A stretch of DNA of 64,000 bases from Cognatundibacterium oligocarboniphilum (GTDB lineage: Bacteria; Pseudomonadota; Gammaproteobacteria; Burkholderiales; Burkholderiaceae_D): assembly GCF_013377855.1 (NCBI RefSeq), contig NZ_JABXYJ010000012.1, forward strand, positions 1 through 64,000, read 5' to 3'. Every line of letters starts with the position of its first letter. The first letter of the stretch is position 1. The notes under the pieces are model-generated. The model did no database searches, had not been told where the DNA came from, and was given only the letters and a program-made list of their open reading frames with translations. A program made the position numbers and the translations under genes. Positions 1 through 64,000 of this stretch are shown piece after piece.

Positions 1-33
1 GGCATGGTGGGTAATGAGCAGTTCTTGAAGTAA
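1..33 (+). CDS. 3' end of an upstream gene (partial)
   Basis: The first ten codons in frame 1 read GMVGNEQFLK and end in TAA at 31-33. A hairpin terminator follows at 89-116, as expected behind a gene end. The piece is too short to name a product. It could also be a chance reading frame. Confidence 0.35.
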   Translation, partial: GMVGNEQFLK

Positions 34-88
34 TCGGTGATTATTCTCCGGGACGCATTCCAATGCTCACATCTTGATGTATGATTGA

Positions 89-116
89 AAATCGGCAGGG
101 AGTTCCCTGCCGATTT
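89..116 (+). terminator. Hairpin after the partial upstream gene
   Basis: A near-perfect inverted repeat has arms AAATCGGCAGGGA (89-101) and TTCCCTGCCGATTT (103-116) with almost no loop. Only a short T run follows, so it may be a weak intrinsic terminator or a processing hairpin. It separates the partial upstream gene from the gene at 208. Confidence 0.6.
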
Positions 117-207
117 GCATATTGACTGGAAAATTGGCCGGCTTGCTGTCATGTGCAGGTGGCATTATTCCTGAGTTTATTTAATTTATTGATTGAGAGA
201 TCAACAT

Positions 208-1461
208 ATGAAGCAACTTCGTTTGTCTCGTATCGCTGTATTGTTGGCAGCGATCGGTTTTGCAGCCGTGCCGGAATTAACAAATATCGCAGCAAATACT
301 GCCTATGCTCAGGAAGCGATGCGTCCGGAAATTGGCCGTATTGTCCAGGCTGCCGGCGAGTTGTATAAATCGAAGAAATATAAAGATGCATTGTCCAAGA
401 TTCACGAGGCAGACAATGTCAGCGGTAAGACAGTCAATGAAAATTTCACAATCGAACGGATGCGTCTTTCAATCGCTTCTGCTGCAGGCGATAACGATAC
501 GGTGATTCGTTCGGCGGAGGCAATCGTCGCTGCCGCAAAATTGCCATCCAAGGATCAGTTGCAAATGATTCAGGTGCTGGCGAATGCTTATTTTAAAGCA
601 GGCAATTACTCCAAAGCAGCGCAATGGTACAACCGTTATTATGCTGATGGCGGCACCGATCAGTCGCTGCGTCAGTACATGATTCAGGCGATGAATCAGA
701 GTGGTGACGGCGCAAAGGCGATGAAGGAAGTCATGGCTGATCTGGCTGCGGATGAAAAAGCTGGTCGTGCGCCAAGCCTGATTAATCTGGAAACCTATGC
801 CAATGCTGCTCTGAAGCAGAAGGATATGGCCGGTTATACCAGCGCACTGGAAAAAATGGTGGCATACCATGGCAAGAAGGAATACTGGGTCAATCTGCTG
901 AATAATATTGAGCGTAAGCCCGGTTATTCCGAGCGCCTGAAGCTGGATCTGTACCGCTTGAAGCTGGTACTGGGGCAGGTGACCAAAACGTCCGATTATA
1001 TGGATTCATCATTGATGGCTATTCAGGCAGGTTATCCGGCTGAGGCAGTCAAGATTATCGATGCTGGCTATAAAGCCGGTGCCCTGGGGGCAGGCAATGA
1101 CGCAGAGCGCCATAAGCGTTTGCGTGATATGGCTGCCAAAGCATTGGATGAGGCCAATAAAGGCGCCGCCGCCGCCGAAGCAGATGCGAAGCAGAGTAAG
1201 GACGGCAGCAACCTCGTGAATCTGGGTTTTGCTGCAGCGGCTGCAGGCAAGGCAGATCAGGGTATCGCGATGATGGAAGAAGGCATCAAGAAGGACAGCC
1301 TCAAGCATCCTGAAGACGCTAAACTGCATCTGGGTATTGCGCAATTACAGGCAGGTAAAAAAGCGAATGCGATCAAAACATTCCGTACGGTGCAGGGTAA
1401 TGATGGTACTGCTGATCTGGCGCGTTACTGGATCATCTATGCAAATCAGTCAGGCAAATAA
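208..1461 (+). CDS. Secreted TPR-like repeat protein
   Basis: Predicted exported protein of 417 aa. The ATG at 208 is chosen over a TTG at 193 because a GAGAG ribosome site lies just ahead and the protein then opens with a standard signal peptide: basic MKQLRLSR, a hydrophobic core and a cleavage site after AYA (residue 34). The mature part is all-helical in character and Ala/Lys rich, with tetratricopeptide-like pairs such as AGELYKSKKYKDALSKI and LANAYFKAGNYSKAAQWY. Similar stretches recur to the C-terminus (LHLGIAQLQAGKKANAIKTF). Such proteins usually act as periplasmic scaffolds, but no partner is evident here. It is transcribed alone, convergent with mltD, and the two genes share a terminator. 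The export call is firm; the exact role is unknown. Confidence 0.75.
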   Translation: MKQLRLSRIAVLLAAIGFAAVPELTNIAANTAYAQEAMRPEIGRIVQAAGELYKSKKYKDALSKIHEADNVSGKTVNENFTIERMRLSIASAAGDNDTVIRSAEAIVAAAKLPSKDQLQMIQVLANAYFKAGNYSKAAQWYNRYYADGGTDQSLRQYMIQAMNQSGDGAKAMKEVMADLAADEKAGRAPSLINLETYANAALKQKDMAGYTSALEKMVAYHGKKEYWVNLLNNIERKPGYSERLKLDLYRLKLVLGQVTKTSDYMDSSLMAIQAGYPAEAVKIIDAGYKAGALGAGNDAERHKRLRDMAAKALDEANKGAAAAEADAKQSKDGSNLVNLGFAAAAAGKADQGIAMMEEGIKKDSLKHPEDAKLHLGIAQLQAGKKANAIKTFRTVQGNDGTADLARYWIIYANQSGK

Positions 1462-1490
1462 GCTGGCATCAGCTGATATCGCTAATGAGA

Positions 1491-1538
1491 TCAGACAATA
1501 AAAAAGGGCGCTTCCGGCGTCCTTTTTTTATTGTCTGA
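1491..1538. terminator. Bidirectional intrinsic terminator
   Basis: Long inverted repeat with arms TCAGACAATAAAAAAGGGCGC and GGCGTCCTTTTTTTATTGTCTGA around a TTCC loop. It has an A run on the left and a T run on the right, so it can serve both the gene ending at 1461 and mltD, which ends at 1599 on the other strand. Confidence 0.85.
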
Positions 1539-1598
1539 TCCTGATTTCTGCTGAGAATTACACCGTGATTCAGAACGTATCAACAGGTGCGTACAATT

Positions 1599-3125
1599 TT
1601 AGCCGTGGCGTTTTTTACCGCCACGTGTATTGACTGCGAGGGTTTTTGCCGGACGGGCGTGGAAATTGTGTGCCGGCGTTTTCTGATGTGCGGCGACGGC
1701 GGTATGACGCGACTTCGCCAGCACCGGTACCTGAATATGCAAGGTCTGGCCCGGATTCAGATTGTCGCGTTTCAGGTTGTTCCAGCCTTTCAGATCAGCG
1801 ACAGTGACATGATAACGGCGGGCGATACTGTTCAGATTATCCTGTTTGCTGACCTTGTGATTCAGCTGACGGGTTGCAACGCCTTTTTCGATGATGATCT
1901 GTGCTTTTTCGGCTATCTCCGGAGAGATATCCTGATCCGGAGTCTTGCTGGATTTGGGAATCAGGATCGTTGAACCTGCCTTGACCAGCATTTTGGCCGG
2001 GATCAGATTCACTTCACGGATAAATTCTGGTTTCTGCCCCAGTTTTTGCGACAGGGATTCCACCTTTTCAGTTCTCGGAACCGTGTAGGTCGCCCATGAG
2101 GACAATGGCCCTTGCCATTTGCTGAGGTTTTCTTTGTACAGATTGGCATTGTCTGCCGGTAACAGGATTTTAGTATTGCTGTCGCCGGTGATGACCGGGC
2201 GATTAAATTGCGGGTTCAGGGCTGTGAATTCCTCCATCGACAATTCCGCAAGCTGTGCCGCAACACGTACATCAATATCCCGGGTTTTTTCTACCGTGAC
2301 GAAATAAGGCTGGTTTTCCAGCGCCGGTAGGGAAATATTAAATTGTTCAGGATGCGCAATAATATTTTTAACGGCCTGTAATTTGGGAAAATAGTTACGG
2401 GTTTCCTGCGGCATCAGTCCCGACATGCTGTCAAAATCGATCGGCAAACCCTGTGCCTGCTGCTTTTTGATCGCGCGTTGTACGGAGCCTTCACCCCAGT
2501 TATACGCCGCCAGCGCCAGTTGCCAGTCTCCGAAGATGCCATACAGGCGTTCCAGATAATTCAACGCAGCATCTGTGGAATCCAGAATGCCGCGGCGATC
2601 ATCTTTGAACATACTTTGCTTCAGATTGAAATCCTTGCCGGTTGCTGCCATGAATTGCCACATGCCGCTGGCTTTTGCCGTTGAAATGGCTTGTGGGTTA
2701 AATGCAGATTCGATAAAAGGCAGCAAGGCGAGCTCGGTCGGCATCCCGCGCTTTTCCAGCTCTTCCACCACGTGGTACAGGTAGCGGGAACCGCGCTGTA
2801 CGGTCCTGAGAATGTAATCAGTCCGGGTGCTGTACCAGGTCAGCTGGTTGTCAACCTGCTTATTGTTCAGATCAGGAATCGCGTACCCGGCCCGGATTCT
2901 TTCCCATAAATCTGCTTCCTGATTGGTATAGACAAAGGAAGCCGGTTCGCTGGAACTGGTACCAGTGAGGGCAGAAGAAACAGGGGAGGTGGAAATTTTA
3001 CTGATGTCAGGACGGGTATTCATGCCGTTTAATGCAGGCGCATCGGCATAACTCAGTGAGGGCAGGGTCCAGCAGCACAGCATGGATGCAATAACGGGAC
3101 AAAGTCGGGAACGTAATCGTTTCAT
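1599..3125 (-). CDS. mltD: Membrane-bound lytic murein transglycosylase D
   Basis: Cleaves the glycan strands of peptidoglycan, leaving 1,6-anhydromuramyl ends, in the periplasm. The ATG at 3125 gives a 508-aa protein starting MKRLRSRL with a signal peptide ending near YADA. The longer frame to 3251 has no ribosome site and would bury that signal. The SLT domain (about residues 105-240) has the catalytic Glu139 in LLPFIESAFNP, followed by ASGMWQFM and AAYNWGEG. Two LysM peptidoglycan-binding repeats follow, at about 360-410 and 422-467 (HKVSKQDNLNSIARRY). The tail after them is basic and low in complexity and ends GGKKRHG. Length and order match the MltD family. No lipobox Cys is obvious, so membrane attachment by lipid is uncertain. 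Confidence 0.92.
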   Translation of the reverse strand: MKRLRSRLCPVIASMLCCWTLPSLSYADAPALNGMNTRPDISKISTSPVSSALTGTSSSEPASFVYTNQEADLWERIRAGYAIPDLNNKQVDNQLTWYSTRTDYILRTVQRGSRYLYHVVEELEKRGMPTELALLPFIESAFNPQAISTAKASGMWQFMAATGKDFNLKQSMFKDDRRGILDSTDAALNYLERLYGIFGDWQLALAAYNWGEGSVQRAIKKQQAQGLPIDFDSMSGLMPQETRNYFPKLQAVKNIIAHPEQFNISLPALENQPYFVTVEKTRDIDVRVAAQLAELSMEEFTALNPQFNRPVITGDSNTKILLPADNANLYKENLSKWQGPLSSWATYTVPRTEKVESLSQKLGQKPEFIREVNLIPAKMLVKAGSTILIPKSSKTPDQDISPEIAEKAQIIIEKGVATRQLNHKVSKQDNLNSIARRYHVTVADLKGWNNLKRDNLNPGQTLHIQVPVLAKSRHTAVAAHQKTPAHNFHARPAKTLAVNTRGGKKRHG

Positions 3126-3369
3126 AGGCAGAAGGCGTTTGCCGACCTGTGTCGACGTTAATGACAGTATCACGAGAGTGTACGCAAGGGCAGAAGATCG
3201 CGTCAAGCAGAAACTTCTCCTGATCTGAGGGTAAGTGATGCTGAACAGCATGTATCTGTCAGTCTGGGGTAATCTGGCCGGAGTCGGGGTTATACGCCGG
3301 AATAATCCTGTGCCAATACCGAAACTTTGTCCTACAATGCGGTTTTATTGATATTAGTGGAATAACAAT

Positions 3370-5076
3370 ATGCTGCATCGTTACAGATCATGGGTGCTGG
3401 GCATTGGAATGTCTTGTTGTGTGGTGTGTCCTGCACCGGCAGGTATTGTCCTGATTGAACATGCTGATGGTTATACGCTGAACCGGAAACAGCAACTGGT
3501 GCAGTTTGATGCCATGGCTTTTGATGAGCAGGGGAAAGTCCGCGCAGTCGGTCATGCGCGTGCATTACGCAAACAGTTTCCCGCTGCTTCGCATATTGAT
3601 CTGCAGGGAAAAACCGTCTTGCCAGGTCTGATTGATGCGCACGGCCATATCATGGGGCTGGGGATAAGCGCACTGCAACTGGCGCTGCGCAGCACGGAAG
3701 ATTTGCCACAGGCGCAACGGGTGATCGCTGACTATGCAGCCCGTTTTCCGCAGAAACAATGGATTTTAGGCGGTGAATGGAATCAGGCTAACTGGAAGCT
3801 GGAGCGCTTTCCGTCGGCTCAGGATATTGATGCCGTTGTCCGTGACCGGCCGGTCTGGCTGAGTCGGGTGGATGGACATGCGGCCTGGGCCAACAGCAAG
3901 GCGATGCAACTGGCGGGAATCAGCCGTGAAACTCCGGATCCGGCTGGCGGAAAAATCGAACGGGATACCTATGGCAACCCGACTGGCATTTTTATCGATA
4001 GCGCCATGGAGCTGATCGATCGGGTATTGCCTGTGGCCACAGAGGCGGAAAACCTGCAGGCGCTGGATACGGCGCTGCAGATAATCCGTCAGGCAGGATT
4101 GACCAGTGTGCATGATGCCGGTGTTTCCGCGCCGGCGGATCATCTGTTCCGGGAATATGCAAAGACGGGCCGCCTGACCGTCCGTGTCTACGGCATGATC
4201 GCCGGTGTCGGGGAGTTTTTTGACAGTGTTGTTGTGGATGGGCCGTTCAACGGTGACGCAGACCGCTATACACTGCGTGCCGTGAAGCTGTTTGCCGATG
4301 GTGCTCTGGGCAGCCGTGGTGCGGCATTGCTCGCGCCTTACAGTGATGCGCCGCAGGTTTCCGGGCTGTTGTTCAAGTCGCAGCAGGAAATGAATGCGAT
4401 GGTGCGCAAAGCCGCAGAGCAACATTATCAGGTGAATGTCCATGCGATCGGCGATGCCGGGAACCGGCAGATACTCAATGCTTTCGCTGTCTTGCCAGCC
4501 TCACTGCGAACGGAGTTGCGTCATCGTATTGAACATGCGCAGGTGGTCTCGCTGGAAGATATTCCCCGTTTCCGGACTCTGGGCATTATTCCTTCAATGC
4601 AGCCAACCCATGCCACATCCGATATGAATATGGCTGAAAGCCGGGTCGGGTCGCAGCGCATCCGTGGTGCTTATGCGTGGCGCAGGTTTTTGCAGCAAGG
4701 GTCGCGCATTGCATGCGGCTCTGATTTTCCGGTGGAGTCACCCAACCCGTTCTGGGGCATGTATGCCGCTGTGACACGACAGGATATGCAGGGGCAGCCA
4801 CGCAACGGCTGGTATCCCGGGCAGGCAATGACGATGAAGGAAGCATTCCGCTGCTTCACGCTGGATGCGGCGTATGCGGCACATCAGGAAAACATCCTGG
4901 GCAGTCTGGAGACCGGAAAATGGGCCGATTTCATTGTGATTGACCGTAACATTTTCCGTATCCCGGCACAGCAGATTTTCCAGACCCAGGTTCTGGAAAC
5001 CTGGGTGGCAGGGCAGCGCGTGTACCGTGCCGGAGCCAGCACTGCCGCAAGTGTTGACGTATCCGGCATCAGATAA
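3370..5076 (+). CDS. Secreted metal-dependent amidohydrolase (YtcJ-like)
   Basis: A 568-aa protein of the amidohydrolase superfamily, Amidohydro_3 branch. An N-terminal hydrophobic segment (residues 5-25) suggests export. The metal-binding motif GLIDAHGHIMG is at residues 87-97. Downstream lie the other family landmarks: VHAIGDAGNR, HRIEHAQVV and the late Asp motif CGSDFPVESPNP. The C-terminus returns to the beta-sandwich (LETGKWADFIVIDRN). These enzymes hydrolyse amide or ester bonds in N-acyl or imide compounds; the substrate cannot be told from sequence. The gene stands alone, convergent with the ABC exporter gene. Confidence 0.85.
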   Translation: MLHRYRSWVLGIGMSCCVVCPAPAGIVLIEHADGYTLNRKQQLVQFDAMAFDEQGKVRAVGHARALRKQFPAASHIDLQGKTVLPGLIDAHGHIMGLGISALQLALRSTEDLPQAQRVIADYAARFPQKQWILGGEWNQANWKLERFPSAQDIDAVVRDRPVWLSRVDGHAAWANSKAMQLAGISRETPDPAGGKIERDTYGNPTGIFIDSAMELIDRVLPVATEAENLQALDTALQIIRQAGLTSVHDAGVSAPADHLFREYAKTGRLTVRVYGMIAGVGEFFDSVVVDGPFNGDADRYTLRAVKLFADGALGSRGAALLAPYSDAPQVSGLLFKSQQEMNAMVRKAAEQHYQVNVHAIGDAGNRQILNAFAVLPASLRTELRHRIEHAQVVSLEDIPRFRTLGIIPSMQPTHATSDMNMAESRVGSQRIRGAYAWRRFLQQGSRIACGSDFPVESPNPFWGMYAAVTRQDMQGQPRNGWYPGQAMTMKEAFRCFTLDAAYAAHQENILGSLETGKWADFIVIDRNIFRIPAQQIFQTQVLETWVAGQRVYRAGASTAASVDVSGIR

Positions 5077-5155
5077 CGCCGGCCCCTGAAGCGGGAACAG
5101 GCAGCAGTGCAGGGGATATGCTGTCTGCCTGTTTCTGGTTGGCTGGTTTTGCAGC

Positions 5156-6973
5156 TTATGGGGTGGTAGGCTGTTCCTGCGTATCCAGATTAAACTGCAG
5201 CGCTGCCAGTCTGGCATAAACGCCATTCTGTTCGACCAGCGTGGCATGGTTGCCGGTTTCAACGATTTTTCCGTGTTCCATCACAATGATGCGGTCGGCC
5301 CGTTGCACCGTCGCCAGCCGGTGGGCAATGATCAGCGTGGTCCTGCCTTGCATCGCCACTTCGAGTGCGCCCTGCACCAGCCGTTCCGACTCGGCATCCA
5401 GTGCGCTGGTGGCTTCGTCCAGCAATAACAGCGGCGGGTTTTTCAGCAGGGCACGGGCAATGGCAATCCGCTGTCGCTGGCCGCCGGATAAACGCACGCC
5501 GCGTTCTCCCAGAAACGAGGCATAGCCTTCAGGCAGCCGCTCGATGAATTCATGGGCTGCTGCCAGTCTTGCGGCCTGCATGACTTCGGCATCGGTGGCT
5601 TCCGGTTTGCCATAACGGATATTTTCCATCGCATTGGCAGAAAAAATCACCGTGTCCTGCGGGACAATGCCGATGGCTTGCCGCAGGTCATGCAGGTGCA
5701 GATCGCGTATTGGTACACCATCGAGCCGGATAACTCCGCTTTGCGGATCGTAAAAACGCAACAGCAGTTGAAACAGGCTGGTTTTTCCCGCACCGGAGGC
5801 GCCGACAATCGCAACAGTCTGGCCTGCGGCTACCTCCAGTGTCAGATCGGCAACGGACAGGGTTCCCGGACGGGAGGGATAAGAAAAACTGACGGCTTCC
5901 AGCGAGAGTCTGGCGCCGCCTGCCGACTGGCTGCTGCGTGCCGGCAGCATCGCAGGATGTGCCGGATTCTGAATCGGTGAATGCGCAGCCAGCAGCTCCA
6001 GCAGACGTTCGGTGGCACCTGCAGCACGCTGGGCGTCGCCCATGACTTCAGACAGGGCACCCAGCGCTCCGGCAACAATCGATGCGTACAGGATAAATTG
6101 CCCCAGCTGGCCGCCGCTCATACGTCCATCCATCACCGCGTTCGCTCCCAGCCACAGCACAAATACAATGGCGCCGAATACCAGCAGAATCGCCATCATG
6201 GTCAGCAGAGAGCGGGCGCGGATGCGGCGCATGGCTGTGCCGAAGGCATTTTCTACAAAACCAGAAAAACGACGGGCTTCAATCTGTTCATGCGTGTATG
6301 CCTGCACTGTCGGCATGGCATTCAGAATTTCTCCTGCGATGGCTGAGGCATCGGCAATCTTGTCCTGTGAATCGCGAGACAGTTGCCGCACACGCCGGCC
6401 GAACAGGATGATCGGCAGCACCACCATCGCCAGCATCACGATAATCAGAATCGACAGCTTGACGCTGGTGACAAACAGCATGATCAGTCCGCCGCTCATC
6501 AGCAGCAGATTGCGCAATGCCATCGAAATACTGGTACCGACCACGGTCTGGATCAGCGTGGTGTCGGTGGTCAGGCGCGACAGCACTTCGCCGGTTTGCG
6601 TGGTTTCAAAAAATTGCGGGCTTTGTGTCACCACATGGGAATACACTGCATTACGGATGTCGGCGGTGACGCGCTCTCCCAGCCAGGACACCATGTAAAA
6701 ACGGGCTGCGGTGGCGATACCGAGAATCGTTGCCACACCAAACAGCGCGAGGAAGGTCAGATTCACATCATGGATCTGGCGGTCGCCGGAGCTGCCAAAA
6801 CCAAGATCAATCATTTGCCGGAAAGCCGCAGGAATCGCCAGCGTCGCACTGGCGGCAATCAGCAGTGCGATACCGGCATATATAAACTGCCGGCGGTAAG
6901 GGCGCAGAAAGGGCAGCAGTCCCCGTAACGTCTGCAGACTGCTGCGCTGAGTGGAGGGTTCGGAGTTGGGCAT
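5156..6973 (-). CDS. ABC exporter, fused permease and ATPase (MsbA type)
   Basis: A half-transporter of 605 aa with a six-helix membrane domain (about residues 30-325) and an ATPase domain (about 365-600). Visible motifs are Walker A GASGAGKTS, the Q-loop in GIVPQDTVIFS, signature LSGGQRQRIA and Walker B LLLLDEATSALD, followed by the switch His in IIAHRLAT. It should work as a homodimer exporting a lipid, drug or peptide. The ATG at 6973 (MPNSEPSTQ) is preferred over the longer frame to 7033, whose extra 20 residues look unlike family members. It is transcribed divergently from the DUF2799-like gene. The family is certain; the substrate is not. Confidence 0.9.
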   Translation of the reverse strand: MPNSEPSTQRSSLQTLRGLLPFLRPYRRQFIYAGIALLIAASATLAIPAAFRQMIDLGFGSSGDRQIHDVNLTFLALFGVATILGIATAARFYMVSWLGERVTADIRNAVYSHVVTQSPQFFETTQTGEVLSRLTTDTTLIQTVVGTSISMALRNLLLMSGGLIMLFVTSVKLSILIIVMLAMVVLPIILFGRRVRQLSRDSQDKIADASAIAGEILNAMPTVQAYTHEQIEARRFSGFVENAFGTAMRRIRARSLLTMMAILLVFGAIVFVLWLGANAVMDGRMSGGQLGQFILYASIVAGALGALSEVMGDAQRAAGATERLLELLAAHSPIQNPAHPAMLPARSSQSAGGARLSLEAVSFSYPSRPGTLSVADLTLEVAAGQTVAIVGASGAGKTSLFQLLLRFYDPQSGVIRLDGVPIRDLHLHDLRQAIGIVPQDTVIFSANAMENIRYGKPEATDAEVMQAARLAAAHEFIERLPEGYASFLGERGVRLSGGQRQRIAIARALLKNPPLLLLDEATSALDAESERLVQGALEVAMQGRTTLIIAHRLATVQRADRIIVMEHGKIVETGNHATLVEQNGVYARLAALQFNLDTQEQPTTP

Positions 6974-7243
6974 AAAGAAAATGGTTGAGTGAATAGAAAA
7001 TAGAAAAGACCTTGCTGGCAGCAGGCAAAGCAAAACAATTCAAATGACGCCAATAAGACAAAAGAACGCAGCAGGACGTACAGCAGAAAAAGACAGCTTC
7101 GCCTACATGATGACCTGAATCGGAAAATCAAGCAGGGAATGCGATAATCCCTGCCTCTTTATGTAACGTAATGTGTGAAACGGCGTCAACAGCCGTGCCA
7201 CTCTTTACGTTATGTCATCACCCCTTCCGTTGAAAGTGATTGT

Positions 7244-8686
7244 ATGCCCGCCATAGCTGACCAGATGCCTGTCTTACTGACTACCTCATCAACTGCCAGG
7301 GAGTTGCTTCAGCGCGCCTGTCGTCTGGTGTCGTTCCTGTTGTTGTTGCCGCTGATGGCTTGCCAGAGCACCATCAGCCGGATGAATGACTGTCAGACCG
7401 GTGACTGGAATTTTATCGGTAACAAAGATGGTTCAGATGGACTGCATCGTAATTATGAAGAGCGCAGGCAATTCTGTTCTTCGGTGGACAGCAGTAAGAT
7501 CCGGCCTGAATCGGCGCAGCAGTATGAGCAGGGCTGGCAGCAGGGTAATCAGCAATTCTGGTACCGGCTGGGGCGGACGGACGGGCGCAATGCGCTGGCG
7601 CTCAGCTATTACCAGCAGCAGGTGCAGTCAGACCAGATTCGTCAGAAAGAAACGCCGCTGAATCAGGCGGCTTATGAGCAGGGCTGGCAGCTCGGTAATG
7701 CCGATTACTGGCAGCAGAGCGGCCATCAGGAAGGGTTGGCAGGGCGCAAGGCCGACGAAGAGGGCGCACGTCGTCTGCCGGGTGCCCCGGAAGTATTCCG
7801 TGCCGATGCTTACCGTCAGGGGTGGAGCGAGGGTAATTACGCCTACTGGCAGCAGCTCGGCTATCAGGACGCGCATCAGGGGATTCCGGACAGCACTCTG
7901 GGCGTCCATGTGAAAGCGGCACAGAGTCGTGACCTGCTGGTGCTGGAAGATGCCTACCATACTGGCTGGAACCGTGAAATCACCGAATACTGGAAGCGGC
8001 TGGCATGGGATGACGCCGTCAATGGACGTGATATCTACATGCGGCGCGATGATGCAAAGCGGCGCGGTCTCAGGCTGGATGAAGCGGCCTACCGCCAGCA
8101 ATGGGAGCAGCGCCTGATGCAATACTGGACCGAGGCTGGCACCGCAGACGGTTATGGCAAACCATTCATGCTGGAGCAGCGGATGAGCAATGCCCGCAAC
8201 GAACAGGTATTTGTGATTGCCCAGACCCGCGACCTCTATACTCAGGCATGGAACCGTCAGAACGCTGCCTATTGCACCTTGGAAAACGCATTCAACTGGG
8301 GAAGAACCAATCAGCCGATGGCGATCGAAGTTTGCCAGCAGCCTTTGCAATATCGCTTGCAGCGTGCGCTGACGGCGGGCCGCGATGTAGAAGAAATCCG
8401 TCGCCGTCAGGCGTTCAACCATCGCGAGCTGGATGAGCAACGCGACCGTTTGCGCGATGTTGAGCGTCGCTTAGCCCGTCTGGAAGCAGAAATGCAGCGT
8501 AACCGCGACGACAAGAACCGGCCAAACACACCTGAAAACACAAATACCGATCGTCGCAATGAGCGCGACCGCAGCGATCTGCGTGATCAGTGGCAATTCC
8601 TCCGTTACCGCATTGACGATCTGCAAAACCGGGAATACCGCTATCAGCAGGATATGGAGCAGATACAGCGCGATGCCCTGCGCTGA
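7244..8686 (+). CDS. DUF2799-like lipoprotein with tandem repeats
   Basis: Predicted lipoprotein of about 480 aa. The hydrophobic stretch LVSFLLLLPLMAC ends in a lipobox Cys (residue 40 from this start; another ATG at 7265 is equally possible). The mature protein begins with the DUF2799-style sequence DCQTGDWNFIGNKDGSDG. At least five degenerate copies of a unit of about 50-60 residues follow, with the pattern Y-x2-GW-x2-GN-x2-YW-x3-G-x2-DG: QYEQGWQQGNQQFW, AYEQGWQLGNADYW, AYRQGWSEGNYAYW, AYHTGWNREITEYW and AYRQQWEQRLMQYW. The last third (residues 390-480) is a charged coiled coil (DEQRDRLRDVERRLARLEAE). Outer-membrane or periplasmic location is likely; function is unknown. It is divergent from the ABC exporter. 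Confidence 0.7.
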   Translation: MPAIADQMPVLLTTSSTARELLQRACRLVSFLLLLPLMACQSTISRMNDCQTGDWNFIGNKDGSDGLHRNYEERRQFCSSVDSSKIRPESAQQYEQGWQQGNQQFWYRLGRTDGRNALALSYYQQQVQSDQIRQKETPLNQAAYEQGWQLGNADYWQQSGHQEGLAGRKADEEGARRLPGAPEVFRADAYRQGWSEGNYAYWQQLGYQDAHQGIPDSTLGVHVKAAQSRDLLVLEDAYHTGWNREITEYWKRLAWDDAVNGRDIYMRRDDAKRRGLRLDEAAYRQQWEQRLMQYWTEAGTADGYGKPFMLEQRMSNARNEQVFVIAQTRDLYTQAWNRQNAAYCTLENAFNWGRTNQPMAIEVCQQPLQYRLQRALTAGRDVEEIRRRQAFNHRELDEQRDRLRDVERRLARLEAEMQRNRDDKNRPNTPENTNTDRRNERDRSDLRDQWQFLRYRIDDLQNREYRYQQDMEQIQRDALR

Positions 8687-8730
8687 CGAGACGGCTTGAC
8701 AAAACTTCAGCCTGCTTGCTTGCCTGGCTG

Positions 8731-8769
8731 GCTTATTCAACTTGCTTATTTAAACAGCTTATTCAAACT
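8731..8769. repeat. 13-bp tandem repeat, three copies
   Basis: Three head-to-tail copies of a 13-mer start at 8731, 8744 and 8757, each opening GCTTATTCAA or GCTTATTTAA. A weaker fourth unit may follow at 8770. The array lies 45 bp behind the stop of the DUF2799-like gene. Confidence 0.7.
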
Positions 8770-8821
8770 ACTGATTGAAGCTGCACAGCAACCTGTCCAT
8801 GCCAAAAAATGTTGAAGCAGC

Positions 8822-8900
8822 ATACTCCCCCCATATTTTATAAAAAACAGCCTGATGCTTAGATGGTTAAAGGCTGTTTTCAGATACTGAAGGGGAGTAT
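8822..8900. repeat. 79-bp dispersed element, copy A
   Basis: The left end ATACTCCCC (8822-8830) and right end GGGGAGTAT (8892-8900) form a perfect terminal inverted repeat. Inside is a perfect 10-bp hairpin, AAAACAGCCT (8844-8853) with AGGCTGTTTT (8871-8880). The last 17 bases match ATACTGRRRGGGAGTAT. A second copy of exactly the same length lies at 26258-26336. It sits between the DUF2799-like gene and the glycine riboswitch. Confidence 0.75.
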
Positions 8901-9070
8901 ATTCTTAATGCAATGTATTCCCTGTTCCCGCTGCGTGACTGGCGAACCGCATCACAGCTTGCCGGCGCAGGCTGTTGGGTACAAAAAGCGGTGTTTTGCC
9001 ACATGTTCCACTTTCACCCGACTTCACCAAATATTTGGTTTTGAATATATCCAAGCTCAGTCAAGCCTTA

Positions 9071-9076
9071 TATAAT
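9071..9076 (+). promoter_or_regulatory. Probable -10 box of the gcv promoter
   Basis: A perfect TATAAT lies 10 bases ahead of the first riboswitch helix, placing the start of transcription near 9083. No good -35 box stands at standard spacing: TTGAAT at 9041-9046 is 24 bp upstream, which is too far. An activator may therefore be needed. Confidence 0.5.
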
Positions 9077-9085
9077 CCTGCTACT

Positions 9086-9302
9086 TGATCGGGAGAGAGC
9101 AGCAACGCGCTGCCGCCGAAGGGGCTAATACCCAACAAACTCTCAGGCAAAAGGACCGATCAACTGGGGAGTTGATATACACCCCACACTCTGGAGAGTG
9201 GTAGCGGCGGCGCAAGCCAGCCGGACTACCCACCGAAGGTGCGCACGGGATGGCAAACATCGTTGCTCCCGTAATCTCTCAGGTACCAGGACAGAGGGGT
9301 CT
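9086..9302 (+). promoter_or_regulatory. Tandem glycine riboswitch
   Basis: Two glycine aptamers in series. The first (about 9086-9163) closes with TGATCGG pairing to CCGATCA and holds GCCGCCGAAGGGGCTAATA and ACTCTCAGGCAAAAGGAC. The second (about 9185-9302) repeats the pattern with CTGGAGAG, CACCGAAGGTGCGCACGG and ATCTCTCAGGTACCAGGACAG. This is the standard cooperative glycine riboswitch (gcvT RNA). It turns on the downstream genes when glycine is high. The expression platform should lie between 9303 and the gcvT start at 9381. Confidence 0.96.
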
Positions 9303-9380
9303 GCGATTTTTTCGCACGCGACGGATATGGTTCGTCGATGTGCGTTTGTTCGTCCCTTCTAATCTGGTAATGAGGTTCTC

Positions 9381-10511
9381 ATGACGCAAGCAGCGACATC
9401 ACTCAAGGCAACTCCCCTTAACGCAGCGCACCGTGCTGCTGGCGCAAAAATGGTCGATTTCGGCGGTTGGGATATGCCGGTCAACTACGGTTCACAAATC
9501 GAAGAGCATCACGCCGTGCGCAGCGATTGCGGCATGTTCGATGTGTCTCACATGTGCGTCGTGGATCTGAAAGGCGACAATGCACGCAGCTTCCTGCGTG
9601 GTCTGGTTGCGAATAATGTCGATAAACTGCAGGTGCCCGGTAAGGCGCTGTATTCCTGCATGCTGAAACCCGAAGGCACGGTCATCGACGATCTGATCAT
9701 CTATTTTTTTGCTGAAAACTGGTTCCGTCTGGTGGTCAATGCCGGCACTGCCGAAAAAGACATCGCCTGGATGAATGCCCGAAATGCGGAGACAGGTGCC
9801 GGCCTCACGATCACGCAACGCCGTGACGGTGCAGACGCGTTTGCGCTGGTCGCCGTGCAAGGTCCGAATGCGCGCGCCAAAGCCTGGGAAGTGCTGCCAG
9901 AAACCAAGACCGCCAGTGCAGAAATCAAACCATTTAATGCCGTGATTGTGGCCGACACCGCCTTCGGTGAAATCATGGTGGCGCGTACCGGCTATACCGG
10001 CGAAGACGGTTTTGAAATCGCCGTTGCTGCAAATCGTGTGAACGATCTCTGGAATGCACTGGCCGCTGCCGGTGTCAAACCTGCTGGTCTTGGTGCACGC
10101 GACACGCTGCGTCTGGAAGCTGGTATGAATCTGTACGGTCAGGATATGGATGAAAGTGTGAATCCGCTTGACGCAGGTCTGGCATGGACGATTGATCTGG
10201 TCAGTGAACGCGATTTCGTTGGCAAGCAAGCCCTGCAGCAGCAAGGTCAGAAAGCACAATTCCTCGGCCTGATTCTGCGTGAAAAAGGCGGCATTCTGCG
10301 CGCACATCAGCAAGTTGTCACTGCACAGGGCGAAGGCGAAATCACCAGCGGCACATTCAGCCCGACCATGCAACAAGCCATCGCATTGGCACGCTTGCCG
10401 ATGGGCGTGGCGATTGGCGATACCGTACAGGTCGTGATCCGCGACAAGCAACTGGCGGCAACGGTTGTCAAATTGCCGTTTGTGCGTAACGGTAAAGTTC
10501 TGGTCGCTTAA
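9381..10511 (+). CDS. gcvT: Aminomethyltransferase, glycine cleavage T protein
   Basis: The T protein moves the methylene group from the aminomethyl-lipoyl H protein to tetrahydrofolate and releases ammonia. It is 376 aa long, typical for the family. Landmarks are [25 protein letters not shown] at the N-terminus, the folate-binding middle ([11 protein letters not shown]) and [20 protein letters not shown], with the active-site Asp region, near residue 240. The start ATG follows a TGAGGT ribosome site. It lies 79 bp behind the glycine riboswitch and leads a gcvT-gcvH-gcvP cluster, so expression should follow glycine level. The fourth component, lipoamide dehydrogenase, is not in this window. 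Confidence 0.97.
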
Positions 10512-10635
10512 TTTCCGGTATTAGCAACAGTATCAACAGCAGATGCAGCATAAGTAGCAGACGCAGGCAGCGTAATAGCATCTTTTTATCTCAGAAAAAT
10601 TTAAACAAATTCTTATTGATTATTTGGAGTCCATC

Positions 10636-11013
10636 ATGAATGTACCAGCAGATCTGAAATACACTTCCTCCCACGAATGGGTACGCGCAGAAGCAGACGG
10701 CACGCTGACTGTCGGCATCACCGAATTTGCACAGGATGCACTGGGTGATATCGTTTTCGTTGACTTGCCAAAAATCGGCACTACACTCGCTGCCGGTAAA
10801 GACTGTGCCGTTGTTGAGTCCGTCAAGGCGGCTGGCGACATCTACGCGCCAGTCAGTGGCGAAGTTGTTGCTATCAACGAGGCATTGGCCGATGCGCCGG
10901 AATCGATCAACAGCGACGCCTTCGGTGCATGGCTGTTTAAGCTCAAGCCAGCGAATCCGGCTGAGCTGGATGGTCTGCTGAGCGCCGACGCTTACGCACA
11001 GAACATCGGCTAA
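10636..11013 (+). CDS. gcvH: Glycine cleavage H protein
   Basis: A small lipoyl carrier of 125 aa that shuttles the aminomethyl group between the P, T and L proteins. The lipoyl-lysine site is seen as [19 protein letters not shown], with Lys near residue 64. The ATG at 10636 ([15 protein letters not shown]) is taken because TTGGAG lies seven bases ahead; the longer frame to 10624 would include that ribosome site. It is 124 bp behind gcvT and 128 bp ahead of gcvP. These spacings are large for an operon but have no clear terminators in them. Confidence 0.97.
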
Positions 11014-11141
11014 TACAACCGTCTTCATTGCCTCATCCGGTCCGGCAGACAATTGCCGGTACAGATGCCGGAGCAGCACTGCTCCGCATCCACCGAATGC
11101 GTTCTTTTCGCCATTACTCGTATTCTCGCCACTGACCTATC

Positions 11142-14021
11142 ATGACCCGTCCTTCACTGACTCAACTGGAAGCGCATGACGCTTTCATTTCCCGCCATAT
11201 CGCCCCATCCGACGCTGAACAAGCGAAGATGCTGGCTGTGCTTGGCTATGCTGACCGCAATGCGCTGATTGATGCGATCGTGCCTGCCAATATCCGCCGC
11301 CATGATGTTTTGCCGTTGGCTGGATTTACCGCAGCGAAATCCGAACCGGAAGCGCTGGCGCAACTGAAAGCCATCGCTGGTAAAAACCAGGTGCTGAAAT
11401 CCCTGATTGGTCAGGGCTATTACAACACCCACACGCCGGGTGTCATTCTGCGCAATATCTTTGAAAACCCAGCCTGGTACACCGCTTATACGCCTTACCA
11501 GCCAGAGATTTCTCAAGGTCGTCTGGAAGCAATGCTGAATTTCCAGACCATGATCACCGACCTGACCGCAATGGATATCGCCAATGCCTCGATGCTGGAT
11601 GAAGGCACCGCCGCTGCCGAAGCGATGACGCTGATCCAGCGTGTCGGCAAATCCAATTCCAATGTGTTTTATGTTGCCGCCGATGTCTTGCCGCAAACCC
11701 GCGAAATCATCGAAACCCGCGCTGAACCGCTGGGCATCGAAGTCCGTACCTGCCACAGCAGCGATGCACTGAACAATGATTGCTTCGGCGTGCTGTTGCA
11801 ATATCCGGGCGCGAATGGCGATATCCGTGATTACCGCGAATACGCTGCTGCCATCCACGCTAAAGGCGCTATGGTGATTGCCGCTGCCGATCTGCTGGCA
11901 CTGACATTGCTGACACCGCCGGGTGAGTGGGGTGCTGATGTGGTGGTTGGCAACAGCCAGCGTTTTGGCGTACCGCTGGGATTCGGCGGCCCGCACGCAG
12001 GCTATATGTCCACCCGCGATGCATTCAAGCGCAGCATGCCTGGTCGTCTGGTTGGCGTGACCATTGATGCACAGGGCAATTCTGCTTACCGTCTGGCATT
12101 GCAAACCCGTGAGCAACACATCCGCCGCGAAAAAGCGACGTCCAACATCTGTACTGCACAGGTGCTACTGGCAGTGATGGCATCCATGTATGCCGTATAT
12201 CACGGCCCTGATGGCTTGCGCCGTATCGCGCAACGTGTACAGCGTCTGACTGCAGTGTTGGCGGCAGGTCTGCAACAGATGGGCCTTACACTGGCGAACA
12301 GCACGTATTTTGATACGCTGACGGTGAATGTCGCTGATGCAGCCGCAGTGCATGCAGCAGCAACGGCACAAGGCTATAACCTGCGCCAGATCAGCGCGAC
12401 GCAAGTCGGTATCTCATTCGACGAAACTGTGACGCGTGAGGACGTGGTGAACGTCTGGAGCATGTTTGCTCAAGGTAAAGCAACGCCGGATTTCAATGCG
12501 GTTGAAGTTACTGTCAGCGATGCAGTGCCAGCCACACTGGTTCGCAGCAGCGCTTTCCTGACTCATCCGACTTTCAGCCGCTACCATGCTGAACATGAAA
12601 TGCTGCGTTACCTGCGTAGTCTGGCTGACAAGGATCTGGCACTTGATCGCAGCATGATTCCGCTTGGTTCCTGCACCATGAAGCTGAATGCCACGTCGGA
12701 AATGATTCCCGTCACCTGGCCGGAATTTTCTAATATTCACCCATTCGCACCGCAAGATCAGACGCTGGGTTACCGCGAAATGATTGACCAGCTCGAAGCC
12801 ATGCTGTGTGCAGCGACTGGCTATGCGGCTGTTTCCCTGCAACCGAATGCCGGTTCACAAGGCGAATATGCTGGCTTGCTGGTGATCCGCAAATACCATG
12901 AGTCCCGTGGCGAAGGTCATCGCAATATCTGCCTGATTCCATCATCTGCACACGGTACCAATCCGGCATCGGCAGCGATGGTCGGTATGGAAGTTGTGGT
13001 CGTTGCCTGTGATGAACGCGGTAACGTCGATCTGGTTGATCTGGCTGCCAAGGCAGAAAAACACAGCGCCAATCTGGCAGCGATCATGGTGACTTACCCA
13101 TCGACCCATGGCGTATTTGAAGAAGGCATTCAGCAATTGTGCGAAATCGTACATAGTCACGGTGGTCAGGTCTATGTTGACGGCGCTAATATGAACGCGC
13201 TGGTTGGTGTGGCCGCACCGGGGCAATTTGGCGGCGACGTCAGCCATCTGAATCTGCACAAAACTTTCTGTATTCCTCACGGTGGTGGCGGTCCGGGTGT
13301 TGGCCCGGTGGCAGTCGGTGCGCATCTGGCAAAATTTTTACCGAATCAGAAATCGACTGGCTATGTGCGTGGTGAAGACGGTATTTCTGCTGTCAGCGCA
13401 GCACCGTTTGGCTCGGCATCGATTTTGCCGATCTCGTGGATGTATATCGCGATGATGGGGGCAGAAGGATTGAAAGCCGCAACAGAAACTGCAATTCTGG
13501 CAGCGAACTACATCGCCAAACGCCTTGCTCCGCATTATCCGGTGCTGTATTCCGGTCATGACGGTCTGGTGGCGCATGAGTGCATTCTGGATTTGCGTCC
13601 TTTATCTGATGCGACAGGTATTTCGAATGAAGACGTGGCAAAGCGCCTCATTGACTTCGGTTTCCACGCACCTACCATGAGCTTCCCGGTTCCCGGCACC
13701 TTGATGATTGAGCCGACCGAGAGCGAATCGCTGGCAGAGCTGGATCGTTTTATCGATGCGATGATTGCGATTCGTGAAGAAATCGCCAAAGTGGCGAGTG
13801 GTGAATTCGATGCGAAAGACAATCCATTGAAAAACGCACCGCATACCATGCAGGCATTGCTGTCCGCCGAATGGAACCGTCCGTACAGCCGCGAAGCAGC
13901 AGCGTATCCGGTCGCCAGCCTGCGTCACCAGAAGTACTGGGTACCAGTAGGTCGCGCTGATAACGTGTATGGCGACCGCAATCTGTTCTGCTCTTGCGTA
14001 CCGCTGTCGGATTATCAGTAA
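11142..14021 (+). CDS. gcvP: Glycine dehydrogenase (decarboxylating), P protein
   Basis: The PLP enzyme that decarboxylates glycine and loads the aminomethyl group onto the H protein. At 959 aa it is the single-chain form with fused N- and C-terminal halves. The PLP lysine is in [20 protein letters not shown], near residue 710. The start [23 protein letters not shown] is characteristic of the family. It ends the gcv cluster, and a strong terminator follows at 14080. Confidence 0.97.
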
Positions 14022-14079
14022 CTGTTTGTTTTGCTGAATTTTTCGCCGGTTTCACGACGTTGAATTCAGCAGATCTGTC

Positions 14080-14114
14080 AAAAGGATGCCCGCAGACTGC
14101 CGGCATCCTTTTTT
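14080..14114. terminator. Intrinsic terminator behind gcvP
   Basis: A hairpin pairs AAAAGGATGCC with GGCATCCTTTT and runs into TTTTTT at 14109-14114. The A run on the left may let it also end the Cache-domain gene, which comes from the other side. Confidence 0.85.
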
Positions 14115-14118
14115 ACAA

Positions 14119-14580
14119 CTAATTCCCTTTATAGATACCCGCTTCCAGAATGATGTCTCCGGAGCGAACCAGATAGGTAGATTTGGCTTCTACTTTTTTA
14201 CTGACCGGATTGTTGTAACGGTAATCCACCCATCCTTTACCTTTGGTCTTGGCCAGCTCGACGATCTCTTTCCGGTACAACTTACCTTCCGCATCCGGCA
14301 GCTCCAGCATGTTTTTTCCGATCAGCTTTGGATTGATAGGGTGAGCAAGAATCGGACCGTCAATACTGCGGACATACAGATACAGATCACCGACGAGAAA
14401 ATCCGGATTTTTTTGATTGATCTCCCGGATCAATGCCTCTTTCCCGTTTTTCTGCAAATAGTTGAGACCTTTGTTTACCATGGCGATGGCATCTTCAGGT
14501 TTGTCAGCAGCCTGACCCGTAACTGGCGCGGTCATGGCACAGACAGCAAGTATTGCAACGATGGTGTTCCTGATCAGCAT
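14119..14580 (-). CDS. Small secreted Cache-domain protein
   Basis: A protein of 153 aa with a signal peptide (MLIRNTIVAILAVCAMTAPVTGQAA) followed by one single-Cache-type sensor fold. Recognisable parts are DAIAMVNKGLNYLQKNGKEAL, YLYVRSIDGPILAHPINPKLIGKN and GWVDYRYNNP. This is the layout of the free-standing periplasmic Cache proteins often found near chemoreceptors. Here it has no transmembrane output domain, so it may bind a small ligand and report through a partner. The ATG at 14580 has an AAGGAAAA ribosome site. It is convergent with gcvP. Confidence 0.75.
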   Translation of the reverse strand: MLIRNTIVAILAVCAMTAPVTGQAADKPEDAIAMVNKGLNYLQKNGKEALIREINQKNPDFLVGDLYLYVRSIDGPILAHPINPKLIGKNMLELPDAEGKLYRKEIVELAKTKGKGWVDYRYNNPVSKKVEAKSTYLVRSGDIILEAGIYKGN

Positions 14581-14881
14581 GAAATTTTCCTTCCACAGAA
14601 TACGCACATAGCGTGCTCTTCAGGGTAACCCATTTTTTCAAAAGAAAAAGCATTCTTTGCATCTTCCGTCACCAATTTGACTGGTATGAACGGAAATGGA
14701 CGATTGACGCCGCTACATTCCTGCATTTGATCAGAAATCATGAACTCGTCCGGCATAGCTCTTCAAAACAGTAAATGTGTTGTTTAGAGTTTAATCTCTA
14801 ATTATCCATATCGCGGCTGTTTTCATAGCGCGTGTCACAAACCAGCCATTTCGCCCTGTTATTTTTTTGCTGCGTCGCAAA
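14581..14881. other. Intergenic stretch with no gene seen
   Basis: The stretch from 14581 to the promoter at 14882 is AT-rich and holds no convincing gene. A 60-codon frame on the minus strand (14574-14756) lacks family resemblance and overlaps the ribosome site of the Cache gene. The region should hold the promoter of the Cache gene. Confidence 0.5.
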
Positions 14882-14910
14882 TTGACACCGATCTCCCGGA
14901 TTTTGATACT
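14882..14910 (+). promoter_or_regulatory. Sigma-70 promoter for the hydrolase-like pair
   Basis: A perfect -35 box TTGACA (14882-14887) is followed after 17 bp by GATACT (14905-14910) as the -10 box. Transcription would start near 14917, giving a leader of about 125 nt ahead of the gene at 15042. Confidence 0.55.
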
Positions 14911-15041
14911 GCGCTGCGATCGACAGAAAACCATCTCATCAGAAAAAGAATGCAGTTCCTGCTGATTGCTGTTCCGTACGGTGTTTAGTGATGTCCGTGA
15001 TTGGGTGTTCCGATTTACCTTAACGAAGAGGGGGCAAAAGA

Positions 15042-15926
15042 ATGAGCTTGAAACGTATTTTTCTGGCGGTGGCGGTTTTTTCCTTGTGGCTGTTTGCCGG
15101 CGTGGCGAGTGCTGCGAATTACACCTTGTGGGTCAATGGCCGCGGCGGTGGCGGCGTGATCGGTGATTACACCAGTTTCACTTACTGGGGACCGGCCAGC
15201 ACAAATGCAGGCATCAACAAAAAAGCGGTGAACTGGGATGGCTATAACAGCATCGCATCGCAAAACGGAACTATCCGCGATGCGCTGGATTGTTTTTGCA
15301 CAGGAAATAACTGGTGCTATATCGCCACCCACAGCGCCGGAGACCTGATGATGGGTTACACACTGGCGAATTATGGCGGCTCTGCCCGCGTCAAGAAAAA
15401 CGCAGTGGCCAATTCTTCCGGCCAGTGCGGTGATGCCGACGGTACAACCCAGGTTGGATGGAATATTAAATGGGTCAGGGCAGCATCCGGAGCGGCAGGT
15501 GGTTCCGAGTTATCGGATGTCGGTTCCTGGGCAGTGAGCGAACCGCTGGTGCAGGATCTGAAAACCACGACGGCACGTGCCATGTACAACCACAACGATA
15601 CACACAATGTCTGGTTCTACATGTATGCCGGCGCTAAGGGTGCCTGGTATTCCGGCATCCTGCCAGGGCAGGATGATTCAGCGGTCGCTTATCACAGCAC
15701 TGGCGGTGTGGCAGGTTCTGCGGGACAGGCGTTATGTAATCCCGCTGACTGGTTTTGTAATGATCTGACGCTGGGAACCGCGGTCAACGAAGGTGGTTCC
15801 GTCAAGTGGGGGTATCATTCGGTGGCTTTCCGAGATGATGCCGAGGCCTTCAACCACTATGCCAACAGTAACTGGGAAGGGATTGTCTCAGTAGTCCGGG
15901 CGGCGATGGTCAGTAATGCCATCTGA
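15042..15926 (+). CDS. Secreted hydrolase-like protein of unknown family
   Basis: An exported protein of 294 aa with a clear signal peptide (MSLKRIFLAVAVFSLWLFAGVASA, cleavage near residue 24). The mature part starts YTLWVNGRGGGG, resembling the first strand and oxyanion loop of alpha/beta hydrolases. At about residue 100 stands CYIATHSAGDLMMGY, which fits a nucleophile elbow (G/T-H-S-x-G), making the Ser a candidate nucleophile. A late YHSVAFRDD could supply the His. Eight or so Cys residues, some in CFCTGNNWC, suggest disulfides. A GAGGGGG ribosome site precedes the ATG. The gene overlaps the next one by 11 bp, so the two are probably co-translated. A lipase or esterase role is an inference. 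Confidence 0.6.
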   Translation: MSLKRIFLAVAVFSLWLFAGVASAANYTLWVNGRGGGGVIGDYTSFTYWGPASTNAGINKKAVNWDGYNSIASQNGTIRDALDCFCTGNNWCYIATHSAGDLMMGYTLANYGGSARVKKNAVANSSGQCGDADGTTQVGWNIKWVRAASGAAGGSELSDVGSWAVSEPLVQDLKTTTARAMYNHNDTHNVWFYMYAGAKGAWYSGILPGQDDSAVAYHSTGGVAGSAGQALCNPADWFCNDLTLGTAVNEGGSVKWGYHSVAFRDDAEAFNHYANSNWEGIVSVVRAAMVSNAI

Positions 15927-17241
15927 TTCGCCACGCAAGCCTGAGCCGCGCGGCTCAGGCCGCAGCCGGGACAAATCTGGCTCTGGCGCTGCGACCAGAT
16001 ACCGCTGGCGGTATCTGGTGACGGTGGCTGTGCTGATTGGTGTGCTGGTTTTACTGGTGAGCGGTAACTGGTTTGCAGAAGAAGTCGCGGCGAATACACC
16101 GGCCAAAAGCGACGGCAGTCATTTTTTGACTATGCCAGCCCGTAACGATCCGGTGTCTGCCAATCCAGCACAGGCGCGTGAGATACAGCGCCAGGCACTG
16201 CTCGCCCAATGGCTGCAGGCCGATCAGACTTTGTGCCAGTATCAGGACAGTACCCGTTATCCGAATTATTCCCGTCCGATTGCTGAACATCCTGATCAGG
16301 TGTATCCGAATCAGCTGATTACAGAATCCCACCCGATGCGCAAAAAGGGAGGCGGTACTGACCAGGAGGTTCAGATTCAGACCACCCAGTCGCGCGTGTA
16401 TCTGGCTGCGGGAGAAAGCGTGCAGTTCACAATACAGGCGAAAAACAAGAGTGGGCAAATGCTGCCGCTGATAACGGATAGAGCGCTCGCCAGAGGGATT
16501 ACCTACAATGCATCGCGCGAGGCGCCGCAGTCACCGGTGGCGATGTCGGACAGCGGTCGCGAGGGTGACCAGGTCGCCGGCGATGGTATTTACAGCGGTG
16601 TGCTGAATCCGGCGCAAACCGGCCTTGCAAGTTTTAACGGCACCATCCGCACAGAGCTCAGTTATACCGTCAACGGGCAGGCCGGCGTGGTTCTGTTTGA
16701 TGTGATCTATTCACCTGAAGTCCCGGCAATCTGGGCCGGTCCGGTCCGGGAAAGCACGGAAGGCGGTGCGCTGCGTTTCATCCTGAAAGCCAATGTACAG
16801 ATGCCGGGTCGCTATATCGTGCATGGCCGGGTTGACGACGCCAGAGGAAAACCGTTTGCGCTGGTGAGTTTCAATGATCTGCTGCCGCAGGGGAGTAATG
16901 ATATTCCGCTTGTCGTGGCAGGCAATCTGCTCAGGGATCAGACGCCGGTTTTTCCGCTGACGCTGCGGGATGTGGATGCTTATCTGCTCAAAGAAAACAC
17001 CGACCCTGACCGTGCGCTGATGCCGCGGATCGAAGGCACGGCTTATGTCAGCAAGACGTATCCGCTGAAAACGTTTTCCGATACGGAGTGGAGCAGTGAG
17101 GAACGCAGCCGTTATCTCACGGAGTTTGAAAAAGATGCAGGGCTGGCTAAAAATGCATTGATCAGTTTTGATCCTGATCTTGCGCGCCAGCCCCTGCCGC
17201 AGAGTGTGTGTTCTCAGAATAGAAACAATAAAACCCGTTAA
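15916..17241 (+). CDS. Membrane-anchored protein with Ig-like periplasmic part
   Basis: A 441-aa protein with a basic, Ser/Gly/Arg-rich cytoplasmic tail (residues 1-34), one transmembrane helix (YLVTVAVLIGVLVLLVSG, about 36-54) and a large outer part. The outer part is beta-rich. It contains SVQFTIQAKNKSG and GDQVAGDGIYSGVLNP, a loop common in Ig-like domains with a metal- or sugar-binding look, then GGALRFILKANVQMPGRYIVHGRV. No catalytic motif was seen. Its start lies inside the end of the hydrolase-like gene, indicating coupled translation. A membrane-bound partner, chaperone or inhibitor of the secreted protein is a reasonable guess, not shown by sequence. Confidence 0.6.
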   Translation: MPSDSPRKPEPRGSGRSRDKSGSGAATRYRWRYLVTVAVLIGVLVLLVSGNWFAEEVAANTPAKSDGSHFLTMPARNDPVSANPAQAREIQRQALLAQWLQADQTLCQYQDSTRYPNYSRPIAEHPDQVYPNQLITESHPMRKKGGGTDQEVQIQTTQSRVYLAAGESVQFTIQAKNKSGQMLPLITDRALARGITYNASREAPQSPVAMSDSGREGDQVAGDGIYSGVLNPAQTGLASFNGTIRTELSYTVNGQAGVVLFDVIYSPEVPAIWAGPVRESTEGGALRFILKANVQMPGRYIVHGRVDDARGKPFALVSFNDLLPQGSNDIPLVVAGNLLRDQTPVFPLTLRDVDAYLLKENTDPDRALMPRIEGTAYVSKTYPLKTFSDTEWSSEERSRYLTEFEKDAGLAKNALISFDPDLARQPLPQSVCSQNRNNKTR

Positions 17242-17415
17242 AAATACCGGAGTGCGTCGTTTTTTGTGCAAATGAGCGGCATAGGAAATCGTATTCATCA
17301 GGTATGTTGCTGGCAGCATGGACAATGCTCCTGCAGCATCAGGATTTTTGGCGCGGTCTGACTGTGGTGGATGATTTTTCTGCACATTCTGCAGGAAACA
17401 GCATCATGCGTCTGA

Positions 17416-17691
17416 ATGAAAAAAATGATTATTACCGGTGGTGCCAGCGGCATTGGTCTGGCAACTGCGGAACGTTGCCTGCAAGAGGGGGCTTCAGTTG
17501 CGATTGCCGATTTGCCTGGACCGACAGCGGAACAGGTGGTGGCCGGACTGAACGCCCGTTATTCCGGGCCCTGCTTTTTTATGTCGACTCATGTTTCATC
17601 CACTGAACAGGCCGATCGCCTGACTGTCGATACGGTCAGCGCATTTGGCCGGCTGGATGGTGTATTCAATAACGCCGGTATCAGCGGGTGA
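17416..17691 (+). pseudogene. Truncated short-chain dehydrogenase (SDR) fragment
   Basis: Ninety-one residues match the N-terminal third of a classical SDR oxidoreductase. MIITGGASGIGLATAERCLQ carries the TGxxxGIG cofactor loop, and LDGVFNNAGISG carries the NNAG motif. The frame then stops at 17691, so the catalytic Ser, the YxxxK pair and the rest of the fold (about 150 residues) are missing. The break lies exactly at the 3' end of the convergent phnE gene (stop at 17681), with an 11-bp overlap. This looks like a deletion or insertion junction. The fragment can hardly be active. Confidence 0.8.
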
Positions 17692-18523
17692 GCGCACGTC
17701 GGATTACAAAGCTGGCCGCATCCACCAGCGCAACCAGAATCAGCATTGCGATCATTACGCTGGCTGCAGCAGGCATCTGGAATAAGGACAAATGGTATTT
17801 CAACATTTGTCCCAAACCACCTGCACCGACGATACCGAGAATGCTGGCGGCCCGGATATTGTTTTCCCAGCGATACAGGGTATAAGACAGCATTTGCGGC
17901 AAGCCCTGCGGCAGCGCGGCATACAGGAATGCTGCGGCGGCACTGCTGCCATTGAGTCTGAGCGTGATTTCCGCGTCGGGTGGCAGGTTTTCCAGTGTCT
18001 CCGCAAACAGCCGCCCCAGTACCCCTGTCGTATGCATCGCCAGCGCCATGGTTCCGGCAAATGGCCCCAGTCCGGCAGCAATCAGCAAGACCGAAGCCCA
18101 CACCAGTTCCGGTATCGAGCGCAGGATGTTGAGCAACAGCCGGGTGCTGTGTTTAGCCATACTGCCAGCCCGGCCACTCGCCGGCAATGCCAGCAGGATG
18201 CCACCCAATACAGCAATCAGGGTGCCGAGTGCAGACATCGAGAGCGTTTCCAGCGTTGCAATGGCAATTTTTTTTAGCATCGTCGCTGATACATCCGGCG
18301 GTAAGAAACCGAGCAGAAATTCCCGGACTTTGGCAGCGGCATCTGCGCTGAATAAACTGCACCAGTCCAACGACAGGCTGATAAAGCTGGCGACAACGAC
18401 TATTGTCAGCATCAGCAGTATCAGTGCGGTTTTGACCTGCATCACCGGCGGTGCAGGCGGCAGGCCGGAATGCACGGATTGTTCCGGCAATGCCGGTGTA
18501 TCGGGCTGCTGATGGCGGTTCAT
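17681..18523 (-). CDS. phnE: Phosphonate/oxyanion ABC transporter permease (PhnE type), second copy
   Basis: Inner-membrane permease of 280 aa with about six hydrophobic helices. The cytoplasmic EAA loop that contacts the ATPase is visible as GPFAGTMALAMHTTGVLGRLFAETLENLP. It pairs with the preceding PhnE-type protein to form the channel. Start and stop overlap by ATGA with that gene (18523/18520), so translation is coupled. The 3' end runs into the truncated SDR gene on the other strand. Confidence 0.88.
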   Translation of the reverse strand: MNRHQQPDTPALPEQSVHSGLPPAPPVMQVKTALILLMLTIVVVASFISLSLDWCSLFSADAAAKVREFLLGFLPPDVSATMLKKIAIATLETLSMSALGTLIAVLGGILLALPASGRAGSMAKHSTRLLLNILRSIPELVWASVLLIAAGLGPFAGTMALAMHTTGVLGRLFAETLENLPPDAEITLRLNGSSAAAAFLYAALPQGLPQMLSYTLYRWENNIRAASILGIVGAGGLGQMLKYHLSLFQMPAAASVMIAMLILVALVDAASFVIRRALTR

Positions 18524-19362
18524 GCCAGCGCCTTCCTGAAATACTGGCTGACTGCATCGGCCACTGCAACCAGCAGCACAAATACCAGCAGCATGGTCGA
18601 CACCTCTGCGCCTGCCAGCATTTTCATCGACTCATCCATGCGCTGACCGAGCCCGCCGGCACCGACGAAACCCATCACTACCGAACCGCGTATCGCGCAT
18701 TCCCAGCGATACAGGGTATAAGACAATAATTCGGATGCAGCAGCCGGCAATATGCTATAAAGAAAAGTGGCAAGGCGCGGGCTGCCGTTGACCAGTAGTG
18801 TACGGCTGACGTGCACGTTGGTAGTATCAATGATTTCGGCATAGACTTTACCCAGCATTCCGCAGTAAGTCAGTGTAATAGCCAGCACGCCGGCAGTCGG
18901 CCCCAGACCGGTAATACGTACAAACAGCAATGCCCAGACCAGCTCCGGCACACTGCGCAACAAAACCAGCAGCCAGCGTATGATCTGACGCAGCAAGTGT
19001 GACCACGGATGCATGCGTCGCTGATACAGGGATGAGACCGATAATTGTTCAGTGATCAGCAGCGTCATCGGTATCGCCGCTATGATCGCCAGCGACACGC
19101 CTGCCGTCGCCATCGCGATGGTCTGCCAGGTGGCTTGCAGGACGAGCAGCAGAAAGTCCGGATCATGCGCAGGCGGGAAAAAGCTGCCCAGAAAGTGACC
19201 TGTTGCGGACAGGCTTTGCACGTCGAGCAGTGACCAAGGTTTGAATTCGGTGATGACCAGCTGCGGCCACAATAGCAGCAGTCCCAGCAGCATGATTGTC
19301 AGGCGTTTGCGCCATGCCGGATCAGGTGGGACAACAGTCCTGGGTTGCACTCGATTTGTCAT
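18520..19362 (-). CDS. phnE: Phosphonate/oxyanion ABC transporter permease (PhnE type), first copy
   Basis: Permease of 280 aa, similar in length to its downstream partner but clearly diverged from it. The EAA loop reads GPTAGVLAITLTYCGMLGKVYAEIID. Several hydrophobic helices begin with LTIMLLGLLLLWPQLVI. It lies 15 bp behind phnC. Two unequal permease genes in series imply a heterodimeric channel, as in many phnDCEE-type operons. Confidence 0.88.
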   Translation of the reverse strand: MTNRVQPRTVVPPDPAWRKRLTIMLLGLLLLWPQLVITEFKPWSLLDVQSLSATGHFLGSFFPPAHDPDFLLLVLQATWQTIAMATAGVSLAIIAAIPMTLLITEQLSVSSLYQRRMHPWSHLLRQIIRWLLVLLRSVPELVWALLFVRITGLGPTAGVLAITLTYCGMLGKVYAEIIDTTNVHVSRTLLVNGSPRLATFLYSILPAAASELLSYTLYRWECAIRGSVVMGFVGAGGLGQRMDESMKMLAGAEVSTMLLVFVLLVAVADAVSQYFRKALA

Positions 19363-19377
19363 GCTTTGAATTCAGCG

Positions 19378-20268
19378 TCAGGAACAACGGCTGTGGTCAG
19401 TCGCCAGCATCGTTTCCGATAGGGATGGCAAACCGGCGTTTGTAGTACGTATCTTGTCCGTGCTGCCTGCTTCATTATCTGGATTTGCAGCGGAAGCCGT
19501 GCCTGCATTCTGATACAGCCCGGCAATCATCTGATCGCTGACCTGATGGCTGTCAAATATGATTTTGCCGTTGCGCAGCCCGATGATGCGGTCAAAATGA
19601 CGGCGCGCCAGATCAACCTGATGCAGACTGCAGATCAGACTCGCCTGACGTTCGCGGGCCGCCTGCTGCAATGCCTGCAGGGTTTGCAGCGCCAGCGTCG
19701 GATCGAGTGCGGACAAAGGTTCATCGACCACCAGCAGCTCAGCACCGGACAATAGCAGACGCGCCAGGCCGCAGCGCTGGCGCTCGCCGCCTGACAGATG
19801 ATCCACCCGTTCATACAGCTTATGCTGCAAATGGAAACGGGATAAGGCATCAAACGCGGCGTGCGGGTCGCTGGGGTAGATCAGATTTTTGCAGGCCTGC
19901 AGAAAAGACCATTGCGGCAGGCGGCCAGCGAGCACCGCAGTCACGACACGCTGCCGCGGCGGCAAGGGGGGCGTCTGGGGTGCCAGAAACAGTTGCCGGC
20001 GCAGCCGGTGGCGTTGCGATCCGCTCAGTTGCCAGACTGCTTGTCCGTGAAAAAAATATTCACCTTGCACTGGTTCGCTGGCACAGGCGAGAGTCTGCAA
20101 TAGCGTGGTTTTCCCGGCACCGGACGGCCCGATGACGGCAATCTGTTCACCCCGCCGGATTTGCAGAACGATGTCTTCCAGCGCCCAGCCGGCAGATCCG
20201 TGGCGCTTGCCCGAATACTGTACATACAGATGCCGCAGATCGACCTGCGGTGACTGCTGCATCGTCAT
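19378..20268 (-). CDS. phnC: Phosphonate/oxyanion ABC transporter ATPase (PhnC type)
   Basis: ATP-binding subunit of 296 aa on the cytoplasmic side. Walker A GPSGAGKTTLLQ is near residue 42, the signature is LSGGERQRCGLARLL and Walker B is LLVVDEPLSALDP. A tail of about 45 residues after the core is longer than usual and rich in Ala, Asn and Thr. Its ATG shares one base with the stop of phnD (TAATG at 20268), so the two are translationally coupled. Confidence 0.9.
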   Translation of the reverse strand: MTMQQSPQVDLRHLYVQYSGKRHGSAGWALEDIVLQIRRGEQIAVIGPSGAGKTTLLQTLACASEPVQGEYFFHGQAVWQLSGSQRHRLRRQLFLAPQTPPLPPRQRVVTAVLAGRLPQWSFLQACKNLIYPSDPHAAFDALSRFHLQHKLYERVDHLSGGERQRCGLARLLLSGAELLVVDEPLSALDPTLALQTLQALQQAARERQASLICSLHQVDLARRHFDRIIGLRNGKIIFDSHQVSDQMIAGLYQNAGTASAANPDNEAGSTDKIRTTNAGLPSLSETMLATDHSRCS

Positions 20269-21155
20269 TACTTCAGCAGCCCGGCATTGTGCGCAGCGGC
20301 TTCGATCGCTTTGTAATTGTCCGCTTTGGTCGGGATGAAGCGGGCAGTGCGCTGCAGATCAAGAATTTCCTTGTCTTCGGCCTTACCCGCATCCAGCGAT
20401 AAAAAGGCATCGCTGATTTTTTTGCGTAATTCTGCAGGCATGTCGGTGCGGACAGACCAGTTATAGTCAAAATAGCCCGGTGTGGTGTAGAACACGTGAA
20501 CTTGCCGGGTATCGACCTTGTTTTGCGCCACCAGTTTTTCCCAGACTGAAATATTCAGTGCTCCGGCATCGACTTTTCCGCCGGATACGGCCGCGACCGT
20601 TGCATCATGCGCACCAGAAAATGCGATCCGCTTCAGGTCAGTATCAGGATTGATTTTCGCTGCCAGCAGATAAGAGCGCGGCATCAGATGACCTGAGGTC
20701 GAGGATTCAGAACCAAAGCTGAAGGTCTTGCCTTTCAGGTCTTCCAGTTTGCGGATGTCCTGGTGAGTGGTAATGAAAACGGACTTGAATTTCTCGTCTT
20801 CTTCGCGCTGTACCAGGGGGATGACCTGATCTTTGCTGCGGGCTTTGGCTTGTACAAAGGTGAAACCGCCGAACCAGACCATATCGAGTTTTTTATTGAT
20901 CAGCCCCTCAACGGATGCTGCATAGTCCGTGACCGGAATAAACTCGATTTTCATGCCGAGTTTTTTTTCCAGATAACTGCCAAGCGGCTTGAATTTTCGT
21001 TGCAACTCGGTCGGTGCTTCATCCGGGATGGCAGAAACACGCAATACCTGCGCCGATTGCTGCGCAAAGCTGAGGCCGGCCAAGGTCAGCAGAGATGTTG
21101 CAAGCAGGGTCTGGAAGCAGCGGCGGGAAACAGAAAGGCGAGAGGAAAAAGTCAT
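20268..21155 (-). CDS. phnD: PhnD-family periplasmic binding protein, possibly for selenate
   Basis: Solute-binding protein of 295 aa with a signal peptide (RRCFQTLLATSLLTLAGLSFAQ). The mature start RVSAIPDEAPTELQRKFKPL, then DMVWFGGFTFVQA, TSGHLMPRSYLL and DYNWSVRTDMP, is the pattern of the PhnD subgroup often annotated as a putative selenate transporter binding protein, not of classical phosphonate binders. No C-P lyase, phosphite dehydrogenase or selenium gene lies in the window to settle the substrate. First gene of a phnD-C-E-E operon on the minus strand. The fold is certain; the ligand is open. Confidence 0.85.
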   Translation of the reverse strand: MTFSSRLSVSRRCFQTLLATSLLTLAGLSFAQQSAQVLRVSAIPDEAPTELQRKFKPLGSYLEKKLGMKIEFIPVTDYAASVEGLINKKLDMVWFGGFTFVQAKARSKDQVIPLVQREEDEKFKSVFITTHQDIRKLEDLKGKTFSFGSESSTSGHLMPRSYLLAAKINPDTDLKRIAFSGAHDATVAAVSGGKVDAGALNISVWEKLVAQNKVDTRQVHVFYTTPGYFDYNWSVRTDMPAELRKKISDAFLSLDAGKAEDKEILDLQRTARFIPTKADNYKAIEAAAHNAGLLK

Positions 21156-21264
21156 GATGAAATGAAAAAATCAGTAATGATGAAAGAAGAAATAGTTTGC
21201 CAGAGAAAAATGACCTGATTACATCTGCATCAATGCGGCAGCCTCTGACTCAAAGCAGGGAGAA

Positions 21265-22269
21265 TCAGTGTTTGGAGGCCGGTGTTGAAAGTGATCTGGA
21301 CTGTTCCGTCAACGATGGCAGAGACAGAAAAAATATCCGGTTACGACCATTGTTTTTGGCTGCATACAAAGCGGCATCCGCAGTCTTTAACAACGCAGCA
21401 GAATCGAGCAGGGCATCCTTTGAAAAATGACTGAAGCCAATACTGATGCTGATATGCGGGCTGGCCAGCGATTTCTCGTGCGGGATGTGCAGATCACGAA
21501 TGGCATTCTGTAATTTTTCTGCAAACTGCATTGCCGATTCCTGGGAAATATTGGGCAACATCAGTACAAATTCCTCACCGCCAAAGCGTGCCAGCACGTC
21601 GCTGGCACGCAGCAGCTGTGACTTGAGCGCACCCGCCACCTGTACCAGCGCCTTGTCACCGGCAACATGGCCATAGTAATCATTGAATTGCTTGAAAAAA
21701 TCAATGTCCACCATAAACACAGACAGACTGGTGCCATGTCGTACCGCCTGCGCCAGCGCCATTTTGAAATGTTCGTCGAAAAAGCGGCGGTTATAAATAC
21801 CGGTCAGACTATCCGTGGTGGCTTCCTTTTTCAACAGCTCGGAATGGGAGCGCAATATTTTTTCGCGTTTGATGGATGTCGTGGAGTCGGTGATCTGGAT
21901 CAGGCACTGACGTTCTCCGCCCACCTCCAGCGGCGTGAGTGTAATGGATTGGTGAATCCGTTTTTTCTCACGGTTTTTATCGTTCCGTTCGTAGAGCGGT
22001 AACGGGCTGCGGTGCAAGGCATTCGACAGGATGACAGGTAATCTGTAATCGATGGTTTTTGTAATCGCCAAAGTGAATGCCGTGCTGGGTGGCTCATCAA
22101 AAATAGCGGTAATATATTGCCCGATGGCGGCGCTGGCTTCGATATTGCTGCGCTTTTCCACCCAGTCATTCCACAGCCGGATCTGATTGTTTCTGTCAAC
22201 CACAATCAGGCCGACGCTGATCGTGTTGAAAATCTGGTTCAGTACTTCAGAAGCAAACTGCACCGACAT
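21265..22269 (-). CDS. Diguanylate cyclase with N-terminal PAS domain
   Basis: Makes cyclic di-GMP from two GTP. It is 334 aa long with a PAS-like sensor (about residues 8-125, VGLIVVDRNNQIRLWND) and a GGDEF domain (about 165-320). The active-site motif is intact as RFGGEEFVLMLPN. A product-inhibition site RASD stands five residues ahead of it. No transmembrane helix is seen, so it is cytoplasmic. Last of a three-gene operon with cheC- and cheY-like genes. The stop of cheC and this start share a base (TGATG at 22269). Confidence 0.92.
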   Translation of the reverse strand: MSVQFASEVLNQIFNTISVGLIVVDRNNQIRLWNDWVEKRSNIEASAAIGQYITAIFDEPPSTAFTLAITKTIDYRLPVILSNALHRSPLPLYERNDKNREKKRIHQSITLTPLEVGGERQCLIQITDSTTSIKREKILRSHSELLKKEATTDSLTGIYNRRFFDEHFKMALAQAVRHGTSLSVFMVDIDFFKQFNDYYGHVAGDKALVQVAGALKSQLLRASDVLARFGGEEFVLMLPNISQESAMQFAEKLQNAIRDLHIPHEKSLASPHISISIGFSHFSKDALLDSAALLKTADAALYAAKNNGRNRIFFLSLPSLTEQSRSLSTPASKH

Positions 22270-22886
22270 CAGATTTCTCCCAGAAAACGCTCGATTTGCG
22301 TCATCAGACTGCTCAGGGAAGTGGAACTCAGCAGGAAAATCAGATGACCTTCGGAGTGGCGTTTTTCTATCGCAAGATCAATGTGCAGCAACAGGATGTA
22401 TTGCTGATCCTGATCCTGATCGGGGCAGATACGGTTGAAAATTTCATCCATGGTCGCTACGCTGTAATCCGGCAATGAGCAGTTCAGCGGCACGTTGAGC
22501 ATGTCAGCCATGGCAGACAGGCAGGCATTGAGGATGATATTGCCAAGCTCGCACATCGCTTCCTGCTCGAATTCGGCCAGGTCTTCGATGCTGATCTGGG
22601 AGCCCATCATGTCGCGCACGATTTCCAGTGCATGTTCTTCGGTGAACAGCAAAATCGCCTCGGCATCGAAAGATCCGCTGAACGTCTGATGCACAGCGCC
22701 AAAACGGTCGGAGCGCGGCCCCATCAAGGTGTCATCAATGTCGGAAGCCTTACGGATTTCCACCGAGGGTACGGACAGGCGAACTTCATCGCCGACAATC
22801 TCAGAAAGGCTCGCTGCTGCGCGGCCAGCGCCTACATTGAAAACCTCACTTAACGCATCGATATGAAGTTCGCTCAGACTGTTCAT
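22269..22886 (-). CDS. CheC-type CheY-phosphate phosphatase
   Basis: A 205-aa protein of the CheC/CheX/FliY family. The first phosphatase site is DALSEVFNVGAGRAA (D-x3-E-x2-N) near residue 10, and a second related site is EAMCELGNIILN near residue 108. Such proteins remove phosphate from CheY-type regulators. It lies between a stand-alone receiver and a diguanylate cyclase, with 4-bp and 1-bp overlaps, so its target is probably the receiver encoded just upstream. Confidence 0.85.
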   Translation of the reverse strand: MNSLSELHIDALSEVFNVGAGRAAASLSEIVGDEVRLSVPSVEIRKASDIDDTLMGPRSDRFGAVHQTFSGSFDAEAILLFTEEHALEIVRDMMGSQISIEDLAEFEQEAMCELGNIILNACLSAMADMLNVPLNCSLPDYSVATMDEIFNRICPDQDQDQQYILLLHIDLAIEKRHSEGHLIFLLSSTSLSSLMTQIERFLGEI

Positions 22887-23248
22887 TGTCCGCTCACGAA
22901 ATAATCGACAACGATGCCAATGGATTTCTCAGTTACGGGTTTCGCGACAAAAATAGTACCGATGGAATTGGCTCTGGTTTGCATGGCATCCTGCACATTG
23001 GCGGAAAAAATAGCAATACGCATTGCAGGATGGGCTTTTAGTAAGGCTTCCGCGGCATCAGTACCCAGCATGCCAGGCATGTTGATGTCCATGGTGCAGA
23101 AATCCGGATGATGCTCTGCTGCTACGCGCAGAGCTTCCTCGCCGGAGCCGGCTTCTGCAAATTCCCAGTCTGGCTGTGCCGCTTTGATATGTGCGCGGAT
23201 CACCATGCGGGAGACTTTGCTGTCGTCAACGATCAGGAGTTTTTTCAT
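22883..23248 (-). CDS. CheY-like single-domain response regulator
   Basis: Receiver domain of 121 aa with nothing attached. The acidic pair is in LLIVDDSKVSR, the phospho-acceptor Asp in CTMDINMPGM, the switch Ser in IFSANVQ and the invariant Lys in VAKPVTEKS. The ATG at 23248 is preferred because the domain starts there directly; the frame to 23281 only adds a short unmatched leader. First gene of the cheY-cheC-GGDEF operon. No histidine kinase is nearby, so its phosphodonor is unknown. Confidence 0.88.
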   Translation of the reverse strand: MKKLLIVDDSKVSRMVIRAHIKAAQPDWEFAEAGSGEEALRVAAEHHPDFCTMDINMPGMLGTDAAEALLKAHPAMRIAIFSANVQDAMQTRANSIGTIFVAKPVTEKSIGIVVDYFVSGQ

Positions 23249-23406
23249 TATTGTCTGAGGAATGTGGGTAGTTGGAACCATGTGAATCTGGTCTCATGCC
23301 AGTCAGTTCACTTTAGCCCGATATTCTACCCCAGAGAAATAGGCTTTTTCCTGGTTCAACATAGATTAATTTACGTTAAAAAATATTGATTTATGGCAAT
23401 TTTCGC

Positions 23407-25041
23407 TTAATTTCCTTTCTTCAGTCTGCGCCACAGCGTAGTCCGGCTGACGCCGAGATGGGCGGCGACGGCTTCCCGGTTGTTGTCAAAGCGCTGCATC
23501 AGCGCTGTCAGGTCTGCCACCTTGTCTGCCGTGCCTCGGTTGTTTGTTGGCGGGGTAGTTATCGTATCTGATGTATGTGTGGCCGGTGAGGCGATGTCGA
23601 TCCACAATTCGGGCAGGATGCGGGCCAGGAATGCCGGGCTCAGCGCCTGCAGTGGTTCTGCGGCCAGAAATAGCGCAAGACGTTCCATCATATTGCGCAT
23701 TTCTCGCACATTGCCCGGCCAGTCGTAATGTTCCAGCAGCGCGGTGCAACTGCTGATTTCGGCATGCAGATTCGGATGCGGTCTGGCGCCCATCGCGGCC
23801 AGCGCCTGTTTCAGGCACCATTCTGCCAGTGGCATGATGTCTGTCCGGCGTTCACGCAGGGGGGGCAAGCTCAGCCGCAGGACGGCCAGCCGGTAAAACA
23901 GGTCGGCGCGGAATTTTCCTTCCCGCACCCGTGTTTCCAGATCGCAGTGGGTGGCGCTGACGATGCGCACATCCACCGGCACCGGGCGCACACCGCCGAC
24001 GCGGACGATTTCGCGCTCTTCCAGTACCCGCAGCAGCCGGGTCTGCAGGTTCAGCGGCATTTCGCCGATCTCATCCAGAAACAGGGTGCCGCGGCTTGCG
24101 GCTTCAAACAGACCTGCATGGCCGCCGCGCCGCGCGCCGGTGAACGCGCCCTCGTCGTAACCAAATAATTCTGATTCCAGCAAGGATTCGGCAATCGCGC
24201 CGCAATTGATGGCCACAAATGGCTGCCGCGCCCGCGGGCTTTCGCGGTGAATGGCCTGCGCCGCGAGTTCCTTGCCGGTGCCGGTTTCACCCTGCAGCAA
24301 CACGGTGGCCGGCGAGCGGGCAAACAGGGTGACGGTGCGGCGGATTTCCTGCATGGATACCGAATCGCCACGCAGATCGTTGAGTCCGTGCCGGGCGCGC
24401 AGGGCGTCGCTGGCCGGATGATGCCTGCCCCGCGCCGATTCGAGGCGGGTGATGCGCGCAATTTCGAGCGCATCGTCAAAAGCCTGCCGGATGGAGGCGG
24501 ATGAATACATGAAAATCCCGTTCAGCCCGGCTTCTTCCGCCAGATCGGTAATCAGGCCGGCACCGACAATCGCCTGAATGCCTGCGGCTTTCAGTTCGCG
24601 GATCTGGGCGCGGGCATCCTGTTCGGTCACGTAGGTGCGCTGTTCCAGCTGAAAGCCGAATGTGGTTTTGAAATCGCTCAGCTCCGGCACGGTTTCCTGA
24701 TAGGTGATCAGGCCGATTTCCGGTGAAATCTTGCGTGCCCGCGCCAGCGCCTGCATGACGTCGAAACCACTGGCTTTGGCAATGACGACCGGTACCGGCA
24801 GGCGGCTTTTCAGATAGGCGCCGTTGGAGCCGGCAGCGATCACGGCGTCGCATCGTTCGGTCAGCAGCCTTTCTCGGATGTGCTGGACGGCTTCTTCAAA
24901 ACCCAGCTGCAGCGGAACGATATCGGCGTTGGCATCGTATTCCAGCATGATGTCGCGAAACATGTCGAACAGGCGGGAAATGGATACTGTCCAGATGACG
25001 GGCTTGTCCTGGACGTCGCGTGGGAGTGGCGGTAGTTTCAT
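23407..25041 (-). CDS. prpR: Propionate catabolism activator PrpR (sigma-54 dependent)
   Basis: Enhancer-binding activator of the prp operon. About 544 aa: an N-terminal PrpR sensor domain (about residues 5-190), an AAA+ domain (about 215-450) with Walker A GETGTGKE and the sigma-54 contact loop GAFTGA, and a C-terminal Fis-type helix-turn-helix ([21 protein letters not shown]). The sensor of this family responds to 2-methylcitrate. Divergent from prpB, with four TGTTTCA-type sites and a sigma-54 promoter in between. ATG 25041 is chosen because it leaves all those sites outside the gene; an ATG at 25059 would add MKHETS. Confidence 0.93.
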
Positions 25042-25044
25042 ACT

Positions 25045-25092
25045 TGTTTCATGTTTCAAATAAATGTTTCAATTGAAGTGTATTATGAAACA
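25045..25092. promoter_or_regulatory. Repeated TGTTTCA sites, likely PrpR operator
   Basis: TGTTTCA occurs three times in one direction (25045-25051, 25052-25058 and 25065-25071) and once inverted as TGAAACA (25086-25092). The cluster lies between prpR and prpB, 110-155 bp ahead of the sigma-54 promoter of prpB. That position suits an enhancer site for PrpR and also allows autoregulation of prpR. Confidence 0.7.
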
Positions 25093-25201
25093 AAATATCG
25101 CTGTAAGGCAATGAATTTTCCTGTCTGTGAGGATGCTGAAGATGATTAAGCCCTTGATTTTTATACGCTCTGATCTATTCTTTGGCGTTACCGCCTGATG
25201 C

Positions 25202-25217
25202 TGGCACACGGTTTGCA
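25202..25217 (+). promoter_or_regulatory. Sigma-54 promoter of the prp operon
   Basis: TGGCAC (25202-25207) and TTGCA (25213-25217) have the exact -24/-12 spacing of the sigma-54 consensus. Transcription would start near 25228, about 70 nt ahead of prpB. Confidence 0.88.
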
Positions 25218-25297
25218 ATATGCTGTGCTGACGTTGTTCAACATGGAGTCTGGTAACGATCTGGTCGCCAGCCCTTCACCGGAAAGAAAACAATACG

Positions 25298-26188
25298 ATG
25301 AGTCAATACTCCGCAGGTGCCGCCTTCCGTAAGGCGATGCAAGAAGAATCCCCGTTGCAGGTGGTCGGGGCGATCAACGCCAATCACGCTTTGCTGGCCA
25401 AACGTGCCGGCTTTAAGGCGATTTATCTGTCCGGCGGCGGTGTGGCGGCAGGTTCGCTCGGCTTGCCCGACCTCGGCATTTCCAATCTGGATGATGTGCT
25501 GACCGATGTGCGCCGCATCACCGATGTCTGCGATTTGCCTTTGCTGGTGGACGTGGATACCGGCTTTGGCGCTTCGGCGTTCAATGTGGCTCGCACCGTG
25601 AAATCGATGATTAAATTCGGCGCAGCAGCCATGCACATTGAAGACCAGGTCGGCGCCAAGCGCTGCGGTCATCGCCCGGGTAAGGAAATCGTATCGAAGC
25701 AGGAAATGGTGGACCGCGTGAAGGCTGCAGTGGATGCCCGTACGGATGAAAATTTCGTGATCATGGCACGCACCGATGCGCTGGCAGTCGAAGGGCTGGA
25801 GGCAGCAATTGAACGGGCACAGGCTTGCGTCGAAGCGGGTGCTGACATGATTTTCCCGGAAGCGATCACTCAGCTGGAGATGTATCAGCAGTTTGCCAGC
25901 GCGGTCAAGGTGCCGATTCTCGCCAATATCACCGAATTCGGTTCCACGCCGCTGTACACCGTGGAAGAACTGAAATCTGCCGATGTCGGTCTGGTGCTGT
26001 ATCCGCTGTCGGCATTCCGCGCCATGAATAAAGCGGCCGAAAATGTGTATACCGCGATCCGCCGTGACGGCTCGCAGAAAAATGTGGTTGATACCATGCA
26101 GACCCGTATGGAACTGTATGAACGCATCAACTACCACACGTTTGAACAGAAACTTGATGCGCTGTTTGCACAGCAGAAAAGCAAATAA
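25298..26188 (+). CDS. prpB: 2-methylisocitrate lyase
   Basis: Splits 2-methylisocitrate to pyruvate and succinate, the last step of the 2-methylcitrate cycle. It is 296 aa of the isocitrate lyase/PEP mutase fold. The catalytic loop reads [18 protein letters not shown], with the Cys of the KRCGH motif near residue 123, and LVDVDTGFG provides metal-binding Asp residues. Start [28 protein letters not shown] is typical. It is first in prpB-prpC-acnD-prpF-prpE; 173 bp separate it from prpC, and that gap contains a dispersed hairpin element. Confidence 0.97.
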
Positions 26189-26257
26189 GACCGTGCATCA
26201 GATGCTATAAGCCGGATTCTCTGCTACCTATCCAATAAATCGCATGCAATAAAACAC

Positions 26258-26336
26258 ATACTCCCCCTTGTTTTTATTAAAAATGGTCTGATGCCCTTGA
26301 TTAGAAAGGGCTTTAAAGAATACTGGAGGGGAGTAT
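26258..26336. repeat. 79-bp dispersed element, copy B
   Basis: Ends are ATACTCCCC (26258-26266) and GGGGAGTAT (26328-26336), the same terminal inverted repeat and the same total length as copy A at 8822. The interior shares CTGATGC and ends in the 17-mer ATACTGGAGGGGAGTAT. A smaller inner hairpin pairs GCCCTT (26293-26298) with AAGGGC (26306-26311). It lies between prpB and prpC, 26 bp ahead of the prpC start. Confidence 0.75.
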
Positions 26337-26361
26337 ATATCTATCATTTCGGGAGATTATC

Positions 26362-27510
26362 ATGACTGAAGCCGTTCCTTTCAAACCCAAAAAATCCGTT
26401 GCCCTGTCTGGCGTTACTGCCGGCAATACGGCACTGTGCACTGTCGGTAAAACCGGCAACGACCTGCATTACCGAGGTTACGACATTCTGGATGTGGCTG
26501 ACGCCTGCGAGTTTGAAGAAATTGCGCATCTGCTGGTGCATGGCAAATTACCGACTGTCGCCGAACTGCGTGCCTACAAGGCCAAGCTCAAGGCGTTACG
26601 CGGTCTGCCAGCCAATGTGAAAGCTGCGCTGGAATGGCTGCCTGCATCGTCGCATCCGATGGATGTGATGCGTACCGGTGTGTCTGCACTGGGTTGCGTT
26701 TTGCCGGAAAAAGACGACCATAACACACCGGGCGCACGCGATATCGCTGATCGCCTGATGGCGTCGCTGGGCTCCATGCTCCTGTACTGGTATCACTACA
26801 GCCACAATGGAAAACGGATCGAAACCGAAACCGACGATGAGTCGATCGGTGGTCATTTCCTGCATCTGCTGCATGGCGAACAACCAAGCGCACTGTGGGA
26901 AAAAGCCATGCACACCTCACTGATCCTGTATGCGGAGCATGAATTCAACGCATCGACATTTACTGGCCGCGTGATCGCCGGTACCGGTTCCGACATGTAT
27001 TCCGCGATTACCGGCGCAATTGGCGCGCTGCGTGGTCCTAAGCATGGCGGTGCGAACGAGGTGGCCTTTGAAATCCAGAAACGTTACGACAATCCGGACG
27101 AAGCGGAAGCAGACATCAAGAAACGCGTTGAAAACAAAGAAGTCGTGATCGGTTTCGGCCATCCGGTTTATACCATTTCCGATCCGCGCAACAAAGTCAT
27201 CAAGGAAGTTGCACGCAATCTGTCTAAAGACGCTGGCTCCATGAAGATGTTTGACATTGCAGAACGTCTGGAAACCGTGATGTGGGATATCAAAAAGATG
27301 TTCCCGAACCTGGACTGGTTCTCTGCGGTGTCTTATCACATGATGGGCGTGCCGACAGCGATGTTCACGCCGCTGTTTGTGATTGCCCGCACGTCAGGCT
27401 GGGCTGCGCACATCATTGAACAGCGCATCGACAACAAGATCATCCGTCCGAGTGCGAATTATGTGGGCCCGGAAGATCTGAAATTTGTACCGATCAAGGA
27501 CCGTCAGTAA
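26362..27510 (+). CDS. prpC: 2-methylcitrate synthase
   Basis: Condenses propionyl-CoA with oxaloacetate to 2-methylcitrate. At 382 aa it is the short citrate synthase-like type. Signature parts are [16 protein letters not shown] at the start, [16 protein letters not shown] (with the catalytic His) and the GFGHPVY segment with the second catalytic His, then the late catalytic Asp region [15 protein letters not shown] ribosome site stands eight bases ahead of the ATG. Confidence 0.97.
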
Positions 27511-27639
27511 AACGGGAAGTCAGCCGTGCTGCCATCGGCATCGCGGCTGGCCTTCTGCCTGAGCCTGTCTGATGTGCCTGATGCTGTCGCGGTACGGCAG
27601 ACAATTCCCCCGGAATCTGAACCCATTTTCTGACTTATC

Positions 27640-30231
27640 ATGAATACTCAATATCGCAAATCCCTGCCCGGTACCGCGCTGGATTTTTTTGATGCCCGTG
27701 CTGCGGTGGATGCCATTGCTCCCGGCGCTTATGACCGCCTTCCTTACACATCGCGCGTGCTGGCCGAGAATCTGGTCCGCCGTTGCGACCCGGAGACGCT
27801 GACAGCCTCGCTGAAACAACTGATCGAACGCAAACGCGAACTCGATTTTCCGTGGTTCCCGGCACGCGTGGTCTGCCACGACATTCTCGGCCAGACCGCG
27901 TTGGTGGATCTGGCTGGTTTGCGTGATGCGATTGCCGATCAGGGCGGTGATCCTGCCAAGGTCAATCCGGTGGTGCCGGTGCAGCTGATCGTCGATCATT
28001 CGCTGGCGGTGGAGTGCGGCGGTTTTGATCCGCAGGCATTTGAGAAAAATCGTGCGATTGAAGACCGTCGTAACGAAGACCGCTTCCATTTCATCGACTG
28101 GACCAAGCGCGCTTTCAAAAATGTGGATGTGATCCCGCCAGGCAACGGCATCATGCACCAGATCAATCTGGAACGCATGTCGCCGGTGATTCACGCAGAT
28201 CAGGGGGTGGCTTATCCCGATACCTGCGTCGGTACTGACAGCCACACCCCGCATGTGGATGCGCTCGGCGTGATCGCTATCGGCGTCGGCGGTCTGGAGG
28301 CGGAAAACGTTATGCTGGGGCGCGCATCGTGGATGCGCCTGCCGGACATCATCGGCGTCGAACTCAGCGGTAAGCCACAGCCCGGCATTACCGCGACCGA
28401 CATCGTGCTGGCGCTGACTGAATTTTTGCGCAAATCCAAAGTCGTTGGTGCCTATCTGGAATTCTACGGTCCGGGTGCTGCCGCGCTGACGCTGGGTGAC
28501 CGCGCCACCATTTCCAATATGGCGCCGGAATACGGTGCCACCGCAGCGATGTTCAGCATCGATCAGCAGACCATCGATTATCTGCGCCTGACCGGCCGTA
28601 CCGACGAGCAGGTCCATTTGGTAGAAACGTATGCGAAACAGGCGGGTCTGTGGTCCGACGCGCTGAAAACGGCAGAATACGAACGTGTGCTGACATTCGA
28701 TCTGTCCACCGTCGTGCGCAACATGGCCGGTCCGTCCAATCCGCATGCACGACTGGCGACATCTGAACTGGCAGCCAAGGGCATTGCCGCACCGTGGCAG
28801 CAGGAAGACGGCAAGATGCCGGATGGCGCCGTCATCATTGCCGCCATCACTAGCTGCACGAACACCAGTAACCCGCGTAATGTGATTGCCGCTGGCCTGC
28901 TGGCACGCAATGCAAACCGTCTGGGACTGGTGCGCAAACCCTGGGTCAAATCTTCACTGGCGCCCGGTTCCAAAGCAGTGACGCTGTATCTGCAGGAAGC
29001 CGGACTGATGAACGAGCTGGAGCAGCTCGGCTTTGGCGTCGTTGCGTATGCCTGCACGTCTTGCAACGGTATGTCCGGCGCACTCGATCCGGTGATCCAG
29101 AAAGAAATTGTAGACCGTGATCTGTATGCCACGGCTGTGCTGTCAGGTAATCGTAATTTCGATGGCCGCATTCATCCTTATGCCAAGCAGGCTTTCCTGG
29201 CTTCGCCACCGCTGGTGGTCGCTTACGCGATTGCCGGTACGGTCCGCTTTGATATTGAAAAAGATGTGCTGACCGTGGTTGACGGTAAAGAAATCCGCCT
29301 GAAAGATATCTGGCCGACCGACGAGGAAATTGATGCGATCGTGAAATCCAGCGTTAAGCCGGAAATGTTCCGACAGGTGTATGAGCCAATGTTTACTCTC
29401 CGCGCAGATCAGGGGCCGGCAGTCAGCCCGCTGTACGACTGGCGCCCGATGTCTACCTATATCCGTCGTCCGCCATACTGGGAAGGCGCACTGGCCGGAG
29501 CACGCACGCTCACAGGCATGCGTCCGCTGGCAGTATTGCCGGACAACATTACAACCGATCACTTGTCACCATCGAATGCGATCATGCTTGACAGTGCGGC
29601 AGGTGCTTACCTCGCGAAAATGGGTTTGCCGGAAGAAGACTTCAATTCCTACGCAACCCATCGCGGCGATCATTTGACTGCGCAGCGCGCGACCTTTGCG
29701 AATCCGACATTGAAGAATGAAATGGTGCAGGTCGATGGCAAAGTGAAAGCCGGTTCACTGGCACGCATAGAGCCAGAAGGCAAAGTGACCCGCATGTGGG
29801 AAGCGATTGAAACCTACATGGAGCGCAAGCAGCCATTGATCATCATCGCCGGCGCGGATTACGGTCAGGGTTCCTCGCGTGACTGGGCCGCCAAAGGTGT
29901 ACGTCTTGCGGGTGTGGAAGCGATTGCCGCAGAAGGTTTTGAGCGTATTCACCGCACCAATCTGATCGGTATGGGTGTGCTGCCGCTGGAATTCAAGCCC
30001 GGTGTCAATCGCCTGACACTCGGAATCGACGGTACGGAAACCTACGATGTGGTCGGTGAGCGCAAACCGCGTGCTGACTTGCTGTTGGTGATACACCGCG
30101 CCAATGGCGAACGGGTGGAAGTGCCAATGACCTGCCGCCTCGATACCGCAGAAGAGGTATCGATTTATGAAGCCGGTGGCGTGTTGCAGCGGTTTGCCCA
30201 GGATTTCCTGGAATCGTCGAAAGCGGCTTGA
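27640..30231 (+). CDS. acnD: 2-methylcitrate dehydratase, Fe-S (AcnD)
   Basis: Aconitase-family iron-sulfur enzyme of 863 aa that dehydrates 2-methylcitrate, working with PrpF instead of PrpD. Cluster-binding motifs include TSCTNTSNPRNVI near residue 408 and YACTSCNGMSG near 470 (two Cys). Substrate motifs include VGTDSHTPHVD and the swivel-domain loop YGQGSSRDWAAKGVRLAG. The ATG follows prpC by 129 bp and lacks a strong ribosome site. The acnD-prpF pair is typical of Burkholderiales and some gammaproteobacteria. Confidence 0.96.
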   Translation: MNTQYRKSLPGTALDFFDARAAVDAIAPGAYDRLPYTSRVLAENLVRRCDPETLTASLKQLIERKRELDFPWFPARVVCHDILGQTALVDLAGLRDAIADQGGDPAKVNPVVPVQLIVDHSLAVECGGFDPQAFEKNRAIEDRRNEDRFHFIDWTKRAFKNVDVIPPGNGIMHQINLERMSPVIHADQGVAYPDTCVGTDSHTPHVDALGVIAIGVGGLEAENVMLGRASWMRLPDIIGVELSGKPQPGITATDIVLALTEFLRKSKVVGAYLEFYGPGAAALTLGDRATISNMAPEYGATAAMFSIDQQTIDYLRLTGRTDEQVHLVETYAKQAGLWSDALKTAEYERVLTFDLSTVVRNMAGPSNPHARLATSELAAKGIAAPWQQEDGKMPDGAVIIAAITSCTNTSNPRNVIAAGLLARNANRLGLVRKPWVKSSLAPGSKAVTLYLQEAGLMNELEQLGFGVVAYACTSCNGMSGALDPVIQKEIVDRDLYATAVLSGNRNFDGRIHPYAKQAFLASPPLVVAYAIAGTVRFDIEKDVLTVVDGKEIRLKDIWPTDEEIDAIVKSSVKPEMFRQVYEPMFTLRADQGPAVSPLYDWRPMSTYIRRPPYWEGALAGARTLTGMRPLAVLPDNITTDHLSPSNAIMLDSAAGAYLAKMGLPEEDFNSYATHRGDHLTAQRATFANPTLKNEMVQVDGKVKAGSLARIEPEGKVTRMWEAIETYMERKQPLIIIAGADYGQGSSRDWAAKGVRLAGVEAIAAEGFERIHRTNLIGMGVLPLEFKPGVNRLTLGIDGTETYDVVGERKPRADLLLVIHRANGERVEVPMTCRLDTAEEVSIYEAGGVLQRFAQDFLESSKAA

Positions 30232-30308
30232 TCCTTACCGGAAGCCGGTGCGGACGTGTGCAGCATTCCGGGCACATTTCCCGCCGGTGCATTCAGGAGC
30301 AAATATTC

Positions 30309-31502
30309 ATGGTCCATGTAGCACAAATCAAAATCCCCGCCACCTACATCCGTGGCGGCACCAGTAAAGGCGTGTTTTTCCGTGTGCAGGATTTACCGGC
30401 GGCGGCACAGGTTCCCGGTGTGGCGCGCGATGCTTTGCTGTTGCGTGTCATCGGCAGTCCCGATCCTTATGGCAAGCAGATTGACGGCATGGGCGGTGCC
30501 ACTTCCAGTACCAGTAAAACGGTGATCCTGGCGAAATCGGCGCGTCCGGATCACGATGTCGATTACCTGTTCGGCCAGGTCTCGATCGACAAGGCATTCG
30601 TTGACTGGAGCGGCAACTGCGGCAATTTGTCTGCAGCGGTCGGCTCTTTTGCAATCAGTGGCGGTCTGGTGGATGCAGCCCGGGTGCCGCACAATGGTGT
30701 CTGCACGGTGCGTATCTGGCAGGCCAACATCGGCAAAACAATCATTGCGCACGTGCCCGTCACCAATGGTGAAGTGCAGGAAACCGGTGATTTTGAGCTG
30801 GACGGTGTGACTTTTCCGGCTGCCGAAGTACAACTCGAATTTTTAGATCCGGCTGATGAAGGCGAGGGGGATGGCGGGGGAGCGATGTTCCCGACCGGAA
30901 ATCTGGTCGATACGCTGGACGTGCCGGGAATCGGTGCACTGACGGTCACGATGATCAATGCCGGGATTCCGACAATTTTTGTGAATGCCGCAGCCCTTGG
31001 CTATACCGGTACAGAGCTGCAGGATGCCATTAATGGCGATCCTGAGGCCTTGGCCATTTTCGAAACCATCCGGGCTCACGGTGCCGTTCGCATGGGACTC
31101 ATCAGCAAAGTTGAGGACGCAGTTCAGCGTCAGCATACGCCGAAGGTGGCATTTGTTGCGCCGGCGGCAGATTACATCGCGTCCAGCGGCAAACAGGTCA
31201 GAGCAGCTGATATTGATCTGCTGGTCCGTGCGCTGTCGATGGGAAAACTGCACCATGCGATGATGGGCACGGCAGCCGTTGCCATTGGCACAGCGGCCGC
31301 GATACCCGGCACGCTGGTGAATCTGGCGGCGGGCGGCGGTCAGCGTCAGGCTGTGCGCTTCGGACATCCGTCCGGCACCTTGCGGGTAGGCGCCGAAGCT
31401 ACGCAGGAAAATGGCGAATGGTGCGTCAGAAAAGCGATCATGAGCCGCAGCGCCCGGGTATTGATGGAAGGCTGGGTCCGGATTCCCGGCGACAGTTTCT
31501 AA
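30309..31502 (+). CDS. prpF: 2-methylaconitate cis-trans isomerase PrpF
   Basis: Converts the trans/cis form of 2-methylaconitate made by AcnD to the one used by the aconitase that follows. It is 397 aa of the diaminopimelate epimerase-like fold. N-terminal signature IPATYIRGGTSKGVFF carries the catalytic Lys. GNCGNLSAAVGSFA and GIPTIFVNA are further landmarks. The start at 30309 has CAGGAG ahead; the frame reaching 30228 would overlap acnD and has no family match in its extra part. A strong terminator follows at 31538. Confidence 0.95.
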   Translation: MVHVAQIKIPATYIRGGTSKGVFFRVQDLPAAAQVPGVARDALLLRVIGSPDPYGKQIDGMGGATSSTSKTVILAKSARPDHDVDYLFGQVSIDKAFVDWSGNCGNLSAAVGSFAISGGLVDAARVPHNGVCTVRIWQANIGKTIIAHVPVTNGEVQETGDFELDGVTFPAAEVQLEFLDPADEGEGDGGGAMFPTGNLVDTLDVPGIGALTVTMINAGIPTIFVNAAALGYTGTELQDAINGDPEALAIFETIRAHGAVRMGLISKVEDAVQRQHTPKVAFVAPAADYIASSGKQVRAADIDLLVRALSMGKLHHAMMGTAAVAIGTAAAIPGTLVNLAAGGGQRQAVRFGHPSGTLRVGAEATQENGEWCVRKAIMSRSARVLMEGWVRIPGDSF

Positions 31503-31537
31503 AATAGCAGACGACCAGATACGATGAATCATTCTCA

Positions 31538-31571
31538 AAAAACGCGGCTCCTTTAAAGGCCGCGTTTTTTG
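31538..31571. terminator. Intrinsic terminator between prpF and prpE
   Basis: Perfect 12-bp stem AAAAAACGCGGC with GCCGCGTTTTTT and a T run. It would stop or reduce read-through into prpE, so prpE may also have its own promoter. Confidence 0.88.
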
Positions 31572-31651
31572 TTGGTGGCTTACATAAAACTTACGTGACA
31601 CTGCCCGGCCTGCCCGCGGTAATGCCCATGAAATTCCAATCAGGAGGGACT

Positions 31652-33541
31652 ATGACGTACGCAGATTTTTATCAGGAATCAATCCGGCAACCGGAAAAAT
31701 TCTGGGACCGGGAAGCACAGCTGATCGACTGGCACCGGCCGTATCAGCAGGTGCTCGATACCAGCTGTCCGCCATTTGCGCGCTGGTTCGTCGGCGGCGA
31801 GACCAATCTGTGCCACAACGCGGTAGACCGCTGGTTGCGTACCCAGCCTGATCAGCCCGCACTGATCGCTATTTCGACCGAAACCAATACCGAAAAAACG
31901 TATTCATTCGCTGAACTCCACGCTGAAGTGCAGCGCATGGCAGCCATTATGCAAAGCCTTGGTGTGAAGCAGGGCGACCGGGTGCTGATTTACATGCCGA
32001 TGATTGCCGAGGCAGCATTTGCGATGCTGGCCTGCGCCCGCATTGGTGCGGTGCATTCTGTGGTGTTTGGCGGCTTTGCTTCCAAGAGTCTGGCAACGCG
32101 CATCGATGATGCGCAGCCCGTGCTGATCGTCTCAGCCGATGCCGGCATGCGCGGCGGTAAGGCTGTCCCTTACAAGCCTTTGCTGGATGAGGCGATCGCC
32201 GCTGCGGATCATCCGCCACAGCATGTGCTGCTGGTTAATCGCGGGCTCGACACCATGAATCTGGTCAGTGACCGGGATGTGGATTACGCCACATTACGGG
32301 CACAGTACATCAATGCGCAGGTGCCGGTCACCTGGTTGGAATCGAACGCGATGTCCTACGTGCTGTACACCTCGGGCACCACTGGCAAACCGAAGGGCGT
32401 GCAGCGTGATGTCGGTGGCTATGCAGTTGCGCTGGCGGCGTCGATGAAGCATATTTATTGCGGTAATCCGGGGGAAACTTATTTTGCCACTTCCGACATC
32501 GGCTGGGTGGTTGGGCATTCCTACATCGTGTACGGCCCGCTGATTGCCGGTATGGCGACCATCATGTACGAAGGTACACCGATTCGTCCGGACGCCGGTA
32601 TCTGGTGGAGCATTGTCGAAAAATATAAAGTCACCCGTATGTTTTCTGCACCGACGGCCATCCGGGTGCTGAAAAAACATCCGCCTGAGCTGATGAAAAA
32701 ATACGACCTGTCTTCTTTGAAAGCCCTGTACCTGGCAGGGGAACCGCTGGATGAAACTACTTCCGACTGGATTGCCGGAGAACTGGGAGTGCCGATTATC
32801 GATAATTACTGGCAGACAGAAACCGGCTGGCCGATTCTGTCGGTGGCCTGCGGTGTGGAGCATAAGGATACCCGGCTCGGCAGCCCCGGTGTGGCGATGT
32901 ATGGCTATAACGTCTGCATCATCAATGAAAGCACCGGTGCGGAATGCGGTGCCGGAGAAAAAGGCGTGGTGGCGATCCGCGGCCCTTTGCCGCCGGGCTG
33001 TATGCAGACCGTGTACGGCGACGACCAGCGTTTTGTGAATACCTACTGGAGCAATTTTGCGCAGGAACAGCTGTATTCCACTTTTGACTGGGGCATCCGG
33101 GATGCCGATGGTTATTATTTTATTCTTGGTCGTACCGATGACGTGATCAATGTGGCAGGGCACCGTCTTGGCACCCGGGAAATTGAAGAGAGCATTTCCA
33201 GTCATGCGCAGGTTTCCGAGGTCGCGGTCGTTGGCGTGGAAGATAAACTTAAAGGACAGGTTGCCGTCGCCTTTGCGATTCTGAAACATCCCGAACTGGC
33301 CGCAACGCTGGAGCAGAAACTGGCACTGGAAGGCGAAGTCATGGCTGTAGTGGTCCGGCAACTGGGTGCGGTAGCGCGGCCAGCCCGCGTGCATTTTGTG
33401 ACTATGTTGCCGAAAACCCGGTCCGGGAAGTTATTACGGCGCTCGATTCAGGCTATTTGCGAAGGACGGGATGCCGGCGATCTGACGACGATAGAAGATC
33501 CGTCATCATTAGTTCAGATCAAAGCGGCTGTCTCGGCTTGA
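31652..33541 (+). CDS. prpE: Propionate-CoA ligase
   Basis: Activates propionate to propionyl-CoA with ATP. It is 629 aa of the acetyl-CoA synthetase-like AMP-forming family. The P-loop is YTSGTTGKPKGVQRD near residue 240. The core motif is in DNYWQTETGWPI. The acetylatable catalytic Lys is in KTRSGKLLRR at the C-terminal end. The ATG at 31652 has a perfect AGGAGG five bases ahead; the longer frame to 31595 includes this ribosome site and is rejected. Feeds prpC. Separated from prpF by a terminator and from the convergent HDOD gene by another. Confidence 0.96.
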   Translation: MTYADFYQESIRQPEKFWDREAQLIDWHRPYQQVLDTSCPPFARWFVGGETNLCHNAVDRWLRTQPDQPALIAISTETNTEKTYSFAELHAEVQRMAAIMQSLGVKQGDRVLIYMPMIAEAAFAMLACARIGAVHSVVFGGFASKSLATRIDDAQPVLIVSADAGMRGGKAVPYKPLLDEAIAAADHPPQHVLLVNRGLDTMNLVSDRDVDYATLRAQYINAQVPVTWLESNAMSYVLYTSGTTGKPKGVQRDVGGYAVALAASMKHIYCGNPGETYFATSDIGWVVGHSYIVYGPLIAGMATIMYEGTPIRPDAGIWWSIVEKYKVTRMFSAPTAIRVLKKHPPELMKKYDLSSLKALYLAGEPLDETTSDWIAGELGVPIIDNYWQTETGWPILSVACGVEHKDTRLGSPGVAMYGYNVCIINESTGAECGAGEKGVVAIRGPLPPGCMQTVYGDDQRFVNTYWSNFAQEQLYSTFDWGIRDADGYYFILGRTDDVINVAGHRLGTREIEESISSHAQVSEVAVVGVEDKLKGQVAVAFAILKHPELAATLEQKLALEGEVMAVVVRQLGAVARPARVHFVTMLPKTRSGKLLRRSIQAICEGRDAGDLTTIEDPSSLVQIKAAVSA

Positions 33542-33561
33542 GTTCAAGGATGCGGGAAATA

Positions 33562-33597
33562 AAAAAAGCGCGGACATCAGATTGTTCGCGCTTTTTT
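33562..33597. terminator. Intrinsic terminator behind prpE
   Basis: Stem AAAAAAGCGCG with CGCGCTTTTTT. A and T runs flank it on both sides, so it can serve both prpE and the convergent HDOD gene. Confidence 0.88.
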
Positions 33598-33654
33598 ATG
33601 TCTGAAGCAAATGGCAGTATGGACGATGGCGACTGCATGAGTCACCACAACAGT

Positions 33655-34560
33655 TCAGACCAATAGTGCCGATGTCAGCGAGGAGACTTCCTCCTCGGAT
33701 TCTTCCAGAATGCTGTTGAGTGTGCCATCGCCGACAACAAAATCAATTTCTGAAGCATACAGTTCTGCGTCAATTTCAGATGTGAAATCGAACGGCGAAT
33801 GCCGGTGAGCAAGCTCATTAGCCAGCAGGATCGTGTCACCCAGGGTCTCTGGCGGCATGGCGCGCAAACCAAACCACAGGGCTTCCAGCGCTTCCACTAC
33901 GGCTGCCGGCAGATGCAGGTTTTTGATGACTGCCCTGCCAATGATGGCTTCGGTGGTGTCCAGATCGACGACGGTATCTTCAAATTCGGGCAGCTCGCTG
34001 GTCACGGTTGGCGGTGCTTCCGGCTCCAGCAGCGATGGGAATTCTTCAGCGCGCGACAGCAGATAGAAGTTACCGACTTCATGCACGATGCCGGCAAACA
34101 TGGCCGTGTCCGGATCAAGGCGTGTGATGCGACGGGCAATGACTTGCGACAATGCGGCAACCTGGGCCGTATGTTCCCAGAGTTCGTTGGCCATGCGCTG
34201 AATGTCTTTGTTTTTACTGGTTCCGGCAAGCTGGCGCACCACGATGGAAACCACGACAGCGCGTAATGTGCGGAAACCGAGCCGGGTAACTGCGGCTTTG
34301 ACATTGGTGATGTCGGTTCCACGGCTGTAGGCTGCCGAATTGGCAATCGCCACAACGCGTGCAGCCAGCAGAGGTTCATTCAGGATCAGTTTGGTGACGG
34401 TATCTGCTGAACAATCGGGATCATCCAGAACTTGCTGAATTTTCAACGAGGCAGCGACATTGGTCGGGAATACCAGGTCGTCGTTGTTTGCTTGTTCGAC
34501 GATGCATTTGAGTGCTTTCGATCTGTTCATCGCAGAGGTCTGTGTATTGGAGTTAAACAT
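33655..34560 (-). CDS. HDOD-domain signalling protein
   Basis: A protein of 301 aa in which the HDOD domain (a degenerate HD-type output domain) covers about residues 20-220. The landmarks are NEPLLAARVVAIANSAAYS, VTRLGFRTLRAVVVSIV and AMFAGIVHEVGNFYLLSRA. No receiver, GGDEF or EAL domain is attached, and the acidic C-terminus (LEESEEEVSSL) has no known fold. HDOD proteins act in stress, motility and second-messenger control; nothing here picks one. Convergent with prpE. Confidence 0.85.
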   Translation of the reverse strand: MFNSNTQTSAMNRSKALKCIVEQANNDDLVFPTNVAASLKIQQVLDDPDCSADTVTKLILNEPLLAARVVAIANSAAYSRGTDITNVKAAVTRLGFRTLRAVVVSIVVRQLAGTSKNKDIQRMANELWEHTAQVAALSQVIARRITRLDPDTAMFAGIVHEVGNFYLLSRAEEFPSLLEPEAPPTVTSELPEFEDTVVDLDTTEAIIGRAVIKNLHLPAAVVEALEALWFGLRAMPPETLGDTILLANELAHRHSPFDFTSEIDAELYASEIDFVVGDGTLNSILEESEEEVSSLTSALLV

Positions 34561-34643
34561 CGCAGATGTTTGCTGACTGCAACTCTACTTTTCTGCCTGA
34601 GGGAACAGCGGCAGAAATAATTGTTCAGGTTATCACAATTGCG

Positions 34644-34684
34644 CTGATTGCCGGAAAACCACAATATGATTTTCCGGCAATCAG
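34644..34684. repeat. Perfect 15-bp inverted repeat, hairpin behind DUF885 gene
   Basis: CTGATTGCCGGAAAA (34644-34658) and TTTTCCGGCAATCAG (34670-34684) are perfectly complementary around an 11-base loop. No T run follows on either strand. It lies in the 195-bp gap between the HDOD gene and the end of the DUF885 gene, both on the minus strand. It may end or protect the DUF885 transcript. Confidence 0.75.
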
Positions 34685-34755
34685 TTTCCATACTTCATTT
34701 TGCTCGACTTACCTGTGAAGGTCAATCAAGCAACCTGAAAAAAGCAAACAAATGT

Positions 34756-36603
34756 CTATTTGTTGTTCTGCCGGGCGGCGATCCATTTCAGCATCTTCGT
34801 TTCCAGCAGTGAAAGCGGCAGGGTGCCATCACTCAGGATGGCATCGTGAAACTGACGTAAATCAAAGTGTGCGCCAATGCTGGCCTGCGCTTTTTGCCGT
34901 AATTCCATGATTTTTAATGCCCCGATCTTGTAACCGAGTGCCTGCCCTGGCCATGCCATATATCGCTCTATGCACTGACGGGAGGCGGCTTCGCTGTAAC
35001 CCAGGGTTTCCTGCAGATATCGGATGCCCTGTTCGCGGGTCCAGCCTTTGACATGCATGCCTGTATCGACGACCAGTCGGGTTGCACGGAGCATTTCATC
35101 GCTCAGGTGTCCATAGTAGGCGGCAGGATCGTTTTCAAACAGCCCCATGTCGCGCCCCAGGGTTTCCGCATATAAGGCCCAGCCTTCGGTGTAGGCATTA
35201 TTGCCACCGACTTTGCGGAACTGGGGAACATCCAGTTCCTGCAGGGTTGCCAGATGAAAATGATGACCAGGCTGCCCCTCATGCAGGAACAGTGTTTTCA
35301 TGCCGGTTGTTGCATAGTCTGCCGGATTATTGATAACTGCCCAGAATACCCCGGGACGGGAGCCGTCAATCGCGGGAACAGAGTAATGGTCAGAAGCTGT
35401 TGCCCGGCTGATTTCCGGTTCGGAGCGGATATCCAGCGCTGCCCTGGGTATCTTTCCAAAAAATAATGGCAGTTTTTCCCGCACAGCAGCATCAATCGTG
35501 CGATAGGCGTCCAGCACTTCTTTTTCCGACTTGAACGGTCGGTAAGTCGTCTGCGCTTCCATCCAGGCTGGCAAGGCTTTGGGATCACCCTGATAACCCA
35601 GCTGCGGCCCGAGCCGCACGTATTCGTTTTGAATCCGCGCCACTTCTCGCAAGCCGATGGCATGAATCTGTTCCGGACTCAAACGGGTGGTGGTCTGGTC
35701 CCCGACCCAGGCGCGATACCAGCGTTCACCGTCAGGCAGAGCGCTCCAGCCGGTGCTTGTACGGCTGACTGGCAGATATTCCTGATTCAGAAACTGGGTA
35801 AATTGTTGCAGTGCTGGTAAAACCTTATCCTGAATGACGCTGCGGTAATCTTTGCTCAGACGCAGTTTGTCAGCTTCACTGAAGCCCGCCGGAAAATGGC
35901 TGACTGGCAGATAGTAAGGATGGCTTTCTATCTTGTCGCCGATTAGTTGCGTATATTGCGGCAACATCGAAAGTACCAGCGCTCTGGGCAGAACGATCTG
36001 GCGGCGCATACCTTCACGCATATTGGCTGTTGCCTGTTGCAACCATCCCGGCAATTGCTTCAGACGGTTCAGATAGGCGTCGTACTGGGGAACGGTTTTC
36101 AGCAGTTGTGCGCTCTGACCGCTGGCAAAATGCGCCATGGTCAGAGGAATGCTGTCCATCTGATTGACTGGCATCAGGCGGTCGTCAAAAGCCGACATTT
36201 TGATCGCAGTGTCCAGTTCGTATTGCAGGCAATCATAAGTGACCTGATCTGCGGCGGAGAGCTGCGTGCGGCTGATCTGGCGTAATTCACCGGCTAGCTG
36301 GCGCCACATGGCAATCTGCTTTGTCTTGACCTTAAGATCCAGGGTTTGCGGTAGCTGGTCATCATAACGGTTGTCGCCGTTGTAAGTTGCAGCGACGGGT
36401 TCAAAACGCGCCTGCTGTTCGTAATACCGCTCAGCCAGTGCCGCCAGTTTTTTTGCTCCGGTTTTGGGAGCGTTGCTGCTGACGGTCTGTGGCGCAGCAT
36501 TGATTGTTGCCTGACTATCCAGTGGCGCAGCGCTAAGGTGATGGCTGCTGGGGAGGGCGACAAAGAGTAAACTCAGTGACAGGGAATAGCGTCTTTTTTT
36601 CAT
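34756..36603 (-). CDS. Secreted DUF885 family protein, probable metallopeptidase
   Basis: An exported protein of 615 aa with a signal peptide (MKKRRYSLSLSLLFVALPSSHHLSAA). The family hallmark is HEGQPGHHFH near residue 480, which resembles the HExxH zinc site of peptidases. An acidic residue that could complete the site is in NAYTEGWALYAE downstream. The ATG at 36603 is used; the frame to 36744 adds 47 residues unlike any signal. Members are thought to cleave peptides in the periplasm, but few have been studied. The gene is divergent from the FAH-family gene. Confidence 0.85.
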   Translation of the reverse strand: MKKRRYSLSLSLLFVALPSSHHLSAAPLDSQATINAAPQTVSSNAPKTGAKKLAALAERYYEQQARFEPVAATYNGDNRYDDQLPQTLDLKVKTKQIAMWRQLAGELRQISRTQLSAADQVTYDCLQYELDTAIKMSAFDDRLMPVNQMDSIPLTMAHFASGQSAQLLKTVPQYDAYLNRLKQLPGWLQQATANMREGMRRQIVLPRALVLSMLPQYTQLIGDKIESHPYYLPVSHFPAGFSEADKLRLSKDYRSVIQDKVLPALQQFTQFLNQEYLPVSRTSTGWSALPDGERWYRAWVGDQTTTRLSPEQIHAIGLREVARIQNEYVRLGPQLGYQGDPKALPAWMEAQTTYRPFKSEKEVLDAYRTIDAAVREKLPLFFGKIPRAALDIRSEPEISRATASDHYSVPAIDGSRPGVFWAVINNPADYATTGMKTLFLHEGQPGHHFHLATLQELDVPQFRKVGGNNAYTEGWALYAETLGRDMGLFENDPAAYYGHLSDEMLRATRLVVDTGMHVKGWTREQGIRYLQETLGYSEAASRQCIERYMAWPGQALGYKIGALKIMELRQKAQASIGAHFDLRQFHDAILSDGTLPLSLLETKMLKWIAARQNNK

Positions 36604-36888
36604 GGCTGGCGGTGAACAAGGGAAACTGCGGTATTTTACGGTACCTGCTATCAGAATCTGCGCAGAGAGTGTAGAAAAAATCAGTTCTGTAGCAAGATTC
36701 AGAAAATTGTTTCGCCAAGTAGTCTCATGAATCAGCTTCAGCATTCAGTTGATATAAAGTCGGTATTTGTCGGGAAAAGGATCAAACGACGAAGTGCCTG
36801 TCGCTGGATACTATGGTTGGATCAGCCCGGTTTGTAATATCTGCACTTCATGTAAAATCCTTTGCCACTGCTTGAAGACAGGATTTTT

Positions 36889-37878
36889 ATGAAACTTGCC
36901 ACCCTGAAAGACGGTTCCCGCGATGGTCAGCTGATCGTGGTTGCCAGGGATTTAAAGACAGCCTGCATCGCTGACGGTATTGCACCGACCTTGCAGCGGG
37001 CGCTGGATGACTGGGGCTTCATCGCTCCGCAGCTTGAGGCTTTATCTGTCCAGCTCAATACCGGAAAGGCTGCCAACAGCTTTGAATTTGATCCAACCCG
37101 TTGCATGGCGCCGTTGCCGCGTGCTTTTCAGTGGGCAGACGGTTCGTCGTATGTGAATCATGTTGAGTTGGTGCGTAAAGCCAGGAATGCCGAGATGCCA
37201 GACAGCTTCTGGCATGATCCTCTGATGTATCAGGGCGGCAGCGATGATTTTATCGGACCTTGCGACGATATCGTGTTGGCATCGGCGGAATGGGGAATTG
37301 ATTTTGAAAGTGAAGTTGCGGTCATTACCGGCGACGTTCCCATGGGTGTCAAGGTGAATCATGCCGGGGAATACATCCGGCTTCTGATGCTGGTCAACGA
37401 TGTTTCATTGCGCCATCTGATTCCGGCTGAATTGGCGAAAGGTTTTGGTTTTTTTCAGTCGAAACCAGCTTCCAGTTTTTCGCCGGTCGCGGTCACTCCT
37501 GATGAATTAGGCGATGCCTGGCAGGATGGAAAAGTCCATTTACCATTGCGCTCGGTCTGGAACGGCAATCTGGTCGGCCAGCCGAATGCCGGAGTGGATA
37601 TGGTGTTTTCATTCCCCCAGCTGATTACCCACTTGTGCAAAACCAGACGGGCCAGAGCCGGTACCATCATTGGCTCCGGCACCGTATCGAATAAAGACGC
37701 AGGGAACGGGTATAGCTGTATTGCGGAAAAACGCGCACTGGAAATGATTGCAACCGGCGCGCCAGTTACAGATTTTATGCAATTCGGCGACAGCATCAGA
37801 ATTGAAATGCTGGATAAAAATGGCAAATCTATTTTCGGTACGATTAATCAGAGCGTCGTGGAATCCGGAGAATCCTGA
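36889..37878 (+). CDS. Fumarylacetoacetate hydrolase family protein
   Basis: A cytoplasmic protein of 329 aa of the FAH family, with the N-terminal domain type MKLATLKDGSRDGQLIVV. The metal site is in DFESEVAVITGDVP, and catalytic surroundings are LLVNDVSLRHLIPAELAKGFGFFQSKPASSFSP. Such enzymes hydrolyse or decarboxylate 2,4-diketo acids in aromatic degradation. No tyrosine pathway genes are nearby, so the substrate is not fixed. The ATG at 36889 has ACAGGA ahead. Confidence 0.88.
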   Translation: MKLATLKDGSRDGQLIVVARDLKTACIADGIAPTLQRALDDWGFIAPQLEALSVQLNTGKAANSFEFDPTRCMAPLPRAFQWADGSSYVNHVELVRKARNAEMPDSFWHDPLMYQGGSDDFIGPCDDIVLASAEWGIDFESEVAVITGDVPMGVKVNHAGEYIRLLMLVNDVSLRHLIPAELAKGFGFFQSKPASSFSPVAVTPDELGDAWQDGKVHLPLRSVWNGNLVGQPNAGVDMVFSFPQLITHLCKTRRARAGTIIGSGTVSNKDAGNGYSCIAEKRALEMIATGAPVTDFMQFGDSIRIEMLDKNGKSIFGTINQSVVESGES

Positions 37879-37890
37879 TGCAAGATGCAT

Positions 37891-37922
37891 GAGCGCTGCG
37901 AACAATATAACCGCAGCGTTTT
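37891..37922. terminator. Terminator between FAH gene and patatin gene
   Basis: AGCGCTGCG pairs with CGCAGCGTT around an 11-base AT-rich loop and runs into TTTT on the plus strand. It lies in the short gap between the two convergent genes. Confidence 0.65.
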
Positions 37923-37970
37923 GCCAAAGATAAAAAGCTGCTGCAACCCGCTTCTTCAACAGGAGTTTTT

Positions 37971-40253
37971 TTATTGCCTGCCAAGCTGGAAGAAAATATT
38001 TCTGGCGCCATGCTGCCCAAATGCAAAGCCGAGATAGATCGGCCCGATGAAGCTGTTAAATCCGGCGAACAGGCTCATGCTTTTGCGTAAAGAGGTGGCA
38101 GAAATATCCTTACCGCTGTTCCACGTATTCCCCGCTTCCAGCGAGGAGCCCAGAAACAGGCTTTGCCCCGCCATTTCAAAATTCACCGCTCGCAGCAGAT
38201 AGGTCGCGCTGCCATACAGCATATAGTTGCCGCTGAACTGATCCGGCTGGTAGGCCGAGAGTTTCTGGAAGCCGCCAAGCGTAGAACCCAGCCCACGGAT
38301 TTCCGTGTCTTTCTGGAACAGTCCGGCACCGCTGAATTTCAGATTCACGCTGTGATTACCGACACTTTTTGCCCAGATGCTGTTGACGCTGAATTCCTGA
38401 TAGCTGTTGCGTGATTTATCAAGGCCGAGGAACAGACTGCTGTCGAATTTGTAGCCATCACGTGGAAAGCTGGGGTCGCTGAGTTGATCGATCACCAGTC
38501 CGGTTTTGATGCCGAACTGTTGTAAGTCGGCGCTGGGAAGCGTGCCGTTCGACAGACTGCCGTCCGGATTGCTGATCAGCAGCCCACCCAGTTTCGGACG
38601 CACGCTGTAGTGATTGAAATGCACCCCAACCCGCGCTTCTCCCAGCACACTCTGTTCTCCGATTTTATAGGCGACATCGACACCGGCTTTTTCTGAACGA
38701 AGCGTATATTCTGCCAGCCGGATATCGTCCTTGTAATAGTTCAGGCTGTTTTCATTGAATTCGAGGTAGGGTGAGACATAGGTGCCTTCCCGTTCAAATA
38801 AAGGCTGACGCAATTCGGTATGCAGTTTGATGATATTGCCAAACTCGACATCGTTACGCCATTCCAGCCCGCCTTCGGTCAGCCAGGGGCGACGATGGCC
38901 GACTTGCAGGCGATAACCGCCGGCACCGTCAAAACCGCTCGACAGACTCAGGCCGAAACGCAGGAAATGTGGTCCCCAGTTTCTTCCCGTTGCTTTGATG
39001 CGTATGCCGTATTCATCATCCCGCTGCACCAGTTCGTGGCTGATGCTGTCAAATTCTCTGGCATTGTTCAGGATTGCCAGTTTGCGGTTGATTTCTTCCG
39101 CGTCATACATGGAGCCGATTTTGATCGATAGCTGGCGGCGTATATCGTGTGCCGGGATCGCCCCGTCGGTATCAATATCAACAAAGGCGATGCGCAGCGG
39201 CGGCAACTGAGGATTCAGACGCATTTGCTGTGTCGCCATGTGCAGATGTTCCGACAGGCTCAGTGCTACCAGTTGATCCGCCAAGCCTTGCGTTGATTTT
39301 TCTCCGATTTGAGTTGCTTCTTTGGCGCGGTCAAAATCCATGAAACCGATGTCGCCCAGTGGCGGTTCAATCAGGATATCCTGTTTCCGCAGCAAGCTTT
39401 TTTGCGCCTGCACGTTTTGCTCCGTCAGGATATTCACCATTTGCTGGCTGACGCTGAACAGCGTCTGTAACTGATTCCGGGGCAACAATGGAGTCCCGAT
39501 ATTGACCGCGATGATGATGTCAGCTCCCATGTCGCGGGCAATATCGACCGGTAAGTTTCTGACCAGGCCGCCGTCGGACAACAGATGGCCGTCAATTTCT
39601 ATCGGCGCAAAGACGCCGGGTGCGGCCATGCTGGCCCTGATTGCTTTGTGTAGTGAACCCTTATTAAACACCACCATCTTGCCGGTTTCCAGATCAGTCG
39701 CGACGGCGCGGAAAGGAATCGGCAACCGGTCAAAGTCAATTTCCGGCGGCAGATGCGAGGTCCAGTTCTGGATCAGCTCCTGAAACTGGCTTGCCTGGGT
39801 GACTCCCGCAGGTAATTTGACACCATTGGAACTGAGGCCCAGTGTCGCCCCGAGTGGATAGGATTCATCTTCTTCCCGTATCGATTGCGGTAGCATACGC
39901 CGGTCTACACGATCGAGTGCGATATCGTTGAGCTTGAGTTTTTCGAGGCGTTTTTCGATTTCTGACGCAGGCAGTCCTGCGGCATATAAGCCGCCGACGA
40001 CGGCTCCCATGCTGGTGCCTGCAATGCAGTCGATCGGGATATGCATAGCTTCCAGCTGTTTCAGTACCCCGATATGGGCGAATCCCCGTGCTCCGCCTCC
40101 GGATAACACCAGGCATATTTTCTGGGGACGGGTCTGCAGGTGCTGCACGGTCATGCTCTCCGCGGAGACATCCGCCAGGAAAAAACACGGCAGGATCACC
40201 GCCAGCAGAGTCTGGAGCAGCAGTATGCGGTATGGGAGAAATCGATTGAGCAT
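37971..40253 (-). CDS. PlpD-type patatin phospholipase with outer-membrane barrel
   Basis: A 760-aa protein built like type Vd autotransporters. After a signal peptide (LLLQTLLAVILPCFFLADVSAES) comes a patatin domain (about residues 45-300) with oxyanion loop GGGARG, nucleophile GTSMG and the dyad Asp in LLSDGGLVRNLP. A POTRA-like segment follows (about 335-400, AFVDIDTDGAIPAHDIRRQL). A C-terminal 16-strand-type barrel of the surface-antigen family ends in NIFFQLGRQ with a terminal aromatic-rich strand. The lipase part should be carried to the cell surface. The ATG at 40253 is used because it starts the signal peptide region directly. Divergent from cysB. Confidence 0.9.
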   Translation of the reverse strand: MLNRFLPYRILLLQTLLAVILPCFFLADVSAESMTVQHLQTRPQKICLVLSGGGARGFAHIGVLKQLEAMHIPIDCIAGTSMGAVVGGLYAAGLPASEIEKRLEKLKLNDIALDRVDRRMLPQSIREEDESYPLGATLGLSSNGVKLPAGVTQASQFQELIQNWTSHLPPEIDFDRLPIPFRAVATDLETGKMVVFNKGSLHKAIRASMAAPGVFAPIEIDGHLLSDGGLVRNLPVDIARDMGADIIIAVNIGTPLLPRNQLQTLFSVSQQMVNILTEQNVQAQKSLLRKQDILIEPPLGDIGFMDFDRAKEATQIGEKSTQGLADQLVALSLSEHLHMATQQMRLNPQLPPLRIAFVDIDTDGAIPAHDIRRQLSIKIGSMYDAEEINRKLAILNNAREFDSISHELVQRDDEYGIRIKATGRNWGPHFLRFGLSLSSGFDGAGGYRLQVGHRRPWLTEGGLEWRNDVEFGNIIKLHTELRQPLFEREGTYVSPYLEFNENSLNYYKDDIRLAEYTLRSEKAGVDVAYKIGEQSVLGEARVGVHFNHYSVRPKLGGLLISNPDGSLSNGTLPSADLQQFGIKTGLVIDQLSDPSFPRDGYKFDSSLFLGLDKSRNSYQEFSVNSIWAKSVGNHSVNLKFSGAGLFQKDTEIRGLGSTLGGFQKLSAYQPDQFSGNYMLYGSATYLLRAVNFEMAGQSLFLGSSLEAGNTWNSGKDISATSLRKSMSLFAGFNSFIGPIYLGFAFGQHGARNIFFQLGRQ

Positions 40254-40347
40254 GGAATTCTTGTCTGGGTCTCTATATACTGCCGGAAGTATATTAATCA
40301 TGCTTTATTCAGGATAAAAAGCATAAGCTAACGATTCGTGACTTTCT

Positions 40348-41289
40348 ATGAACTTACATCAATTACGTTTTGTACGCGAAGCAGTCAGGCAGAATTTTAA
40401 TCTGACTGAGGCTGCAAAGGCGTTGTTTACTTCGCAACCAGGTGTATCAAAGGCCATTATCGAGCTGGAAGAGGAGCTGGGCGTGGATATCTTCACCCGC
40501 CACGGCAAACGTATCCGCGGACTGACGGAGCCGGGGCGGGCGGTGCTGAAGTCGGTCGAGCTGATTATGCAGGAAATTGACGGTTTAAAACGGATCGGCA
40601 AAGAATATGCTGCGCAGGACAGCGGCAGCTTTACGATTGCCACCACGCATACACAGGCGCGCTATGCTCTGCCGAAGGTGGTGCAGGCCTTTATGCAGAA
40701 ATATCCGAAAGTCCGTCTTTCCCTGTTACAAGGCAGCCCAAAGCAGATTGCTGAAATGGTCATGCGGGATCAGGCAGACCTGGTGATCGCTACAGAGTCG
40801 ATTTCCGGTTTTGATGGTCTGATCTCCCTGCCTTGCTACCAATGGGAACATATACTGATCGTGCCGCCGGAACATCCTTTATTGAAGCTGAAAAATGTCA
40901 CGCTGGAAGAGATCGTACATTATCCACTGGTGACTTATGATTCCGCCTTTGCCGGACGCAGCAAGATCGATCATGCCTTTCAATTACGGGATCTGAAGCC
41001 GGACATTTTGCTTGAAGCGATTGATGCCGACGTGATTAAAACCTATGTTGAGCTGGGAATGGGAATCGGCATCATCGCCGGCATGGCATTCGATCCGGAG
41101 CGCGACAAAAATCTGCGCGCGATACCAGTCGGGCATTTGTTCGGCATGAATGTCTCACGTGTCGCCATCAAGCAGGGCGCATATCTGCGCAGTTATATTT
41201 ACACTTTCATTGAGCTGCTGAATCCGACCCTGACAAGAAAAATGGTGGACAACGTGTTGCAGGGAAATAAAGATAATTACGATTTATAA
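40348..41289 (+). CDS. cysB: CysB-type LysR transcription regulator
   Basis: LysR-family regulator of 313 aa. The N-terminal helix-turn-helix reads LTEAAKALFTSQPGVSKAIIELEEELG. The opening MNLHQLRFVREAVRQNFNLTEAA and the effector domain motifs TTHTQARYALP and IATESISGF are those of CysB/Cbl, which senses O-acetylserine and sulfur supply and activates cysteine biosynthesis. No cys biosynthesis genes are in the window. CysB versus the paralogue Cbl cannot be fully separated. Confidence 0.88.
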   Translation: MNLHQLRFVREAVRQNFNLTEAAKALFTSQPGVSKAIIELEEELGVDIFTRHGKRIRGLTEPGRAVLKSVELIMQEIDGLKRIGKEYAAQDSGSFTIATTHTQARYALPKVVQAFMQKYPKVRLSLLQGSPKQIAEMVMRDQADLVIATESISGFDGLISLPCYQWEHILIVPPEHPLLKLKNVTLEEIVHYPLVTYDSAFAGRSKIDHAFQLRDLKPDILLEAIDADVIKTYVELGMGIGIIAGMAFDPERDKNLRAIPVGHLFGMNVSRVAIKQGAYLRSYIYTFIELLNPTLTRKMVDNVLQGNKDNYDL

Positions 41290-41384
41290 AAAATCGCCAC
41301 CAATCGAAATAGGGTACGCAGTCGGCCGCTCCCCTTCGCGGTAAAAGCGTGTGCAGAACACAGAACACAAAAACAAATTCCGTT

Positions 41385-42038
41385 ATGAATGAACAGACTA
41401 TGCGTGACTATTATGCTCAGCGCGCTGAAAAACTTGAGCAGATTTACACTCTCCCCGAACGGCAACAGGATTTGCAGGAAATCGCTGAGCGGGTCAATGC
41501 TTTGCTCAGAAATCAGCAGGTGCTGGAACTGGCCTGCGGAACCGGATTCTGGACCGAAAAATATGCTGCGCAAGCAGCCAGCGTTCATGCCACGGACATC
41601 AATCAGAACATGCTCGATCTGGCGCAAAAAAAGCCATACCCGCCAGGAAAAGTCAGTTTTTCGGTAGCGGATATTCATCATCTGCCGTCAGCGCAACCGT
41701 GCCAGTATTCCGCATGTTTTGCCGGATTTCTCTGGTCCCATACGAAGCGTGAGCAGCAGACGGAGCTGTTGCAGGGATTCAGTCGTGCTGCAGGAGCAGG
41801 AAGCCTGCTGATAATGATCGATAATAACGATGTTGAAGGGAGTAGTCTGCCAGTGGCGCGGACCGACGTCGAAGGCAATACCTACCAACTGAGGACGCAG
41901 GAAGATGGCAGCCGCGTCGAAATAGTCAAAAATTTTCCGAGCGACAGTGCCTTACGTAAAAAACTCGGAGGGTTGGTCAGGGATATCCGTATTTTCAGGA
42001 ATCAATATTACTGGTTGCTGAGTTGTGTTCTGAAATGA
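41385..42038 (+). CDS. Class I SAM-dependent methyltransferase
   Basis: About 217 aa with the SAM-binding glycine loop VLELACGTGFWTEKYA (motif I) near residue 47, an acidic end of strand 2 (VHATDINQNML) and a motif like VADIHHLP. This is the usual Rossmann-like methyltransferase core without extra domains. The substrate is unknown. It lies about 95 bp behind cysB on the same strand and ahead of the SCP2 gene. The start could also be the ATG at 41400. Confidence 0.82.
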   Translation: MNEQTMRDYYAQRAEKLEQIYTLPERQQDLQEIAERVNALLRNQQVLELACGTGFWTEKYAAQAASVHATDINQNMLDLAQKKPYPPGKVSFSVADIHHLPSAQPCQYSACFAGFLWSHTKREQQTELLQGFSRAAGAGSLLIMIDNNDVEGSSLPVARTDVEGNTYQLRTQEDGSRVEIVKNFPSDSALRKKLGGLVRDIRIFRNQYYWLLSCVLK

Positions 42039-42130
42039 GAACAGCCATTTGCTCTAGTATTGTTCCTCGATTCTGAGGCGTGCTACATTGCAGTTCATTT
42101 TTCACTCAAAGTTCACTCAAAGGAGCAGAC

Positions 42131-42427
42131 ATGGATTTGCAGGCATGCACAGAAGCAATTCGTACCAAGGTTGGGAATGACAGCGGATTGAATTCCACAT
42201 TGAAATTCGATTGCGGTAGCGATGGTGTGGTTTTTGTGGATGCATTGACTGCACCGAATTCCGTCTCGAATGATAACCAGGATGCGGCATGCACCATCAC
42301 GATTTCTCTGGAAAATCTGGGCGCGCTGCTAACTGGTCAGTTAAATCCGATGAATGGTTTCATGATGGGCAAACTGAAAGTGGCTGGTGACATGGGCGTC
42401 GCAATGCGCCTGCAGACCGTCGTCTGA
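42131..42427 (+). CDS. SCP2 sterol-binding domain protein
   Basis: A small protein of 98 aa made of one SCP2-type lipid-binding domain. ACTITISLENLGALLTGQLNPMNGFMMGKLKVAGDMGVAMRLQ is the typical second half, with the GKLKVxGDMxxAM core. A strong AAAGGAG ribosome site stands ahead of the ATG at 42131. Single-domain SCP2 proteins bind acyl-CoA or other lipids in the cytoplasm. A terminator follows at 42478. Confidence 0.88.
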   Translation: MDLQACTEAIRTKVGNDSGLNSTLKFDCGSDGVVFVDALTAPNSVSNDNQDAACTITISLENLGALLTGQLNPMNGFMMGKLKVAGDMGVAMRLQTVV

Positions 42428-42477
42428 GCCTGATTTTATTGGCCGGCATACCGTCATTGACGTGTTTTCGGTATCGT

Positions 42478-42514
42478 AAAAAGCTGCAGCGCATTTTTGT
42501 GCCGCAGCTTTTTT
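42478..42514. terminator. Intrinsic terminator behind the SCP2 gene
   Basis: AAAAAGCTGC pairs with GCAGCTTTTTT, with GC pairs inside and a T run to the right. Confidence 0.85.
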
Positions 42515-42561
42515 CTTGGGATCGCTGATACAGATGACAGCAGTAAGGAGCAAATCAAAGG

Positions 42562-42855
42562 ATGGGGATGTTGACGATTCTTCCGCAGGACTGGCAATGC
42601 GAAATACAAGATGGCGATAGCTTGCTGGAAGCTGCTTTGCTGGCAGGATTTCGCCTGCCGAATTCCTGTCGCAACGGCACTTGCCGGACATGTTTATGCC
42701 GCTTACAGGCCGGTCAGGTACATTACCGCATTGAGTGGCCCGGACTCAGTGCTGAAGAAAAAACAGATGGCTGGATATTGCCTTGTGTTGCAGAGGCTGA
42801 TGGTAATGTTGTGATCAGCGTCCCCGCAGCAGTCATGGTTTGGCCTGAAAGTTAA
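42562..42855 (+). CDS. Plant-type 2Fe-2S ferredoxin
   Basis: A 97-aa electron carrier. The cluster ligands are seen as NSCRNGTCRTCLC (C-x4-C-x2-C) and LPCVAEADG about 30 residues later, the plant/vertebrate-type spacing. It has the usual LLEAALLAGFRLP helix before the first Cys. A partner reductase or oxygenase is not adjacent. An AGGAGC ribosome site stands ten bases ahead; ATG 42568 is a second possible start. Confidence 0.88.
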   Translation: MGMLTILPQDWQCEIQDGDSLLEAALLAGFRLPNSCRNGTCRTCLCRLQAGQVHYRIEWPGLSAEEKTDGWILPCVAEADGNVVISVPAAVMVWPES

Positions 42856-43010
42856 ACTGTGTTCTGTTTTGCGGCACACCTGTGATCGCACGGTGATAAA
42901 AAATAAAAATTCTTAAGGTGGATTAGCCCGATGCATCGATCCTTATACAATCAAAGGCTTGCTAACAAAAATTAATAAAGCCAACAGAATCACAGACGAC
43001 AGGTTGATAC

Positions 43011-43490
43011 ATGAAAAACAAAATATTTGATGATCCGGAGTTTCAGAAACTGCTGACACAGATTATTGAAGAACAGATTCCTTTTTGCCGTTTGCTCGGC
43101 ATGAAAGTGCACAGCCTCGAACCTGATTCTCCGGCGCTGACACTGACGATGAAACCTGAGTTGCTGGGTAATTTTGCGCAGGGGATGCTGCATGGCGGTG
43201 TGATTGCCTCTGTGCTGGATAGCGTGGCTGGCGTGGCGATTTTGTTGAAACTGGCGCAACAGCAACCGAAGGAGGATGTGTTTTCCCAGCTCAGGGAATT
43301 TGGTCTGATGAGCACGATTGATTTGCGGATTGATTATCTGAAGCCGGGAAAAGGGCAGTCGTTTACTGCCAATGCAGAAGTGACTCGCCTGGGAAAGCGG
43401 GTAGCTAATGTGCTGATGACGCTGCGGAATGAACAAAATGAATTAGTGGCAACCGGTGCTGCTGCATTTATGTTGCATGAAAGAAATTAA
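43011..43490 (+). CDS. Hot-dog fold thioesterase (YigI/PaaI-like)
   Basis: A protein of 159 aa with the hot-dog thioesterase core: GNFAQGMLHGGVIASVLDSVAGVAIL, in which the HGG turn and the following Asp are the family landmarks, and DLRIDYLKPGKGQSFTANAEV. It most likely hydrolyses acyl-CoA esters as an oligomer. The exact acyl chain is unknown. The gene stands alone. Confidence 0.88.
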   Translation: MKNKIFDDPEFQKLLTQIIEEQIPFCRLLGMKVHSLEPDSPALTLTMKPELLGNFAQGMLHGGVIASVLDSVAGVAILLKLAQQQPKEDVFSQLREFGLMSTIDLRIDYLKPGKGQSFTANAEVTRLGKRVANVLMTLRNEQNELVATGAAAFMLHERN

Positions 43491-43652
43491 TTGAAGAAAG
43501 CATCAGGAGTGTTTATGTAATAAAGGAAAAACAATTTTTTTCGTTAATGTGCGTTCCCCCCTGCGCGACGGCTCAAACCAGCAGGTATCGTACCGGATAA
43601 AATGAAAAAATAAGTAAAAACAACCTTAATTGACGTGAACTGCATTTTTATT

Positions 43653-43682
43653 TTACTTTCCCTTAAAAATTGTGCGTATAAT
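43653..43682 (+). promoter_or_regulatory. Probable promoter of the cold-shock gene
   Basis: TATAAT at 43677-43682 has TTACTT (43653-43658) 18 bp ahead as a -35 box. Transcription would start near 43689, giving an untranslated leader of about 105 nt, a typical feature of cold-inducible csp genes. The rest of the 43491-43793 gap shows no gene. Confidence 0.6.
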
Positions 43683-43793
43683 CAGGTGGTCGTTGAGATT
43701 CAAAGTGGTAGTGCAGTATCAGTCTGTCATTTCTTACTTGGTTGAAACGATTTATCGGGTAAACACCCACATTAACTGAAATAGGAAATAGTA

Positions 43794-43997
43794 ATGGCAA
43801 CTGGTATTGTTAAATGGTTCAATGATTCTAAAGGTTTTGGTTTCATTACACCTGATGAAGGCGGTGAAGATTTGTTCGCGCATTTTTCCGCTATTGTGTC
43901 TTCCGGCTTCAAATCTTTGAAAGAAAACCAACGCGTTTCTTTCGAAGTAACGACAGGCCCTAAAGGCAAACAGGCTTCGAATATCCAGCCTCTGTAA
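43794..43997 (+). CDS. cspA: Cold-shock protein, CspA family
   Basis: A 67-aa single cold-shock domain, [34 protein letters not shown], with both RNA-binding motifs KGFGFI and DLFAHFS. It binds single-stranded RNA and acts as an RNA chaperone. The long leader and a strong terminator suggest a single-gene unit. Which csp paralogue it is cannot be told. Confidence 0.96.
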
Positions 43998-44032
43998 TTT
44001 TTACAGATGATCTGGCTGTTTTTCAGCCCGTT

Positions 44033-44063
44033 AAAAAACCCCGACTTGTCGGGGTTTTTTTTT
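44033..44063 (+). terminator. Intrinsic terminator behind the cold-shock gene
   Basis: CCCCGAC and GTCGGGG form the stem, with a run of A before and nine T after. Confidence 0.92.
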
Positions 44064-44237
44064 GCCTGTTTATTTTTTTTAACTGTTAAATTTAATGCAT
44101 GTGATTATTCTGGATAAAAAAATCTTTATACTGCCTTATCTGTTTAAAGATAAATTTCTTGTTGGTAATCAATATTTTTTAATCAAACTTTTGTATCCTT
44201 GCTGAGATAAATACATACAGCCACCGGAGATAAAGCA

Positions 44238-45953
44238 ATGTTTAATTTAACGATCAGATTGCGTTTGATTGGCACCATGGGTTTCATGGCGGTGATGCTC
44301 GTCATTGGTGGATTGATGGGTGTTTATGGCGTTCACAACAGTAATAACGTGATCCAGGAAATTGCATCTAACGAGATGCCATCCGTTGAAGCATTAGGGC
44401 AGTCGCAAATCTATCTGTTGCGTGCAAGGACAGCTATCGACAGAGGGATCGCGCATCCTGAATATCCCGATACCGCTGAAACGATCAAGCGTGCGGAAAT
44501 TTTCCTCGATAAATCAGAGGAAAAATGGAAGCGTTATTTAACGTTGCCGCAGAGTGTGAATGAAAAGAAAATTTCTGCAGAGACAGCAGTGACCCGGGAA
44601 AAATTTGTGAAAGAAGCATTCATCCCGATGACGGCTGCGATTAAAAGCGGTAACAAAGATGAAGCAGACCGCATCAATATGACGATTGCTCCTAAATTGT
44701 TCAGTGTCTACGCCGACCAGATCAGCAAACTCAGCGAATACCAATTCCAGTCTTCAGCTGACGCACTGAAGAAGAGTGAGGCGGAGTTCACCACCTTCAT
44801 CTGGGTGGATATGCTCGGCGTTTGTGGCGGTCTGATTGCCGTTTTTGTCTCTGCCTATTTTTTGCTGCGTGCAATTTCTCAGCCTTTACACCAGGCGTTA
44901 CGTCAGTTCGGTGCAATTGGCAATGGCGATCTGACACAGCAATTGAAACCGGCATCGAAAGATGAAATGGGCGAGCTGGTTGCCGGGTTGGAGAATATGC
45001 GTCAAAGCCTGGTCCAGACCGTGACGATGGTGCGGCAGGGAAGCAGTTCCATTGCGATCTCCGCCGAGGAAATAGCCACGGGTAATATGGATCTGTCTTC
45101 TCGTACCGAACAGCAGGCAGCCAGTCTGGAAGAAACCGCTTCCTCGATGGAGGAACTGACTTCCACTGTGCAGCAGAATGCCGACAACGCGCGTCAGGCC
45201 AATACGCTGGCACTGACTGCTTCGGAAGTAGCAACCAAGGGTGGCAAGGTGGTGGGGGATGTGGTGCATACCATGTCTTCCATCAAAGACAGCTCGAAGA
45301 AAATTTTTGACATTATCGGCGTGATTGATGGCATCGCGTTTCAGACCAATATTCTGGCGCTGAATGCAGCTGTTGAGGCGGCCAGAGCAGGCGAGCAGGG
45401 ACGCGGTTTTGCGGTGGTGGCCAGTGAGGTGCGGAATCTGGCGCAGCGTTCTGCCAATGCAGCAAAAGAAATCAAAGAGCTGATCAGTAATTCGGTCGAT
45501 AAGATTGAAGAAGGTTCGCAACTGGTGGATAACGCAGGCAAAACCATGGATGAAATCGTGGTATCGATCAAGAGCGTAGCTGACATCATGGCAGAAATTA
45601 CTGCCGCCAGTGCCGAGCAAAGTGATGGCATCAATCAGGTGAATCAGGCGATCACCAAAATGGATGAAGCTACACAGCAAAATGCAGCGTTGGTGGAAGA
45701 GGCTGCTGCGGCGGCTGGCAGTATGCGTGAGCAGGCTGAAAATCTGAATCAGGCGGTTGGTATTTTCAAATTGCAGGCAGAGGCTTCCGGTTATCAGCGT
45801 CCGTCTGTTGCTGCCAGTCCGGCTCCGGTAGTGCGACCTGTTGCAAAATCCAGTCAGCCAGTGGTGAAGGCGGCGAAGCCTCTGATCACGGCCGGCAATG
45901 CATCGGCGAAAGCGGCCAAAGCTTCAGCGGAAGGTGATTGGGAGGAATTCTGA
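44238..45953 (+). CDS. Methyl-accepting chemotaxis protein
   Basis: Chemoreceptor of 571 aa. TM1 covers about residues 8-30, a four-helix-bundle ligand domain about 32-190, TM2 about 192-214, a HAMP linker about 215-267, and the signalling domain runs to about 520. The signalling tip [32 protein letters not shown]-type segment is intact (residues near 375), as are methylation helices rich in E/Q pairs. After a flexible Ala/Pro/Lys linker the chain ends in GDWEEF, matching the xWxxF pentapeptide that docks CheR and CheB. A CGGAG ribosome site precedes the ATG. Confidence 0.95.
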
Positions 45954-46001
45954 TTTCCCTGTTTGTTTGCACTTGTGTTTCGTGCAGTACGTATTCGTAT
46001 C

Positions 46002-46034
46002 AAAAAACGGGTGATTGATTCATCCGTTTTTTTT
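46002..46034. terminator. Terminator between the MCP gene and the LysR gene
   Basis: AAAAAACGGGTGA pairs with TCATCCGTTTTTT, with one wobble pair and a five-base loop, T run to the right. It lies between two convergent genes. Confidence 0.82.
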
Positions 46035-46080
46035 CAGTGGAAAATACCGCCATTCCTGAACAGCCACCTGAGCATGATGA

Positions 46081-46986
46081 TCAGGATTTTTTCCAGTAAT
46101 CCGGTTTATTGTAGGCTTGTCGCAAAAAATCGACAAAGGCGCGTATCCGTAGCGGTAAATGCCGGCGCTGCGCAAAAATCGCGTAAATGTCATTTCCCGG
46201 AGCGGTGTACTCGTCCAGTACCGTGACCAGTTTTCCGGATTCAATTTCTGCGCCAACCTCCCATATTGAGCGCCATGCCAGCCCTTTTCCTGCCAGCGCC
46301 CAGTCATGCAGTACTTCGCCGTCGTTACAGACCATATTGCCTTCAGCCTTGATAGTGACATTTTTCCCATGTTGTCGGAATGTCCAGCCGCGCTGGCTGC
46401 CGTCGGAACTGAAGGCGAGGCAATTATGGTGGCTGAGCTCATCAATGCTGCGCGGTGTGCCATGGCGTTTCAGATAAGTGGGCGAGGCGACGACGACGCG
46501 CTTGTTATCGGCGAGCTTCACGCCGATCAGGTTAGAGTCAGTCAGCGAAGCAATACGGATCGCAACGTCAATCCCTTCGCCAATCAGATCCACCACACGG
46601 TCGTTCAGACTCAGGGTCAGTTTCAGATCCTGATGATCTGCCAGAAATGAGGGAATCAACGGAGCCACATGTTGCCTGCCAAAACCGGCTGGTGCTGAAA
46701 TCGTCAGCGCACCACTGGCATGCGCACTGCGCTCGGACACCGAAGACTCTGCTTCCTCAAGATCAGCCAGGATGCGCTGGCAATCCTCCAGAAAAGAGGC
46801 GCCTTCGTTGGTGAGTGCAATCTTACGGGTCGTGCGCTGCACAAGTTTTACTCCCAGCCGTTCTTCCAGCGCGTCCAGCCGCCGGCTGATCATGGCGGGA
46901 GCCACGCCCTCAGCACGCGCCGCTGCTGACAGGCTGCCCCTTGTGGCAACTTCGGTAAAAGTGCTGATCTGTTTGAACTGATCCAT
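46081..46986 (-). CDS. LysR-family transcription regulator
   Basis: A regulator of 301 aa. The helix-turn-helix is in GSLSAAARAEGVAPAMISRRLDALEERLG, followed by the family linker LVQRTTRKIALTNEGASFL. The effector domain (about residues 90-300) begins GALTISAPAGFGRQHVAPLIPSF. It resembles the CrgA/AaeR-like branch, whose effectors vary. It is divergent from the haloacid dehalogenase gene at 47163, so it may control that gene and malate synthase. The start is the ATG at 46986; one at 46995 is also possible. Confidence 0.88.
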   Translation of the reverse strand: MDQFKQISTFTEVATRGSLSAAARAEGVAPAMISRRLDALEERLGVKLVQRTTRKIALTNEGASFLEDCQRILADLEEAESSVSERSAHASGALTISAPAGFGRQHVAPLIPSFLADHQDLKLTLSLNDRVVDLIGEGIDVAIRIASLTDSNLIGVKLADNKRVVVASPTYLKRHGTPRSIDELSHHNCLAFSSDGSQRGWTFRQHGKNVTIKAEGNMVCNDGEVLHDWALAGKGLAWRSIWEVGAEIESGKLVTVLDEYTAPGNDIYAIFAQRRHLPLRIRAFVDFLRQAYNKPDYWKKS

Positions 46987-47162
46987 ATTACGCATCCTGT
47001 TATCAGAATATTGGCGACAGTGTACATTTAGCATTGTGCCTTTATTTTTAACTTAAAGTAAAAGATAAAGTGAGTTATATGTATATTTATGTTGATTTTT
47101 ATTGCATATACTGTGCTGCATGTGAGTGAGCATCACTTTGGCATGGTAAAGGGGTTGGCACG

Positions 47163-47843
47163 ATGTCTATTCAGGCAATTGCATTCGATGCGTATGGCAC
47201 GCTGTTTGACGTTTATTCGGTCAATGTGCTGGGCGATAAATTATTTCCCGGCCGAGGCGAAGCGCTGGCGCAATTATGGCGCAGCAAGCAAATTGAATAT
47301 ACCCAGTTACGCACGATGTGCAGTATGTACAAGCCTTTCTGGGAAGTGACGCAGGATGCGCTGGTTTTCAGCTGCAAAAAACTGGGGCTGGAGCTGAGTC
47401 TGGAAGCGCAGAATGCACTCATGGGAGAATATGCCCGCCTGAAGGCATTTCCGGAAAATCTGGCTGTATTACGCGATTTGCATGCGCAAGGGCTGAAGCT
47501 GTCCATCTTATCGAATGGAACCAGCCATATGCTGCAGTCTGCAGTCGAGGCTGCAGGTATGCAGGGATTATTCAGCCACCTGCTGTCGGTGGACAGTGTC
47601 CGCAAATATAAAACCGCACCGGAAGCTTATCAGCTCGGTCCGGATACCTTCGGCGTACCGGCCAAGCAGATTTTGTTCGTTTCCAGCAATGCGTGGGATG
47701 TGTGTTGTGCGACCTGGTTTGGTTACACCACCTTCTGGGTTAATCGTCAGCAGGCGCCGCTGGAAGAGTTGGGTGTCGCGCCGCATGGAACTGGCCGCAC
47801 TCTGCAGGATGTGATCGATTTTGTTGAAAAGAACCGTTATTGA
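47163..47843 (+). CDS. Haloacid dehalogenase, type II
   Basis: A 226-aa HAD enzyme that should hydrolyse L-2-haloacids to hydroxy acids. The nucleophile Asp is in FDAYGTLFDVYSV. Further catalytic parts are LWRSKQIEYT (Arg), LSNGTSHML (Ser-Asn), VRKYKTAPEAY (Lys) and the C-terminal SSNAWDVCCATWFG. This full set matches bona fide L-2-haloacid dehalogenases, not general HAD phosphatases. It ends 36 bp ahead of malate synthase on the same strand. Chloroacetate would give glycolate, which leads to glyoxylate, the substrate of malate synthase; this link is an inference. Confidence 0.9.
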   Translation: MSIQAIAFDAYGTLFDVYSVNVLGDKLFPGRGEALAQLWRSKQIEYTQLRTMCSMYKPFWEVTQDALVFSCKKLGLELSLEAQNALMGEYARLKAFPENLAVLRDLHAQGLKLSILSNGTSHMLQSAVEAAGMQGLFSHLLSVDSVRKYKTAPEAYQLGPDTFGVPAKQILFVSSNAWDVCCATWFGYTTFWVNRQQAPLEELGVAPHGTGRTLQDVIDFVEKNRY

Positions 47844-47879
47844 AATTGGTATTCCATTTTATTGATTGAGGAGAGCAGC

Positions 47880-49466
47880 ATGACAGAATTGAGCTTACCT
47901 GCAGGTATGCAGATTACGGGTGAAATCAAACCGGGTTTCGAACAAATCCTGACGCCGGAAGCACTGGCGCTGGTCGCGAAACTGAGCCGCGCATTTGAAC
48001 CGCGCCGCCAGGAATTGCTGGCAGCCCGCGTTGCGCGCGCAGCCCGTCTGGATGCAGGCGAATTGCCTGATTTTCTGCCGGAAACCCGCCATATCCGTGA
48101 AGGTGACTGGAAAATCGCCCCGATCCCTCAGGCACTGGAATGCCGCCGCGTCGAAATCACGGGGCCTGTCGAGCGCAAGATGGTGATTAATGCTTTGAAT
48201 TCCGGTGCAGACAGCTACATGACCGACTTTGAAGATTCCAATACGCCTAACTGGGACAATCAGCTTACCGGTCAGATCAATATGCGCGACGCTGTTCGCC
48301 GCACCATCAGCCTGGAACAGAACGGCAAGTCTTACAAACTGAATGACAAAGTGGCGACGCTGGTTGTCCGTCCACGCGGCTGGCATCTGGATGAAAAGCA
48401 TGTGCTGGTCGATGGTAAGCGTATTTCCGGCGGTATTTTTGATTTTGCACTGTTCCTGTTCCATAACGCCAAAGAGCAGCTGGCACGCGGTGCCGGCCCT
48501 TATTTCTACCTGCCAAAGATGGAGTCGCATCTGGAGGCGCGTCTGTGGAACGACATTTTTGTTATGGCACAGAATGAAATCGGTATTCCGCAAGGCACGA
48601 TCAAGGCGACAGTGCTGATTGAAACCATCGTTGCTGCATTTGAGATGGATGAAATCCTGTATGAACTGCGCGAACACAGCTCGGGTTTGAATGCGGGACG
48701 CTGGGATTACATTTTCTCCTGCATCAAAAAATTCAAGAATAATAAAGACTTTTGTTTGGCAGACCGTGCCAAGGTCACGATGACGGCGCCGTTCATGCGC
48801 TCGTATGCTTTGTTGCTGTTGAAAACCTGCCACAAGCGTAATGCACCGGCGATTGGCGGTATGGCGGCGCTGATCCCGATCAAAAACGATCCTGAGAAAA
48901 ATGACATCGCCATGGGCGGCGTTCGTAACGACAAGGCGCGCGATGCCACAGACGGCTACGATGGCGGCTGGGTAGCACATCCGGGCCTGGTTGATCTGGC
49001 CATGACTGAATTCAGGAGAGTGCTGGGCGATGCGCCGAATCAGATCAGCAAGCAGCGTCCTGATGTGGAAGTTTCCGCCAAGGATTTGCTGAACTTCCAG
49101 CCTGAAACACCGATTACAGAAGCCGGTCTGCGTTATAACATCAACGTCGGTATTCATTACCTCGGCGCGTGGCTGGCAGGCAATGGCTGCGTTCCTATCC
49201 ACAATTTGATGGAAGATGCGGCAACCGCAGAAATCAGCCGTTCCCAGGTCTGGCAGTGGATTCGTTCTTCCAAAGGCAATCTGGAAGATGGCCGCAAAGT
49301 CACTGCCGATATGGTGCGCGCAATGATTCCTGAAGAATTGGTCAAGGTGAAGGAAGTGGCTGGCAACGGCGCGACTTACGACCGTGCAGCGCAGATTTTT
49401 GAAGAGATGTCGACTTCTGAAAATTTTGCAGAATTTCTGACCCTGCCTTTGTATGAAGAAATCTGA
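47880..49466 (+). CDS. aceB: Malate synthase A
   Basis: Joins glyoxylate and acetyl-CoA to malate in the glyoxylate shunt. It is 528 aa, right for isoform A. Landmarks are [49 protein letters not shown] (with catalytic Glu) and [10 protein letters not shown]. The ATG at 47880 has GAGGAGAG just ahead; the frame to 47862 would swallow that site. Isocitrate lyase is not in the window. A terminator follows at 49504. Confidence 0.96.
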
Positions 49467-49503
49467 TTGGCGCAGGTAGTTTGACCGCCAGTTTCAGTCG
49501 CCT

Positions 49504-49533
49504 AAAACAGCCCGTTCAACGGGCTGTTTTTTT
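49504..49533 (+). terminator. Intrinsic terminator behind malate synthase
   Basis: AAAACAGCCCGTT and AACGGGCTGTTTT form a tight hairpin, followed by T residues to 49533. Confidence 0.92.
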
Positions 49534-49609
49534 GTCGTTTGAGGGAATGCATCCCGGCTGCCGTGTGGGCAGCATGGTATTCTTGATGCTTCTTTAAGGA
49601 GTTCTCAGC

Positions 49610-50176
49610 ATGCCGCAAGCCCATACCCTGTCACAGCAGGAAATCATTGCACAGACCGAAGACTGGCTGGAAAAAGCCGTGATCGGTCTAAATCTTTGCC
49701 CATTTGCCAAAGCGGTGCAGGTTAAAAAGCAGATTCGCTACGTTGTCTCTGCCGCAGAAACACCGCAGGCGTTGCTACACGATCTGCAACAGGAGCTGGA
49801 AACCCTGGCCGAAGCCAATCCTGAAAAAATCGATACCACGCTGCTGATCCACCCGTTTGTCCTGAATGACTTTCTGGATTTCAATGATTTCCTCGACGTC
49901 GCTGATGGCCTGCTGGAAGAGCTGGATCTGGACGGTATTTTGCAGATTGCCAATTTTCATCCCGACTATCAGTTTGCAGATAGCAGTCCGGACGACATGA
50001 GCAATTACACCAACCGATCTCCGTTTCCGACGCTGCATTTATTGCGAGAAGATAGCATTAGCCGGGCGGTAGAAGCGTTTCCGGAAGCTGAAGCCATTTT
50101 CGAGAAAAATATTGAGACGATGGAGCAACTGGGCATCGAAGGCTGGCATCGCCTGTTTCCCGATCGGTCGAAGTGA
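49610..50176 (+). CDS. DUF1415 family protein
   Basis: A conserved protein of 188 aa. The opening EDWLEKAVIGLNLCPFAKAV and the middle LDGILQIANFHPDYQFADSSPDDMSNYTNRSPFPTLHLLRE-type block (residues about 120-155) mark DUF1415. The single Cys in NLCPF and the His/Asp-rich block might form an active or metal site, but no function is known. AAGGAG stands nine bases ahead of the start. Confidence 0.88.
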   Translation: MPQAHTLSQQEIIAQTEDWLEKAVIGLNLCPFAKAVQVKKQIRYVVSAAETPQALLHDLQQELETLAEANPEKIDTTLLIHPFVLNDFLDFNDFLDVADGLLEELDLDGILQIANFHPDYQFADSSPDDMSNYTNRSPFPTLHLLREDSISRAVEAFPEAEAIFEKNIETMEQLGIEGWHRLFPDRSK

Positions 50177-50315
50177 TCCTGACAAACGCTTGTCCGCGAT
50201 TTTTGCCTGGGCTGACAAGAATGAATGCAACATTTAACATTAATTATTTATATTTTATTTATATTAATAGCTGAAAAAGTAATGAAGCTTTGTTGCTGCG
50301 CGAGAAAGCCATGAA

Positions 50316-50414
50316 ATGTTTTCAGGAGGTATTTCTGAAAACATACTGGGAGGGAGTATTTTTGATTCCCCTTATTTTTCGCTGGGAACCCGCGAATATT
50401 TACACATACTCCCT
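50316..50414. repeat. Dispersed element, rearranged copy C
   Basis: A perfect hairpin ATGTTTTCAG (50316-50325) with CTGAAAACAT (50335-50344) runs into ATACTGGGAGGGAGTAT (50343-50359), the right-end 17-mer of copies A and B. Then 46 bases later comes CATACTCCC (50405-50413), the left-end motif. AGGGAGTAT and ATACTCCCT thus face each other in the order opposite to A and B. It looks like the end of one element and the start of another, or a degenerate copy. It lies in the DUF1415-lysC gap. Confidence 0.6.
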
Positions 50415-50659
50415 ATTATCAGGCAATATGCCGGCACCCGGCACCGCATAGTCAGCACCACCGTTCTGTCTGATAAACAGAAGATTCATCAGTTTTTTGA
50501 TGATTTTTTCTCTGAAACTGTAGAAAATTTGCCTGGAATCTTCAGTTCTCCACGAATTCTTCTGCCCGTTGAGGGATTCGCGCCTTGTTATTTTGCGGAG
50601 CAACATGTAGAGTAAGGGGTTAATTTACTTCATTTTTCACCCTTAGCTTCTTAATATCT
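50415..50659. other. Leader region of lysC, no gene seen
   Basis: AT-rich stretch with a weak terminator-like hairpin (TTCATCA at 50485-50491, TGATGA at 50498-50503, then six T). A 99-codon frame crossing the region (50316-50615) overlaps the repeat and looks like chance. No lysine riboswitch pattern was recognised. Confidence 0.45.
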
Positions 50660-51910
50660 ATGGCTTTAATCGTCCACAAATACGGCGGAACTTCGATGGG
50701 CTCGACCGAGCGTATCAAGAATGTCGCCAAGCGCGTCGCCAAATGGCATGATGCCGGTCACCAGATAGTCGTGGTGCCATCGGCCATGTCTGGCGAAACA
50801 AATCGTCTTATCGGCCTCGCCAAAGAAATTATGGCGCAACCCGATCCACGTGAACTCGACATGATTGCCTCCACCGGCGAACAGGTGTCGGTCGGCCTGC
50901 TATCCATGGCATTGCAGGCGATCGGCAAACAGGCGGTTTCCTATGCCGGCTGGCAGGTAGCGATCAAAACGGATTCTGCCTATACCAAGGCTCGTATTGC
51001 ATCGATTGATGACGCCAAGGTCAAAGCCGACCTCGACGCCGGCAAAATCGTCATCATCACTGGTTTTCAGGGCGTGGATGATAAGGGTGACATCACTACA
51101 CTGGGACGCGGTGGTTCCGATACCTCCGCCGTGGCAGTTGCTGCTGCGCTGAAAGCGCAGGAATGCCTGATCTACACCGACGTTGACGGCGTCTACACCA
51201 CTGATCCGCGCGTGGTATCTGATGCCCGTCGCCTCAATACGGTGACATTTGAAGAAATGCTGGAAATGGCATCGCTCGGCTCCAAAGTGCTGCAAATCCG
51301 CTCCGTCGAATTTGCCGGCAACTACCGTATGCCAACCCGCGTTCTGTCATCCCTGACCGACCCGTTAATGCCGCTGGAAGAAGAAGCGAACTCCGGCACC
51401 CTGATTTCGTTTGAGGAAGATACCAATATGGAACAAGCTACCATCACAGGCATCGCGTTTAACCGTGATGAAGCAAAAATCACTGTCCTGGGCGTGCCGG
51501 ACAAGCCAGGCGTGGCCTATCAGATTCTCGGCCCGGTCGCTGACGCCAATATCGAAGTCGATATGATCATCCAGAATCAGTCCGTCGAAGGCAGGACCGA
51601 CTTCACCTTCACCGTACCGCGTGTGGAATATCAGAAAGCCATGGAAGTGCTCGAAGGCAGCGTCAAAGCCCACATCGGCGCTGCCAGCATTCAGGGGGAC
51701 TCCAAAGTCTCCAAGGTTTCTGTCGTTGGCGTCGGCATGCGCAGTCATGTCGGCATTGCCTCTCAAATGTTCCGTACTTTGTCGGAAGAGGGCATCAATA
51801 TCCAGATGATCTCCACCTCGGAAATCAAGATTTCCGTCCTGATCGACGAAAAATACATGGAACTGGCCGTACGCGCTTTGCATAAGGCGTTCGGTCTCGA
51901 ATCCGCCTGA
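50660..51910 (+). CDS. lysC: Aspartate kinase
   Basis: Phosphorylates aspartate, the first step toward lysine, methionine and threonine. It is 416 aa. The start MALIVHKYGGTSMGSTERI carries the family KYGGTS motif. GRGGSDTSAVAVAAAL and the TDVDGVYTTDPR block complete the kinase domain (to about residue 245). Two ACT domains follow (about 265-410), the sites of feedback inhibition by lysine and threonine. It is followed by a tRNA-Ser gene. Confidence 0.96.
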   Translation: MALIVHKYGGTSMGSTERIKNVAKRVAKWHDAGHQIVVVPSAMSGETNRLIGLAKEIMAQPDPRELDMIASTGEQVSVGLLSMALQAIGKQAVSYAGWQVAIKTDSAYTKARIASIDDAKVKADLDAGKIVIITGFQGVDDKGDITTLGRGGSDTSAVAVAAALKAQECLIYTDVDGVYTTDPRVVSDARRLNTVTFEEMLEMASLGSKVLQIRSVEFAGNYRMPTRVLSSLTDPLMPLEEEANSGTLISFEEDTNMEQATITGIAFNRDEAKITVLGVPDKPGVAYQILGPVADANIEVDMIIQNQSVEGRTDFTFTVPRVEYQKAMEVLEGSVKAHIGAASIQGDSKVSKVSVVGVGMRSHVGIASQMFRTLSEEGINIQMISTSEIKISVLIDEKYMELAVRALHKAFGLESA

Positions 51911-52036
51911 TCGCTGCCTGCCTCTGCTGGAAAAAATACCGCTTTTGCCTGTTGCAATAGTTGACCAAAAGCAGTTGAGCAGATATGATCTTGGTCTCGA
52001 TTGGGGCTGGATTGCAAAATCCAGCCTTCATAGTGT

Positions 52037-52128
52037 GGAGACGTGGCCGAGTGGCCGAAGGCACTTCCCTGCTAAGGAAGCATCTGGGGTAACCTGGATC
52101 GTGAGTTCGAATCTCACCGTCTCCGCCA
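52037..52128 (+). tRNA. tRNA-Ser (GCT)
   Basis: The acceptor arm pairs GGAGACG (52037-52043) with CGTCTCC (52118-52124), followed by G and an encoded CCA. The anticodon GCT (52071-52073) sits in CTTCCCT-GCT-AAGGAAG. A long variable arm (about CATCTGGGGTAACCTGGATC) and GTTCGAATC in the T loop confirm a class II serine tRNA reading AGC and AGU. Confidence 0.97.
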
Positions 52129-52137
52129 GTAATACTG

Positions 52138-52167
52138 AAAAAGCCCTTGAAAATCAAGGGCTTTTTC
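52138..52167 (+). terminator. Intrinsic terminator behind tRNA-Ser
   Basis: AAAAAGCCCTTGA and TCAAGGGCTTTTT form a perfect hairpin around two bases, with further T residues after. Confidence 0.92.
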
Positions 52168-52571
52168 TTTTTCTAGATCGGTCGGTATCCCATTTTGTGT
52201 TGGCTTCAGTTTACTTGAAATGGACGCCAGACCCCCCCTTTTTTTGATTAAATGCGATAGCCTGTTGGTCATGTCGGCTGTTTTGATGGATCGCATGTGG
52301 AATGCGTGTCCGTGACTCTTCCGTTGCCACTTGCTTTTTCCTATAAATCGCAGCGATGCACGGCAACTCAGCCTTTGTAGTATCGCAAAGGCAAGCAGTG
52401 CGTTTTGCTTGTCGATTGCTCCGCGACTTCTTTGCTTGAAATCTGACGCGCATTTTGCGTATTAATGGCAAATACGTGGCCGCTGCAGATGGCGGCATTT
52501 AGCGCGCTGTAGTCGTCCGGTACCAGTGTGAATATGGTAAACACGGTGATAGGTTCAATGGCCGGGGTTGC
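52168..52571. other. Gene-poor stretch behind tRNA-Ser
   Basis: About 400 bases with no recognisable gene. At 52231-52246 lies an odd pyrimidine tract (ACCCCCCCTTTTTTTG). The longest frame, 95 codons on the minus strand (52211-52498), is basic and matches no family known to me. The 3' side of a tRNA-Ser gene is a common integration site, so remnants of a mobile element are possible, but no integrase or attachment repeat is seen. Confidence 0.45.
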
Positions 52572-52742
52572 ATGTTATCGCTCGGCTTGGGATTACCTTT
52601 AGTTTTTGTCTTTGTCGCACTTCCAGCATTGATTGGAGGTCTCAGCATGCTCCTTATGGGGAGTAAGAGATTTTCAGGTCAGGAATTAAAGCAAGTATTT
52701 TATCTACGTTATCAGACCAAAATTTTCTGGTTTGATTATTGA
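52572..52742 (+). CDS. Possible small membrane protein, 56 aa
   Basis: An open frame from ATG 52572 to TGA 52740-52742. The first half is strongly hydrophobic (LGLGLPLVFVFVALPALIGGL) and fits one transmembrane helix. The second half is amphipathic and aromatic (FSGQELKQVFYLRYQTKIFWFDY). The ribosome site is weak (GGGG five bases ahead). The frame stays open upstream to 52503. It could be a real small protein or the end of a broken gene. Confidence 0.35.
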   Translation: MLSLGLGLPLVFVFVALPALIGGLSMLLMGSKRFSGQELKQVFYLRYQTKIFWFDY

Positions 52743-52908
52743 TTTGGGAGAGCCTCGATACCTGTGTCGAGACGAAATCAGATACTTTTTCCTGATCAGG
52801 CAATGTTGGTAGTGAAGTGGAAGAATTCAAATGAGTGCAAATGCAGGAATCATGTCATTTTCCAAAAAATTTCTTAACTCGAATCTGAAAAACGATACGT
52901 AGTTGAAA

Positions 52909-55650
52909 TCAATTCTCCTCTGTTGCTGCCATCGTCAGTTCCAGCAGTTTTTTAATTTCAGGTACACATGAGCCGCAATTTCCACCAGCTTTCAGGCAGC
53001 TTGTGACCTGGGCGACAGAGGTGATGTTTTGCTGACGGATAGTGTCGCAGATGGTGTTACGGCCAACGCCGAAGCAGGAGCAGATCGTGGAGCCGGTGTC
53101 GATGCCTTTTTCTATTGGCTGGCCGATCAGCAGGCCGACGCGGTCGGCTTCTTCCAGCATGTCTTTGGCAAACAGGCTGGCGAGCCAGGTGCGCGAGGGC
53201 AGATCAGGGCGGGGGGAGAGAAACAGGCAGCTTTCGATGCGGTCGTCGCGTATGTGGACGGCGCGGTAGATAGCGGCAGTCTTGTCTTCGTATTCGAGCC
53301 AGTCGGCGTCGGGGTCGTGAATGCCGAATAACTGGCGTGCCCATTGACCGTGATGGCTGATCTGATTGCGGCCAGCGACTTCGTAATGCGTCAATGCACG
53401 TCCCTGAATCCGGCCCCAGTGTGCGATTTCACCAAGTGCAAGATCGTGACGGCTCAGGATGAAGCCGTGCCAGGAAACTGGAAATTCTTCCACCCGCACC
53501 GGGGTATGTTTGAATTCCGGCTCACCGGAAATCGGATCGACGACCGGATTCACGACGGCGCCGATACGGGCGTCCGATGCGGATTGATTGTTCCAGTGAA
53601 TCGGTACAAAGATGCTGCCGCGCGGGATGCCGCCGCCATGTTGCACTCTGGCGACCATGGCTCCCCACGGTGAGGAAACCCGTGCCAGACTGCCTTCGCG
53701 CACACCGCACAGCAACGCATCTTGCGGGTGCATGTCGATGAATGATTCGGTGATGTGGTTGTTCAGTTTTGGCGATTTCCCGCTGCGGGTCATGGTGTGC
53801 CACTGATCGCGCACCCGGCCGGTATTGAGACTCAGCGGATAGTCCTGATCCGGCATGTTTTTCGGTGTGCGCGGCGCTGTCGGGATGAAGCGCGCCTTAC
53901 CGTCGGGGTGGACAAAATGATGATCGGTGAACAGCCGTTGCGTGCCTTGTGGTTCGTCATGCGCAGCGGGCATGACTGGCCACTGCACAGGTTGCATGGC
54001 ATTGAACTGTGTTTTGCTCATGCCGCACAGCCCGCTCAGATTCAGCAGACGCGGCTGCCTACCGGTGTTTTCCGCTGCATTGTCATGAGCAGTCAGCCTG
54101 GCATGTTCGTCGAATATCTCGTGTACGCTCTGATAACGGAAACCGTCAAATCCCATGCGTTGCGCAACACTGCACAAAATCTGCCAGTCGGCACGCGCTT
54201 CTCCGGGCGGGGAGAGGAAAGGACGTTGTCGTGAGATACGACGTTCAGAATTGGTGACCGTGCCGTCTTTCTCGCCCCAACCGAGGGCCGGTAGCAGCAC
54301 ATGAGCGTAGTCGTTGGTGTCTGTTTTTTCAGTGATGTCGGAGACCACCACCAGCTCGCATCGGGCGAGCGCACGCTGTACCTGATCGGCATCCGGCAGA
54401 CTGACTACCGGATTGGTGGCCATGATCCAGACCGCTTTGACTTTACCTTGCTCGATCGCCTGGAACAGGTCAACTGCTTTGAGCCCCGGCTTGTCAGCGA
54501 TACGCGGTGCATTCCAGAATGTTTGCACAGTCTGGCGATGTGCCGGATTATCGAGATCCATGTGTGCTGCCAGCATATTGGCAAGACCTCCGACTTCCCG
54601 GCCGCCCATCGCATTTGGCTGACCGGTGATGGAAAACGGCCCCATACCAGGGCGGCCAATACGACCGCTGAGAAGATGACAGTTGATGATGCTATTGACC
54701 TTGTCGGTACCGGCAGACGATTGATTGACGCCTTGTGAAAAGGCGCTGACGACTTTTTCTGTGCTGGCGAACAAGTCGTAAAATGCCAGCAGGTCACGCA
54801 CATTGACCTTACAGATTTTTGCGACCGTGAGCGGATCGGCACTGCTGGCGGCGGCAGCGGCCAGCGCCTCGTCCAGCCCGTTGGTATGTGCGGCGACAAA
54901 TGCTGCATCAGTTTTGCCATGTTGCGACAGATAGTGCAGTAATCCGTTAAACAGCCAGACATCGGTGCCTGCCTTGACCGGCAGATGCAGGTCAGCCAGC
55001 TCGCAGGTCGCCGTGCGGCGCGGGTCGATCACCACCAGCTTCATGGCAGGCCGGGTTTCCCTGATTTTGGCGATGCGCTGGAATAGCACAGGATGGCACC
55101 ACGCGGTGTTGGACCCGATCAGCACCACCAGATCGGCAAGCTCCAGGTCTTCGTAGCATACCGGCATCAGATCCGCACCAAAGGCGCGTTTATGTCCGGC
55201 GACTGCAGACGACATGCAAAGCCGGGAATTGGTATCGATGTTCGCGCTGCCGATGTAGCCTTTCATCAGTTTGTTGGCGATGTAATAGTCTTCTGTCAGC
55301 AGTTGACCGGATACATAAAAGGCGACCGCATCGGGGCCGTGGCGTTTGATGATGTCGCTGAAACCTTGTGCAACCGTATCGAGTGCCTGATTCCAGCTGG
55401 TGCGCTGCAGATTGCTAGTGGAGCTATCCCGCATGTGCGGATACAGCAGGCGACCATCCAGCCCGATGGTTTCATCCAGCGCAGAGCCTTTGACGCACAG
55501 GCGTCCGGCGTTTGCCGGGTGCTGTGTATCGCCGCTGATCTCTGTCGTGCCATCGGCATGCACGGTGGCTCGCACGCCGCAGCCAACACCGCAATAAGGA
55601 CAGGTGGTGCGCACGCTGCTGGCAGTTTCTGGGATGATGGGAATGTTCAT
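52909..55650 (-). CDS. nasA: Assimilatory nitrate reductase, molybdopterin subunit
   Basis: Reduces nitrate to nitrite in the cytoplasm. It is 913 aa. The N-terminal 4Fe-4S site is CPYCGVGCGVRA plus GRLCVKGSAL. The bis-MGD binding body follows (about residues 60-760). The C-terminal 65 residues form a BFD-like 2Fe-2S domain, ICSCFGVGRNTICDTIRQ plus AGGNCGSCVPEIKKLLE, the form found in NasA of Klebsiella type. The ATG at 55650 has AGGAAC ahead. Last gene of the nar-nir-nas operon; the flavoprotein encoded just upstream is the likely electron donor. Confidence 0.94.
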   Translation of the reverse strand: MNIPIIPETASSVRTTCPYCGVGCGVRATVHADGTTEISGDTQHPANAGRLCVKGSALDETIGLDGRLLYPHMRDSSTSNLQRTSWNQALDTVAQGFSDIIKRHGPDAVAFYVSGQLLTEDYYIANKLMKGYIGSANIDTNSRLCMSSAVAGHKRAFGADLMPVCYEDLELADLVVLIGSNTAWCHPVLFQRIAKIRETRPAMKLVVIDPRRTATCELADLHLPVKAGTDVWLFNGLLHYLSQHGKTDAAFVAAHTNGLDEALAAAAASSADPLTVAKICKVNVRDLLAFYDLFASTEKVVSAFSQGVNQSSAGTDKVNSIINCHLLSGRIGRPGMGPFSITGQPNAMGGREVGGLANMLAAHMDLDNPAHRQTVQTFWNAPRIADKPGLKAVDLFQAIEQGKVKAVWIMATNPVVSLPDADQVQRALARCELVVVSDITEKTDTNDYAHVLLPALGWGEKDGTVTNSERRISRQRPFLSPPGEARADWQILCSVAQRMGFDGFRYQSVHEIFDEHARLTAHDNAAENTGRQPRLLNLSGLCGMSKTQFNAMQPVQWPVMPAAHDEPQGTQRLFTDHHFVHPDGKARFIPTAPRTPKNMPDQDYPLSLNTGRVRDQWHTMTRSGKSPKLNNHITESFIDMHPQDALLCGVREGSLARVSSPWGAMVARVQHGGGIPRGSIFVPIHWNNQSASDARIGAVVNPVVDPISGEPEFKHTPVRVEEFPVSWHGFILSRHDLALGEIAHWGRIQGRALTHYEVAGRNQISHHGQWARQLFGIHDPDADWLEYEDKTAAIYRAVHIRDDRIESCLFLSPRPDLPSRTWLASLFAKDMLEEADRVGLLIGQPIEKGIDTGSTICSCFGVGRNTICDTIRQQNITSVAQVTSCLKAGGNCGSCVPEIKKLLELTMAATEEN

Positions 55651-55663
55651 CTTCGGTTCCTGG

Positions 55664-56902
55664 TCAGGCGGCTTCGCTGCAGAGCGCCTGCCCAAACAAT
55701 AGTTGATTGCGCAGGGCCGAAATATCTGTCTGATTCTGTATCAGTTCGAAATACCACGGACCATCTTTCACGTCGCCATACAACACGGCGCCGATGATCT
55801 GATTGTCTTTCAGCACCAGCCGTTTATAAATGCCGCGCCGCGGATCGCGCATCACCAGGTCTTCGCTGCCTTCGCCGCCGATGAAATTCCCCGCTGAGTA
55901 GAGATCAACACCAGTAACCTTGAGCTTGGTCGCTGTCGCCTGCTGCACATAACGGCGGTGACCGGCACCGGCCAGATGTGCGCCGCAAACGCGTGCCTGA
56001 TCCCAGATCGGCGCGACCAGACCAAAGGTCGCCATTCTGTGCTGTACACATTCCCCAACTGCATAAATACGCGGATCATAGGTTTGCAGCGTATCGTCGA
56101 CCACGATCGCCCGTTCGCAATGCAAGCCGGCTTGTTTTGCCAGGGCGATATTCGGACGTACGCCTGCCGTCATGACGACCAGATCAGCCGGAATTTCACT
56201 GCCATCCTGAAAACGCACCGCGGTGACACGTTCGCTGCCGACGATTTCGCTGGTATTGGTATCGAGCAGAAAGCGCATACCTTTTTGTTCCAGCGCTTTT
56301 TTCAGCAGCTGTGCGGCGGCGGTATCCAGTTGCCTTTCCATCAGACTGCCGCAGACGTGTACCACGGTGACCTCCATTCCCTGACGCAGCAGGCCGTTTG
56401 CCGCTTCCAAGCCCAGCAGACCGCCACCGATCACCACTGCATGACGGTGGCTGCGCGCCGTCTGCAGCATGGTTTCGACGTCCTGAATATCGCGAAAGGC
56501 AATTACTCCCGGTAGCTGATGGCCGGGTACAGGAATGATAAACGGCGTCGAACCGGTCGCCAGCAGCAGGCGGTCATAGGTGACTTCAATGCCGGCACGT
56601 GAGCGTACTGTGCGCCGGCGGCGGTCGATCGCCACTACGGGGTCGCTGGTGTGCAGGGTGATCTGGTGCTGGCGGTACCACTCGCGCGTATGCAGCATGA
56701 TATCGTCCATTTTTTTATCGCCAGCCAGTAGCGGCGACAATAAGATTCGGTTGTAATTGCCATACGGTTCAGCGCCAAAAACGGTGATGTCGTACAGGTC
56801 GGGCGCCAGCTTGTGCAGTTCTTCGACCGTGCGCATGCCCGCCATGCCATTGCCGATCACCACCAGAGCGGGCTTTGTTTTACCGGTTTGCATGGCTGTC
56901 AT
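55664..56902 (-). CDS. FAD/NAD(P)H oxidoreductase, likely nitrate reductase donor
   Basis: A flavoprotein of 412 aa resembling the N-terminal half of NirB and rubredoxin-type reductases. The FAD motif is VVIGNGMAGMRTVEEL near residue 14. The NAD motif is VVIGGGLLGLEAANGL near 150. The late FAD loop is in YAVGECVQHRMATFG. There are no C-terminal iron-sulfur or sirohaem parts. Its start overlaps the nirD stop (ATGA at 56902-56899), and it ends 13 bp ahead of nasA. By position it is the NADH-dependent electron donor of nitrate reductase (the NasC/NasB role). An alternative is a second NirB-like reductase. Confidence 0.85.
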   Translation of the reverse strand: MTAMQTGKTKPALVVIGNGMAGMRTVEELHKLAPDLYDITVFGAEPYGNYNRILLSPLLAGDKKMDDIMLHTREWYRQHQITLHTSDPVVAIDRRRRTVRSRAGIEVTYDRLLLATGSTPFIIPVPGHQLPGVIAFRDIQDVETMLQTARSHRHAVVIGGGLLGLEAANGLLRQGMEVTVVHVCGSLMERQLDTAAAQLLKKALEQKGMRFLLDTNTSEIVGSERVTAVRFQDGSEIPADLVVMTAGVRPNIALAKQAGLHCERAIVVDDTLQTYDPRIYAVGECVQHRMATFGLVAPIWDQARVCGAHLAGAGHRRYVQQATATKLKVTGVDLYSAGNFIGGEGSEDLVMRDPRRGIYKRLVLKDNQIIGAVLYGDVKDGPWYFELIQNQTDISALRNQLLFGQALCSEAA

Positions 56903-57246
56903 ATGCCGATCCAGACCTGTTGGTTGTTGATATGCACCGGATAGGCATGTACCGAATGTTCCGGCGCTTCTAAGCATTCGCCGGTTTGCAAGTCAAAATG
57001 ATGTTTGTAAATCGGCGAGGCGACCACGATGCGTTCTCCCAGACTGCCAACCAGTCCGCGTGCGAGTACCGCAGCTTCCGAATTCGGGTCGTAGTTGTGA
57101 ATCGCAAATACCCGGTCTTCCCCGTCATGGATGTGAAAGATCGCAATCTGTTCACCGTTGATGAGGGCGCAGACACCGGTATTGGGCAGGATATCGCTCA
57201 AATTGCAGACCGGTATCCATTGGTTCAGTTGACGATCGCTATGCAT
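56899..57246 (-). CDS. nirD: Nitrite reductase small subunit
   Basis: Small partner of NirB, 115 aa. It has the Rieske-type fold but lacks the Cys/His ligands, as usual for NirD: SPIYKHHFDLQTGECLEAPEHSVHAYPV. The ATG at 57246 (MHSDRQLNQWIPVCNL) is preferred, with GGAAAA ahead and the right family length. An ATG at 57306, two bases behind the nirB stop, would add 20 residues. Confidence 0.92.
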   Translation of the reverse strand: MHSDRQLNQWIPVCNLSDILPNTGVCALINGEQIAIFHIHDGEDRVFAIHNYDPNSEAAVLARGLVGSLGERIVVASPIYKHHFDLQTGECLEAPEHSVHAYPVHINNQQVWIGI

Positions 57247-57308
57247 GATGTTTTCCGGTTTTGATGGAGGTATTGAGTCATTGATTGCCTGGGTTGTAGC
57301 CGTCATGT

Positions 57309-59876
57309 TCAGGCATCCGCTGCTACGGCAGAAATCGCGATCCGTTTTCTTTCCTGCACGGTGGCGGGCCGGATCTGTCCGCGTTCTTCCATGAATACGA
57401 TATTCTGGTCGGCCTGATCGCTGTTGATGAAGTGGCGGAAGCGCTGACGTGTTTCGTTGTCGTTCACGGCTTTTTTCCATTCACATTCGTAAGTGTCGAC
57501 CACATGCTGCATTTCGGTTTCCAGCTCTGCCCCCAATGCCAGCTTGTCATCAACGATCACCTGCTTCAGGTAATCGAGTCCGCCTTCCAGATTGTCGCGC
57601 CAGACGCTGGTACGCTGCAGGCGGTCGGCAGTGCGGACATAGAACATCAGGAAACGGTCGATGTAGCGGATCAGTGTTGCCTTGTCCAGATCGGCTGCGA
57701 GTAATTCGGCGTGACGTGGTTTCATACCGCCATTACCGCAGACATACAGGTTCCAGCCTTTTTCAGTCGCGATGACACCGACATCCTTGCTCTGCGCTTC
57801 TGCACATTCACGGGTGCAGCCAGAGACTGCGAATTTGATTTTGTGGGGGGAGCGCAGCCCTTTATAGCGGTTTTCCAGGGCAATCGCGAGACCCATGCTG
57901 TCATCCACCCCGTAGCGACACCAGGTCGAGCCGACGCAGGATTTGACGGTGCGCAGCGATTTACCGTAAGCATGGCCGGATTCAAAACCGGCGGCGATGA
58001 GTTCCTCCCAGATCAGTGGCAATTGCTCGACCCGCGCACCGAACAGGTCAACCCGCTGGCCGCCGGTAATCTTGGTGTACAGGCCGTATTTTTTCGCCAC
58101 CTGGCCAATGGCGATCAGACCTTCGGCGCTGACTTCGCCACCTGGCATGCGTGGCACGACCGAGTAGGTGCCGTCTTTCTGAATATTGCCGAGGTAATAG
58201 TCGTTGGTGTCCTGCAGGCTGGCGTGTTCTTTCTTGAGAATGAATTCATTCCAGCATGACGCCAGAATACTGGCAGCCAGCGGTTTGCAGACATCGCAAC
58301 CCAGACCTTTACCATGTTGCGCCAGCAGGGCATCGAAGGTTTTGATCTGACCGACCCGCACCAGATGGTAAAGCTCTTGCCGGGAATAGGCGAAATGCTC
58401 GCAGACATGGTTATTCACGGCCATGCCCTGTTTCTTCATTTCAGCTTTCATGATCTGCGTTACCAGCGGTACACAGCCGCCGCAGGCGGTGCCGGCCTTG
58501 GTGCGGCTTTTCAGAGCCGCGATATCGGTGGCGCCATCACAGACGGCAGCACACAGCTTCGCCTTGGAGACATTGTTGCAGGAGCAGATTTGCGCCGTGT
58601 CAGGCAGGGCATCCACGCCGATACCCGGTTTCGCTTTGCCGTCCGCCTGCGGCAGAATCAGGAATTCCGGCGCTTCCGGCAATTCGATACGGTTAAGCAT
58701 CATCTGCAGCAGAGTGCCGTATTCGCTGGCGTCGCCCACCATCACGCCGCCCAGCAGGTATTTTCCGCATTCGGAGACTACGATTTTTTTATAGATTTGT
58801 TTGCGCTCATCGGTGAACTGATAAGAGCGGCTGCCCGCAACTTTGCCATGCGGATCGCCGATGCTGGCGACGTCCACACCCATCAACTTGAGCTTGGTGC
58901 TCATGTCGGCACCCGTGAATTCGGAAACCACGATGCTGTTGCCGGTATCGCGTTGCGCCAGGATATCCTGGGCTGCGGTACGTGCCATGTCATAGCCCGG
59001 CGCGACCAGACCGTAGATTTTTCCATTCCACAGCGCGCATTCGCCGATCGCGTAGACATCCGGATCGGAGCTGCGACAGCGGTTATCAATTACGATGCCG
59101 CCGCGATCGCCGACTTTGAGCCCGCTGTCGCGCGCCAGCTCATCGCGTGGCCGTATCCCTGCTGAGAACACGATCATATCGGCGTCAAGATGGCTGCCAT
59201 CGTCAAAATTCATGCGATGCGTGCCGGTCTTGCCATCGACGATTTCCAGTGTGTTTTTCTGCGTATGTGCGGTGACGCCGAGTTCCTCGATTTTCTGGCG
59301 CAAAATGCGACCTCCACTCTCGTCGACCTGCACTGCCATCAGACGCGGGGCAAATTCAACGACGTGGGTTTCCAGTTGCATGTCACGCAGCGCTTTGGCG
59401 CATTCCAGGCCAAGCAGACCGCCGCCGATCACCACGCCACTGCGGGAGCGCTTGCCGCATTCCTGCATGGCTTCCAGGTCTTCAATTGTCCGGTAAACGA
59501 AACAATCTTTGCGCTGGTTGCCGGCCAGTGTCGGCACAAACGGGTAAGAACCGGTTGCGATCACCAGCTTGTCGTACGCCAGTGTTTCTGTCGTGCCGTC
59601 GAGGTGATAGCTGACGGTTTTGGCCGCGGTATCAACAGATTGCGCCTTGGCATTGAGTTTAAGACAGAAGTGGCTGCGCTCAAAGAAGCCGGGCGCTACC
59701 AGCGATAAGTCCTGCGCCGATTTGCCGGAAAAAAATTCTGACAGATGGACGCGGTCATACGCCGGACGCGGTTCTTCGCACAAGACCGTGACTTCCAGAT
59801 TGTCTGCCGGGCTGTCTGCCAGGCATTCCAGAAATTTATGGCCGACCATGCCGTGACCGATAACGATAATTTTCAT
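57309..59876 (-). CDS. nirB: NADH nitrite reductase large subunit
   Basis: Reduces nitrite to ammonium in the cytoplasm with six electrons from NADH. It is 855 aa: an FAD/NAD domain (about residues 1-320, IIVIGHGMVGHKFLE), a BFD-like 2Fe-2S domain (about 425-475, ICSCNNVSKAKLCAAV and CGGCVP), a ferredoxin-like half, and the sirohaem/4Fe-4S site with CVGSTWCRYG and CTRECAEAQ. The ATG at 59876 has AAGGAA ahead. Second gene of the operon, 13 bp behind the transporter. Confidence 0.96.
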   Translation of the reverse strand: MKIIVIGHGMVGHKFLECLADSPADNLEVTVLCEEPRPAYDRVHLSEFFSGKSAQDLSLVAPGFFERSHFCLKLNAKAQSVDTAAKTVSYHLDGTTETLAYDKLVIATGSYPFVPTLAGNQRKDCFVYRTIEDLEAMQECGKRSRSGVVIGGGLLGLECAKALRDMQLETHVVEFAPRLMAVQVDESGGRILRQKIEELGVTAHTQKNTLEIVDGKTGTHRMNFDDGSHLDADMIVFSAGIRPRDELARDSGLKVGDRGGIVIDNRCRSSDPDVYAIGECALWNGKIYGLVAPGYDMARTAAQDILAQRDTGNSIVVSEFTGADMSTKLKLMGVDVASIGDPHGKVAGSRSYQFTDERKQIYKKIVVSECGKYLLGGVMVGDASEYGTLLQMMLNRIELPEAPEFLILPQADGKAKPGIGVDALPDTAQICSCNNVSKAKLCAAVCDGATDIAALKSRTKAGTACGGCVPLVTQIMKAEMKKQGMAVNNHVCEHFAYSRQELYHLVRVGQIKTFDALLAQHGKGLGCDVCKPLAASILASCWNEFILKKEHASLQDTNDYYLGNIQKDGTYSVVPRMPGGEVSAEGLIAIGQVAKKYGLYTKITGGQRVDLFGARVEQLPLIWEELIAAGFESGHAYGKSLRTVKSCVGSTWCRYGVDDSMGLAIALENRYKGLRSPHKIKFAVSGCTRECAEAQSKDVGVIATEKGWNLYVCGNGGMKPRHAELLAADLDKATLIRYIDRFLMFYVRTADRLQRTSVWRDNLEGGLDYLKQVIVDDKLALGAELETEMQHVVDTYECEWKKAVNDNETRQRFRHFINSDQADQNIVFMEERGQIRPATVQERKRIAISAVAADA

Positions 59877-59889
59877 GATCTGTGATTCC

Positions 59890-61203
59890 TTAAGCGGTGA
59901 TGTTATGCATGCTGATTTGTTCGCTGGCCTGATGCGCTGCGCTGAAGCGGACAGCAATTGCGCACAGTGCGGAAACCGTCACAGCGATTCCTAACAGGCC
60001 GAGTGTCTGCTGCACATCACCCAGACTTTTCATCAGAAAACCGGCCAGCACCGCACCGGCATTGCCGCCCGCGCCGATAATGCCTGCCACGCCACCGAGT
60101 GCTTTGCGGTCGATGAAAGGCACCAGTGCGTAAGTCGCGCCGCAGGCCATGTGGGTGAATAGACCAAAGGTCAGCATGGCGCAGACCGCCAGCGTCACGC
60201 TGTTGGCATGGGCAAACCATAGCAGGCCCAGACCTTCGCCCAGCATCATCACGAACAGCACGCTGGCACGGGTATTTAAGCCGCCGCGCAAGGCTGCTTT
60301 ATCAGACAGCCAGCCACCCAGTGCCCGTGCAAACAGTGCCAGCAGACCAAAGCTGGCTGCTGCCATGCCCGCGCTTTTGAGCGACAGACCGAAATGGTCG
60401 ACGTAATACACCGCAGCAATGTTATGGATGAAAATTTCCACGCCAAAGCAGGCTCCGTAGGTGATGAACAGCAGCCAGACGCGATAGTTACGGCTGGCCG
60501 CACAGAAGCTGGCCCAGCCGCCTTTTTTCCCACCCTCGATAGCGATACCCTGAGCGCGTAATTCTGCATAATTACCTTCCGGGCAGTCCTGTGTGAAATG
60601 CCAGTAAATGGCAGCCATCACCAGCATCAGCACACCAGGCACCATCATCGCTAGCCGCCAGCCCAGTGATTCACTGACTCCCAGCATCAGCAAAGCAGAT
60701 AACAGTAAAGGCATCAGCGCCTGTGCAGCACCACCACCGGTATTGCCCCAGCCCGCAGCTGCGGCATTGGCGGTGCCAACCACATTCGGCGCAAACATGA
60801 CCGAGGTGTGGTACTGCGTAATCACAAAGCTGGCGCCAATCGCACCGATGCACAGACGGAAGAACAAAAAGCTTTCGTAACTCTGCGTAAATGCCACACC
60901 GAATACCGGCAATGCACCGGCCAGCAGCAGGCCGGTATAGGTTTTGCGCGGGCCGAAGCGGTCACACATAGGACCGATGATCAGCCGCACCAGGATCGTG
61001 ACGGAGACGGCCGCAATATTGATATTGGCGATCTGCGCCATGCTCAAGCCAAATTCCCCCTTGATGACCGGCATCAGCGGCGCACAGGCAAACCAGGCAA
61101 AAAAACAGGTGAAAAAAGCCATCCAGGTTAAATGGAACGCACGCATCGGCGGCGTGTCGAAACTGAAAAGTCTGATAGTGTCTGCTTTGCTGGCCATGAT
61201 CAT
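59890..61203 (-). CDS. narK: Nitrate/nitrite MFS transporter, NarK family
   Basis: Inner-membrane transporter of about 437 aa with some 12 helices. The nitrate signature regions are GNTGGGAAQALMPLL and GGNAGAVLAGFLMKS, both Gly-rich as in NarK/NasA. FFTCFFAWFACAPLMPVI is the first helix. It brings nitrate in for the reductases encoded next. It is the first gene of the operon, and its start follows a terminator-antiterminator leader by 18 bp. ATG 61203 has AGGA ahead; an ATG at 61197 is also usable. Confidence 0.93.
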   Translation of the reverse strand: MIMASKADTIRLFSFDTPPMRAFHLTWMAFFTCFFAWFACAPLMPVIKGEFGLSMAQIANINIAAVSVTILVRLIIGPMCDRFGPRKTYTGLLLAGALPVFGVAFTQSYESFLFFRLCIGAIGASFVITQYHTSVMFAPNVVGTANAAAAGWGNTGGGAAQALMPLLLSALLMLGVSESLGWRLAMMVPGVLMLVMAAIYWHFTQDCPEGNYAELRAQGIAIEGGKKGGWASFCAASRNYRVWLLFITYGACFGVEIFIHNIAAVYYVDHFGLSLKSAGMAAASFGLLALFARALGGWLSDKAALRGGLNTRASVLFVMMLGEGLGLLWFAHANSVTLAVCAMLTFGLFTHMACGATYALVPFIDRKALGGVAGIIGAGGNAGAVLAGFLMKSLGDVQQTLGLLGIAVTVSALCAIAVRFSAAHQASEQISMHNITA

Positions 61204-61220
61204 TTTTATCCTGTAAAAAT

Positions 61221-61268
61221 AAAAAGGCGTCCGCGCAGTCAGGAACTCTCCCTGACCGGGCGGACGCC
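61221..61268 (-). terminator. Leader terminator (attenuator) of the nitrate operon
   Basis: On the minus strand a hairpin GGCGTCCGC...GCGGACGCC with an inner stem (GTCAGGGA/TCCTGAC) is followed by TTTTTATTTTT, ending 18 bases ahead of the narK start. The 5' arm (61260-61268) overlaps the second hexaloop hairpin at 61261-61276, so the two structures exclude each other. Confidence 0.92.
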
Positions 61269-61330
61269 GTTGTCCGTGCAAACCCATCGTTAGATCTGCT
61301 GAAATTGGACTGAATCGCCGTTGATTCAGT
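61261..61330 (-). promoter_or_regulatory. ANTAR-type antitermination RNA, two hexaloop hairpins
   Basis: Read on the minus strand, hairpin 1 (61330-61309) has an 8-bp stem ACTGAATC/GATTCAGT and loop AACGGC. Hairpin 2 (61276-61261) has stem CGGAC/GTCCG and the same loop AACGGC. Both loops have A at position 1 and G at position 4, the signature recognised by ANTAR proteins such as NasR and NasT. Hairpin 2 shares bases with the terminator, so bound protein would let transcription through when nitrate or nitrite is present. Confidence 0.88.
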
Positions 61331-61342
61331 TATCCGTTATTA

Positions 61343-61358
61343 AGCATATAGCGTGCCA
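61343..61358 (-). promoter_or_regulatory. Sigma-54 promoter of the nitrate operon
   Basis: On the minus strand TGGCACGCTATATGCT matches the sigma-54 consensus at all but one conserved base (A for T in the -12 element). Transcription would start near 61332, directly ahead of hexaloop hairpin 1, giving a leader of about 130 nt. Control by NtrC under nitrogen limitation is likely. Confidence 0.85.
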
Positions 61359-61497
61359 ACCTGAAACAGGGGCTGGCAGCGCGTGGTGAAACCAGCCAGA
61401 AAGCGGCTGGCAGTATGGCATCAGCGCTGCTCCTGAATTGTGCATTCAATTGGTGCGGCAGGCGTGATGTTTTGGTGCGGAGATACCGCGAGAGGAT

Positions 61498-62718
61498 TTA
61501 CATCTGATGACGATGCTTATGTTGCAGACGTCGCGCAAAATACAGGCTGACCACGATCAGTCCCGCTGCACCGTACAACATGATATTGCCGGTATCGGTA
61601 TAGTGAATCAGGCGGCCTGCCAGACCAACACCGGCAGACTGACCCAGGAAAAAACTGGAAGCAAAAGCGGAAACGGCAGCGCCTCTGCGTTCTGGCGCCA
61701 TCTGAGTGGCATTGATCTGAAGCGTATTATGCAGCATGTAAAAGCCCAGTCCAGCCATGAAACAGGCGGGGATGGCATACCACCACTGCACGGCCAGCCC
61801 CGTAGTCATTAACGCAGCGGCGAGAATGATGCCGCCACGGAGTGAAAGTCCGCTTTCTCCCCAGCGCTGTACCAGTCTTCTGGCATTCATGGCAAAGGCA
61901 AATCCTCCGAAACCGAACAGCATGATGATCGAGCCTGCCGATGTCAGGGAGATACCGAATCGCTGATGCAGGTGGGAGGCGATGAACGCAAATGGACCAT
62001 ACAGAAATGCGCCCTCCAGAAACACGGTTGCCAGCACCAGTCTTGCCCACGGCAGCCTGCCGATTTCGCTGAATTCGTTGAGGATATGCATCAGCGCCGA
62101 ACCCTCTGTTTCACGGGTCAGGCGGGCATGCGCCGGAAGGCGGCGGTTGACTGCAAACAGGCCGGCAGCGGTGCAAATAAAAATCGCGGCGATCAGCAGG
62201 AACGGTAAGCGCCACTGATGCGCATCTGCGGCAAATCCACCGAGTAGTACGCCGCCCGATAAACCGAGAATCTGCCCGATCAGGAATTTTGCCAGCACAG
62301 GCTGCCGTTGCGCATAAGGGATGACGTCGCCGATCCACGCCATGGAGAGCGGAATGATTGCGGCGGCAGTAGCGCCAGCCAGCAGGCGTGCGCTCAGCAG
62401 CATGGAAAAATTGCTGACCAGTCCGCACAGCAGTGCAGTAACAGCGCAGACCAGTGAGGCACCGGCAATGACCAGATATTTGCCGAAGCGATCCCCTAAC
62501 GGGCCGAAGAATAATTGAGCGATACCATAGGCAACCGAGAATAGCGTAATCACGAGCGAAGCATCGCCCAGTCCGACATGGAATTCATTGCTCAGCAAAG
62601 GCAGAATCGGATCCATCACCCTGAGTGAAACGCCGCTGCCGAACGCTGCCAGCGATAACAGGGGAATCGCCAGAGCCGGCAGGTGATCAGGGGTTTGCGT
62701 CGTCGTCATGGTATCCAT
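61498..62718 (-). CDS. MFS transporter
   Basis: A 12-helix transporter of about 406 aa. The MFS loop motif FGPLGDRFGKYLVI lies between helices 2 and 3, and SARLLAGATAAAIIPLSMAWIGD in helix 4-5 is like the drug/solute exporter branch. No substrate clue is seen. It is on the same strand as the nitrate operon but 140 bp upstream of the operon's sigma-54 promoter, so it is a separate unit. The start may be ATG 62718 or 62709. Confidence 0.85.
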   Translation of the reverse strand: MDTMTTTQTPDHLPALAIPLLSLAAFGSGVSLRVMDPILPLLSNEFHVGLGDASLVITLFSVAYGIAQLFFGPLGDRFGKYLVIAGASLVCAVTALLCGLVSNFSMLLSARLLAGATAAAIIPLSMAWIGDVIPYAQRQPVLAKFLIGQILGLSGGVLLGGFAADAHQWRLPFLLIAAIFICTAAGLFAVNRRLPAHARLTRETEGSALMHILNEFSEIGRLPWARLVLATVFLEGAFLYGPFAFIASHLHQRFGISLTSAGSIIMLFGFGGFAFAMNARRLVQRWGESGLSLRGGIILAAALMTTGLAVQWWYAIPACFMAGLGFYMLHNTLQINATQMAPERRGAAVSAFASSFFLGQSAGVGLAGRLIHYTDTGNIMLYGAAGLIVVSLYFARRLQHKHRHQM

Positions 62719-62796
62719 CGGTCAGTGTGATCGCTATCTACCCCGGATTCCGGGGCAGAAGGGTGACATTGTAGATGGATTCTGAATCTGGCGTTT

Positions 62797-64000
62797 TCAG
62801 GCGACGGCTTTCAGAACAGCAGTTTCTTCCAGCATGGAGCCGGTTTCACGGTAGCGCGTATGCCAGCTGAATGCTTTTTCCAATACGTGCGGCGTTTGCC
62901 CGCCCCGGGTTTCCGCTTCGGACAGATAATCCAGCAACATCTGCCGGTAAGGCGCAGGAACGCAGTGATGGATGATCTTCTGGGCACGTTCGCGCGGCGC
63001 CAGGCCGCGCAGGTCAGCCAGCCCGACTTCAGTGACAATGATATCGACATCATGTTCGCTGTGATCGACATGAGTCACCATCGGCACAATGCTGGAAATT
63101 TTGCCATGCTTGGCTGTCGATTTGGTCGCAAAGACCGACAGGTAAGCATTGCGGGCAAAATCTCCCGAACCGCCGATGCCGTTCATCATGTGCGTGCCGA
63201 GTACATGAGTGGAATTTACGTTGCCGTAAATGTCGACTTCCAGCGCAGTGTTGATGGCGATGATGCCGAGTCGCCGGATGACTTCAGGATGATTGCTGAC
63301 TTCCTGCGGACGCAACACCAGCCGGTCCTTATACTTGCCGATATCAGACAGCACCGCTTTGCTTTTCTCGGCAGACAAGGTGATGGAGGAGCCGGAAGCA
63401 AAGTCGAGTTTGCCGGCATCAAACAGATCGAAAGTCGAGTCCTGCAAGACTTCGGAATACATCGTCAGATGTTCAAACGGGCTGTCAATAAAACCGCTCA
63501 TGACCGCATTGGCGATGGTGCCGATACCCGCCTGCATGGGCATCAGATGATTGGTCAGTCTGCCGTCGCGGACTTCTTCTTTAAAGAAATCAACCAGATG
63601 CGCGGCAATCTGGGCAGTCTCTGCATCGGGTGGAAGAATGGTCGATGCACTGTCTTCTTTTTGCGTAATGACAATCGCAACGATTTTTTCCGGCGGGATC
63701 ATGATGGCAGTTGTGCCGATACGGTCATGGGCAGACATCAGTGGAATCGGCTCGCGTTGCGGACGGTGCTTTGGAATGAAAATATCGTGCAGACCTTCCA
63801 GTTCCATTGATTGCGTCATATTGATTTCGACAATGACCTGATCCGCAAGAATCGCGAAGCTGGCGCTGTTGCCAACCGACGTCGTAGGAATGATGGCACC
63901 GGTTTCAGTAATCGCCACGGCTTCAATAATCGCAATGTCGATCGCATTAATCTGACGGGTGCGCAACTGCTCGACCGTTTCGGATAAATGCTGATCGACA
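62797..64000 (-). CDS. Succinate/acetyl-CoA CoA-transferase family, 5' part outside the window
   Basis: The reading frame is open to the window edge (upstream residues VDQHLSETVEQLRTRQ), so about 400 C-terminal residues of a protein of roughly 500 are seen. Landmarks are GAIIPTTSVGNSASF, LTNHLMPMQAGIGTIANAV, the active-site region EVDIYGNVNSTH and GIGGSGDFARNAYLS. This is the acetyl-CoA hydrolase/transferase family (class I CoA-transferase, like propionyl-CoA:succinate or succinyl-CoA:acetate CoA-transferase). Either use fits a propionate- or acetate-using cell. Confidence 0.9.
   Translation of the reverse strand, partial: VDQHLSETVEQLRTRQINAIDIAIIEAVAITETGAIIPTTSVGNSASFAILADQVIVEINMTQSMELEGLHDIFIPKHRPQREPIPLMSAHDRIGTTAIMIPPEKIVAIVITQKEDSASTILPPDAETAQIAAHLVDFFKEEVRDGRLTNHLMPMQAGIGTIANAVMSGFIDSPFEHLTMYSEVLQDSTFDLFDAGKLDFASGSSITLSAEKSKAVLSDIGKYKDRLVLRPQEVSNHPEVIRRLGIIAINTALEVDIYGNVNSTHVLGTHMMNGIGGSGDFARNAYLSVFATKSTAKHGKISSIVPMVTHVDHSEHDVDIIVTEVGLADLRGLAPRERAQKIIHHCVPAPYRQMLLDYLSEAETRGGQTPHVLEKAFSWHTRYRETGSMLEETAVLKAVA

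Follow-up and report, generated by a model that had tools for sequence, protein, structure and literature searches.

Several described systems come close to the repeats reported here. Lambda-type att sites have core half-sites with distant arms, and sites of the SlmA, Noc and MatP type show a biased distribution relative to the terminus; CCCGGG is also the centre of the Noc consensus. For the flanks, the nearest precedent by analogy is the published gyrase motif, which in the portions of PMC6379681 drawn on here consists of a central part and two GC-periodic regions over 130 bp; according to the same portions, BIME-2 houses gyrase cleavage sites. REP/REPIN sequences with their RAYT, and TIRYT repeats, are dispersed, extragenic and palindromic, and, as far as the excerpts of PMC6006769 and PMC3733652 go, our sites share these properties and likewise occur in genomes with a RAYT-like gene. 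With moderate confidence, we propose that the sites are putative composite architectural binding sites on double-stranded DNA, each with a core of about 79 bp and phased wings. The family is real, and no description of the motif or of such Undibacterium repeats was found in a surface-level search of the literature.

The window, that is, the whole stretch of 64,000 nucleotides that was analysed, contains three such sites. The initial annotation had pointed out 79-bp copies at 8822..8900 (copy A) and 26258..26336 (copy B) with perfect 9-bp ends ATACTCCCC/GGGGAGTAT and CTGATGC in common, and these properties were confirmed, as were the right-end 17-mers ATACTGAAGGGGAGTAT and ATACTGGAGGGGAGTAT. 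Both copies lie on the plus strand in the configuration L-I/R-I. Copy A (profile score 59.4 bits) stands 5′ of a glycine riboswitch, as had been stated, and of gcvT; its left end module (8822..8837, plus strand) is a 16-bp footprint with the outer half-site ATACTCCC, and its right end module (8884..8900, plus strand) reads ATACT...GGGGAGTAT, an imperfect version of the palindrome ATACTCCCGGGAGTAT. Copy B (63.6 bits) occupies the gap between prpB and prpC, where nine other genomes also have a site, and its right end module, ATACTGGAGGGGAGTAT, is at 26320..26336 (plus strand). A further right end noticed at 50343 is genuine as well, being part of a third site at about 50343..50421, placed between the genes at 49610-50176 and 50660-51910, which gives partial, weak profile matches (15.5 and 11.3 bits). 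This site, which has both end modules flipped (L-II/R-II) and lies on the minus strand, could not be recognised in the initial annotation. The sites of the window are intergenic, as claimed, and a 99-aa ORF across the third is probably spurious. A lone 9-mer is unremarkable in the window, with 13 matches at up to one mismatch against 8.7 expected, a number reached by 12 of 100 shuffles; what is noteworthy is the pairing of ends at a fixed distance. The riboswitch ahead of gcvT is a tandem glycine riboswitch (9080-9304) of ordinary appearance, both of its aptamers exceeding the Rfam gathering score.

In the genome to which the window belongs (3.67 Mb, 34 contigs), the pattern ATACTCCC-N(45..75)-GGGAGTAT occurs 19 times, with every span between 77 and 80 bp, whereas the reversed-pattern control gave no match in this genome and the chance expectation for the exact pair is about 0.03. 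A sequence-only profile (R1), built from 22 exact-ended copies, adds several dozen more: at E ≤ 0.01 it gives 74 match rows, which, as a row may count one site twice (once per strand), represent about 61 distinct places. Down to an E value of about 0.35, 73 distinct sites were inspected individually, the 19 exact ones included and ten weaker places (E 0.2-0.7) left out. Five other genomes have at least 109 rows each, and G014 has at least 92 distinct site positions. The existence of a large, dispersed and intergenic family without a name is supported by these dozens of copies in the genome itself and in its relatives.

Presence within the genus is nearly all-or-none. Under strict filters, R1 gives at least 26 rows in 15 of 43 genus genomes (from 26 to at least 109 in the 14 rich genomes other than that of the window), 12 rows in one, one or two in nine, and none in eighteen. 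The genome with 12 match rows, G003, is intermediate between rich and site-free genomes, and decay is possibly in progress there. The exact form was found in 15 of 60 relatives, each within the genus, and in 4 of 399 genomes sampled across the order, all four of them Undibacterium; a scan of one genome per species (84,980 species) gave at least 113 stretches, and the 80 matches listed were all from Undibacterium or unnamed Burkholderiales MAGs. The closest named relative compared is U. griseum (G029), with TrpA 95% and PrpC 100% identical. A tree built from four proteins for 35 genomes of the 43 has several deep nodes with support below 0.6, and the branches of G021 and G020 are long in it, probably from wrongly picked ORFs; there the site-poor genomes fall in about four places, which suggests, tentatively, that the family was lost almost entirely and repeatedly within the genus.

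The consensus of the exact form consists of ATACTCCCC, a T tract near position 14-18, an A tract near 22-25, the core, ATAC near 64, and GGGAGTAT. Each end is built on the half-site ATACTCCC, which may point either way; its full form is ATACTCCCGGGAGTAT, and this perfect palindrome is present in some relatives' copies. The left 16-bp footprint has either ATACTCCCC on its outer edge or GGGGAGTAT on its inner edge, while nearly every right footprint contains ATACT...AGTAT, and either CCC adjoins the former word or GGG the latter. The two end modules are about 47 bp apart and enclose the A/T tracts and the central core, which in some lineages is a palindrome. For the 73 sites, all in the window's own genome, the left/right configurations are I/I at 22, II/I at 18, II/II at 17 and I/II at 15, with one ambiguous, where the calls allow two changes per half-site. 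Non-I/I forms may be under-counted, since I/I copies were what the profile was built from.

The core, in turn, comes in several types. At most listed sites of G014 and G035 it resembles TTGTCCA-N-TGGACAA (judged by eye); in G011 it is TCCGCA/TGCGGA-like (at trp, prp or both), and GCGCA/TGCGC-like cores are found in G006, G013, G015 (both loci), G017 (prp) and G025 (trp). The group to which the window's genome belongs has GCCCT...AGGGC-like cores with a weaker palindrome. Core type tracks the genome and not the locus, and is lineage-specific.

Such symmetry could also belong to a structured RNA that is transcribed between genes and acts as a small RNA, an attenuator or a signal for processing, a reading that had been put forward for the two copies but that we consider very improbable. 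Inner hairpins are indeed predicted in copies A and B, whose plus strands fold better than shuffles (z of -5.3 and -3.4, respectively), but they are not well conserved within their own group. Covariation of the inner stems, which had been named as support for a mobile or RNA family, is uneven. With each stem taken in its best register, pairing in the CGC core group exceeds that expected from independent columns (0.72 against 0.55 in 17 copies; 0.79 against 0.70 in 11 copies), perhaps owing to a mixture of CCGCA and GCGCA subtypes; the own-type stem is only slightly above expectation (0.63 against 0.57, 0.65 against 0.62, and 0.63 against 0.54), and the GTCCA stem is at expectation (0.92 against 0.93, and 0.84 against 0.84) and so gives no sign of compensation. 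Past the 8 end pairs, which are fixed because the rows were selected for exact ends, 7 and 14 of the 22 rows show no pairing in the outer stem. Where the end types are mixed, as at 33 of the 73 sites, both ends have the same sense, so that their 8 bases cannot pair. No gene-strand preference appeared in a set of 158 sites or in the 73, RNAalifold gave no consensus pairs on alignment A2 (which is imperfect at the right end), and at the Rfam gathering threshold the sites had no match, the window yielding just two glycine aptamers and one tRNA. With a reservation for the CGC excess, we read the symmetry of the core as one that is probably recognised as sequence rather than maintained as a hairpin.

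Orthologous sites are retained at two loci. In the trpB-trpA gap (anchored on TrpA, which was matched in 38 of 43 genomes, with loci for 30), the element is present in 13 of 30 genomes, degenerate in G019 and absent in 15, the gap being unreadable in G021. In the prpB-prpC gap (anchored on PrpC, which was matched in 42 genomes, 30 of them with loci), a counterpart of copy B was found in 10 of 30 genomes, that of the window included. Up to three changes per end were permitted, and a four-change fuzzy match at prp in G065 was treated as chance. G020, G022 and G003 have no element at prpB-prpC despite profile matches elsewhere, although in G020 the upstream gene was not recognised as prpB. Of the letters that make up the ends, 3 of 208 are changed at trp and 4 of 160 at prp; mean pairwise identity (trp/prp) is 0.973/0.951 in the ends and 0.474/0.554 in the interiors, and the left flank at trp has an identity of 0.343, against 0.278 for shuffled letters. 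Copies found only at orthologous sites and lacking conserved ends had been named as evidence against the family; the copies compared here are orthologous, and their ends are conserved. To judge from these alignments, the sites look old and vertically inherited.

Orthologous retention bears directly on the possibility, also raised in the initial annotation, that the copies are mobile elements. On this reading, old non-autonomous REP/REPIN- or MITE-like elements would have been spread by a resident RAYT-like protein and would now be mostly fixed, which we think unlikely. The sites are dispersed and intergenic and their ends are palindromic; of the 15 genomes rich in sites, 13 have a weak Y1-transposase-like protein, an element lies directly 3′ of the RAYT-like gene in G014, G035 and G020 (3 of 20 genomes), and the exact sites of G014 lean towards one replication strand, as with ssDNA transposons, 51 of 77 running with the fork (P = 0.006), or 58 of 92 (P = 0.016) when 15 further profile matches, from among the best listed, are added to the same 77. 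On the other hand, orthologous copies keep their ends while their interiors diverge, four end configurations exist, and ATACTCCC...GGGAGTAT occurs in only 22 of the 73 sites, in contrast to the constant terminal inverted repeats of a MITE. The GT[AG]G tag, a tetranucleotide that marks the base of REP/REPIN hairpins, is missing at the ends, where it should be borne in mind that the aligned copies were chosen by ATACTCCC/GGGAGTAT and that the profile-found copies keep the half-site. No exact copies were found in viral contigs, and no target duplication was obvious by eye in 19 flanks of the window's genome. Compared with REP/REPIN and TIRYT repeats, then, the sites lack the tag, are larger and of fixed length, have four configurations and are retained at orthologous places, and the RAYT-like gene mostly adjoins other repeats.

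A search for a REP-associated tyrosine transposase, which had been recommended, did reveal a resident RAYT-like gene. However, genomes in which sites are scarce or missing (G001, G066, G062, G065, G018, G004 and G003) carry the gene as well, and in 18 of 20 genomes, as judged by eye beside the gene only, it is adjoined by repeats of the CTCTGACCC/TATGTCCC type; for these two reasons the protein is not named as the partner. Elements that seemed to stand beside the gene in G015 and G025 proved to be spurious fuzzy matches, which weakened its candidacy further. At the aligned position of the catalytic Tyr, taken from the alignment to 4er8 and the Y---NP rule in the part of PMC6006769 consulted, there is Ser in G014 and G035 and Ala in G011, which are site-rich, and Phe in G062 and G001; in this comparison of 20 genomes, of which 13 are rich in sites, G066 has a changed HxH motif. 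The protein of the window's genome matches PF01797 (5.6e-10) and PDB 4er8 (E = 0.0017), and scores 67 bits with NF047646, below the 80-bit cut-off. By length, taxon and motif it is placed near subclass 2.1, an assignment by analogy; for RAYT subclasses 2.1 and 2.3, no REP-like sequences are reported in the sections of PMC6006769 used here. The gene itself (L219:2303-3022, minus strand; loci L219-L238 in the 20 genomes) has the CTCTGACCC/TATGTCCC-type repeats on its downstream side in those 18 genomes, and its product bears a C-terminal RGRPRK-like tail. The gene that follows it is presumably glutamate-synthase-like.

The flanks point instead to the architectural reading that we prefer. Over 172 distinct exact copies, GC troughs recur in the left flank near -6, -17, -28, -39 and -51; the best period of the left wing is 11.0 bp, with a power of 0.062 against a null maximum of 0.021 (0 of 1000 shuffles), although these copies, as in all the periodicity statistics, include orthologous ones and are not independent. 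For the right wing of the same copies the peak is at 9.0 bp, with a power of 0.036 (0 of 1000), and most sets give this wing a best period of 9-9.5 bp. The left period is 10.5-11 bp overall. When 178 copies are split by core into sets of 94, 51 and 33, the left signal was reached by 0 of 1000 shuffles in each set, and the right one by 0, 2 and 101 of 1000. The 73 sites taken by themselves gave 0 of 1000 on the left and 7 of 1000 on the right. A weaker periodicity persists 60-140 bp away (0 and 2 of 1000), and a stretch 345-400 bp upstream has a power of 0.006, a value given without a null. The presumed left wings in the window, with an AT/GC phasing of about five helical turns, would be the unstranded stretches 8767..8821 for copy A and 26203..26257 for copy B, as extrapolated from the pooled copies rather than from either copy alone. 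A genomic periodicity of 10-11 bp need not impart bending, according to the part of PMC7537859 consulted.

The comparison with gyrase sites (the E. coli motif of about 130 bp, the Mu SGS and BIME-2) holds for the long, phased GC/AT wings round a centre and for the intergenic location. A GC phasing that resembles that of strong gyrase sites is seen here in the periodic left wing and more weakly in the right. In contrast, our sites have 8-bp ends that hardly vary and a core that differs between lineages, where the published gyrase motif, in the passages drawn on, is degenerate; the left wing here also seems longer. We suggest that a putative sequence-specific, probably dimeric protein would bind the ends and the core, and that the surrounding 130-170 bp or so would be wrapped, in a complex that resembles that of gyrase or of a nucleoid-architectural protein. 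Such a complex would probably serve to organise the chromosome or to control supercoiling between genes, and not to regulate one operon. The sites would co-evolve with their binding protein and would decay together upon its loss. Ends kept genus-deep, cores that shift, and sites that are nearly or wholly missing in some lineages would all fit a sequence-specific partner that acts at many places and whose specificity changes. Naming this partner would test how a chromosome-wide system of sites and protein evolves in bacteria, and also whether extragenic palindromes can be architecture and not parasites.

As for the placement of the sites among genes, the two neighbouring genes of 158 sites, taken from simple ORF calls and read in the orientation of the site, are ++ at 43, -- at 40, +- at 35 and -+ at 18, with 22 overlapping; the corresponding numbers for the 73 sites are 18, 17, 18 and 10, with 10 overlapping. 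The strand of the neighbouring genes is therefore irrelevant, and a site stands in a divergent gap less often than in a convergent one. Clustering of neighbour genes returned shared loci such as trpBA and indicated no partner. Along the G014 chromosome (dnaA at 3,543,198, the terminus being assumed to lie opposite), regular spacing is absent among 77 sites, which look randomly placed (CV 0.89, P = 0.20), and there is no terminus bias, as the terminal quarter would be expected to have 23 of the 92 sites and has 20; the sites therefore follow no known macrodomain pattern. They are like SlmA, Noc and MatP sites in that tens of palindromic sites over one chromosome would serve one protein, but differ in consisting of two modules, a core and wings in place of a single short palindrome, and in being neither depleted nor enriched at the terminus in G014. 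A Noc/SlmA-like distribution was rejected for lack of terminus depletion in that genome.

A further scenario is that the sites are attachment-like recombination sites, with the ends as arm sites and the core as the crossover, and that their recombinase also built a cassette array beside sugE. Core half-sites round a spacer of about 9 bp, with distant arms, do resemble lambda-type att sites, and the array is the best support for this idea: at the locus of a sugE-like SMR gene (PF00893) and a hydroxyacid-dehydrogenase-like gene, G033 has five elements (L034, 7097-17681) and G027 three (L211, 2779-8131), all in one orientation and with differing small genes between them. In G033 these genes encode DUF1877, Polyketide_cyc2, FA_hydroxylase and GDSL proteins, and in G027 YfbU, SnoaL, glyoxalase and L-PSP proteins; one gene of 265-267 aa is common to both arrays. 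Similarity among the elements of the array extends beyond the 78 bp, by about 10-20 bp on the near side and 40 bp on the far side, and the window's genome has one element and one gene at this locus (L352, 3171-4015). Against recombination, the orthologous trp and prp gaps contain no cargo, and no dedicated tyrosine recombinase is evident from the integron-integrase model search, in which G025 and G029 have four match rows each, those listed falling, for each genome, in two proteins about 310-340 aa long. The family also differs from attP and integron attC in comprising dozens of fixed chromosomal copies, with no cognate integrase found and no attC core recognised. On balance, we regard recombination as an improbable explanation of the family.

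That the sites are canonical attC, as the G033 array had suggested, is unsupported: TIGR02249 integron integrases exceed the cut-off in 12 of the 43 genomes, which include neither that of the window nor G033, and no L-I/R-I elements lie within about 1.5 kb of the 12 integrase loci (L035-L046, some clipped by contig ends). The GTTRRRY frame of attC was not recognised by eye at the array repeats. It is conceivable, though we would not expect it, that the genus possesses one system of up to about 100 sites with independently invertible ends and a fast-evolving DNA-wrapping protein, in which the site type and its flanks were also recruited as the cassette boundary of a variable array. If this were true, the capture of cassettes and the architecture of the chromosome would depend on a single nucleoprotein complex.

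As separate observations, about a quarter of the Undibacterium genomes compared have an integron integrase that scores over the curated cut-off, and the array has an integron-like appearance, with neither a recognised attC nor an integrase in the stretches read. Several genes of the array have in common a promoter-like upstream block, found at 9051-9128, 17107-17184, 11771-11832 and 18717-18824 of L034.
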